Positions 1-37,373 of a stretch of DNA of 37,373 nucleotides are shown piece by piece. How positions within the stretch are numbered: position 1 is the stretch's first letter; the number at the start of each line of letters is the position of its first letter. The notes below the pieces were generated by a model, which did no database searches, had not been told where the DNA came from, and worked only from the letters and a program-made list of their open reading frames with translations. Origin of the DNA: Candidatus Tanganyikabacteria bacterium (GTDB lineage Bacteria > Cyanobacteriota > Sericytochromatia > S15B-MN24 > VGJW01); contig VGJW01000024.1 of assembly GCA_016867265.1 (NCBI GenBank), positions 1 through 37,373 of the forward strand, read 5' to 3'. The translations under genes were made by a program, and so were the position numbers.

Positions 1-108
1 ATCGGTCGCATCCTGGATGAGGTCCGCCAACGCCCCCTCTACCTGGTCCGCGAGCGCCACAACCTCGCCAGCGAGCTCGAGGCCCTTCGGGAAGCCGGCC
101 GGCCGTGA
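1..108 (+). CDS. C-terminal end of an unidentified protein (partial)
   Basis: The window opens inside a reading frame that ends at TGA 106-108. Only the last 35 residues are visible. They are rich in Arg, Leu and Glu, contain a stretch reading PLYLVRERHNLASELEAL, and look like a soluble helical tail. The stop overlaps the GTG start of the next glycosyltransferase gene (GTGA, 105-108), so the two are almost certainly in one operon. Membrane glycosyltransferases can end in similar tails, and the neighbour would fit that, but nothing here identifies the family. Confidence 0.6.
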   Translation: MGRILDEVRQRPLYLVRERHNLASELEALREAGRP

Positions 109-860
109 CCCCGGAGCGTCCCCTCCTGTCGGTCCTGATGCCCGTCTTCAACGAGACGGGGTCCATCCGCCAAATCCTGGCCAAGGTCAGGGCCGTGCCG
201 CTGGACCTCGAGATCGTGGTGGTCGATGACGGCTCGTCCGACGGCACGCGGCAGATCCTCGAGGACGAGGGCCGCGTGGCCGGGACCCGCGTGATCCTGC
301 ACCCTCACAACCTGGGCAAGGGAGCGGCCATCCGGACCGGCCTTCGCGAAGTGCGTGGCCGCTATGTGGTCGTGCAGGATGCGGATCTCGAATACGAGCC
401 CGACGAGTTGCCCGGACTGCTGGCGCCGCTCGAGGCCGACGAGGCCGATGTCGTCTATGGCAGCCGCTTCCTCGGCAACCCGCAGGACATGTCACTGCTG
501 CACCTTCTGGGCAACAAGTTCCTCACGCTGGCGACCAACGTGCTGTACGGCGCCCGCCTGACGGACATGGAGACCTGCTACAAAGTCTTCCGGACCGAGT
601 TGGTCCAGCCGATGACCATCGTGTCCGACCGCTTCGACTTCGAGCCCGAGATCACCGCCAAGGTCCTGCGAATGGGCCTGCGTGTGGCGGAACGGCCCAT
701 CCGCTATCATGGACGCAAGGCCCACGAGGGCAAGAAAATCACATGGCGGGACGGGTTCGCGGCGCTGGCCGCGCTCTGGCGCTGGCGCTGGGCCACCATG
801 AGCACGATCCGTGGTTCCGGGGCAAACCCGACCGCAGAGAGGACGATTCCGAACCGATGA
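105..860 (+). CDS. Family 2 glycosyltransferase (polyprenyl-phosphate sugar synthase-like)
   Basis: This 251-residue GT-A glycosyltransferase probably moves a sugar from a nucleotide donor to a lipid phosphate or a growing glycan at the cytoplasmic membrane face. The N-terminus has the GT2 opening (LSVLMPVFNE, residues 8-17), then VVVDDGSSDGT for the nucleotide-binding loop, and a DAD metal motif in VVQDADLEY. NLGKGAAIRTG is typical of dolichol-phosphate mannose synthase-type members. No C-terminal membrane segments are present, so it is the short, soluble DPM1-like form. The GTG start overlaps the upstream stop, and its own stop overlaps the rmlA start (ATGA). The exact donor and acceptor cannot be read from sequence. 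Confidence 0.88.
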   Translation: MTPERPLLSVLMPVFNETGSIRQILAKVRAVPLDLEIVVVDDGSSDGTRQILEDEGRVAGTRVILHPHNLGKGAAIRTGLREVRGRYVVVQDADLEYEPDELPGLLAPLEADEADVVYGSRFLGNPQDMSLLHLLGNKFLTLATNVLYGARLTDMETCYKVFRTELVQPMTIVSDRFDFEPEITAKVLRMGLRVAERPIRYHGRKAHEGKKITWRDGFAALAALWRWRWATMSTIRGSGANPTAERTIPNR

Positions 861-1924
861 AAGGCCTCATCCTGAGCGGCGGCAAAGGCACTCGCCTTCG
901 GCCCATCACGCACACTGCCGCCAAGCAACTGGTGCCCGTGGCCAACAAGCCCATCCTGTTCTACGCCATCGAGGCGATGGTCGAGGCAGGCATCCGGGAC
1001 ATCGGGATCATCGTGGGCGACACGCACCTCGAGGTTCGCGAAGCCGTGGGCGATGGCAGCGCATGGGGTGCCCGCGTCGCCTACATCCAGCAGGAGGCCC
1101 CGCTCGGGCTCGCCCATGCCGTCAAGATTGCCGAAGACTTCATGGCGGGCGACGACTTCGTCATGTACCTGGGCGACAACCTCATCCGGGGCGGCCTGCA
1201 ACCGTTCGTCCGCCAGTTCGACGAGGACAAGCCTGACGCCATGATCCTGCTGGCGCACGTCGCCAACCCCCGACAGTTCGGCGTGGCCGAACTGGGGGAG
1301 GACGGCCGTGTCGTCCGTCTCGAGGAGAAGCCGCCCGAGCCGCGCAGCGACCTGGCGCTCGTCGGTGTCTATCTGTTCACCCGCCGTATCTTCGATGCCG
1401 TGCACGCCATCAAGCCGTCGCCCCGAGGCGAGCTCGAGATCACCGATGCCATCCAGTACCTGATCGACCACCAGCACCGGGTGATGCCCCATGTCATCAA
1501 GGGCTGGTGGAAGGACACGGGCAAGCTCAGCGACATGCTCGAGGCCAACCGCATCATGCTCGACGACCTAGAGACGTCCATCGAGGGTCGGCTCGAGGGC
1601 ACCAGCCAGGTGCAAGGCCGCGTGGCCATCGCCCCGGGCGCCGTCCTCGTCGACACCGTGGTACGCGGACCTGCCGTGATCGGCCCCGGAGCCCGGCTCG
1701 AACAGACCTTCGTCGGCCCCTACACGTCGATCGGCCCGGACGTCGCCATCACGGGCAGCGAGATCGAGCATTCGATCGTGCTGGCCGGCAGCCGCATCAC
1801 CAACCTCGAAGGCCGCATCACCGACAGCTTGCTGGGCAAGGACGTCGAGATCTGCCGGTCGGATCGGACGCCCCGGGCCCATCGGCTGATGATCGGCGAT
1901 CACGGCCGGGTCGAGCTGCCCTGA
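857..1924 (+). CDS. rmlA: Glucose-1-phosphate thymidylyltransferase, long form
   Basis: RmlA joins glucose-1-phosphate and dTTP to give dTDP-glucose, the first step of dTDP-deoxysugar synthesis. The 355-residue protein begins MKGLILSGGKGTRLRP (nucleotide-binding loop at 8-16), followed by KQLVPVANKPILFY and the metal-binding YLGDN near residue 103. About 100 C-terminal residues form a left-handed beta-helix with repeated hexapeptides such as VAIAPGAVLVD and AVIGPGARLE. That marks the long RmlA subtype (about 355 residues) rather than the 290-residue form. The ATG at 857 is chosen because it gives the canonical N-terminus and overlaps the previous stop; an in-frame extension back to 743 is not conserved-looking. 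It lies directly upstream of rmlB. Confidence 0.93.
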   Translation: MKGLILSGGKGTRLRPITHTAAKQLVPVANKPILFYAIEAMVEAGIRDIGIIVGDTHLEVREAVGDGSAWGARVAYIQQEAPLGLAHAVKIAEDFMAGDDFVMYLGDNLIRGGLQPFVRQFDEDKPDAMILLAHVANPRQFGVAELGEDGRVVRLEEKPPEPRSDLALVGVYLFTRRIFDAVHAIKPSPRGELEITDAIQYLIDHQHRVMPHVIKGWWKDTGKLSDMLEANRIMLDDLETSIEGRLEGTSQVQGRVAIAPGAVLVDTVVRGPAVIGPGARLEQTFVGPYTSIGPDVAITGSEIEHSIVLAGSRITNLEGRITDSLLGKDVEICRSDRTPRAHRLMIGDHGRVELP

Positions 1925-1940
1925 GAACGGAAGCGCCTCC

Positions 1941-2972
1941 ATGAAAATCCTCGTCACCGGCGGCTGCGGCTTCATCGGCAGCAACCTGGTCCGGCATCTG
2001 CTCGAGACCCGGCCGGAAGACACGGTGGTCAACCTCGACGTCCTGACCTACGCGGCCTGCCGCGAGAGCCTTGCCGACATCGAGACCCATCCCCGCTACC
2101 GCTTCATCCAGGGGGACATCACCGACCGCGAGGCCGTCTCGGCCGCCATGCAGGGCGTCGATGCCGTCATGCATCTGGCCGCCGAGAGCCACGTCGACAG
2201 GTCGATCACCGACCCCGAGGCCTTCGTCCGGACCAACGTTCTGGGCACGCAGACCATGCTCGACGTCGCCCGCCGCCAGGGCGTCACACGATTCCTGTAC
2301 TGCAGCACGGACGAGGTCATGGGCTCGCTGGGCCCCACGGGCCTCTTTTCCGAGGAGACGCCCATCCAGCCCAACTCGCCCTACTCCGCCTCCAAGGCCG
2401 GCGGCGAGTTGATGGCCCGGGCCTTCCACCACACCTACGGGATGGAAACGGTCATCACCCGTTGTTCCAACAACTATGGCCCGTACCAGTTCCCCGAGAA
2501 GCTGATCCCGCTGTTCATCCTGAACCTGCTGCAGGGCGGCACGGTGCCCGTCTACGGCGATGGCCAGAATGTCCGCGACTGGCTGTATGTCGTGGACCAC
2601 TGCCGGGCGCTCGACACGGTGTTGCGCAAGGGGACGCCGGGCGAGGTCTATTGCGTCGGCGGAAACGCCGAGCGAACGAACCTGTTCATTACCCATTGGC
2701 TCATCGAGCGACTGGGCCGGGATGCCTCGGCCATCCGCCACGTGCAGGACCGCCCTGGCCACGACAGGCGCTACGCCATCGATGCTTCGCGGATCAGCCG
2801 CGAATTGGGCTGGGAGCCCTCCGTGGGCTTCGAAGAAGGCATGGAAGCGACCGTCGCCTGGTACCTGGCCAACGAGACCTGGTGGCGCCCCCTGCATGAG
2901 CGGGGGCTGGACACGGCCCGCGCAGAGGCCAACCGGACCGAGACGGCAAGGGTGGCCGAGGGTCAGCGGTGA
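1941..2972 (+). CDS. rmlB: dTDP-glucose 4,6-dehydratase
   Basis: RmlB converts dTDP-glucose to dTDP-4-keto-6-deoxyglucose using bound NAD. It is an extended SDR of 343 residues, the normal length. The NAD fold is at residues 7-15 (GGCGFIGSN). The catalytic Thr-Asp-Glu triplet is in STDEVMG (122-128), and the Tyr-x3-Lys pair is Y148/K152 in SPYSASK. Met127 stands where Tyr is usual in the family motif STDEVYG; the catalytic residues themselves are intact. It follows rmlA by 16 bases. No rmlC or rmlD is visible, so the keto sugar may go to L-rhamnose by genes elsewhere or to another deoxysugar. Confidence 0.92.
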   Translation: MKILVTGGCGFIGSNLVRHLLETRPEDTVVNLDVLTYAACRESLADIETHPRYRFIQGDITDREAVSAAMQGVDAVMHLAAESHVDRSITDPEAFVRTNVLGTQTMLDVARRQGVTRFLYCSTDEVMGSLGPTGLFSEETPIQPNSPYSASKAGGELMARAFHHTYGMETVITRCSNNYGPYQFPEKLIPLFILNLLQGGTVPVYGDGQNVRDWLYVVDHCRALDTVLRKGTPGEVYCVGGNAERTNLFITHWLIERLGRDASAIRHVQDRPGHDRRYAIDASRISRELGWEPSVGFEEGMEATVAWYLANETWWRPLHERGLDTARAEANRTETARVAEGQR

Positions 2973-4372
2973 AGGTCATGGTCGTCGGCGCCGGCTACGT
3001 CGGCCTGGTGACCGGCGCCTGCCTTGCATGGCTGGATCACGATGTCACGCTGGTCGAAAACGATGCGGCCAAGCGCGCGCTGCTCGAAGCCGGACAATGC
3101 CCCATCCATGAGCCGGGCTTGCCCGAATTGCTGGGCGAGACCATGGCCGCGGGGCACCTGCGCGTGGTGGCCAGCCTGGATACGGCGCCGATGGCGCCCG
3201 ATGTCGTCTTCATCGCCGTGGGTACGCCCCCACAGCCCTCGGGCGAGCCGGACCTGACGGCGCTGGAGTCCGTCGCCCGCGGCATCGGCCAGCATCTGGA
3301 TTCCGACGCCGGCATCCTCGTCGTCAACAAGAGCACCGTACCCATTGGCTCGGGCAACTGGGTCGAGATGCTCGTGGAGGAAGGACTCAAGGCCCGTGCC
3401 GTTATGGCCGGGGACGACCCGGGCAAGGGCAGCATGGCCGGGCACCGCTTCCTCGTCGCATCCAACCCTGAGTTCCTCCGGGAAGGCTCGGCCATCGGCG
3501 ACACCCTGCATCCGGACCGCATCGTCGTCGGGGCGGGTGACGAAAGGGCTTTCGCGATCCTGCGCCAGCTGTACCGACCTATCCTCGATCAGGAGTTTCC
3601 GGTCCCTGCCGGGCTGGGCCTCGCCCGGCACGGGCATCCGGTTCCCCTGGTGGAAACCGACCTCGCGTCGGCCGAACTGGTCAAGTACGCCGCCAATGCC
3701 TTCCTCGCGACCAAGATCAGCTTCATCAACGAGATGGCATCGCTTGCCGAGAAGGTCGGGGCCGACATCACCGAGGTCGCCCGCGGCATCGGCCTCGATG
3801 CGCGCATCGGCCCGCGCTTCCTGCAGGCCGGCATCGGCTGGGGCGGCTCGTGCTTCCGCAAGGACGTCATGGCCCTGCAGGCCACGGCCCGCGAGTACGG
3901 CGTGCCGACGCGCCTGCTCGAGGCCACGGTCGAAGTCAACGAGCACCAACGGCACGTCGTGCTGGTCAAGCTTCAGGAGCACCTCAAGATCCTCAAGGGC
4001 CGGACCATCGGTCTGCTGGGCCTGGCCTTCAAGCCGGACACCGATGACCTGCGCGATGCTCCCAGCCGCGCCATCGCGATGCAGTTGCTCAAGGCCGGCG
4101 CCCGCGTCCGGGTGCATGACCCCGTCGCCATGCCCCAGGCCCGGCAGCAGTGGACCGAGATGGATCTGGGCTTCGCTGACGATCCCCTGGACCTTGCGGA
4201 AGGTTGTGACGCCCTGGTGCTGGTCACGGAGTGGGCCCCCTACCGCAAGCTGGACCTTGTTGCCGTCGCCGCGCGGATGCGCGGCCGGCTGCTCGTCGAC
4301 GGACGCAACGTGCTCGAACGCCAGCGCACCGAGGAAGCCGGCCTGATCCTGGTCGGCGTGGGACGCGGCTGA
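2969..4372 (+). CDS. ugd: UDP-glucose 6-dehydrogenase
   Basis: This enzyme oxidises UDP-glucose to UDP-glucuronate with two NAD. The 467-residue protein has the N-terminal Rossmann motif GAGYVGLVTG (7-16), the linker region EPGLPELL, the VGTPP loop (84-88), the SNPEFLREG motif (165-173), and the catalytic Cys295 in GWGGSCFRKD. Family members usually read GGSCFPKD, so one Pro is replaced by Arg. The C-terminal UDP-binding domain starts near 335 with LLGLAFKPDTDDLR. The start is GTG at 2969, overlapping the rmlB stop (GTGA). The next gene uses its product to make UDP-xylose. It could equally serve GDP-mannose as a GDP-mannose dehydrogenase relative, but the neighbour favours UDP-glucose. Confidence 0.9.
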   Translation: MKVMVVGAGYVGLVTGACLAWLDHDVTLVENDAAKRALLEAGQCPIHEPGLPELLGETMAAGHLRVVASLDTAPMAPDVVFIAVGTPPQPSGEPDLTALESVARGIGQHLDSDAGILVVNKSTVPIGSGNWVEMLVEEGLKARAVMAGDDPGKGSMAGHRFLVASNPEFLREGSAIGDTLHPDRIVVGAGDERAFAILRQLYRPILDQEFPVPAGLGLARHGHPVPLVETDLASAELVKYAANAFLATKISFINEMASLAEKVGADITEVARGIGLDARIGPRFLQAGIGWGGSCFRKDVMALQATAREYGVPTRLLEATVEVNEHQRHVVLVKLQEHLKILKGRTIGLLGLAFKPDTDDLRDAPSRAIAMQLLKAGARVRVHDPVAMPQARQQWTEMDLGFADDPLDLAEGCDALVLVTEWAPYRKLDLVAVAARMRGRLLVDGRNVLERQRTEEAGLILVGVGRG

Positions 4373-4373
4373 G

Positions 4374-5318
4374 GTGGCACGTACCTTGGTGGCGGGCGGC
4401 GCCGGCTTCGTGGGTTCGCACCTCGTCGACGCCCTGCTGGCGGCCGGAGAGTCGGTCGTCGTCCTCGACAACCTCTGCACGGGCCGCCGCGAGAACCTGG
4501 AGCCGGCCTTGGCCACTGGCCGCTGCACGCTGGTCGAAGCGGACATCAGTGACGGCCTGCCGCCGCTCGATACTTGCCAGACGGTCTGGCACCTTGCCTC
4601 GCCTGCCTCGCCGCCGGACTATGGCCGCCTGCCCATAGAGACGTTGCGCGTCGGGGCGGAGGGCACCCGCCACCTTCTCGAGGCCGCGCATCGCTGGCAA
4701 GCCCGATTCTTGGTGGCCTCGACCTCGGAGGTCTATGGGGATCCTCAGGTCCATCCCCAACCCGAGACCTACTGGGGACACGTCAACCCGATCGGCTGGC
4801 GCAGTTGCTACGACGAGGCGAAGCGCTACGCCGAGGCGCTGACGATGGCTTATCACCGGGCCCACGGGGTCGACACGCGCATCGTGCGGATCTTCAACAC
4901 CTATGGCCCGAGGATGCGGGCGGATGACGGCCGGGTCGTGTCGAACTTCCTTTGCCAGGCACTCGCCGGCAAGCCGCTGACGCTTTACGGCACGGGCGAC
5001 CAGACGCGCTCTTTTCAGTATGTCTCGGACCTGGTGGCCGGCCTCCTCGCCTGGATGGACCGGGGAGATGCCCTTCCGGCCAACCTGGGCAACCCCGGGG
5101 AATTCACCATCCGCGAGTTGGCGGACGCCGTCGACGCCTTGCTGGGGCGTCCAGCCGAGCGGGCCTGGCATCCTCTGCCCCCCGATGATCCCCGGCAGCG
5201 CAAGCCTGACATCGATCGGGCCCGGACCCTCGTGGGCTGGCAGCCCGTCGTGCCGTTGGCCGAAGGCCTTGCGCGGACGGCTGAATGGTTCCGCCACGCG
5301 ACCGGCCGTCCGGCGTGA
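4374..5318 (+). CDS. UDP-glucuronate decarboxylase (UDP-xylose synthase)
   Basis: This is a 314-residue extended SDR. The NAD motif is GGAGFVGSH (8-16), and the active site has STSEVYGDP (117-124) and Tyr146-x3-Lys150 in CYDEAKR. The run HPQPETYWGHVNPIGWRSCY and the following FNTYGPRM are characteristic of UDP-glucuronate decarboxylases (Uxs), which turn UDP-glucuronate into UDP-xylose via a 4-keto intermediate. The pairing with the UDP-glucose dehydrogenase just upstream gives a complete UDP-glucose to UDP-xylose route. The start is GTG at 4374, one base after the ugd stop. A less specific NAD-dependent epimerase role is the main alternative. Confidence 0.87.
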   Translation: MARTLVAGGAGFVGSHLVDALLAAGESVVVLDNLCTGRRENLEPALATGRCTLVEADISDGLPPLDTCQTVWHLASPASPPDYGRLPIETLRVGAEGTRHLLEAAHRWQARFLVASTSEVYGDPQVHPQPETYWGHVNPIGWRSCYDEAKRYAEALTMAYHRAHGVDTRIVRIFNTYGPRMRADDGRVVSNFLCQALAGKPLTLYGTGDQTRSFQYVSDLVAGLLAWMDRGDALPANLGNPGEFTIRELADAVDALLGRPAERAWHPLPPDDPRQRKPDIDRARTLVGWQPVVPLAEGLARTAEWFRHATGRPA

Positions 5319-6442
5319 CCCGGCCGCTCCGGGTCGGCCTCGATGTCCGGATGTGGCACCACACCGGCATCGGCCGCTACATTCGGGAGTTATGGACTCG
5401 ATTGCCGGCGCATGACCTTGTGCTCGTGCCCTTTGGACCGGCAGCAGTCCTGAAGGACCTCGATCGTCCGGGCGTGGTCCTGGACGCCCCGCTTCACTCC
5501 CTTCGGGAGCAGGGCGCCCTCTGGCAGGCCATTCGCACGCAACCTCCCGATGTTTTCCACGCCCCGCACCTGACGGCGCCGCTGGCCTGCCCCGTCCCGC
5601 TCGTCGCGACCATCCACGACCTAATCCCGCTTCACGTCCCCGTTCTGGGCAATCTGGGCACGGCCTATGTCCGCATCATGGGCACGTGGCTGGTCCCGGC
5701 CCGTGCCCACCGGATCCTGACAGTCTCGGCCTTTACACGCGATGACCTGATCGCCCGCGGCGTGCCGGCCGAACGCATCAGCGTGACGCATCTGGGCGTG
5801 GACCCCCGCTTCGGGGAGCCCACGCCGCGAGACCGGGCAGCCGGGCTCCGGGCACGCCTAGGCCTGCCCGACCGGTACATGCTGCACGTCGGACAGTGGA
5901 AGCCGCACAAGGGTCTGGCGACGGTGCTCGAGGCGATGGCCGCCCTGATGCGCGAAGGCTTCGACGTCCCGCCCCTCGTCCAGCTGGGGCGCCCCGACCC
6001 CCGCCATGACATTCGTCCCGTCGCCGCGGCGCTGGGCGTCGGCCATCTCCTTCACAACATCCCGGGCCTGCCGGACGAAGCCGATGTCCGAGCCCTGTAC
6101 CACGATGCGATCGCCTTCGTCTTTCCCAGCCGGATAGAGGGCTTCGGACTGCCCCCGCTCGAAGCGATGGCGGCCGGGATCCCCGTCATCGCCGACACCG
6201 GCTCGGCAACGGCCGAAACGCTTGCCGGGGCTTGCCTCGAAGCCCGCTGGAACGACGTGGTAGCATGGCAGGGAGCGCTGCGCGCCGTCCTTGCGGACGC
6301 CGATTTGCGCCAGCGACTCGCAGGTCTGGGCCGCGAGCGGGCCAACCGCTTCACCTGGGAGCAGACGGCCCGCCAGACCGCCGAAACCTATCCTCGGGTG
6401 CCCGCCCACCCGGAAAGCCCCACCGGAAGATCCCCGTCGTGA
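5315..6442 (+). CDS. Family 4 (GT-B) glycosyltransferase
   Basis: A 375-residue retaining GT-B glycosyltransferase, probably adding a sugar to the lipid-linked repeat unit in the cytoplasm. The N-terminal half has DVRMWHHTGIGRYIREL, the glycine-rich acceptor loop of mannosyltransferase-like GT4 proteins. The C-terminal half has HVGQWKPHKGL and the donor-binding E-x7-E motif in EGFGLPPLEAMAAGIPV. I chose GTG at 5315 because it overlaps the upstream stop in the same GTGA arrangement seen at several other junctions here; an in-frame start 10 codons earlier would lie inside the previous gene. Substrate specificity is not readable. Confidence 0.86.
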   Translation: MTRPLRVGLDVRMWHHTGIGRYIRELWTRLPAHDLVLVPFGPAAVLKDLDRPGVVLDAPLHSLREQGALWQAIRTQPPDVFHAPHLTAPLACPVPLVATIHDLIPLHVPVLGNLGTAYVRIMGTWLVPARAHRILTVSAFTRDDLIARGVPAERISVTHLGVDPRFGEPTPRDRAAGLRARLGLPDRYMLHVGQWKPHKGLATVLEAMAALMREGFDVPPLVQLGRPDPRHDIRPVAAALGVGHLLHNIPGLPDEADVRALYHDAIAFVFPSRIEGFGLPPLEAMAAGIPVIADTGSATAETLAGACLEARWNDVVAWQGALRAVLADADLRQRLAGLGRERANRFTWEQTARQTAETYPRVPAHPESPTGRSPS

Positions 6443-7584
6443 AGGTCGCCCTCGTCCACGAATGGCTCACGAACCTCGCCGGTTCCGAGCGCGTGGTCGA
6501 GGCCTTGGCCGGGATGTTCCCGGGCGCACCCGTCCACGTCGCCATGCATCGCGGTAATCTGGGTGCCCGCTTGGGCCTCACGGACGTGCGCACCTCGTTC
6601 CTGCAGCGTCTGCCCCTGCCGCATCAGGCGACCCTGCCCTTGATGCCGCTGGCCTTCGAGCAGTTCGACCTGCGCGCCTACGACCTGGTCCTGACCAGCA
6701 CCCATGCCTGCGCCAAGGGCGTGCTGGTGCGCCCCGACGCCCTCCACGTCGCCTACTGCCACACGCCCACCCGCTACCTCTGGGACATGGCCCCCGAGTA
6801 CATCGAGAGCCTGCCGGCCGTGCTTCGCCCGTTCGCAGCGTGGCAGTTGCACCGACTTCGCCAGTGGGATGTCCTGGCTGCCCGCCGCGTCGACCACTGG
6901 CTGGCCAACTCGGGTGAGGTTCGCAGCCGCATCCGCCGCTGGTACGGCGCCGATGCCGTCGTGGTGCCCCCACCGGTCGACGTGTCACGGTTCCGGCCCG
7001 CCCCCGCTGATGAGGTCGGCCCTCACATGCTCGTCGTCTCGCGCTTGGTGCCCTACAAGCGCGTGGATCTCGCCGTCGCGGCGTGCACCCGCCTTGGGGT
7101 CCCCCTGCGCGTCATCGGGGACGGTCCCGAGCGTCGCCGCCTGGAAGCGATGGCCGGTCCCGGCGTGACCTTCATGGGGGCCCTCGACGACCAGCGGGTC
7201 GCGCACGAGCTGGCGCGGGCCGAAGCCCTTCTGTTCCCGGGCCTCGAGGACTTCGGCATCGTGCCGGTCGAGGCCATGGCTTCGGGCCGACCCGTCATCG
7301 CGCTCGGGCGCGGCGGGGCCCTCGACTCGGTGCTTCCGGGCGTGACGGGCTGTTTCTTCCCCGAGCCCGAGGTCCCCGCGCTGGCGGCGGCCATCGGCGA
7401 GGCCCGGACCATCGCATGGCAGCCGCAGGCCATGGTGGCCCACGCGGCCGGCTTCGCCCCCGACCGATTCAAGCAGCGGGTCGCGACCGTGCTCGAGCCG
7501 CTGCTGGCCGCCCGCGACGCGCAGGGTTCCAAGGCGCCGAGCGAGCCGTTTCGCGGGGTCGCGGCCCTCGCGGGGGGTGCCTGA
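6439..7584 (+). CDS. Family 4 (GT-B) glycosyltransferase, WbaZ-like
   Basis: A 381-residue GT-B glycosyltransferase. The N-terminus reads MKVALVHEWLTNLAGSERV, and HTPTRYLWDM follows near residue 113; both are typical of WbaZ/mannosyltransferase-like members of GT4. The donor-binding motif is GLEDFGIVPVEAMASG. The start is GTG at 6439, overlapping the previous stop (GTGA), and its own stop overlaps the next ATG (TGATG). The tail after about residue 345 is Ala/Arg-rich and probably disordered. With the preceding glycosyltransferase it likely builds the oligosaccharide that the downstream phosphosugar transferase initiates. Confidence 0.86.
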   Translation: MKVALVHEWLTNLAGSERVVEALAGMFPGAPVHVAMHRGNLGARLGLTDVRTSFLQRLPLPHQATLPLMPLAFEQFDLRAYDLVLTSTHACAKGVLVRPDALHVAYCHTPTRYLWDMAPEYIESLPAVLRPFAAWQLHRLRQWDVLAARRVDHWLANSGEVRSRIRRWYGADAVVVPPPVDVSRFRPAPADEVGPHMLVVSRLVPYKRVDLAVAACTRLGVPLRVIGDGPERRRLEAMAGPGVTFMGALDDQRVAHELARAEALLFPGLEDFGIVPVEAMASGRPVIALGRGGALDSVLPGVTGCFFPEPEVPALAAAIGEARTIAWQPQAMVAHAAGFAPDRFKQRVATVLEPLLAARDAQGSKAPSEPFRGVAALAGGA

Positions 7585-9110
7585 TGGCCAACCAGTGGCT
7601 GGTCCACGCCACCGGCGCCGTGCCCGTCGAACCGGCTGTCCGGCCCTGGTGGGACGTCGTGCGCCGGCGGACGTTCGCGCTGGCCGTGCCCGGCGTGCTG
7701 GCGATGGACCTGCTGCTTGGCTTTTCGGCCCTGATGCTGGCCTACGCGGCCCGGTTCGTGTGGAAGAACGTGATGGGCGTGGCGATCGCGCCACCCGTGG
7801 GCCCCTATGTCTGGGGCTCCTTGGCCATCGCCGGAGTCTGGGTGGTCGCGATGGCGCTTTCGGGCATGTATCGGGACCGCCGCGGCGCTGGCCACTTCGA
7901 GGACGTCGTGCTGCTGACCGTGGCCTTGGCACTAGGCACGCTGCTGGTGCTGGCCGCAAGCTTCTTCTACCGGGACTTCTCCTTCTCGCGCATCTGGGTC
8001 GTGATGGGAACGACGGTGGCGTGGCTGGCCCTGGCCACCGGTCATGTGGTCGCCCGCAAGGCCTACCGCGCCTTGATGCGTCGAGGCTGGGGGGCCCTGA
8101 ACACCCTCGTCGTCGGCTGCAACAGCCTGGCCGAGACCGTCGGTACACGCCTCTACCGCCACCCCGAGCTGGGGCACCGGCTCGTGGGCTTCGTGCCCGG
8201 ACCAGCGGACGCCGTCGACGGCGATCGCTGGACCTTCCCGGCCTGGAACCGGACGGAAGGCGAGTTTGCCGGATGGGGGCATGTGCTCGGTGGCCTGGAC
8301 GACCTGGGGGCGGTCGTGGTCCGCCACCACATCGACGAAGTCGTGTTTGCCCTTCCAGGCGCCAGCTTTCGGGACCTTTTCGCGTGGATGGCGACGTGCT
8401 CGGTCGTGGTTCCGGGCATCCGCTTCCGCATCGTGCCGGACTTGACGGAGCTGGTGACGGCCAAGCTCGTCATCGGCGAACTCGATGGCGTGCCCACCCT
8501 CGAGATCCGGGACGTCCCCCTGCGCAAGTGGCACCATCGCTTCGTCAAGCGCACGACCGACGTCGTCCTCTCGGGGACGGCCCTGCTGGTCCTTGCCCCT
8601 GTCTTAGGGCTGCTTGCCATGCTGGTCCGTATGACGCCCGGCCCGGTGTTCTACGCGCAGGAGCGCATGGGCCGCGACGGCCGGTTGTTCCCCATTTACA
8701 AGTTCCGCTCGATGCGCACGGATTCCGAGGACACCACGGGACCGGTCTGGGCACGCCCCGAGGACAGCCGCGTGACGCCCGTGGGCCGTGTGCTGCGGCG
8801 CTTCAGTCTGGACGAACTGCCCCAATTGTGGAACGTCTTCAAAGGTGACATGAGCCTGGTCGGACCACGGCCCGAGCGGCCCTACTTCGTGGATCGGTTC
8901 CGCCAGGAAATCCCCAAGTATATGGACCGCCACCTCGTGCGGTCGGGCCTGACGGGCTGGGCGCAGATCAACGGCCTGCGGGGCGAGGAAGGCTCGATCG
9001 AGGAGCGGACGCGCTACGATATCTACTACGTCGAGAACTGGTCATGGCTGTTTGATCTGAAAATCATGCTCAGGACCCTCTACGAGGTCGTGGCCCACAA
9101 GGCCTATTGA
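7584..9110 (+). CDS. Polyprenyl-phosphate sugar-1-phosphate transferase (WbaP/CpsE type)
   Basis: This 508-residue inner-membrane enzyme transfers a sugar-1-phosphate from a UDP-sugar to undecaprenyl phosphate, starting a polysaccharide repeat unit. Four N-terminal membrane segments lie near residues 33-58, 75-94, 108-128 and 137-158. A CoA-binding-like domain (VVGCNSLAETVGTRLY, then GGLDDL) comes next, followed by a further hydrophobic segment at about 325-348. The C-terminal bacterial sugar transferase domain has KFRSMRTDS (373-381), DELPQLWNV (410-418) and GPRPERP (427-433). The full length and layout match WbaP/CpsE/WcaJ enzymes. The exact sugar (glucose, galactose or xylose) is unknown. 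Its presence makes this cluster a lipid-linked polysaccharide pathway. Confidence 0.92.
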   Translation: MANQWLVHATGAVPVEPAVRPWWDVVRRRTFALAVPGVLAMDLLLGFSALMLAYAARFVWKNVMGVAIAPPVGPYVWGSLAIAGVWVVAMALSGMYRDRRGAGHFEDVVLLTVALALGTLLVLAASFFYRDFSFSRIWVVMGTTVAWLALATGHVVARKAYRALMRRGWGALNTLVVGCNSLAETVGTRLYRHPELGHRLVGFVPGPADAVDGDRWTFPAWNRTEGEFAGWGHVLGGLDDLGAVVVRHHIDEVVFALPGASFRDLFAWMATCSVVVPGIRFRIVPDLTELVTAKLVIGELDGVPTLEIRDVPLRKWHHRFVKRTTDVVLSGTALLVLAPVLGLLAMLVRMTPGPVFYAQERMGRDGRLFPIYKFRSMRTDSEDTTGPVWARPEDSRVTPVGRVLRRFSLDELPQLWNVFKGDMSLVGPRPERPYFVDRFRQEIPKYMDRHLVRSGLTGWAQINGLRGEEGSIEERTRYDIYYVENWSWLFDLKIMLRTLYEVVAHKAY

Positions 9111-9135
9111 CTCCCCTATTCGTCCCGGGCCACTC

Positions 9136-9576
9136 ATGACCAAGTCCCTGATCCTGATCCTGCTCGCCATCGTCATCAGCGTGGGCGGCCAGTTGTCCCT
9201 GAAGTACGGCACGGGCCTGCTGGGACGCATCGACGGACAAGCCGTCTCGGGCGGCTGGGGCCTGCTGCAACGTGTAGTCAGCAATCCCTACATCGTGGCC
9301 GGCATCGGCCTCTACGGCCTAGGAGCCGCCGTCTGGATCGTCGTCCTGTCGCGGGTACCCCTGAGCTTCGCATATCCGATGCTGGGCCTGTCCTACGTGC
9401 TGGTCCTGCTGGTCAGCCGCTTCGTCCTGAACGAGCACGTCAGCCTGCAGCGCTGGGTTGGAGCGCTGCTCATCGTCACGGGTGCCGCACTCGTCAGCCG
9501 CACGAGCGGGGACGGGCAGGCCGGTTCGGTCGCGCCGGCAGTCCCGGCAGCCGCCGTCGCAGGGGAGGGGCGCTGA
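9136..9576 (+). CDS. Small four-helix membrane protein, SMR/ArnE-like
   Basis: A 146-residue protein of the small multidrug resistance/EamA superfamily. It has four predicted membrane helices: LILILLAIVISVGGQLSL at the N-terminus, then segments around 56-76, 80-102 and 107-122. AIVISVGGQLSLKYG and LSFAYPMLGLSYVLVLLVS resemble ArnE/EmrE-type proteins. The last 20 or so residues are Ala/Pro/Gly-rich and probably disordered. Within a polysaccharide operon a role in moving a lipid-linked sugar across the membrane, as ArnE/ArnF do, is plausible. A drug/proton antiporter is the alternative. The lack of a Glu in the first helix, conserved in EmrE, argues against classic drug export. Confidence 0.75.
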   Translation: MTKSLILILLAIVISVGGQLSLKYGTGLLGRIDGQAVSGGWGLLQRVVSNPYIVAGIGLYGLGAAVWIVVLSRVPLSFAYPMLGLSYVLVLLVSRFVLNEHVSLQRWVGALLIVTGAALVSRTSGDGQAGSVAPAVPAAAVAGEGR

Positions 9577-10571
9577 TGGGACGGGTCCTCGTCGTCGGTG
9601 GTGCCGGGTACATCGGCAGCCACGTGGTCCGGGCGCTCATCGACCGCGGTGACGACCCGCTGGTACTTGACGACCTCTCCTACGGCCATGCGTGGGCCGT
9701 ACCCGAGGAACGCCTGGTCCGCGGGGACCTGGGCGATGCCGACCTGCTGCGCCGTCTGTTCGCGGATCACGACGTCGAGGCCGTCATGCACTTCGCCGGT
9801 CTCATCGTCGTCAGCGAGAGCACACGCGACCCTGGCCGGTACTACCGCAACAACGTCTCGGCGACGCTGACGCTCATCGAGGAAATGGTCAAGGCCGGCA
9901 TCGATCGCTTCATTTTTTCCTCGACGGCTGCCACGTATGGTGTGCCGCAGCAGGTGCCCATCCCCGAAGAGCATCCCCAGTGGCCCATCAATCCCTACGG
10001 TTGGTCCAAGCTGATGGTCGAGCGCATACTGGCCGACTTCGAGGTCGCCCACGGCCTGCGCTCGGTGGTGTTCCGCTACTTCAACGCCGCCGGTGCCCAC
10101 CCCGACGGGACCCTGGGCGAGGCGCACGAGCCCGAGACGCACCTGATTCCCCTCGTCATCCGGGCGGCACTCGGCAAGGGCGACCTCAAGGTCTTCGGGG
10201 ACGACTACGACACCCCCGACGGTACTTGCATCCGTGACTACATCCACGTCTCGGACCTGGCCGACGCCCACCTGCTCGGGCTGGATCGCCTGCGTGCCAG
10301 CGGGGCCAGCGCGTCCTACAACCTGGGCAATGGCGCGGGTTACAGCAACCGCGAGGTCATCCGGACCGTCGAGGAGGTCTCGGGACGCACGGTTCCTTTC
10401 ACCTGGGCACCCCGGCGACCCGGCGACCCGGGCATCCTGATTGGCAAGTCCGACCGGGCGCAGGCCGAGCTAGGGTGGAAGCCGGCGTTCCCTGCCCTGG
10501 AAGACATCGTGGCCACCGCCTGGCGCTGGCATACCGAGGGCCATGCGGCCCGGGAGGCCGTCCTTGGGTAG
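9576..10571 (+). CDS. galE: UDP-glucose 4-epimerase
   Basis: GalE interconverts UDP-glucose and UDP-galactose with tightly bound NAD. The 331-residue protein has the NAD motif GGAGYIGSH (8-16), HFAGLIVVSES (72-82), the active-site SSTAATYG (116-122) and Tyr141-x3-Lys145 in NPYGWSK. The later RYFNAAGAHPDG and RDYIHVSDLADAH motifs are GalE hallmarks. The start is ATG at 9576 within TGATG, overlapping the previous stop, so it is translationally coupled. It supplies UDP-galactose, or UDP-GalNAc if it accepts N-acetyl sugars, to the surface polysaccharide pathway. Its 3' end overlaps the glmM start. Confidence 0.93.
   Translation: MGRVLVVGGAGYIGSHVVRALIDRGDDPLVLDDLSYGHAWAVPEERLVRGDLGDADLLRRLFADHDVEAVMHFAGLIVVSESTRDPGRYYRNNVSATLTLIEEMVKAGIDRFIFSSTAATYGVPQQVPIPEEHPQWPINPYGWSKLMVERILADFEVAHGLRSVVFRYFNAAGAHPDGTLGEAHEPETHLIPLVIRAALGKGDLKVFGDDYDTPDGTCIRDYIHVSDLADAHLLGLDRLRASGASASYNLGNGAGYSNREVIRTVEEVSGRTVPFTWAPRRPGDPGILIGKSDRAQAELGWKPAFPALEDIVATAWRWHTEGHAAREAVLG
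10552..10557 (+). promoter_or_regulatory. Shine-Dalgarno site setting the TTG start of glmM
   Basis: GGGAGG lies inside the last codons of galE, six bases before TTG 10564. That spacing is ideal for TTG and poor for the in-frame ATG at 10543, which lies upstream of the site. The TTG start also gives the conserved GlmM N-terminus. Confidence 0.65.
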
Positions 10572-11925
10572 GTACTTCGGCACCGATGGCATCCGCGGCC
10601 TCGCCGGTCGCGACCTGACGGCGGACCTTGCGATGCGCCTCGGCCGGGCACTGGCCGAGCGCCTGGGCGAAGGCGATACGCGCCCCTTCGTTATGGTCGG
10701 CCGGGATACCCGCCGATCGGGCCCCATGCTCGAGGCGGCCCTTGCTGCAGGTCTCACGGCGGGTGGGGCCGACGTGCGCCTGCTGGGCGTCCTGCCCACG
10801 CCTGCGGTAGCCTGGCTGGCACGCCAACAGGGAGCTGCCGCGGCCGTGATGATCTCGGCCAGCCACAACCCTGCACCGGACAACGGCCTCAAGATCTTCT
10901 CGGGCGACGGGTTCAAGCTTCCGGACGCGACCGAGGCCGCCCTCGAGGACCTGATCGACCGGGCCCACGATCTGGTCGGTGCGACAGGGTCGGCGATCGG
11001 TACCGTCACGCACGATACCCGCGCCGTCGGGGCCTATGAGGACCATCTGGCCAGCCTGCTGCCCGCCGGCCTTGAGGGCTGGACCCTGGTCGCGGACACG
11101 GCGAACGGCGCGGCGTCAGGCCTGGCCGAGCGCGTCCTGAAGCGGCTCGGAGCCACGGTCATCACGCTGGGGGACACGCCCGACGGGGACAACATCAATG
11201 CCGGATGCGGTTCGACCCACCTGGGCCCGTTGACCGAAGCCGTGGTCAAGCAAGGTGCCCGCCTAGGCCTGGCCTTCGACGGGGACGCCGATCGCTGCCT
11301 GGCCGTGGCCGAGGATGGCGCCCCGCTCGACGGGGACCTGCTCATGCTCCTCTGCCTGCGGCAAGGGCTGGCGACCGGACGCCGGGACCGGGCCGATCTG
11401 GTCGCGACGGTCATGAGCAACCTGGGCCTCGAGGAAGCGGTCGGGGCACTGGGGGGCCAGCTGGTCCGCGCTAAGGTCGGGGACCGCTACGTGCTCGAGG
11501 AGATGCGCGCCCGGGGACTCGGGCTGGGCGGCGAGCAGAGCGGGCACATCATCGACCTTTCGGCCAACACGACGGGCGATGGCCTGATCACGTCCCTGCG
11601 CCTGCTCGAGGCGCTTTCCGCCCTGGACGGACCGGCCAGCGCGGCGCGCAGCCTGCTGACCATCCATCCCCAGTTGCTGCGCAACGTCCGGGTGCCTTCG
11701 GTCAAGGGTTGGGAAACCCATCCGGACATCGGGGAAGCGATTCGCGCCGCCGAAGATCGCCTGCACGGTCAGGGCCGCCTTCTGGTGCGGGCCAGTGGTA
11801 CCGAACCCCTCATCCGGGTCATGGCCGAAGGCCGCGACGAAGCCCTCGTGCAGCAGGTCGTCTCCGACTTGTGCCAAGTCGTGGCCCGGGCCCTGAACCC
11901 CCAGGGCGGCAAGGTATGGGCCTGA
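10564..11925 (+). CDS. glmM: Phosphoglucosamine mutase
   Basis: GlmM converts glucosamine-6-phosphate to glucosamine-1-phosphate on the way to UDP-GlcNAc, for peptidoglycan and other glycans. From the TTG start the protein has 453 residues and begins MGRYFGTDGIRG, the canonical N-terminus. The phosphoserine is Ser100 in MISASHNPAPDNG, the metal-binding loop is DGDADR (239-244), the sugar-binding loop is GEQSGH, and the C-terminal phosphate-binding loop is RASGTEPLIRVM. The first few codons overlap the end of galE, so expression is coupled. Its stop is three bases from the stop of convergent glpK. Confidence 0.93.
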   Translation: MGRYFGTDGIRGLAGRDLTADLAMRLGRALAERLGEGDTRPFVMVGRDTRRSGPMLEAALAAGLTAGGADVRLLGVLPTPAVAWLARQQGAAAAVMISASHNPAPDNGLKIFSGDGFKLPDATEAALEDLIDRAHDLVGATGSAIGTVTHDTRAVGAYEDHLASLLPAGLEGWTLVADTANGAASGLAERVLKRLGATVITLGDTPDGDNINAGCGSTHLGPLTEAVVKQGARLGLAFDGDADRCLAVAEDGAPLDGDLLMLLCLRQGLATGRRDRADLVATVMSNLGLEEAVGALGGQLVRAKVGDRYVLEEMRARGLGLGGEQSGHIIDLSANTTGDGLITSLRLLEALSALDGPASAARSLLTIHPQLLRNVRVPSVKGWETHPDIGEAIRAAEDRLHGQGRLLVRASGTEPLIRVMAEGRDEALVQQVVSDLCQVVARALNPQGGKVWA

Positions 11926-11928
11926 GGC

Positions 11929-13413
11929 CTACAACGGTCCCCTGACGCGGTCCACGGCCCGTGCCCAGCGTGCACGTGCGGCCGTCCGGTCCTCCGCGGC
12001 CATCCGCGGCACGAAGACCTGTTCCTCGAGCGGCCGCGGCAGGTCCCCGGGCTGCTCCCAGAAGCCTGCCCCGAGACCAGCCAGCAGCGCCGCGCCGCGC
12101 GCCGTCGCCTCGACCTTGTCGCCCCGCACGATGGCCCGGCCGCTGAAGTCGGCCTGCAGCTCCATCAGCAGGTCATTGGCCGCCGCCCCGCCGTCGACGC
12201 GCAGGTTGCCCAGACCACCGGGCACCGAGGGAGCCATGGCCTCGAGCAGGTCCGTGACCTGGTGGGCAATGGCCTCTAGCGTGGCCCGGACGACGTGGGC
12301 ACGCGTCGTGCCGCGCGTCAGGCCCAGCAGCGCCCCCCGGGCCTCGGCATCCCAGTAGGGCGCCCCCAACCCCGTGAAGGCCGGCACCATGACCACGCCG
12401 CCGCTGTCCGGCACGCTGCGTGCAAGTACCTCGCTCTCGTGGGCCGCCGCAATCAGGCCCAGACCATCCCGCAGCCACTGCACGGCCGCGCCGCCGACGA
12501 AAACGCTGCCTTCCACGGCAAAGGATCGCCGAGTACCCAGCTGCCAGGCGACAGTGCCCAGCAGGCCCTCGCCCGGCACCACGGGTTGGTCCCCGGCATG
12601 CACGAGCAGGAAACAGCCTGTGCCATAAGTGTTCTTGGCTTCCCCGACATCGAGGCAGCCCTGCCCGAAGAGCGCCGCCTGCTGGTCGCCGGCACAGCCG
12701 GTCAACGGCACGCCTGCAGGCAGATCCCCCCACGCCACCGTCCGGCCGATGGGCCCGCTGCTGGGCACGAGCCCCGGCAGAACCGCCCGCGGGACACGCA
12801 AGCGGCCGCACAGGTCATCCGACCAGTCCCCCGCGTGCAGGTCATACAGCATCGTGCGGCTGGCGTTGGACGGATCGGTGGCGTGCACGGCTCCGCCCGT
12901 CAGATGCCAGATCAACCATGCATCGATCGTGCCGGCGGCCAGTTCGCCGACCTCGGCACGCTCCCGGGCACCCGGTACCTGGTCCAGGATCCATGCGAGC
13001 TTGGTCCCCGAGAAGTACGGGTCGAGAACCAGACCTGTCGCCTTGCGGATGGCCTCCTCGTGGCCGCCCTCGCGCAACTTGGCGCACGCATCGGCCGTGC
13101 GGCGGCACTGCCAGACGATGGCGCGGTGAATCGGCTGGCCCGTCGCCCGCTCCCAGACGACAACGGTCTCGCGCTGGTTCGTCAGGCCGACCGTAACGGG
13201 TGCCTGGCCGCCAGCTGCCGCCAGTGCGTCAGCCACGGCCTCACGGGTTCGCTCGAGGATCTCGAGGGGATCATGCTCGACCCAGCCAGGCTGCGGATAG
13301 TGCTGGGCGATCTCGCGATACCCCCGCCCGCGCTCGCGGCCCTGATGGTCGAACAACAGGGCGGTCGAGCCCGTCGTGCCCTGGTCGATGGCCAGGATCA
13401 GGCCTTCCTTCAT
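11929..13413 (-). CDS. glpK: Glycerol kinase
   Basis: GlpK phosphorylates glycerol to glycerol-3-phosphate using ATP. The 494-residue protein, normal for the family, begins MKEGLILAIDQGTTGSTALL (phosphate-1 motif). GLTNQRETVVVW (76-87), SNASRTMLYD (182-191), the catalytic Asp243 in GCAGDQQAALFGQG and the adenosine-region GTGCFLLVH all match FGGY-family glycerol kinases. I chose ATG 13413 because a G-rich Shine-Dalgarno stretch (GGGGGG) lies about 8 bases upstream and the N-terminus fits the family; earlier in-frame starts reach 13458. No glpF, glpD or regulator is nearby. A possible TANNNT -10 (TAGGAT, minus strand, 13433-13438) precedes it. Confidence 0.93.
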   Translation of the reverse strand: MKEGLILAIDQGTTGSTALLFDHQGRERGRGYREIAQHYPQPGWVEHDPLEILERTREAVADALAAAGGQAPVTVGLTNQRETVVVWERATGQPIHRAIVWQCRRTADACAKLREGGHEEAIRKATGLVLDPYFSGTKLAWILDQVPGARERAEVGELAAGTIDAWLIWHLTGGAVHATDPSNASRTMLYDLHAGDWSDDLCGRLRVPRAVLPGLVPSSGPIGRTVAWGDLPAGVPLTGCAGDQQAALFGQGCLDVGEAKNTYGTGCFLLVHAGDQPVVPGEGLLGTVAWQLGTRRSFAVEGSVFVGGAAVQWLRDGLGLIAAAHESEVLARSVPDSGGVVMVPAFTGLGAPYWDAEARGALLGLTRGTTRAHVVRATLEAIAHQVTDLLEAMAPSVPGGLGNLRVDGGAAANDLLMELQADFSGRAIVRGDKVEATARGAALLAGLGAGFWEQPGDLPRPLEEQVFVPRMAAEDRTAARARWARAVDRVRGPL

Positions 13414-13477
13414 CAGCATATCCCCCCGCTTCATCCTACCCGGGGTGGCACGTCGCACAGAGAGCGACCGCGAGCCA

Positions 13478-13486
13478 TGGCATTCT
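13478..13486 (+). promoter_or_regulatory. Possible extended -10 for a leaderless S51 transcript
   Basis: TG-G-CATTCT ends 7 bases before the ATG at 13494, so transcription would begin at or next to the start codon. The hexamer is a weak match to TATAAT. It is listed because the same 7-base spacing occurs at accD and dppB. No convincing -35 is seen. Confidence 0.3.
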
Positions 13487-13493
13487 GATCGCC

Positions 13494-15179
13494 ATGCGAC
13501 GCTTCCTCACCTGCACGCTGGGCCTGCTCCTGCTGGCGCGCCCGGCCCTGGCCCAGGACCCGGTGCCGCTGCCCGGCAAGGCCATCTTCCTGGGCGGGGG
13601 CCCGGACCCAGAGGCCCTGCTCGCCGAAGGCCTGAACCAGGCCGCGGGCACGGCAACCCGCGTCGTGCTGCTGGCGATGGCTTCGGCACGGCCGGAGACG
13701 GCGGCCCTCGCCTACGAGAAGGTGTTTCGGGACCTGGGCGTCGTCTGCGAGACGCTGCCCATCCGGCAGCGCGGCGACGCAGCCAAGCCCGGTCTGGTCC
13801 GGACGTTAGCGGCCGCCGATCTGGTCTTCCTGACGGGAGGCGACCAGAACCGTGTGCGCGAGGTCCTCGCGGACACCCCCTTGCAAGGCGCACTCGCCGC
13901 GTCCTGGCGGCGTGGCCAGGTCCTGATGGGGACGAGCGGCGGCGCCATGGCCTGGGGCAGCCGGATGCTGACGGGCGGCAGCTCCGCCGAGGCGCTCGAC
14001 GGCCAGCCGGCCTTCGAGACCAAGTCAGGCCTCGACCAGTTACCCGACTGGCTCGTGGACACGCACCTCACGCAGAAGAACCGGCTCGGTCGCCTGGTGA
14101 TGGGCTTGGCGCGGGGGGCAGATCGCCAAGGGCTCGGCATAGATGAACAGACGATGGCACGTCTCGACATTCAGGGCCTGACGGTCCACGGCGCAGGTGC
14201 GGTCCACATGTTGCGTCCGGCCGAGACTTATCCGCCGGTCGCGACCCAAGGGCGCTGGACGGCGCTGGGTCCTTTCCGCTGGCATCGCCTGATCGGGGGC
14301 GAGTCGCTGAAGTGGTCGGAGGAACCCCGTGGACTCGCACCTGCCGGTCCGGCCCCGGGGACCGGCGGAGGCTTCCTTGGCTTCGGCGGTTCCGCGCGTG
14401 AAGCCCGTCGGATCGGGTCTTCGGGACAACCTGTCACGCTGCTGGGGGTGGCACCGACTTCGGGCCGCCTGCCGGGGATCGCCGGCTTCGTCCGAGACGC
14501 CGGTGGCACGCAGGCGAGCATCCTGCTGCTCGCAGGCCGGTCCGAGGCGCCCGTTGCCGAGCACTGGAAAGAGCACCTGCTTCTCGCCGGAGCGCGCAAG
14601 GTGAACGTGCTGGTCGCCGACCTGATGACCGAGGCGACCCTGTCCCGGGAACTGACGCAAGCCACGGGATTGTTCCTTGCCGACGACGGCTCGGCCAGCA
14701 TTCTCAAGCGTGCCCTGCAGGATGGTGGCCGCCTTCGTGCGCTGATCCAGCAGTACGGGGAACGCTTGCCCCTCGCAGCCAGCGGACCTGGCCTGCGCAG
14801 CCTGGGAGACTGGTGCGTCCAGGGCGTGCCTGGCCGCGAACCACTCCGCGTCGACGAGGGCATGCGGCTCGTACGGGGCATGGTGGCCGAAGGCGACATG
14901 CCCGAAGCCGCTCCACTTGAACGCCTGACGCACGGGGTCCTGAAGGGCGAGGGCCTCCTGGGCCTGGGCCTGTCCCCGGGCATCAGCCTGCGCCTCGACC
15001 ACGATCAGGTCCAGGTCATGGGTACGGGGCAGGCCTGGTTCGTCGACGGCCAAGGCGTCGTCCGACGGACGATGCCCCCGGTGGACGGCACGCGACCGGT
15101 GGCGGCGATCGGCCTTACGCTGAGCCTTCTGCCCCCTGAGGGCGTCTTCGACGTGGCCCGCAGGCGCCCGAGGCGCTGA
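13494..15179 (+). CDS. Secreted cyanophycinase-like S51 peptidase with a second, degenerate S51-like half
   Basis: A 561-residue exported protein. Residues 1-20 form a signal peptide (MRRFLTCTLGLLLLARPALA). Residues 28-240 match the S51/cyanophycinase fold: IFLGGG, FLTGGDQNR (112-120), the nucleophile elbow GTSGGAM with Ser148 (usual GTSAGA), a DTHL motif with His191, and GLGIDEQTM with Glu218. Cyanophycinases hydrolyse the Asp-Arg polymer cyanophycin, and relatives cleave beta-aspartyl or other peptides. The C-terminal half (about 315-545) appears to repeat the fold: VLVADLMTEATL, an elbow-like LAASGPGLRS (Ser430) and GLGLSPGISLRLD, but it lacks the His and Glu. The true substrate is unknown. 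ATG 13494 is chosen for the signal peptide. Confidence 0.8.
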   Translation: MRRFLTCTLGLLLLARPALAQDPVPLPGKAIFLGGGPDPEALLAEGLNQAAGTATRVVLLAMASARPETAALAYEKVFRDLGVVCETLPIRQRGDAAKPGLVRTLAAADLVFLTGGDQNRVREVLADTPLQGALAASWRRGQVLMGTSGGAMAWGSRMLTGGSSAEALDGQPAFETKSGLDQLPDWLVDTHLTQKNRLGRLVMGLARGADRQGLGIDEQTMARLDIQGLTVHGAGAVHMLRPAETYPPVATQGRWTALGPFRWHRLIGGESLKWSEEPRGLAPAGPAPGTGGGFLGFGGSAREARRIGSSGQPVTLLGVAPTSGRLPGIAGFVRDAGGTQASILLLAGRSEAPVAEHWKEHLLLAGARKVNVLVADLMTEATLSRELTQATGLFLADDGSASILKRALQDGGRLRALIQQYGERLPLAASGPGLRSLGDWCVQGVPGREPLRVDEGMRLVRGMVAEGDMPEAAPLERLTHGVLKGEGLLGLGLSPGISLRLDHDQVQVMGTGQAWFVDGQGVVRRTMPPVDGTRPVAAIGLTLSLLPPEGVFDVARRRPRR

Positions 15180-15214
15180 CGCCCCTGACCGGGCCGCGAC
15201 AAGCAAGCGGATAC

Positions 15215-17071
15215 TCACGGCGACAGGGCCACGTCCCCCTCGGCGGAACGCAGCAGCACCGTACTCCGTGGTCCCCGCGTGGCCCGCAGCCAGACCATGC
15301 GCCTTCCCGCGGGCAAGCGGGTCGTCGCCTCGGCCTCGGCCTGTCGGGACGTCCGGTCAGCCACGACCAACCAGCCCCCCGACCAGCGCAGGCAAGCGAC
15401 GCCATGACGGCCGCGGCGCAATCGGCCTTGGCCGCCGAGGCCGCCCGCGCCACGTCGGACCAGGCGATCGAGAGGCCACGGCCCAGGATGGACCTGTCGC
15501 CCCAACACCACGACGGAGACTCGGCGCAAGCCACGTGCCTGAAGCGCTTGCACGGCAGCACGCCCCAGGCTTGCTCCGGTACGCGGGCTGCGGGGCAGCA
15601 GCCACAGCAAGGGCTCGGATGCGGCACCCGGCAGCAGCCAGGCCGTGCCGGACCCGGACGATGCCACGATCGTCGGCAGCAGGATGGGCGCCGCAGGGGA
15701 GAAGGCAAGCGAGGCGACCAGCGGCAACGCGAGCGCGAGCGGCAGGGCCCGCGGCCGCAGGCGACCGGTGACGGCAGCCCCCATGAGCCCGCCCAGCACG
15801 ATCGCACAGCCTGGCTCGGAGGCGAGGGGCAGCAACCATGGAGCACCCGGAAGCTGCGACAAGGGCTGGAGGACCCGCAGCACCAGGCCGGCAGCGAGGC
15901 CCAGTGCGGGCCCGGTCCATGTGTACGGATCCAGGCCCGTCACGCCCAACACGCAACGCAGGAAGCCGCCGAGGGTCAGTAGCGTGACCCCTATGTCAAG
16001 AAATGGTCCGGCCAGCAAGCCCCAGGGAGACACGGCCCCGAAAACGGCCAGTTGCAAAGGTAGGCACCAGGCCTGGGCCCAGAGCCCGGGCCACCACCAC
16101 GACAGCGGCCGCCACGGGCACGGAGGCGCCGACAGGATGCCCCAGGTCGCCAGCGTACTGAATGCGAGGCCGAGCGATGTCGCGAGACCGGGCGACATGA
16201 CGAGCAGGCCGATGACACCCAGCAGCAGGGCCGGAGCCGGGGCCGGCCATCGTCCGGTGGCCCGGGCCAGCACCATGGCCGTGGCCATCGCGGCTGCCCG
16301 GGATACGGCGGCATCGAAACCGCACAGGCCGGCATAGACCCAAGTTCCGAACCCAAGAAAGAGGCCCGCGAGCCACGGCGCCGCGGCCAAGGGACGAAGC
16401 AAACGGGCAAGCAAGCCCACGAGCAGGGAGACCTGAAAGCCGCTGACAGCAAGGATATGGCTCAGCCCCAGGTCCCGGAAGCGACGGATGTCGCCCTCGA
16501 CCATGGCCGGGGTCCCGGCACCGAAGAGCAGACTGCGCAAGAAGCCCGCCTCGCGCTGCGGCATGGCACGGGTCGCTGCTCGGACCACCTTGGCCTCGAG
16601 TCGCGCACGAAGGAAATCAGGGTCCCACAGGCGAGGCAGACCGCGAAGCATCCATGTCCTGCAGGCCAGCCTCGGGAGGCCTCGGTCCGCACCCGCCAGC
16701 AGGCGCCCCCGAACGTGCAGGACGCGTCCGGGCCAAGGTCCTGCCCCCGGGTGGCGAGCCAGGACCACTTGGACACGGGGCCCCGGGGGGAGGATCTGGC
16801 GAACCTCGAGCGCGACCTGGCCCCACGGAAGCATCCGGGGCTCCTCAAGAACCCGCACGAGACCCGTCCAAGGCCCCGGCAGGAGAGGAGGGTCGGGCCG
16901 CGGAGCCACGAGCAACCCGGTCAGGACGCCGCAGGTCACGAGCAGCGATACCTTGCCCACCTCCCGCGGCCGCATCGGCTGGAACAACGCCGCAGCCACC
17001 AGCGAGGCGGCGACGAGCAGGCCTGCGACGACTCCCACGGCAGGCCAGGCGAGGGTCGCCCACAGCCCCAT
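15215..17071 (-). CDS. comEC: ComEC-like DNA uptake channel with a degenerate C-terminal domain
   Basis: ComEC forms the inner-membrane channel for single-stranded DNA during natural transformation. The competence-domain core is clear: LLFGAGTPAMVEGDIRRF followed by LGLSHILAVSGFQVSLL, then many hydrophobic segments. The N-terminal part has membrane helices and an OB-like region (VRVLEEPRMLPWGQVALEV). The last 130 residues lie where ComEC normally carries a metallo-beta-lactamase domain, but the HxHxDH metal-binding motif is absent; the aligned stretch reads VVVLGRQVHPGPW. From ATG 17071 it has 618 residues. The start is uncertain: the frame stays open to 17281, but earlier starts overlap comEA, and TTG codons at 17125 and 17083 are alternatives. 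It is co-transcribed with comEA. Confidence 0.82.
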   Translation of the reverse strand: MGLWATLAWPAVGVVAGLLVAASLVAAALFQPMRPREVGKVSLLVTCGVLTGLLVAPRPDPPLLPGPWTGLVRVLEEPRMLPWGQVALEVRQILPPGPRVQVVLARHPGAGPWPGRVLHVRGRLLAGADRGLPRLACRTWMLRGLPRLWDPDFLRARLEAKVVRAATRAMPQREAGFLRSLLFGAGTPAMVEGDIRRFRDLGLSHILAVSGFQVSLLVGLLARLLRPLAAAPWLAGLFLGFGTWVYAGLCGFDAAVSRAAAMATAMVLARATGRWPAPAPALLLGVIGLLVMSPGLATSLGLAFSTLATWGILSAPPCPWRPLSWWWPGLWAQAWCLPLQLAVFGAVSPWGLLAGPFLDIGVTLLTLGGFLRCVLGVTGLDPYTWTGPALGLAAGLVLRVLQPLSQLPGAPWLLPLASEPGCAIVLGGLMGAAVTGRLRPRALPLALALPLVASLAFSPAAPILLPTIVASSGSGTAWLLPGAASEPLLWLLPRSPRTGASLGRAAVQALQARGLRRVSVVVLGRQVHPGPWPLDRLVRRGAGGLGGQGRLRRGRHGVACLRWSGGWLVVADRTSRQAEAEATTRLPAGRRMVWLRATRGPRSTVLLRSAEGDVALSP

Positions 17072-17108
17072 CAGTACGAACAACTGGGGCGCCCGCAGGA
17101 CCTCCGCA

Positions 17109-17606
17109 TCAACGGTACGAGACAAGCGGCCCGATCCGTTCGAGGCGACGGGGACCGAGGCCCTTGAGGCCCTGTAGATCTCCCGGACCGTGCAGCCGTC
17201 CGCCCCTGGCACGCCTCCTGTCGAGGATGGCCTTGGCAAGCCCCGGTCCGATGCCGGGCAGGCGGTCCAGAGCGTGGGCATCGGCGTGGTTCAGGTCGAG
17301 TGGCCAGCCCGGCGGAGGCGACGAGGCTCGCCGTTGACGTCCGGGACGTCGGGGTCGTGCCGGTTGCCGCAGGGCTTGGGGGCGCACCAGGCGAACGGCC
17401 ATGCCATCGGCCAGGACCGTCGCCAGAGGAGGCACGACGACCCAGCCGGTCGGCACGGGGGTGCGCTGGCTGCGCAGCAGGTCGGCGACACGCGCACCGG
17501 GTGCGATGCGCACAAGACGGCCGGGTCTCCCCTGCGCCTCGAGAACGACGGAGACACGCGTGTCGAGGATTTGCGTCAACAGAACGAAGGCAAGCACGGC
17601 GGGCAC
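17109..17606 (-). CDS. comEA: ComEA-like DNA-binding competence protein
   Basis: ComEA is a membrane-anchored receptor that binds incoming double-stranded DNA and feeds ComEC. From GTG 17606 the protein has 165 residues. It begins with a short hydrophobic anchor (PAVLAFVLLTQIL). An SLBB-type domain follows (VVLEAQGRPGRLVRIAPGAR, then VADLL and LADGMAVRLV), then an Arg/Pro-rich linker. The C-terminal helix-hairpin-helix pair reads LDLNHADAHALDRLPGIGPG and GLKGLGPRRLERIG. An AGGAGGT ribosome-binding site five bases before GTG 17606 decides the start over the upstream ATGs at 17666 and 17630. It overlaps or nearly abuts comEC, forming the usual comEA-comEC operon. No other competence genes are in the window. 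Confidence 0.85.
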   Translation of the reverse strand: MPAVLAFVLLTQILDTRVSVVLEAQGRPGRLVRIAPGARVADLLRSQRTPVPTGWVVVPPLATVLADGMAVRLVRPQALRQPARPRRPGRQRRASSPPPGWPLDLNHADAHALDRLPGIGPGLAKAILDRRRARGGRLHGPGDLQGLKGLGPRRLERIGPLVSYR

Positions 17607-17610
17607 GGGA

Positions 17611-17617
17611 ACCTCCT
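17611..17617 (-). promoter_or_regulatory. Shine-Dalgarno site setting the GTG start of comEA
   Basis: AGGAGGT on the minus strand is the best ribosome-binding site in the region. It lies four to five bases before GTG 17606, whereas the in-frame ATGs at 17630 and 17666 have none. Confidence 0.6.
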
Positions 17618-17659
17618 GGGGATGGCCCATGCTGCACCCGAAAACCACACGTCGTCCAT

Positions 17660-17688
17660 ATGTCAACCATAAGGATTCGTGGTATGAT
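17660..17688 (+). promoter_or_regulatory. Promoter of the ylqD-rimM-trmD operon
   Basis: An extended -10 (TG-G-TATGAT, with TATGAT at 17683-17688) is preceded by ATGTCA at 17660-17665 with a 17-base spacer. The -35 matches the consensus at four of six positions. It lies in a locally AT-richer stretch between comEA and ylqD and leaves a leader of about 27 bases with a Shine-Dalgarno CAGGAG at 17707-17712. Confidence 0.6.
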
Positions 17689-17721
17689 CCGATATCCCTT
17701 TCAAGTCAGGAGTGCCCTGAG

Positions 17722-18162
17722 ATGGTCCAGTCCCTGAATCTCCGCCGGCAAGTCGTCATCAAGACGATCGTGACCGAATCCTTCAAGCAGCAGGCGATGG
17801 CCGAACTGCAGCAGGCACTCGGCCAGCTCGACGAGCAGGCTCAGGAGCTCGAGTTCCAGGCCAAGCGGGCCGTCGAGGAACTGCAGAAGCGCCAGCCGGA
17901 AGCGCTGCCGCAACTCGAGGCCCAGATCAACGAAGACCGCCAGCGCCTGTCCGCGAACAAGGCAGAGTTGCTGCAGCGCCTGCAGGTCTTCGGTCAGCTG
18001 TCGCTGGGTCAGGAATTCGTACAAGGCAACGTCGAGAACTTTGTCGACGTGTCCGTGGGCGATGCCTTCTACGAGAAGATGGCCGCGCCGGAGATCGTCA
18101 TCAAGGACGGCGTGGTCATCGAGATCCGGACCTTCGAGAGCGGTCGGATCGCGCGCGTCTGA
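17722..18162 (+). CDS. ylqD: YlqD family protein
   Basis: A 146-residue protein of the YlqD family, whose function is unknown. Family members in Firmicutes and Cyanobacteria sit near rimM and trmD, as here. The N-terminus is beta-rich (LNLRRQVVIKTIVTESF). A long, charged, Gln/Glu-rich coiled coil follows at about residues 27-95 (QQALGQLDEQAQELEFQAKR onward), and the C-terminus is again beta-rich and conserved-looking (VSVGDAFYEKMAAPEIVIKD). The ATG at 17722 is set by CAGGAG nine bases upstream; the frame is open further upstream but lies within comEA antisense. Context suggests a link to ribosome or tRNA maturation, which is inference only. Confidence 0.8.
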   Translation: MVQSLNLRRQVVIKTIVTESFKQQAMAELQQALGQLDEQAQELEFQAKRAVEELQKRQPEALPQLEAQINEDRQRLSANKAELLQRLQVFGQLSLGQEFVQGNVENFVDVSVGDAFYEKMAAPEIVIKDGVVIEIRTFESGRIARV

Positions 18163-18172
18163 TCAGCGCGGC

Positions 18173-18715
18173 ATGGCGGATCGCTTCGTCGTCGGGCGCA
18201 TCCTGAAGACCCATGGGGTCCGGGGCGAGCTCAAGGTGACCTCCGTGGCCGGACTACCCGGTCGCTACAAGCCCGGCATGGCTGTCCGGGCCGCGTGGCC
18301 TGATGGTCGGACACGGGATCTGGTCATCCGTACAGCCCGAGCGGCCGGGGATCTCGCCCTCGTGGCCTTCGAGGGCTTCCCGACGCCCGAGGAAGCCGCC
18401 ATGCTCAGAGGTGCCGAACTCACGGTCCCGCAGGACCAGGCGCTTCCCGTCCGCACCGGCGGCGTGCGCTTCGGGGATGTCGTCGGCTTCACGGTCCGCC
18501 ATGTCTCGGATGACCGGCCTCTCGGCACGGTGCGTGCCGTCGTCACGGCCGTCCAGGACCTGCTCGAGGTCGATGCCGGTCGTGATGAGCCCGTACTCGT
18601 GCCGTGGGTCCCTCCTCTGGTCCCCCGGGTCGATGCAGGCTCCCGCACCCTGTGGGTCGATCCGCCCGGCGGCCTGTTCGACGACGACGCCATCACCGTG
18701 GACTCCGCGGAGTGA
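18173..18715 (+). CDS. rimM: Ribosome maturation factor RimM
   Basis: RimM assists 30S subunit assembly by binding ribosomal protein S19. The 180-residue protein begins MADRFVVGRILKTHGVRGEL, the conserved RimM N-terminal beta-barrel signature, and continues through FEGFPTPEEAAMLRGAELTV. The C-terminal PRC-barrel domain includes FGDVVGFTV, VPWVPPLVPRVD and the closing WVDPPGGLFD. It starts ten bases after ylqD and its stop overlaps the trmD GTG start (GTGA). The rimM-trmD order is the classical bacterial arrangement. Confidence 0.93.
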   Translation: MADRFVVGRILKTHGVRGELKVTSVAGLPGRYKPGMAVRAAWPDGRTRDLVIRTARAAGDLALVAFEGFPTPEEAAMLRGAELTVPQDQALPVRTGGVRFGDVVGFTVRHVSDDRPLGTVRAVVTAVQDLLEVDAGRDEPVLVPWVPPLVPRVDAGSRTLWVDPPGGLFDDDAITVDSAE

Positions 18716-19551
18716 CACAGCCGCCGGTCGTTCCGCGCCTCGACGTGGTGACGCTCTTTCCGGGCATGTTCGCGGGCCCCTTCTCCGAGAGCCTCGTGGG
18801 CAAGGCGCGGGAACACGGTCGGGTGGACCTGCGCGTCCACGACATGCGGGCCCATGCGACCGACAGGCACGGCACCGCCGACGACCGGCCCTTCGGTGGC
18901 GGACCGGGCATGGTCCTGAAGCCCGACATCGTCTTCCGTGCCGTCGAGTCCCTGGACTTCGCGCCGGGCACACCCGTCATCATGCCCTGCCCCCAAGGCC
19001 GCCGGTTCGACCATGCCACGGCCGTCCGCTGGGCTTCGCTGCCCCGCCTCGTCTTCATCTGCGGCCACTACGAGGGAATCGACGAGCGCGTGCGGGAACA
19101 TCTCGTCACCGAGGATGTCTCGCTGGGCGACTACGTCCTGACGGGTGGCGAACTGGCCGTGATGGTCATGGTCGATGCCCTGCTGCGCTTCGTGCCGGGG
19201 GTGGTGGGCGACGAGGCCTCCCCCCATGAAGACAGCTTTGCCGACGGGCTTCTGGACTGGCCACACTACACCCGGCCGTCCTCGTTCAGGGGGTGGGACG
19301 TCCCCGAGGTACTGCGCTCGGGCGACCACGGGGCCGTCGGGCGCTGGCGGCGCCAGCAGGCGATCCTGCGGACGTGGGCGAGGCGCCCCGACCTGCTGGC
19401 CCATGCCCCGCTCACGAAGGCGGAGCGATTCTGGCTGGAAGACCTCGTCGAAGCCGGAACCACACCGGAGGCGGCGTTACGAACCCTGACCGAGGGGTAC
19501 GATGGCCGGGTCGCGCGGTGTCCGCCCCGTCCGCCCGAAAGCCATCCGTGA
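18712..19551 (+). CDS. trmD: tRNA (guanine-N1)-methyltransferase TrmD
   Basis: TrmD methylates G37 of tRNA next to the anticodon and prevents +1 frameshifting. The 279-residue protein begins near LDVVTLFPGMFAGPFSES. It has DDRPFGGGPGMVLKP (58-71), the SPOUT knot motifs GHYEGIDERV (118-127) and LGDYVLTGGELAV (138-150), and the catalytic-Asp region EDSFADGLLDWPHYTRP. I chose GTG at 18712 because it overlaps the rimM stop as GTGA and gives the family length; no ATG fits better. The C-terminal 20 residues are Pro/Arg-rich and run into the start of the next gene. Confidence 0.94.
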   Translation: MTQPPVVPRLDVVTLFPGMFAGPFSESLVGKAREHGRVDLRVHDMRAHATDRHGTADDRPFGGGPGMVLKPDIVFRAVESLDFAPGTPVIMPCPQGRRFDHATAVRWASLPRLVFICGHYEGIDERVREHLVTEDVSLGDYVLTGGELAVMVMVDALLRFVPGVVGDEASPHEDSFADGLLDWPHYTRPSSFRGWDVPEVLRSGDHGAVGRWRRQQAILRTWARRPDLLAHAPLTKAERFWLEDLVEAGTTPEAALRTLTEGYDGRVARCPPRPPESHP

Positions 19552-19970
19552 TCAACAAGATTCTGACGAACTTCGTCGTGACCGAGGACGGGATCCAGAG
19601 GATCCAGAAGCTCCTGCAAGGTCTGGTCCACGACGTGGATGCCGTCGCCGCGCTCCTGATCGAAAAGTCCGGACAGGTGCTGGCGACACAGGGCGACACC
19701 ATGGGCCTCGACTGCCAGGCCATGGCCTCGCTCGTGAGCGGTGCCTTCGCCTCGACCCGTGCCGTGGCCCGGATGATAGGCGAGACCGAGTTCCAGGCCA
19801 TGTTTCAGCAGGGCGAGACGGCCTCGGTTTTCATGTACGCCTTGGGTACCAACGACATCCTTGTGGTGGTCTTCGATGACCAGACCAAGACGGGCCTCGT
19901 CAAGGTCCAGGCCCAGCAGACGGCCGTGGCGCTGACCAGCGCCATCAACCAGATGCACCACGCGGAGTAG
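19548..19970 (+). CDS. Roadblock/LC7 domain protein
   Basis: A 140-residue single-domain protein of the roadblock/LC7 (MglB-like) superfamily. The pattern is a first helix (EDGIQRIQKLLQGLVHDVDA), a strand pair (AVAALLIEKSGQVLATQG), a helix with ASLVSGAFASTRAVARMIG, then strands containing TASVFMYALGTNDILVVVFD and a final helix. Such proteins dimerise and often regulate Ras-like GTPases such as MglA. No small GTPase gene is in this window. The start is GTG at 19548, overlapping the trmD stop (GTGA), so it is translationally coupled to tRNA modification. The partner and role are unknown. Confidence 0.82.
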   Translation: MINKILTNFVVTEDGIQRIQKLLQGLVHDVDAVAALLIEKSGQVLATQGDTMGLDCQAMASLVSGAFASTRAVARMIGETEFQAMFQQGETASVFMYALGTNDILVVVFDDQTKTGLVKVQAQQTAVALTSAINQMHHAE

Positions 19971-19991
19971 GACGGCCTCTCTGGCCCGGGA

Positions 19992-20000
19992 TGCTATGAT
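19992..20000 (+). promoter_or_regulatory. Extended -10 element upstream of folK
   Basis: TG-C-TATGAT carries the same TATGAT hexamer and TGn extension as the ylqD promoter. It lies between the roadblock gene and folK and would give a leader of roughly 50 bases ending in the strong GGGGGAGG site. No clear -35 is seen 17 bases upstream, which is common for extended -10 promoters. Confidence 0.5.
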
Positions 20001-20042
20001 GGCGCCCGGGCAAGGGGGCCTTCCGACACCGCAGGGGCCCCC

Positions 20043-20050
20043 GGGGGAGG
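20043..20050 (+). promoter_or_regulatory. Shine-Dalgarno site setting the TTG start of folK
   Basis: GGGGGAGG ends five bases before TTG 20056. In-frame ATGs at 19996 and 19999 lie upstream of it and overlap the putative -10, so TTG is the likely start. Confidence 0.65.
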
Positions 20051-20055
20051 CGCAC

Positions 20056-20547
20056 TTGGCGACAGTCTACATCTCGCTGGGTTCAAACGTCGGGGACCGG
20101 GCCGACTTCGTGACCCGGGCCATCATCAAGCTCTCCAAGCATCCCCAGATCGAGGTCCGCAGCCACTCGGAGCTCTACGAGACGGAACCGCTCGAGATGC
20201 CCGATCAGGAATGGTACGTGAACGCCGTTGTCCGCATCGAGACCCAGCTGGCGCCCATGTCGCTGCTCGATGCCCTGCAGGGCCTCGAGGCCGAGATGCA
20301 GCGCGAGCAGACCGTCACCTGGGGACCAAGCGCCATCGACCTCGACATCCTGCTCTATGACGATCTGCTGGTCGCGGAACCGCGCCTGATCATCCCGCAC
20401 ATCCGGATGCATGACCGGGCCTTCGTGCTCGTCCCCCTGGCCGAGATCGCACCGGACACCGTGCACCCCATCCTGGGCCTCTCGGTCGAGGACATGCTGG
20501 GCGGGCTCAAGACCACGACCGTCGTCCGGCCACTCGCCCACTCCTGA
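20056..20547 (+). CDS. folK: 6-hydroxymethyl-dihydropterin pyrophosphokinase, with an Arg-to-Ser change
   Basis: FolK transfers pyrophosphate from ATP to 6-hydroxymethyl-7,8-dihydropterin in folate synthesis. From TTG 20056 it has 163 residues. It begins MATVYISLGSNVGDR, has ELYETEPL (39-46) and YVNAVVRIET (54-63), and ends the core with WGPSAIDLDILLYDD (89-103). Asp95 and Asp97 match the magnesium ligands of the E. coli enzyme. The family motif is WGPRTLDLDI, so the Arg at position 92 is Ser here, and the usual RxR just before it is replaced by REQTVT. No folP or folB is nearby. The gene is convergent with fmt, with three bases between the stops. Confidence 0.9.
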   Translation: MATVYISLGSNVGDRADFVTRAIIKLSKHPQIEVRSHSELYETEPLEMPDQEWYVNAVVRIETQLAPMSLLDALQGLEAEMQREQTVTWGPSAIDLDILLYDDLLVAEPRLIIPHIRMHDRAFVLVPLAEIAPDTVHPILGLSVEDMLGGLKTTTVVRPLAHS

Positions 20548-20550
20548 TCC

Positions 20551-21492
20551 TCAGCCCAGCCGGGCCCCCGCGACCAAGGCGGGCAGCCCCCGTGCCGCCT
20601 CGACGGCAGGCATCGCCTTCCTGCCCGGGATCTGGACCCGCGACAAAAGCAGCATCCCCGTGCCGCACGCCACCCACCACCCCTCCGCATCGACACGCAC
20701 CACCGTGCCGGGGGACGCGTCCTCGGCAGGCAAGAGCTCGGGCTGGGCGGCATGGACCTTGATCTCGAGCCCTGCGAATCGGGTCCGGGCCCCGGGCCAG
20801 GGCAGCAGACCCCGGATACGCGCGTCGAGGACAGGCGCGGCGAGCGACCAGTCTATCTCGGCCTCAGCCTTGTCGAGCTTGGGCGCAAGTGTGGCGCGAG
20901 CCTGATCCTGCGGCTGCTCGGGCCGTTCCCCGGCCAACCAGGGCCCGAGCTCGCGGACGAGCAGATCCGCCCCAAGCAACGCGAGGCGCTCCGCCAACTG
21001 CCCTGCCGTCTCGCGGACCCCGATGGCCGTCCGCGCCTCGGCAATGACAGGCCCCGTGTCCATGCCCTCGTCGAGACGCATCAGGCTGATTCCCGACTCG
21101 GCATCACCGGCCATGATGGCTCGGGCCACAGGTGCGGCGCCCCGATGCCGGGGCAACAGGCTCCCGTGAATGTTCAGGCAACCATGTGCGGGCATCGCGA
21201 GGACATCGGCCGGCAACAGCTGACCGAAAGCCACCACGATGAAGGCATCCGCTCCCAGGGCCTGCAGGTGCGCCTTGACGACCTCGTCCCGACGCAGGCG
21301 GTCGGGTTGCAGCACCTCGAGCCCCGCCTCGAGCGCGCGGACCTTGACCGGACAAGGCTGCAACTGCTGGCCGCGCCCGCTCGGACGGTCCGGCTGGGTC
21401 ACCACGGCCAGCACGTCGTGACCGGCGGCCAGCAAGGCCTCGAGGGCGGGCACGGCGAAGGCCGGAGTCCCCATGAAAACGAGTCGCGCCAT
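20551..21492 (-). CDS. fmt: Methionyl-tRNA formyltransferase
   Basis: Fmt formylates initiator Met-tRNA with 10-formyltetrahydrofolate. The protein has 313 residues from ATG 21492 and begins MARLVFMGTPAFAVPALEAL. The catalytic region reads CLNIHGSLLPRHRGAAPVA with the conserved Asn and His, followed by MRLDEGMDTGPVI with the catalytic Asp. The C-terminal OB domain has IRGLLPWPGARTRF and closes with GLPALVAGARLG. GGAGGT lies four bases before the ATG, which rejects the GTG codons two positions earlier. It is a single gene here, without the usual def neighbour, divergent from the phospholipase D-like gene and convergent with folK. Confidence 0.94.
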   Translation of the reverse strand: MARLVFMGTPAFAVPALEALLAAGHDVLAVVTQPDRPSGRGQQLQPCPVKVRALEAGLEVLQPDRLRRDEVVKAHLQALGADAFIVVAFGQLLPADVLAMPAHGCLNIHGSLLPRHRGAAPVARAIMAGDAESGISLMRLDEGMDTGPVIAEARTAIGVRETAGQLAERLALLGADLLVRELGPWLAGERPEQPQDQARATLAPKLDKAEAEIDWSLAAPVLDARIRGLLPWPGARTRFAGLEIKVHAAQPELLPAEDASPGTVVRVDAEGWWVACGTGMLLLSRVQIPGRKAMPAVEAARGLPALVAGARLG

Positions 21493-21548
21493 CACCACCT
21501 CCGATTGCAGGTAAAGTCGAGCTTAAATCACGTCAGTCCTTTGGGGAA

Positions 21549-22814
21549 ATGGGCGATGATACCTTTGTGCGCCTGCTCTCCAGCCTGCTGATTCTCCTGA
21601 CCCTCGTGGTCCAGGGGTGCGGGACCGTGCTGCCCGCCTTCCGGGGAGCGCCCACGGGTGCACGGCTGGCCACGCGCGACGCCCGCGCCGACGCCATGAT
21701 GCAGGCGTTCGGCCAGGAGCTGGCCCGCAAGCCATCGACCGACAACGACATCCGCCTTCACCTCGACGGCACCGAGGGTTTCGCCGCCATCCACGATCTG
21801 GTCCGCTCCGCCAAGCGTACGCTCTGGATCGAGACCTTCATCTGGCACAACGACGCCACGGGCATCGCCCTGGCCCAGGCCCTGCGGGAACGCAAGCGTG
21901 CCGGCGTCGACGTCCGGGTCATCCTCGACACCTTCGGGTCGCGGCACTGGGACACGGACCGCGCCGTCACGACCATCCTGACCGATGCGGGCATCCCGGT
22001 ACGCCTGTACAACCGCAACCTCGTACGCGCGGCGGACCTGCACCTGACCCACCGCAAGCTCTACCTTGCCGACGGACAGCGGGGCCTGACGGGCGGGATG
22101 AACATCGGCGACGAATATGCAGTCTCCTGGCATGACCTGCTGATCGACGTGCGCGGCACGGCAGCCCTCCAGATGCACCAGGAGTTCCAGGCGGATTGGA
22201 ACGGCTCCGGCGACGGACCTGCCGAAACCTTGTCCATGCCTCAGGAAGCCGAACCAGCAGGCACCCACGCCGCAGCACTGGCCATCACCAATCCCAACGA
22301 CCCCAGGCGGCGCCGCGAGATACACGGCGCGCTCATCCGCTCGATTCGGGCTGCGCGCGAACGCATCCGCATGTTCCACATCTATGTCAGCGAGGATACG
22401 CTGATCAACGAACTGCTCGCGGCACACCGCCGGGGGGTGTCGGTCCAGGTCATGCTGCCGGTAGCGAACGACTCCAAGATCTTCCGCACCGTCAACAAGC
22501 ACTACGGACGCATCCTGCGCGACGTCGGCGTCGAGGTCCGCCTTTTCGACCGGACATTCAGCCACGTCAAGTACTGGTCCTTCGACGACCGGATGGTGGT
22601 CTTGGGTTCGGCCAACGCCGACGCCCGCAGCATGTACGAGAACCTCGAGGTCTCGCTTGCCATCACCGCCCCCGATGTCGTGGCTGAGGCCGAGAGACGC
22701 GTCTTCGAGGCAGACTGGGCAACGTCCCGGCTGCCGAACGACCATGACCTCGAAATCCACCCCCGGTCCTACATCTCGGTCCTGCTGGCCGAGTGGTTCA
22801 ACGACTACCTGTAG
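21549..22814 (+). CDS. Phospholipase D/cardiolipin synthase-like protein, probable lipoprotein
   Basis: A 421-residue member of the phospholipase D superfamily with two HKD motifs: H168-R-K170 with D175 (THRKLYLADG) and H339-V-K341 with D346 (HVKYWSFDD). Both are followed by the Gly/Ser-Asn of the active site (TGGMNIGDEY, LGSANADARS). This pattern is that of cardiolipin synthases and related phosphatidyltransferases. The N-terminus has a hydrophobic stretch ending in VVQGC with Cys24 in lipobox position, so it is probably a lipoprotein or membrane-anchored rather than a multi-pass ClsA-type enzyme. ATG 21549 has no strong ribosome-binding site; a GTG at 21567 is possible. Its 3' end overlaps the convergent carbonic anhydrase gene by 17 bases. 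Confidence 0.83.
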   Translation: MGDDTFVRLLSSLLILLTLVVQGCGTVLPAFRGAPTGARLATRDARADAMMQAFGQELARKPSTDNDIRLHLDGTEGFAAIHDLVRSAKRTLWIETFIWHNDATGIALAQALRERKRAGVDVRVILDTFGSRHWDTDRAVTTILTDAGIPVRLYNRNLVRAADLHLTHRKLYLADGQRGLTGGMNIGDEYAVSWHDLLIDVRGTAALQMHQEFQADWNGSGDGPAETLSMPQEAEPAGTHAAALAITNPNDPRRRREIHGALIRSIRAARERIRMFHIYVSEDTLINELLAAHRRGVSVQVMLPVANDSKIFRTVNKHYGRILRDVGVEVRLFDRTFSHVKYWSFDDRMVVLGSANADARSMYENLEVSLAITAPDVVAEAERRVFEADWATSRLPNDHDLEIHPRSYISVLLAEWFNDYL

Positions 22815-23346
22815 GTCCCGGCCAACCGCGCGAGGCGTCTTCGATACCCGCTGCCCGGTAGCGCGCGGCGTTCGCGACGTAATGGCGGGCCGAGCGCCTG
22901 AGGCCCTCGCGCTCCTCGTCGGACAAGGCACGCACGACGCGGGCAGGCATGCCGAGGACGAGCACGCCGTCCGGAATACGCTCGCCCCCGGTTACGAGTG
23001 CACCGGCTCCGATCAGGACATCGTTGCCGACGACGGCCCCGGACAGGATGGTGGCCCGGATCCCGACCAGCACATGATCGCCGAGCGTCGCCCCGTGGAC
23101 GACGGCACCGTGCCCGAGCGTGCATTGGTTGCCGATGGTGCAGGGCGCATCTGCATCCACGTGGACCACGGCACCATCCTGGATGTTGGTTCCAACACCA
23201 ATCCGCACCGGCGCAACGTCCGCCCGGACCGTCGCGTGAAACCAGACGGAGGCACCTGCGCCCAAGCGGACATCCCCGACCACTGTCGCCCCGGGGGCTA
23301 TCCAGGCATCGTCGGCCATCTCTGGACGCATGATGGGTTCCGTCAC
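22798..23346 (-). CDS. Gamma-carbonic anhydrase family protein
   Basis: A 182-residue left-handed beta-helix protein of the gamma-carbonic anhydrase/YrdA family. Repeated hexapeptides run through IAPGATVVGDVRLGAGASVW and ILSGAVVGNDVLIGAGALV. The three metal-binding histidines are H62, H79 and H84 (VVHVD and GHGAVVHG), with the normal spacing. Such trimers either hydrate CO2 or are catalytically weak relatives. The GTG start at 23346 is chosen because GGAGGT lies four bases upstream; an in-frame start at 23370 is less likely. It is divergent from accD, which uses bicarbonate, so a supply role is conceivable but unproven. Confidence 0.88.
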   Translation of the reverse strand: MTEPIMRPEMADDAWIAPGATVVGDVRLGAGASVWFHATVRADVAPVRIGVGTNIQDGAVVHVDADAPCTIGNQCTLGHGAVVHGATLGDHVLVGIRATILSGAVVGNDVLIGAGALVTGGERIPDGVLVLGMPARVVRALSDEEREGLRRSARHYVANAARYRAAGIEDASRGWPGPTGSR

Positions 23347-23392
23347 GGCACCTCCGGCGACATGGCGCAAGGCGAGGCTGGGAAGCGGGCCA

Positions 23393-23401
23393 TGCTAGCA
23401 T
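23393..23401 (+). promoter_or_regulatory. Extended -10 for a probably leaderless accD transcript
   Basis: TG-C-TAGCAT ends seven bases before ATG 23409, so the expected transcription start falls at the start codon. No Shine-Dalgarno sequence precedes that ATG. The ATG at 23400 overlaps the hexamer and is therefore an unlikely start. Confidence 0.5.
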
Positions 23402-23408
23402 GCCGCCC

Positions 23409-24278
23409 ATGACCCTCCGCGACTGGTTCGAGACTCGCAAGAAGGAGCGCTCCCTGGTCGACACGGAGCGCATCCGCCGGGATATGCCCGACGGCCTCTG
23501 GACCAAGTGCCACTCCTGCGGGACGCCCATCTACAACAAGGACCTCGAGGCGAACCTGCACGTGTGTCCGCATTGCGGCCATCACTTCCGCCTTGACGGT
23601 CGCATGCGCCTTGCGCAGCTGGTCGATCCGGGCACCTTCAAGGAGCGTGGCCGTGAACTGCGCTCCGAGGACCCGCTGGCCTTTGTCGACACCAAGCCCT
23701 ATGCACGCCGCCTCGCCCAGGCCCACGCGACCGATTCGGCTGCCGAAGCCGTGCTCACGGGCATCGGGCACATCCACGGCCATCGTCTGGCGCTTGCCAT
23801 CATGGACTTCAGCTTCATGGGCGGGTCGATGGGATCGGTCGTCGGGGAGCGCGTGGCCCGCATCATCGATGCCGCCCGAATCGAGCACCTCGACTTGCTG
23901 ATCGTGACGGCCTCGGGCGGTGCGCGCATGCAGGAAGGCACGCTCTCCCTGATGCAGATGGCCAAAACCTCGACGGCCATGGCGCAACTGCATGAAGCCG
24001 GAAGGCTGGCCATCTCCCTACTTGCCGACCCCACGACAGGGGGCGTGTCGGCCTCGTTCGCCACGCTGTCGGACCTGATCCTGGCCGAACCCGGGGCGAC
24101 CATCGGCTTCGCCGGTCGTCGCGTGATCGAGCAGACCATCCGCCAGAAGACGCCACCCGAATTCCAGACTGCCGAGTGGCTGATGAAACACGGCCAGATC
24201 GACATGCTTGTCCCGCGCCACAAGTTGCGTGAAGTCATCGCCCAATTGGTCGCGATGCACCGGGGGGTGCCGGCATGA
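23409..24278 (+). CDS. accD: Acetyl-CoA carboxylase carboxyltransferase, beta subunit
   Basis: AccD is half of the carboxyltransferase that makes malonyl-CoA for fatty acid synthesis. From ATG 23409 the protein has 289 residues. It begins MTLRDWFETRKKERSL, and a four-Cys zinc ribbon follows with C34, C37, C53 and C56 (CHSCG and CPHCG). The crotonase-like body has DFSFMGGSMGSVVGE, ASGGARMQEGTLSLMQMAKT and PTTGGVSASFA, all standard for AccD. Its last codons overlap the accA start (ATGA), which would keep the two subunits in balance. A 292-residue version from 23400 is possible. Confidence 0.95.
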   Translation: MTLRDWFETRKKERSLVDTERIRRDMPDGLWTKCHSCGTPIYNKDLEANLHVCPHCGHHFRLDGRMRLAQLVDPGTFKERGRELRSEDPLAFVDTKPYARRLAQAHATDSAAEAVLTGIGHIHGHRLALAIMDFSFMGGSMGSVVGERVARIIDAARIEHLDLLIVTASGGARMQEGTLSLMQMAKTSTAMAQLHEAGRLAISLLADPTTGGVSASFATLSDLILAEPGATIGFAGRRVIEQTIRQKTPPEFQTAEWLMKHGQIDMLVPRHKLREVIAQLVAMHRGVPA

Positions 24279-25246
24279 GCATCCGCCCACGCCTCGTCCT
24301 GGACTTCGAGCGTCCCATCCTCGAGATCGAGGACGAACTGGACCGCTTCCGCGAACTGGCGGCGGCCAGCCCCGTCGATCTGGGCGCCGAGGTCCGGCGC
24401 ATGGAAGATCGGCTGGCCCAGGTCCGGCTCGCCGTCATGCGCAACTTGAAGCCCTCCCAACGCGTCCAGATCGCCCGGCACCCCGCGAGGCCCACGACGC
24501 TCGATCACATCCAGGCGATCACGACATCCTTCCTCGAGTTGCACGGCGACCGCCAAGGTTTTGATGACAGGGCCATCGTGGGCGGCCTTGGCGTTTTCCG
24601 GGGCCGGACGGTGATGTTCGTCGGCCACCAGAAGGGCCGCGACACCAAGGACAACCTCGCCCGAAACTTCGGCATGGCCCATCCCGAGGGCTACCGCAAG
24701 GCGCTTCGGCTATTCCGGCACGCGGCCAAGTTCGGCCTGCCGATCGTGACCCTGATCGATACGCCCGGGGCCTACCCCGGTATCGACGCCGAGGCGCGGG
24801 GCCAGTCCGCCGCCATCTCGCGAAACATGATGGAAATGGCCCGCCTGCCCGTCCCCATCGTGTCGATCGTCATTGGCGAGGGATCCTCGGGCGGTGCGCT
24901 CGGGCTGGGTGTCGCCGACCGCATCCTGATGCTCGAGCACGCCTACTACGCCGTCATTTCCCCCGAAGGCTGCGCCGCCATCCTGTGGAAGGACGGCAGC
25001 CAGGCCTTGCGTGCGGCCGAAGCCCTGCGCATGACGGCACCGGACCTGGTGGAGCTGGGCATCATCGACGGTATCATTCCGGAACCCCCCGGCGGCGCCC
25101 ATCGCAACCCGGTGCAGGCTCCGATGCTGCTGGCCGAGGCCCTGGACGAGGCCCTGCTGGATCTGGTCCGGCAACCCGGCATCAACCTCATCGAGACGCG
25201 TGCGGCGAAATTTGCCGCCATGGGGCGTCATGCCGAGATGTTCTAG
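24275..25246 (+). CDS. accA: Acetyl-CoA carboxylase carboxyltransferase, alpha subunit
   Basis: AccA completes the carboxyltransferase with AccD. The 323-residue protein has an N-terminal helical region (LEIEDELDRFRELAA), then the conserved VQIARHPARPTTLDHIQAI and HGDRQGFDDRAIVGG. The acyl-CoA-binding core includes DTPGAYPGIDAEARGQSAAI, IGEGSSGGALGLGVADRIL and ISPEGCAAILWKD. Length and motifs are normal. The start ATG 24275 overlaps the accD stop, so the two are translationally coupled. The operon then runs toward secG across a likely promoter. Confidence 0.95.
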   Translation: MSIRPRLVLDFERPILEIEDELDRFRELAAASPVDLGAEVRRMEDRLAQVRLAVMRNLKPSQRVQIARHPARPTTLDHIQAITTSFLELHGDRQGFDDRAIVGGLGVFRGRTVMFVGHQKGRDTKDNLARNFGMAHPEGYRKALRLFRHAAKFGLPIVTLIDTPGAYPGIDAEARGQSAAISRNMMEMARLPVPIVSIVIGEGSSGGALGLGVADRILMLEHAYYAVISPEGCAAILWKDGSQALRAAEALRMTAPDLVELGIIDGIIPEPPGGAHRNPVQAPMLLAEALDEALLDLVRQPGINLIETRAAKFAAMGRHAEMF

Positions 25247-25250
25247 CCCG

Positions 25251-25259
25251 TGTTATAAA
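25251..25259 (+). promoter_or_regulatory. Extended -10 element upstream of secG
   Basis: TG-T-TATAAA begins five bases after the accA stop in an AT-rich spot that stands out from its surroundings. It would give a leader of about 22 bases containing the Shine-Dalgarno AAGGAAGG (25271-25278). No clear -35 was found. Confidence 0.5.
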
Positions 25260-25288
25260 ATCATCAAGACAAGGAAGGCCCTTCACCG

Positions 25289-25528
25289 GTGAAGTTTCTC
25301 GAAATCGTGCTGACCGCCCTGCAGCTCACGCTCTCGCTCGCGCTGATCGTGGGTGTCCTGCTGCACTCCGCCAAGGGCGAGGGACTTGCAGGCATCGGGG
25401 GTTCAGCCCACGTGTTCGGCAGCCAGAAAGGCGTCGAGGCCGGCCTCAACCGGGTCACGGCCTTCATCACCGTAGCGTGGTTCCTGACGGCCATCGGCCT
25501 CGCGGTCCTGGCGCGCCCGACCCTCTGA
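25289..25528 (+). CDS. secG: Preprotein translocase subunit SecG
   Basis: SecG is the small accessory subunit of the SecYEG protein-conducting channel. The 79-residue protein has two membrane helices (about residues 4-25 and 54-76) separated by the conserved cytosolic loop LLHSAKGEGLAGIGGSAHVF, which includes the GEG and F-G-S-QKG features of the family. The start is GTG at 25289, with AAGGAAGG about ten bases upstream. It sits between accA and a peptide-transport operon and has its own likely promoter. Confidence 0.9.
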   Translation: MKFLEIVLTALQLTLSLALIVGVLLHSAKGEGLAGIGGSAHVFGSQKGVEAGLNRVTAFITVAWFLTAIGLAVLARPTL

Positions 25529-25584
25529 CGCGGTCGCTTCATCGATCCGCTCGCCGCATCCCCACCCACGCCGGAGTCGCAGCC

Positions 25585-27441
25585 ATGACCTCGAACCGCC
25601 TCATCCGGGGCCTGCTGGCCGCCAGCACCGCGTTGCTCGTTGCCTGTACGGGCACCGATCGCAGTGGGTCAACGACGCCCAAGGGCGGTACGCCCGACTG
25701 GCCCAAGGACGCCACGACCGTCACGCCGGCCCGCGTCGAAACGCCGCCGACCGATGCGCTCAAGGCAGGGGTGGGCACCTATGGTGGCCGCCTGATGGCC
25801 GCCATGATCTCGGACCCCAAGACGTTCAACCTGGCACTTGCGCAGGAAACCTCTTCGACCACGCCCCTCAACTTCCTCTTCGAGGGCATGGCGGAGACCA
25901 ACGCCCTCACGGGCAAGATGCAGGAAGCCTTGGCCGAAAAATGGGAGGTTTCCAAGGACAACCTCACCTACACGTTCACGCTGCGCAAGGGCCTGCAGTG
26001 GTCTGACGGCAAGCCCCTCACGGCGGATGACGTCGACTTCACCTTCAATCAGATCGTCTTCAACCCCGACATCCCGACCGATTGGCGCGACATCCTGACG
26101 ATCGGCGACGCGCTCCCGACCGTCCGCAAGTTAGACAACCTGCGCATCCAGGTCCGGACGCCCAAGCCCTTTGCGCCCTTCCTGCGGACCTTCGCGGCGC
26201 TGCCGATCCTGCCGAAGCATACCCTTGAGGCGTCGGTCAAGGACAAGGACCCCAAGACCGGCAAGCCCAAGTTCAACGAGATGTGGACCATCGCCACGGA
26301 TGTCACGACCATCCCCGGCTCGGGTCCGTTCGTCTTTGCCGAGTTCGTCCCCTCACAGCGCATCGTCTACAAGCGCAACCCCTACTATTGGCGCGTCGAT
26401 GGCAAGGGGAACCGACTGCCCTACCTGGACGGGATGGTCATCTTCATCGTCAAGGACCAGAACGCCGGCGTCCTCAAGTTCACGAGCGGCGAGACGGACG
26501 TCCTGTTCGTGGACGCTCCGCTGCGCGGTCAGGACTTCGGCGCCCTGCAACCCAAGCAGAAGTCGGGCAACTTCACCATCTACCAAGCGGGGCCAGACTT
26601 CGGGACACTCTTCCTGACGCTCAACCAGAACCGCGACGTCCGGCCGGACGGCACGCCCTACGTCGACCCCGTCAAGAGCGCATGGTTCCGCGATGTCCGT
26701 TTCCGCCGCGCCCTGGCCCACGCCATCGACAAGCAGAGCATCATCAAGAACGTCTACCTGGGTATCGCGCAGCCGCAAATCTCGTGCGAAAGCCAGACCA
26801 GCCCCTTCTACTCAAAGGACGTCACGGTCTACCCCTTCGACATTGCCAAGGCGCAGCAGATTTTGGCTGAAGCCGGCTACCGCAAGGATGCCTCGGGCGT
26901 GCTCAAGGATCCCAAGGGCAACAGCGTCAGCTTCACGCTCAACACCAACTCGGAGAACAGCGAACGCAAGCAGATCGCCCAGATTCTCAAGACGGACTTT
27001 TCCAAGCTGGGCATCGACCTCAAGTTCCAGCCCATCACCTTCAACGTGCTGGTCGAGAAGACGTCCGGTTCGCTTGATTGGGAAGGCGTGCTGATGGGTT
27101 TCACGGGGTCGCTCGACCCGGCCAACGGCCGCAACATCTGGAACTCGCAGGGACGCTTGCACATGTTCAACCAGAAGCTGGCCAAGAGCACCAAGTGGCA
27201 GGCCGAGCCTTGGGAACTCGAGGTCGACAAGCTCTTCGAGAAGGGCGCGACGACGCTCGACGAGATGAAGCGCAAGGATATCTACCACGGCTTCCAGCGC
27301 CTGATCTCGGAGCAGGTGCCCTACCTCTACATCGCGAACCGCATCCAGCTCTACCCCGTCCGCAACAAGTACGGCAACCTCAAGGTCACGCCCATCGGCG
27401 GTCCCATCTGGAACATCTGGGGCCTTTACCAGCTCGACTGA
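25585..27441 (+). CDS. Peptide ABC transporter substrate-binding lipoprotein
   Basis: A 618-residue family 5 extracellular solute-binding protein (DppA/OppA type). The signal peptide ends in a lipobox, LVAC with Cys21, so it is a lipoprotein. A Thr/Pro-rich linker precedes the binding domain. The family signature region appears as LAEKWEVSKDNLTYTFTLRK, LQWSDGKPLTADDVDFTFNQ and IPGSGPFVFAEF, and RFRRALAHAIDKQSII lies further on. It is long for the family and resembles binding proteins of bacteria outside Proteobacteria. The ATG at 25585 has CGGAG eight bases upstream; the open frame further upstream belongs to accA and secG antiframes. Two permease genes follow. The ligand (peptide, nickel or sugar oligomer) cannot be read. 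Confidence 0.9.
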   Translation: MTSNRLIRGLLAASTALLVACTGTDRSGSTTPKGGTPDWPKDATTVTPARVETPPTDALKAGVGTYGGRLMAAMISDPKTFNLALAQETSSTTPLNFLFEGMAETNALTGKMQEALAEKWEVSKDNLTYTFTLRKGLQWSDGKPLTADDVDFTFNQIVFNPDIPTDWRDILTIGDALPTVRKLDNLRIQVRTPKPFAPFLRTFAALPILPKHTLEASVKDKDPKTGKPKFNEMWTIATDVTTIPGSGPFVFAEFVPSQRIVYKRNPYYWRVDGKGNRLPYLDGMVIFIVKDQNAGVLKFTSGETDVLFVDAPLRGQDFGALQPKQKSGNFTIYQAGPDFGTLFLTLNQNRDVRPDGTPYVDPVKSAWFRDVRFRRALAHAIDKQSIIKNVYLGIAQPQISCESQTSPFYSKDVTVYPFDIAKAQQILAEAGYRKDASGVLKDPKGNSVSFTLNTNSENSERKQIAQILKTDFSKLGIDLKFQPITFNVLVEKTSGSLDWEGVLMGFTGSLDPANGRNIWNSQGRLHMFNQKLAKSTKWQAEPWELEVDKLFEKGATTLDEMKRKDIYHGFQRLISEQVPYLYIANRIQLYPVRNKYGNLKVTPIGGPIWNIWGLYQLD

Positions 27442-27473
27442 TCGCCGGAAGGCGACGAGGGCTACCCTCAGTG

Positions 27474-27509
27474 CGGGCGAGGAACGGGCACGGGCCCGAT
27501 CCTCGCCCG
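27474..27509 (+). terminator. Long hairpin between the binding protein and permease genes
   Basis: CGGGCGAGGA (27474-27483) pairs exactly with TCCTCGCCCG (27500-27509). Inside them CGGGC (27485-27489) pairs with GCCCG (27494-27498), leaving one A-A mismatch and a four-base loop. Only a weak TT follows, so it may be a leaky terminator or an mRNA-stabilising structure that keeps the binding protein more abundant than the permeases. Confidence 0.65.
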
Positions 27510-27539
27510 TTCGTCGTGGCGTGTTGCGTGCGCAGGCCG

Positions 27540-27545
27540 TACAAT
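27540..27545 (+). promoter_or_regulatory. Possible -10 for a leaderless permease transcript
   Basis: TACAAT matches the -10 consensus at five of six positions and ends seven bases before ATG 27553. The ATG at 27544 overlaps it. No Shine-Dalgarno sequence is visible. It lies downstream of the hairpin, so the permeases could have their own promoter. Confidence 0.4.
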
Positions 27546-27552
27546 GGCCCGC

Positions 27553-28539
27553 ATGTTCCGATACATCTTGCAACGGCTGCTGCAGATGCTGCCGAAGCTG
27601 CTGCTGATCTCGGTCATCACGTTCGGCATCTCGAAGCTCGCCCCGGGCGACTACGTCTCGAACAAGATGATGAACAATCCCACGGTCAGCCAAGAGGCGA
27701 TAGACCGCGAACGAGCACGCCTCGGCCTCGACAAGCCCATCCCCATCCAATACCTGAAATGGGCGCAGAACTTCGCCACGGGCGATCTTGGCGAGTCGTA
27801 CGACTACCGCGAGAAGGTCTCGACGCTCATCAAGATGAAGCTCCAGGCCACGCTCGTGCTGGGCGTGGCGGCGTTCCTCTTCACCTGGCTCATCGCGCTG
27901 CCCTTAGGCATCCTGATGGCCGTCAGGCAGTACTCTTGGTTCGAGAAGGTCTTTTCCTCAATTACCTTCTTCTTCCTTGGCGTACCGGACTTCTTCCTCG
28001 CGATCCTGCTCCTGATGGGCGCAGCCTGGTGGAACCAAAGCCACCCGGGCTTCTTTCCCATCGGTGGGATGACGAGTCCGGACTACGCACTGATGAATCC
28101 CGTTCAGCAGGCAGTCGACCACTTGTGGCATCTGCTGATACCGGTTCTGGCCGTGGGCATCGGATCCATCGCCATCCTGCAGCGGCGCATGCGCGGCAAC
28201 CTGCTGGATGTGCTGGGTGAAGAATACGTCCGCACGGCACGCGCCAAGGGTCTCCCCGAGCGCACCGTCATCTACCGGCACGCCGTGCGCAACGCCCTGA
28301 ACCCGATGATCACGTTGCTGGGCTTCGAGTTCGCGAGCCTGCTCTCGGGCTTTGCCATCATCGAGAACATCATCTCCTGGCCCGGCTTGGGCCAGATGAT
28401 GCTGGACGCCCTGCTCAAGCAGGATGTGAATCTCGCCATGGCAGGTGTCATGACGGGTGCCCTGATGCTCTTGCTGGGCAACCTGCTGGCCGACGTCCTG
28501 CTGGCCCTGTCCGATCCCCGCATCAAGCTGGAAGCCTGA
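27553..28539 (+). CDS. ABC transporter permease, DppB/OppB type
   Basis: A 328-residue inner-membrane permease of the peptide/nickel transporter family. The N-terminus MFRYILQRLLQMLPKLLLIS forms the first helix. A periplasmic loop contains the LGLDKPIPIQYLKW signature, and five further helices follow. The EAA loop that contacts the ATPase reads EEYVRTARAKGLPERTVIYR. The conserved WPGLGQMMLDALLKQD segment is near the end. A start at 27544 (331 residues) is possible, but it overlaps the likely -10. It is followed four bases later by the partner permease. Confidence 0.9.
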   Translation: MFRYILQRLLQMLPKLLLISVITFGISKLAPGDYVSNKMMNNPTVSQEAIDRERARLGLDKPIPIQYLKWAQNFATGDLGESYDYREKVSTLIKMKLQATLVLGVAAFLFTWLIALPLGILMAVRQYSWFEKVFSSITFFFLGVPDFFLAILLLMGAAWWNQSHPGFFPIGGMTSPDYALMNPVQQAVDHLWHLLIPVLAVGIGSIAILQRRMRGNLLDVLGEEYVRTARAKGLPERTVIYRHAVRNALNPMITLLGFEFASLLSGFAIIENIISWPGLGQMMLDALLKQDVNLAMAGVMTGALMLLLGNLLADVLLALSDPRIKLEA

Positions 28540-28543
28540 CCCG

Positions 28544-29719
28544 ATGTCGCAGGACACCCTCTCCACTACCCCGCCATCCGCACGCCCCGCGGCTGATGCG
28601 CTGCCGCCGCCCATCCCGGCCCGAACCCGTTTCTGGCGCCGTTTCCGCAAGCACCGTCCGGCCTTCATCGCCCTGTGGCTGCTTCTGGCCGTCTACCTCG
28701 TGATGGCGCTGGCCGACGTCTTCGCCCCCTACTCGCCCCTCTCGGAAGACCGCAACCGGGCCTTTCAGCCGCCGGCCGAGATCCACTTGCGTGATGATTC
28801 GGGCAACTGGCACGCCCCGTTCATCTACGACCGCAAGAAGCAGGACGACTACTCGGCCATTTTCGAGGCGGGCGCACCCGCCACCATGACGCTTGGCGAG
28901 TGGCAGGAGGACCGAACGGTCCGACACAACTTGGCCTTCTGGGTCAAGGGCGAACCCTACCGCATCCTTGGCCTGGTTCCGGGCGACCGCCATGTCTTCG
29001 GCATCGAGGGCCAGGCGGCGCCCATCTACCTGCTGGGTGCCGACAATGCCGGACGGGACCAGTTCTCGCGACTGCTCTTCGGCGCACGCGTCTCCCTGAC
29101 GGTCGGCATCATCGCGCTGCTGATCGTCATCCCGGTGGGTACGCTCGTAGGGGGTGCCGCCGGGTATTTCGGCGGCTGGATCGACACCGTGCTGATGTGG
29201 CTCGTCGAGACGGTCCTGGCCTTCCCTACCTTCTACCTGCTGCTGGCGCTTTTCGGCGTCACCTACAAGTGGGACATCACACCCACCCAGCGCTTCTACG
29301 TCATCACGATCATCCTGTCCTTCCTGGGCTGGGCCGGCCTCGCCCGCGTCATCCGGGGCATGGTGCTGTCGCTGAAGCATCAGGAATACATCGAGGCCGC
29401 ACGTGCGGCGGGTGCCGGCCACCTCTGGATCATCACCCGCCACCTGCTGCCCCAGACGGCGACGTGGGTCGTCATCTCGGTCTCGCTGTCCATCCCGGGC
29501 TACATCTACGGCGAGAGCGTGCTCTCGCTGCTGGGTCTGGGCGTGCAGCCGCCGGATGCCTCGTGGGGCAACATGCTCGAGCCGGCCCTGAATGTCTCGG
29601 ACCTGGTCACGCACCCATGGCTGCTGGCGCCCGGCGTGGCCATCGTATTCGTGACCGTCGCGTGGAACTTCCTTGGGGATGGCCTGCGGGACGCCTTCGA
29701 CAGCAAGCGACGGGTCTGA
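28544..29719 (+). CDS. ABC transporter permease, DppC/OppC type, with enlarged periplasmic loop
   Basis: A 391-residue permease partner of the preceding gene. The N-terminus is Pro-rich and cytosolic, with RFWRRFRKHRPAF leading into helix 1 (about 40-60). A periplasmic segment of about 110 residues (roughly 61-180) follows before the core, much longer than in E. coli DppC, and includes DYSAIFEAGAPATMTLGEW. The core has LLGADNAGRDQFSRLLFGAR, five membrane helices and the EAA loop EYIEAARAAGAGHLWIITRH. The GLGVQPPDASWGNML signature near the end is typical of the family. No ATPase genes follow, so the energising subunits must come from elsewhere. Confidence 0.9.
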   Translation: MSQDTLSTTPPSARPAADALPPPIPARTRFWRRFRKHRPAFIALWLLLAVYLVMALADVFAPYSPLSEDRNRAFQPPAEIHLRDDSGNWHAPFIYDRKKQDDYSAIFEAGAPATMTLGEWQEDRTVRHNLAFWVKGEPYRILGLVPGDRHVFGIEGQAAPIYLLGADNAGRDQFSRLLFGARVSLTVGIIALLIVIPVGTLVGGAAGYFGGWIDTVLMWLVETVLAFPTFYLLLALFGVTYKWDITPTQRFYVITIILSFLGWAGLARVIRGMVLSLKHQEYIEAARAAGAGHLWIITRHLLPQTATWVVISVSLSIPGYIYGESVLSLLGLGVQPPDASWGNMLEPALNVSDLVTHPWLLAPGVAIVFVTVAWNFLGDGLRDAFDSKRRV

Positions 29720-29758
29720 CAGACACCAGCGAGCCTCGTGCCCGGGAACAACGATATC

Positions 29759-30925
29759 ATGAATATGGCAAACTCACGACTGGGCAGATGGGTCGCGACG
29801 ACGGCGCTGCTGGCGACGAGCCCCGGTGGCATTTGGCGGGCGGAAGCCCACGAGGGTGAAACACGCAGCCGCTGGGGGGTCCCCGTCATCCAACGCGGGG
29901 CAACAGGCTGCTACACCATCAGCCGCACGCAGTTCCACGAACGCCTCGTCTACGAACTGCCCCGAATCTTCATCTATGCCCGGGCCGACAACAGCACACA
30001 GCGGGACCGATGGAGAGAGGGCTACCGCACGCCTCGGCAGTTGTTCTTCGGCAAGTGGTTCCAGAACCAGCGCGGCCACAGATATGCCGAGCACATCGCG
30101 ACCGCACTGCGCCGCAACTCGGAACTGCTCGATACCGAGTTGCCACCGGGCTCCGCGCTGGTGTTCACCGAGCACGGCCAGATCGTCGGTCGGGTGCCCA
30201 CTTCGTCCGTGGCCAACCGCGGCAGCTACAACGCCGCTGCGGGCGCCGGCTACTACCACTACAGCGAAGGCTTCACCGTCAACGCCAATGGTCGCGACCT
30301 ACCCGTGGTTGCCATGGCACTCTCGAGTCCCGTCGCCCTCGATCTGGACCACTCGGGCCGCATCGAGGTCACGGGCAAAGCCTCGGGCTACATCCGCTTC
30401 GATACCGCCAAGGGCTTCAATCCGACGGATTCCGTCCTATTCGACCTGAAGGCCGTCGGCAAGCCCGGACGCTTCGAATGGCTCAAGGGTGGCGGCGACG
30501 GCTTCCTCGTGGATGACCGCGAGGGTCGCGTGACGCGCAGCGCGGCCGAGAGCAAGCCCCTCGACGGCAACGACCTGTTCGGCGGCCAGCGATTCGGGAA
30601 CGGCTATGCCAAGCTGGCAGCCTTGTTCGATCGCGAAGCCCGCGTCGCCAGCGCCGGCAAGCGCCTGCCCCCGGGGCTGGGTGTCCTGAAGGGTGCGGAG
30701 CTGGATGGGCTCAAGGTCTGGCGGGACCTCAACCACGATGCCCTGCCGCAAGCGGATGAGCTCTCCGACCTGGCGAGCCTCGGCATCACCGAGTTGGGCT
30801 CGCGCATCCAGTGGGTGGAAAGCCGCGAGGACCTACGCATGACGTCATGGTTCGTCCAGAACGGCAAGCGCCACCTGACTGAGGACGTCTGGTTCGCCGA
30901 AGGACCGGAGCCGTCGGCGTCGTGA
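29759..30925 (+). CDS. Secreted protein with RTX-associated/EF-hand-like region
   Basis: An exported protein of 388 residues with an N-terminal signal peptide ending near IWRAEA-HE. Residues of the middle part (about 35-190) match nothing I recognise. The C-terminal half follows the pattern seen in many large RTX/hemolysin-type proteins: VALDLDHSGRIEVTG, then DGFLVDDREGRV, LDGNDLFGGQRFGNGYAKLA and WRDLNHDALPQADELSDLAS leading to LGITELG. DLNHDALPQADE fits an EF-hand calcium loop, with Asp, Asn, Asp and Glu at positions 1, 3, 5 and 12. No glycine-rich nonapeptide repeats are present. The start could be GTG 29738, ATG 29759 or ATG 29765. Its stop overlaps the SDR start (GTGA). Function unknown. 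Confidence 0.7.
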   Translation: MNMANSRLGRWVATTALLATSPGGIWRAEAHEGETRSRWGVPVIQRGATGCYTISRTQFHERLVYELPRIFIYARADNSTQRDRWREGYRTPRQLFFGKWFQNQRGHRYAEHIATALRRNSELLDTELPPGSALVFTEHGQIVGRVPTSSVANRGSYNAAAGAGYYHYSEGFTVNANGRDLPVVAMALSSPVALDLDHSGRIEVTGKASGYIRFDTAKGFNPTDSVLFDLKAVGKPGRFEWLKGGGDGFLVDDREGRVTRSAAESKPLDGNDLFGGQRFGNGYAKLAALFDREARVASAGKRLPPGLGVLKGAELDGLKVWRDLNHDALPQADELSDLASLGITELGSRIQWVESREDLRMTSWFVQNGKRHLTEDVWFAEGPEPSAS

Positions 30926-31659
30926 AGCCGATGGCAGGCAAGACGGCGCTCGTGACGGGGGCATCCGCCGGCATCGGGGAGGCCGTGGCCCGCCACCTGC
31001 ACGGCCTCGGGGCACGCGTGGCGCTCGCTGCCCGGCGCGCCGACCGCCTCCGGGCCTTGGCGGCCGATCTGGGCGGCGAGGTTTCCATCCATCCCTGCGA
31101 CCTCGGTGATCCCGGGCAGGCCCGGGCGCTGGTACCCCAGGTTCTGGGGCACTGGGGGGCACTCGACATCCTCGTGGCCAACGCCGGCATCATGCCTCTG
31201 GCTCCCGTTGCCGAGGCAGATCTGGACGCATGGCGGACGATGATCGAGGTCAACCTGACGAGCGCAATCACCGTTGCACAGGCGAGCCTGGCTCCGCTTG
31301 AAGCCGCAGGCGGTGGCGACATCATCCTGGTGGCGTCCGTGGCGGGCTTGGCCGCGGCACCGACAGGCGCCGGATACTCGGCGACCAAGGCCGGGCTCAG
31401 GGCCTTTGGCGAGGCCCTGCGTCGCGAGACGGCACGCCTCGGCATCCGGGTCACGCTGATCTCGCCTGGACTGGTTGCGACCGAGTTGCAGGCGGGCATC
31501 CCCCACGAGGAGACACGTGAGGCCCTCGCGCGCTGGGCCGGCACGATGACGCCGCTGGAACCCACCGATGTCGCCGAAGCGATCTCCTGGTGCGTCACCC
31601 GACCCGCGCACGTCTGCATCGGCGAAATCGTGCTGCGCCCTACGGCGCAGGATCGCTAA
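30922..31659 (+). CDS. Short-chain dehydrogenase/reductase
   Basis: A 245-residue classical SDR. The NAD(P)-binding motif is TGASAGIGEAVARHL with the usual TGxxxGIG, followed by Arg residues (AARRADRL) that suggest NADP preference. NAGIMPL, a catalytic Ser in VASVAG and Tyr-x3-Lys in GYSATKAGL complete the set. The C-terminus VCIGEIVLRPT resembles YdfG-like serine/3-hydroxy acid dehydrogenases. The GTG start overlaps the upstream stop, so it is translationally coupled to the secreted protein, an unusual pairing. It is convergent with the ligase gene, six bases between the stops. The substrate is unknown. Confidence 0.9.
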   Translation: MKPMAGKTALVTGASAGIGEAVARHLHGLGARVALAARRADRLRALAADLGGEVSIHPCDLGDPGQARALVPQVLGHWGALDILVANAGIMPLAPVAEADLDAWRTMIEVNLTSAITVAQASLAPLEAAGGGDIILVASVAGLAAAPTGAGYSATKAGLRAFGEALRRETARLGIRVTLISPGLVATELQAGIPHEETREALARWAGTMTPLEPTDVAEAISWCVTRPAHVCIGEIVLRPTAQDR

Positions 31660-31665
31660 AGACAG

Positions 31666-33744
31666 CTATGGGGTCGCCGGACGGCTGACGGGATTGCAGG
31701 CCTCGACGGCCGCAGGGTCCAGCTTGCCACGCTCGAGCAGGGCCAGGCGGCGATCGACGGCCTTGCGCACTTCTTCGCCCTCGGGGAAGTAGGACCGCGC
31801 CTTCAGATACTCGTCCCGTGCCTCGCTGCGACGCGACAGGCCCTCGTAGAGACGGCCCGTGTAGTAATGCAGCGTGACGTCGTCATAGCTGGTCTGGGCG
31901 CGCAGGAACTGTTCCTCGGCCTTGGTGCAGCGACGGGTCATCATGTAGAGGATGCCCAGCACCAACCGAGCGTCCCCCCGCTCGGGGTCCCGCGCGACGG
32001 CAGACTCTAGCCGGTTCAGGGCCGTGGCATAGTCCCCCTGCTTGTACAGGTCCATGCCGGCCTTGGTCAGCATGTCGGCCTCATAGTGGCGCAGGACGCC
32101 CATCCCGCTCGACAGGGCGAGGCCCGCCACGACACCGCTGGCGATCCAGGCAGGCGTGCCGGTCGTGGCCGAGGCCTCGACGGCAGCCGTCGTCCCCGGC
32201 AGACCAGGTTCCGAACCCTCCGAGACCACCTCGGGCGCGGCTTGTGTCTGAAGCCGGTCCCGCCATTGCGGGGCAAGCACGATACCGACCAGCGTTGCGA
32301 AGACGGCCGACGAAGCCGCGATGTGGAAGGGGAAGCCCGAGACGGCAAAGACCGCCATGCCAAGCGTGCCCAGACCCGCGCCCAGCACAAGCAGGGCCTC
32401 GCTGGCCTCCGGCTGGCGTCGCCACAGCCACCGGGGAATGCCCGTCCAGAAGATGCCCAGCACGCCAAGGCCAAGCAGCAGGCCGATCCATCCGGCCTCG
32501 CCCGCAAGCTGGATGAAGTCGTTATGGGCCTGCACATAGCGATGGTGCATATAGACGGGGACGGGCTTGCCGTCGAAGTGCCGGGCCAGAAACTTGAAGT
32601 AGTGGATCTTGTAGGTGCCCACGCCCTGACCCACGACCGGCTGGTCCTTGGCCATCTCGGCTGCCACCTGCCAGGCCACGAGGCGCTGCTTGATGGTCCA
32701 TGTGTTGCTGAGCTTTTCCTGCAACATCCTGGGCGTGACCCCCGCGGAGAAAGCGAGGCCCGTCAGCAACACCACGAAGGCGACGAGTCCGATGCCCACG
32801 CTGGCGCGTTGGCGACCGGGCACCTGCTCGATGCGCTTGCGGAAGAATGCGGGCACGACGAGCAGGCCCACGGCAAAGGTGCCGGCCACGCCCAACCAGG
32901 CGCCACGGGTATCGGTCGCCAACAAGGACGCAAACGCCAAGCCGGCATTCACGAAGAGGAATCCGAAGAACGCGAAGACCGGAAGACGTGCTCCCTCGCC
33001 CCCGAGGCCCGGCCACGTCCGCGCACACCAGCGGCAGCAGTCCTGCCAGCGGGCCAGAACCACGAGAGGCATCAGCGTGAACAGGGGCACGGTGGCCGTC
33101 AGGTAGCCGCCGAGCACGTTCTGGTTGCCCAGAGTGCCCGCTGCCGAGCCAAGACGCGAAGGGGCTTGCAAGCCCGCAAAATAGTTGGATACCCCTTGGC
33201 CCTTGAAGGGCCACAGCGCATAGAGGCCGCTGTAGCCGTCCTGGGTGGCGCCCTGGAACAGGTAGCCGCGGTGCTGCAACACGGCCGTGATGTTGTTGAA
33301 GAGGAAGGCAAAGCCGATGGGGACCATCAGGCGCCACAGGAAACCGGGCACGCGCGCCCCCAGGTCCGCGACGATGAACGCCCACGCCATGTAGAGCATC
33401 AGGTTGAGCAGGCTGAGACCCGTAATGGGCAATGAGGGGGTCTGCAGAGCACCCGTGGCGGCAATCCAAGCGAAGAACCCGGCCAGTGCGGGCCAGAGCG
33501 GCATCCTGCGCAAGGCGGCCCAGCGGCCGTCAATCGTCACCTTGGTGATCCAAGTGGCCGCGATGACCAGCAACAGCATGGTCGAAGTCGTGGCCTGCAC
33601 CGTCCGGTAGGCGTCGACGTTGTAGACGTTGATCAGCAGGGGTGCGATGCCCAGCAGGATCCATGAGAGGCCCTCGATGATCTCATCCGGGCCGGGCAGC
33701 GCGATCGAGACGCGGCGCGAGGGCTGGGCTTGGGCGACAGACAT
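31666..33744 (-). CDS. O-antigen ligase/Wzy polymerase-like membrane protein with TPR tail
   Basis: A 692-residue membrane protein. About a dozen hydrophobic segments cover residues 30-500. The Wzy_C-type loop reads QGVGTYKIHYFKFLARHF, with the conserved YVQAHNDFIQLAGEAGWIGL just after it. This family joins or polymerises lipid-linked glycans on the outer face of the inner membrane (O-antigen ligase WaaL, Wzy polymerase, or protein O-oligosaccharyltransferase). The C-terminal part (about 560-692) carries tetratricopeptide repeats such as GDYATALNRLESAVARDPER and CTKAEEQFLRAQTSYDDVTL, which in relatives bind partners. It may act on the product of the polysaccharide operon at the start of the window. 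It lies 25 bases downstream of a small gene on the same strand. Confidence 0.85.
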   Translation of the reverse strand: MSVAQAQPSRRVSIALPGPDEIIEGLSWILLGIAPLLINVYNVDAYRTVQATTSTMLLLVIAATWITKVTIDGRWAALRRMPLWPALAGFFAWIAATGALQTPSLPITGLSLLNLMLYMAWAFIVADLGARVPGFLWRLMVPIGFAFLFNNITAVLQHRGYLFQGATQDGYSGLYALWPFKGQGVSNYFAGLQAPSRLGSAAGTLGNQNVLGGYLTATVPLFTLMPLVVLARWQDCCRWCARTWPGLGGEGARLPVFAFFGFLFVNAGLAFASLLATDTRGAWLGVAGTFAVGLLVVPAFFRKRIEQVPGRQRASVGIGLVAFVVLLTGLAFSAGVTPRMLQEKLSNTWTIKQRLVAWQVAAEMAKDQPVVGQGVGTYKIHYFKFLARHFDGKPVPVYMHHRYVQAHNDFIQLAGEAGWIGLLLGLGVLGIFWTGIPRWLWRRQPEASEALLVLGAGLGTLGMAVFAVSGFPFHIAASSAVFATLVGIVLAPQWRDRLQTQAAPEVVSEGSEPGLPGTTAAVEASATTGTPAWIASGVVAGLALSSGMGVLRHYEADMLTKAGMDLYKQGDYATALNRLESAVARDPERGDARLVLGILYMMTRRCTKAEEQFLRAQTSYDDVTLHYYTGRLYEGLSRRSEARDEYLKARSYFPEGEEVRKAVDRRLALLERGKLDPAAVEACNPVSRPATP

Positions 33745-33769
33745 GGCGGACAGGCTCGTCGGACGGGTA

Positions 33770-34045
33770 TCAGGGATGAAGCGCGGCGGGACCGCTGCGG
33801 ATACGTAGCATCGCCTCGATGGCCTCGATGAAGCCCTCGGCCTGCATGCACATGGCGGGCGTCCGCAAGCGCGCGTGAAGCAACCGGCCCAGCGTCAGGT
33901 CCTCGGCCAGTTGCCGCGAAGACGCCGTAAGGGCGTGTACGCGCAGACCCCGCAAGGTCTCGAGCAGGAGCGCCTCGGACCGGGAGCCGGAGGCTTCCGG
34001 TTCGCGGGCAGTGGGACAGGTCGGCGACACGCCTAGATCGTACAT
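33770..34045 (-). CDS. Small protein of unknown function
   Basis: A 91-residue protein that I do not recognise. ATG 34045 has GGAGGT five bases upstream, so it is probably translated; a GTG one codon earlier is too close to that site. The first 25 residues are polar and Pro/Ser-rich. The rest is predicted helical, with LLLETLRGLRVHALT, LAEDLTLGRLLHARL and AEGFIEAIEAMLRI. There is no signal peptide or membrane segment, and the two Cys residues form no metal motif. It lies 25 bases upstream of the ligase gene on the same strand, which suggests one transcript and possibly a regulatory or partner role. Confidence 0.65.
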   Translation of the reverse strand: MYDLGVSPTCPTAREPEASGSRSEALLLETLRGLRVHALTASSRQLAEDLTLGRLLHARLRTPAMCMQAEGFIEAIEAMLRIRSGPAALHP

Positions 34046-34097
34046 CACGCACCTCCGGCACGCATGGCGGCCGGAGAAGAGTTTTAACCGTTCATTC

Positions 34098-34158
34098 TCT
34101 ATCCCTTTACCGAAAGCCGAGAGGCCGGAGGCGATAGACCATCAGGGCCGAAAAGCCC
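34098..34158 (+). ncRNA. Candidate structured leader RNA of the downstream unknown gene
   Basis: Upstream of the 34175 gene, TCTATC (34098-34103) pairs exactly with GATAGA (34133-34138). It encloses a short CTTT/AAAG hairpin (34105-34116) and a GCC-GAGA-GGC hairpin with a GNRA tetraloop (34116-34125). A second element, GGGC-CGAAAA-GCCC (34145-34158), lies just before the GGAGG ribosome-binding site (34162-34166). This could be a regulatory leader. It does not match the consensus of any riboswitch class I can recall. The short stems keep confidence low. Confidence 0.35.
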
Positions 34159-34174
34159 CAGCGGAGGTTTCCCG

Positions 34175-34912
34175 ATGACGACCGTCGACGATTTCTCGGC
34201 CCGTGTCCGTCAGATTCTGGCGCAGCGCCCCGCAGTGCCTGCGGGGGGGCAGCCGGTGGCCAGACAGCCCGGACAAGTCAATCCCGGCCTGACGTGGCAG
34301 CCGCTGCAGGCAGGCAATCCCCAGCGCCTGACCCTGGCCCAGTTCGTCCAGCAGACCTACCGCCTCGATCCGGTCCGCGACGCGGCCGAGGTCCAGCGCC
34401 TGGCCGACTGGATCGCGCAATCCAACCGCGTCATGTTGGTCAACTGGCCTATCCCGGGTGAGGTCCAGGGGCTCTGGATCCCGACGCCCCGCGTCCAGGA
34501 ACAGCCCGGTGCCCCCAAGCCGAAGAAGGACAAGGTCACGGACCTCGAGAAGGTCACGCAGGTCGTGTCCGGAGTCGGTGCCGCGCTCGCGACCATCGGC
34601 ACCCTCGTCAACGGCTTCAAGAACGGCATCCCCGCGACCGGCCCCGCCGGCCAGCCACAGCCCCAGCAGCCCACGCCACCGGTATTCCCCACCGCGCCCT
34701 CGTGGCCCCAGCCACAGCCTCAGCCTCAGCCGCCGCCCGTCTGGTCTCCCGTCCCCGTGACCAGCATGCCGGTCCAGGGCGGTAACTATGGCGTCGGCCT
34801 GATGCCCCAGTCCCAGGACCCCTTCGGGAACCAGGTCAACCAAGTCGTCAACGGCGTGCAGTCCCTGGCCGGTGCCATCCAGGGCATCATCGGCATCTTC
34901 AACAAGAAGTAG
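34175..34912 (+). CDS. Pro/Gln-rich protein of unknown function
   Basis: A 245-residue protein with no family I recognise and no signal peptide. The N-terminal 30 residues are polar. A folded-looking region follows (about 45-110, with LTLAQFVQQTYRLDP, EVQRLADWIAQS and VMLVNWPIPGEVQGLWIP). Next come a charged linker (PKPKKDKVTDLEKV) and an Ala/Gly/Val-rich amphipathic stretch (QVVSGVGAALATIGTLVNGF). A long Pro/Gln-rich low-complexity run from about 158 to 195 includes repeated PQ. The C-terminus has a second similar amphipathic helix (VVNGVQSLAGAIQGIIGIFN). The two like helices flanking the Pro-rich run are reminiscent of membrane- or particle-associated proteins. The GGAGG at 34162 supports the start. 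RarA follows immediately. Confidence 0.7.
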   Translation: MTTVDDFSARVRQILAQRPAVPAGGQPVARQPGQVNPGLTWQPLQAGNPQRLTLAQFVQQTYRLDPVRDAAEVQRLADWIAQSNRVMLVNWPIPGEVQGLWIPTPRVQEQPGAPKPKKDKVTDLEKVTQVVSGVGAALATIGTLVNGFKNGIPATGPAGQPQPQQPTPPVFPTAPSWPQPQPQPQPPPVWSPVPVTSMPVQGGNYGVGLMPQSQDPFGNQVNQVVNGVQSLAGAIQGIIGIFNKK

Positions 34913-36238
34913 ATGTCGCTCTTCGAGCGGTCGCGCGACGCCGAGGCGCCGCTGGCGCACCGCATGCGCCCCCGTGCGCTCGCGGAGGTCGTGGGGCAAG
35001 ACCACCTGCTCGGGCCCCGGGGCGCCCTCACGCGCCTGGTGACGGCGGGCCGACTACCCAGTTGCATCCTGTGGGGACCGCCCGGCTGCGGCAAGACCAC
35101 CCTCGCCATGCTGCTCGCGACCTCGATTGAGGCGCGCTTCATCGTCCTTAGTGCCGTGGGCGGAGGCGTTGCCGACGTCCGCAAGGCCATCGACGAGGCG
35201 ACGAAGGCGCGACGCCTTGGCCAGCGCACGGTGCTGTTCATCGACGAGATCCACCGCTTCAACAAGGCCCAGCAGGATGTCCTGCTGCCGCACGTCGAGC
35301 AGGGGACGGTGACGCTCATCGGCGCCACCACGGAACACCCCGGCCTCGAGGTCAATCCGGCGCTGCGCAGCCGCGTGGCCATCCACCGACTGGAAACCCT
35401 GGACCCGGAGGCGCTCGCGGCCTTGCTGCACCGCGCCCTTGCGGACCCGGACCGGGGGCTGGGTCAGCCGGACGACGTGCTGGACGACAAGGTGCTGGCC
35501 GCCATCGCCCGCTGGAGCGGCGGCGATGCCCGGGCTGCCCTGGGGGCTCTGGAGGCCGCCGTGACGGCCGGCATCCGCGAGGTCGACGAGTTGCCCAGAT
35601 TCCTCGATCAGGCCCGCCTCGCTCAGGACAAGCGTGGTGACGGCCACTACGACGTCATCTCGGCGCTCATCAAGTCGATGCGGGGCTCGGACCCCGATGC
35701 CGCCCTGCACTGGCTGGCACGCCTGCTCGAAGGAGGCGAGGACCCCTTGTTCGTGGCCCGAAGGCTCGTGATCTTCGCGTCCGAGGATGTCGGCAACGCC
35801 GAGCCGATGGCCCTGCTCGTCGCCATGGCAGCCTTGGGTGCCGTGCAGCACGTCGGCATGCCCGAAGCCCGCATCAATCTGGGCCAAGCCGTGACGTGGC
35901 TGGCCTCCGCACCCAAGAGCCAAGCCGCCTACGCAGCCATCAACGCCGCCATGGCCGACGTGCGTGCAGACGCAGGCGGCACGGTGCCCGGCGCCCTGAG
36001 GGGTCTCGCTGCTCGTGATGCGGCCGACGCCTACGCCACGCCGCACGGCATGCCGGGGGCCTTTGACCCGGTGCGCAACTTCTGGCCGGTCGGACGCAAG
36101 CCTGTTCGGTATTACCGACCCGAAGGCCGGGGTCAGGAGTATCGGGTCCTGCAACGGCTGACGCACTGGAACAGACTGCGCCGCACGGCAGGCACGGTGC
36201 TGCCGGAGGAAGACCTGCCACCACTGCCGGCCTCTTGA
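34913..36238 (+). CDS. rarA: Replication-associated recombination protein A (MgsA/WRNIP1 family)
   Basis: RarA is a AAA+ clamp-loader-like ATPase that acts at stalled replication forks and on single-stranded DNA. The 441-residue protein begins near PLAHRMRPRALAEVVGQDHL. It has Walker A GPPGCGKT (55-62), Walker B VLFIDEIHRF with Asp111/Glu112, and the C-terminal MgsA region including DGHYDVISALIKSMRGSDPD, RRLVIFASEDVGNAEP and YATPHGMPGAFDP. The sensor-1 region reads LIGATTEHPGLEVNP, where TTENPSFEVN is usual, so the Asn is His. ATG 34913 follows the previous stop directly, so the genes are co-translated. Confidence 0.93.
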   Translation: MSLFERSRDAEAPLAHRMRPRALAEVVGQDHLLGPRGALTRLVTAGRLPSCILWGPPGCGKTTLAMLLATSIEARFIVLSAVGGGVADVRKAIDEATKARRLGQRTVLFIDEIHRFNKAQQDVLLPHVEQGTVTLIGATTEHPGLEVNPALRSRVAIHRLETLDPEALAALLHRALADPDRGLGQPDDVLDDKVLAAIARWSGGDARAALGALEAAVTAGIREVDELPRFLDQARLAQDKRGDGHYDVISALIKSMRGSDPDAALHWLARLLEGGEDPLFVARRLVIFASEDVGNAEPMALLVAMAALGAVQHVGMPEARINLGQAVTWLASAPKSQAAYAAINAAMADVRADAGGTVPGALRGLAARDAADAYATPHGMPGAFDPVRNFWPVGRKPVRYYRPEGRGQEYRVLQRLTHWNRLRRTAGTVLPEEDLPPLPAS

Positions 36239-36259
36239 GGCGCATGGGCCCGGACCCGA

Positions 36260-36278
36260 CCGGTGCCAGAAGTACCGG
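36260..36278 (+). other. Small hairpin downstream of rarA
   Basis: CCGGT (36260-36264) pairs with ACCGG (36274-36278) across a nine-base loop in the 180-base gap between rarA and the AAA gene. No T-run follows, so a terminator role is doubtful. The rest of the gap (36239-36418) shows no convincing gene. A weak CACGAT at 36407-36412 sits six bases before the next ATG and could be a -10. Confidence 0.3.
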
Positions 36279-36418
36279 CCCACTTCGGCAGGCTCCCACG
36301 CCCGAGGCATCCTGCCGGGCAGCCGAACGGAAGGCTCCCGTGGGTGCGGACATGACGACGACAGGCTTGCCAGCCCAAACGCTTGCGCACCCTCCCTCCT
36401 CTCCGCCACGATGGGGCC

Positions 36419-37165
36419 ATGGCCACCCCCCGGCAACTGCCCATCGGCATCCAGACCTTCCGCAAGATCCGCGAGGAGGTTCTTTACTACGTCGACAAGA
36501 CAGGCATGGCGGTGGATCTGATTGAGGCGGGCGGTTGCTTCCTCCTGTCCCGCCCGCGTCGCTTCGGGAAAAGCCTGTTCCTCGACACGCTCAAGGAGCT
36601 CTTCGAGGGCAGCCGGGGCCTGTTCACGGGCCTCGCGGCCGAGGACCGCTGGGACTGGTCGGCGAAGCATCCGGTGATCCGGATCAGCTTTGCCGGGGGA
36701 CAGGCCTTCTCGCGGGATGACCTCAATGGCTGGGTCAACAGGCAGCTGGAGGACGTCGAGAAGGCACATGGACTTCCGGCACGGGCCGCGGATCCGCGCG
36801 GACGCCTGCATCAGCTCATCCAGAGCCTGCATCGTCAGACAGGCCAGCGCGTGGTGGTCCTGGTCGACGAGTACGACAAGCCCATCGTGGACAACCTCTC
36901 GGAACCCGGCCTCGCCCGCCAGCTGCGGGACACGCTGCGTGACCTGTACGCCGTCCTCAAGGACGCAGACGCCCACCTCAAGTTCATCTTCCTGACGGGC
37001 GTCAGCAAGTTCAGCAAGGTAAGCCTCTTCCCGGGCCTGAACCAACTCGAGGATCTGACGCTCGAGCCACGCTGGTCGGCCTTGTGCGGCTACACCCTGA
37101 ATGACCTCGAGACGGTGTTTGCCCCCGGACTGGACGGGGTGGACCTCGAGACGGTGCGACGCTAG
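36419..37165 (+). CDS. AAA-ATPase-like/PD-(D/E)XK family protein, interrupted by an in-frame TAG
   Basis: The 248 residues up to the stop match the AAA-ATPase-like N-terminal domain that is usually fused to a PD-(D/E)XK nuclease-like domain. YYVDKTGMAVDLIEAGG precedes the phosphate loop RPRRFGKS (45-52). The Walker B-type VVVLVDEYDKPIVDN (145-159) and the hallmark FLTGVSKFSKVSLFPGLNQL (191-210) follow. At codon 249 the frame meets TAG (37163-37165), exactly where the family has Trp of a W-YNGY motif. The same frame then continues with YNGYNW to the window edge, so this is a nonsense-interrupted gene or one that is read through. Its role is not established; such genes are often multi-copy in environmental bacteria. 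Confidence 0.82.
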   Translation: MATPRQLPIGIQTFRKIREEVLYYVDKTGMAVDLIEAGGCFLLSRPRRFGKSLFLDTLKELFEGSRGLFTGLAAEDRWDWSAKHPVIRISFAGGQAFSRDDLNGWVNRQLEDVEKAHGLPARAADPRGRLHQLIQSLHRQTGQRVVVLVDEYDKPIVDNLSEPGLARQLRDTLRDLYAVLKDADAHLKFIFLTGVSKFSKVSLFPGLNQLEDLTLEPRWSALCGYTLNDLETVFAPGLDGVDLETVRR

Positions 37166-37373
37166 TACAACGGCTACAACTGGGGCGGGGAAGCCGTCTA
37201 CAACCCTTTTGACGTCTTGCTTTACCTCGAGCAGCGGGTCTTCCGACCCTACTGGTTCGAGACGGGCACCCCGACTTTTCTTGTCGAACTGTTGGCCCGG
37301 CGGGGGTTCTTCACGCCCCGCCTCGAACGCCTGCGAACCGACCAGGACTTCCTCTCGGCCTTTGATGTCGACC
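37166..37373 (+). pseudogene. Continuation of the AAA-ATPase-like/PD-(D/E)XK gene after the TAG (cut by the window edge)
   Basis: The reading frame stays open for 69 codons after TAG 37163-37165. It encodes YNGYNWGGEAVYNPFDVLLY and then YWFETGTPTFLVELLARRG, both conserved parts of the same family (YNGY, vYNPf, YWf-TGtPtfL). No frameshift is needed. There is no good start codon or ribosome-binding site immediately after the TAG, so this part is expressed only if the stop is suppressed or absent in the true genome. The C-terminal nuclease-like domain would lie beyond the window. Confidence 0.75.

Follow-up and report, generated by a model that had tools for sequence, protein, structure and literature searches.

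The roadblock/LC7 gene that follows trmD in the window (the whole stretch of 37,373 nucleotides analysed, on contig C24) encodes an orphan MglB homolog, a paralog of the MglB encoded beside mglA on another contig of the same genome. MglB proteins act as off-switches for a GTPase of cell polarity. Orphan MglB homologs are already a known class, and the window gene is filed there. On the reading that we consider somewhat probable, this protein without a tail is a second MglB for the same MglA, possibly one member of a mixed dimer. Its position behind trmD most probably reflects inherited gene order, which would give co-expression with housekeeping genes, and not a role in translation. The source genome is a MAG of 2.85 Mb, 98% complete and related to Sericytochromatia; such organisms are not known to be photosynthetic.

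Table 1. Features of the trmD locus in the window.
Feature	Position	Strand	Remarks
comEC-like gene, divergent neighbour	15215..17281	-	PF03772; kept in 5/5 loci reaching so far, window included
sigma-70-like promoter match upstream of ylqD	17660..17688	+	consensus match, not proof
ylqD	17722..18162	+	PF11068
rimM	18173..18715	+	TIGR02273 above cut-off; start inferred
trmD, tRNA m1G37 methyltransferase	18712..19551	+	NF000648, TIGR00088 above cut-off; start inferred
4-base GTGA overlap, trmD stop/roadblock start	19548..19551	+	this genome only among seven loci
orphan MglB-type roadblock/LC7 protein	19548..19970	+	140 aa, GTG start
folK	19996..20547	+	PF01288, TIGR01498
fmt, convergent neighbour	20551..21498	-	PF00551/PF02911; kept in 6/7 loci, window included

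The preliminary description of this DNA had placed a roadblock/LC7 gene here, overlapping trmD by four bases, preceded by ylqD, rimM and trmD and followed by folK, and this arrangement was borne out. The neighbouring genes were identified by Pfam and NCBIfam matches, and the TGA stop of trmD at 19551 falls inside the GTGA. An overlap of the same kind joins rimM and trmD if trmD starts at GTG 18712, an inferred start in a frame open from 18604. The enzyme domain of folK starts at residue 25, and its true start may be TTG 20056. A single promoter-like match was found in 17400-20700, just upstream of ylqD, from which the genes may be co-transcribed; as shuffles averaged 0.3 such matches, this is weak evidence.

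The Robl_LC7 profile of Pfam (PF03259) matched the 140-residue protein at E 7.7e-11, its 42 bits lying well above the cut-off of 23. The closest PDB sequences in a phmmer search were the MglB proteins of M. xanthus (E 1e-20) and T. thermophilus (E about 1e-12). An AlphaFold (AF2) model built on a 25-row alignment reached a pLDDT of 88.4, with the predicted order helix, two strands, helix, three strands, helix. Foldseek ranked MglB first, and comparison of the model with solved structures gave Z scores of 21.3 for M. xanthus MglB, 20.6 for T. thermophilus MglB and 12.6 for MglC. The profile score and the roadblock fold together place the protein in the roadblock/LC7 superfamily. Against the MglB equivalog model NF052242 it scored 71.6 bits, under the curated cut-off of 200, as did two mglA-adjacent MglB proteins of relatives (56.8 and 68.6 bits). 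Being homologous to MglB and lying more than four genes from any mglA, it counts as an orphan MglB in the sense of PMC4316618, as far as the definition is given in the available part of that paper, and, not lying beside mglA, it does not belong to the mglA-coupled MglB proteins.

Orthologs were found in nine of the 10 genomes of the order that were sampled, with 65-78% identity. The tenth genome, G004 (86% complete), did not yield trmD either. Across four pairs of orthologs, divergence was far greater at the third codon position than at the first and second, and dN was 0.09-0.16 with dS of 0.83-1.33 (dN/dS about 0.07-0.19), which shows a protein under purifying selection and not a chance open reading frame. 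The mean core identity was 75.7% among the nine orphans versus 62.4% among the coupled MglB proteins of the order, while mean identities to the outgroup MglB were close to each other (44.3% for the orphan, 41.5% for the coupled copy).

A profile search of 386 genomes sampled from the phylum (E up to 0.001) gave matches in the 18 members of the class and in 0/368 other genomes. The nine orthologs scored 252-267 bits and all other places at most 137. The orphan paralog was found in none of the other eight class genomes, where roadblock matches had at most 48% identity, the 48% belonging to a G016 fragment of 74 residues. In these genomes the best roadblock match adjoins mglA, except in G016, where it is split over two contig ends, one of them with mglA. 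In a 36-row tree, the nine orthologs formed one clade with support of 96/99; 14 of the 33 inner branches of this tree, its deep forks, are unsettled, and the tree program warned of long branches for L072_b2, T. thermophilus, L067_b2, M. xanthus and L006, and also of possible false joins. The named records that bear the ortholog are Candidatus Sericytochromatia S15B-MN24 CBMW_12, Cyanobacteria bacterium UBA8530, NC_groundwater_1444 and RYN_339, and bacterium BP5.bin90; these five are cases already counted above.

The absence of an MglA-like GTPase, which had been noted in the preliminary description, holds for the window and fails for the genome. Genome-wide searches with an Arf profile and with MglA (E up to 0.001) gave no match in the window; matches were confined to contigs C3 and C20, the latter within an apparent IF-2, and a GTPase hidden in the window was therefore rejected. 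On C3, an operon of a DUF4388 gene, mglB and mglA occupies 139677-141683, with the coupled mglB (140641-141093) between the DUF4388 gene and mglA (141105-141683). Besides this intact MglA, the search of the genome that had been suggested earlier returned a divergent MglA-like protein at C3:29533. Three Robl_LC7 matches were present in the genome, namely the orphan, C3:140686 and C1:103410, and a protein search added a fourth, divergent roadblock domain at C3:29062. The MglA of the genome aligned to M. xanthus MglA without gaps over 191 residues, and R53, T54, Q82 and the helix-5 lysines K181 and K185 were all kept; the roles of these residues are described in the available parts of PMC11016934 and PMC6785124. 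Five matches to secretion/pilus-type ATPases were also found, two of them within an apparent pilB-pilT-pilC cluster.

This MglA, MglA1, was detected in eight of the nine genomes that bear the orphan paralog; in the ninth (G003, 64% complete) neither MglA nor the coupled MglB was found. The MglA1 of the window genome (L006:7106-7684) was 87-93% identical to that of the other genomes of families f1-f3 and 75-78% identical to that of f4, which is no closer than other families of the class (74-81%). Assignment of the partner by correlation of pairwise distances was dropped, because its ranking flips once f4 is left out: with f4, the orphan gave rho of 0.91 with MglB1, 0.79 with MglA1 and 0.70 with TrmD, and without f4, rho was 0.79 with TrmD, 0.65 with MglA1 and 0.52 with MglB1. 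Since a likely GTPase partner lies elsewhere and has its own regulator, the orphan would be a second, specialised copy of the regulator rather than a translation factor, possibly with a part in polarity. The partner operon with its own roadblock gene is one of two findings that the preliminary description had named as jointly speaking against its reading; the other, loss of the gene's place beside trmD, does not apply, as that place is conserved in three of the four families.

The two paralogs differ most clearly at the C-terminus. All nine coupled MglB proteins of the order carry a tail of 18-23 residues beyond the conserved tyrosine that follows the last helix, and all nine end in LF (seven DLF, two DNLF), whereas none of the nine orphans has a tail, each ending 3 to 7 residues past the conserved M136. 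Among the coupled MglB proteins of the other class families, none of seven ends in LF and five have other tails; the G010 protein carries one of about 20 residues, without LF, and the tails of the four f6 proteins are shorter. These seven stand for the eight genomes, as the 25-row alignment (A1) omits G016 with its split MglB. The association of tail and paralog may trace to one shared change within one branch, and it does not amount to statistical proof. In the AlphaFold model of the coupled MglB, the last 20 residues were predicted at a pLDDT of about 47-50, and three residues close to the terminus form a helical turn; this low-confidence prediction fits a tether with a docking end and proves nothing.

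In M. xanthus, according to the available parts of PMC6785124 and PMC11016934, MglB residues 147-157 follow a disordered stretch and form a helix that docks on MglA and gives exchange activity, with contacts that include MglB D154 and F157 with MglA K185 and K181, and the face of the MglB dimer provides GAP activity. The MglB homodimer there is reported to meet MglA asymmetrically, the tail of one protomer doing the exchange. By analogy with Myxococcus, an orphan devoid of the C-terminal tail would have GAP-type contacts and lack the tail-dependent exchange contact. The tail contrast, taken with the roles of tail and dimer face in M. xanthus, leads us to propose that one tailed and one tail-less MglB serve one MglA, the orphan supplying a GAP-type contact and no tail-dependent nucleotide exchange.

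A more specific form of this proposal is a split dimer, in which the tailed copy encoded beside mglA would give the exchange contact and the tail-less copy encoded beside trmD or the ATP synthase genes would be the other protomer; MglA would then meet an asymmetric heterodimer, and the ratio of the two copies, partly set by a housekeeping operon, would tune GAP against exchange activity. We regard this form as tentative and somewhat unlikely.

The contact residues give a mixed picture. A68 and A72, at the positions of A64 and G68 in M. xanthus MglB, which we take to matter for MglA contact, are kept in 9/9 orphans. The M. xanthus switch-I contact residues N37 and R98 are mostly replaced in the orphans, which counts against the preferred reading: the N37 position is S in eight of nine (S41 in the window) and N in one, and the R98 position is N, Q or K (N102 in the window). 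As the nine coupled paralogs of the order also lack N37 and R98, these residues were rejected as a discriminator between the paralogs. A statement in the available part of PMC11112851 that an orphan MglB has lost its GAP activity on MglA weighs against a direct GAP role, and the divergent roadblock/MglA-like pair at C3:29062 and C3:29533 could provide the partner instead.

The same part of PMC11112851 describes the orphan MglB as interacting with the coupled MglB homodimer and acting through it. This favours an MglC-like adaptor, a roadblock dimer that is stacked on MglB and controls where MglB is placed or how active it is, with no action of its own on MglA, a reading that we consider unlikely. 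The orphans have a basic residue at the K14 position and K119 (9/9 each), which correspond to two of the three MglB positions that meet MglC in M. xanthus, as given in the available part of PMC10329633. The surface retained is, however, that of MglB and not that of MglC. The FDI motif is absent from the beta1-beta2 turn of the orphans, where KSGQ (the window protein included) or KNGQ stands instead, and this absence, with the lower Z score for MglC than for MglB, led us to reject an MglC-type identity.

That another GTPase is the partner, such as the divergent C3:29533 protein or a second type of MglA, appears distinctly unlikely. An extra MglA-like gene is present in G000, G001, G005, G006 and G009, but all five have their own roadblock gene just upstream, and G002, G007 and G008, all of which bear the orphan, yielded no second MglA. 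The pair in the window genome (G000, C3:29062-29373 and 29533-30084) has identities of 24% and 29%; the P-loop region of its GTPase is altered (GPVGSGKASN), and this GTPase gave no match in Pfam at 0.001. The second MglA type of G001, G005, G006 and G009 (loci L064, L067, L069 and L071; 53-60% identity) lacks the K185 lysine.

The preliminary description had also seen in the gene order a hint of a link between a GTPase- or polarity-regulating module and translation, or of expression that goes along with growth rate. Such a link could run through TrmD/RimM or through regulation in common. The order itself was only partly upheld in relatives: the roadblock gene follows trmD, adjoining rimM-trmD, in 7/7 genomes of f1-f3 that have both genes, but in f4 (2/2 genomes) the ortholog is preceded by thiF and a lipoprotein-like gene and has ATP synthase genes downstream of it, and no roadblock gene adjoins the f4 trmD. 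In G007 the ATP synthase genes follow the ortholog directly; in G008 a peptidase-like gene, kinase genes and a regulator lie between. The ThiF, one kinase and ATP synthase subunits a and alpha of f4 were identified by Pfam, and the rest by eye and tblastn. That f4 keeps the ortholog without any linkage to trmD supports inherited order as the explanation of its place elsewhere.

In f1-f3, folK lies near the roadblock gene in six of the seven loci, window included. Pfam matches place folE and folP between the two genes in f2 and folP between them in one f3 genome, and by eye a folB-like open reading frame is also present in f2 and in that f3 locus. The spacing between trmD and the roadblock gene is -4 bases in the window only, and 14, 48, 49, 85, 151 and 151 bases in the six relatives, where an alternative start would shorten one of the gaps of 151 (G006) to 64.

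The GTGA overlaps of the window (that of rimM/trmD with an inferred start), the sole promoter-like site upstream of ylqD and an mglBA operon directly upstream of rplS in f4 are consistent with the link to translation. The opposite-strand neighbours comEC and fmt are nonetheless conserved as well, and with the overlap confined to this genome, the neighbourhood is weak evidence for such a link. Synteny of the segment holds across three families and fails in the fourth, so the trmD-roadblock pair is not singled out, and we regard a role in translation as improbable. A conserved neighbour should thus be taken with caution, as it need not indicate a functional link when the whole segment is syntenic.

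The usual gene after trmD is rplS, which encodes ribosomal protein L19. In 15 of the 18 class genomes the two lie on different contigs, and in the other three at least one of them was not found, so displacement of rplS by the orphan cannot be shown, and the idea that the orphan occupies its place was left. In f4, rplS comes directly after mglA (L061:7452-8566, L062:302-1365); in four f1-f3 loci (G000, G001, G002 and G006) it is clustered, as judged by eye, with rpiB-like and glyA-like genes. In each of the four families, then, some mgl gene adjoins a gene related to ribosomes or tRNA, though the arrangements differ, and this may be chance. The neighbours of trmD and rplS were read outside four f7 loci, where crude calling of open reading frames gave almost no genes.

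A drifting duplicate with little function, for which the orphan position and the restriction to one order might speak, is disfavoured by the core identity and dN/dS values given above and is scarcely credible.

A tail-less second MglB that acts on the same MglA thus remains our preferred reading, and a clade with tailed and tail-less MglB and one well-conserved MglA offers a natural test of splitting the two roles between genes. In the limited library searched, no report was found on a trmD-adjacent position or a tail split of MglB, nor any joining Sericytochromatia and MglA, and the titles and abstract openings retrieved for roadblock and trmD contained nothing relevant. An assignment to the conservon protein CvnB of actinobacteria was rejected, since the neighbours here are trmD and folK and not a CvnA kinase, CvnC and a CvnD GTPase.

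Over the roadblock domain, the orphan resembles the MglB proteins of M. xanthus and T. thermophilus in fold and sequence; M. xanthus MglB, as described in the sources cited, is mglA-coupled and has a C-terminal exchange helix, and the orphan has neither. As with M. xanthus MglC, a second roadblock protein exists besides MglB in one genome, but the orphan differs from MglC in the missing FDI motif and the lower structural score. A closer parallel is Snodgrassella mglB-3 (PMC11112851, 2024), likewise an orphan mglB far from an mglA locus that has its own mglB, in which a host-adaptive mutation is reported to alter type IV pilus motility. The Snodgrassella genome has two coupled mglB genes, unlike the present one, and the available part of that paper mentions no trmD neighbour. 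Orphans account for 328 of the 749 MglB homologs surveyed by Wuichet and Sogaard-Andersen (2014, PMC4316618), and, according to the available part of that survey, none had been experimentally characterised as of 2014. The window protein resembles the orphans described there in being MglB-like, with a single roadblock domain encoded away from mglA; it differs from orphans in general, as far as they are described there, in its clade-wide ortholog, its constant position behind trmD in three families and the tail contrast with the coupled copy.
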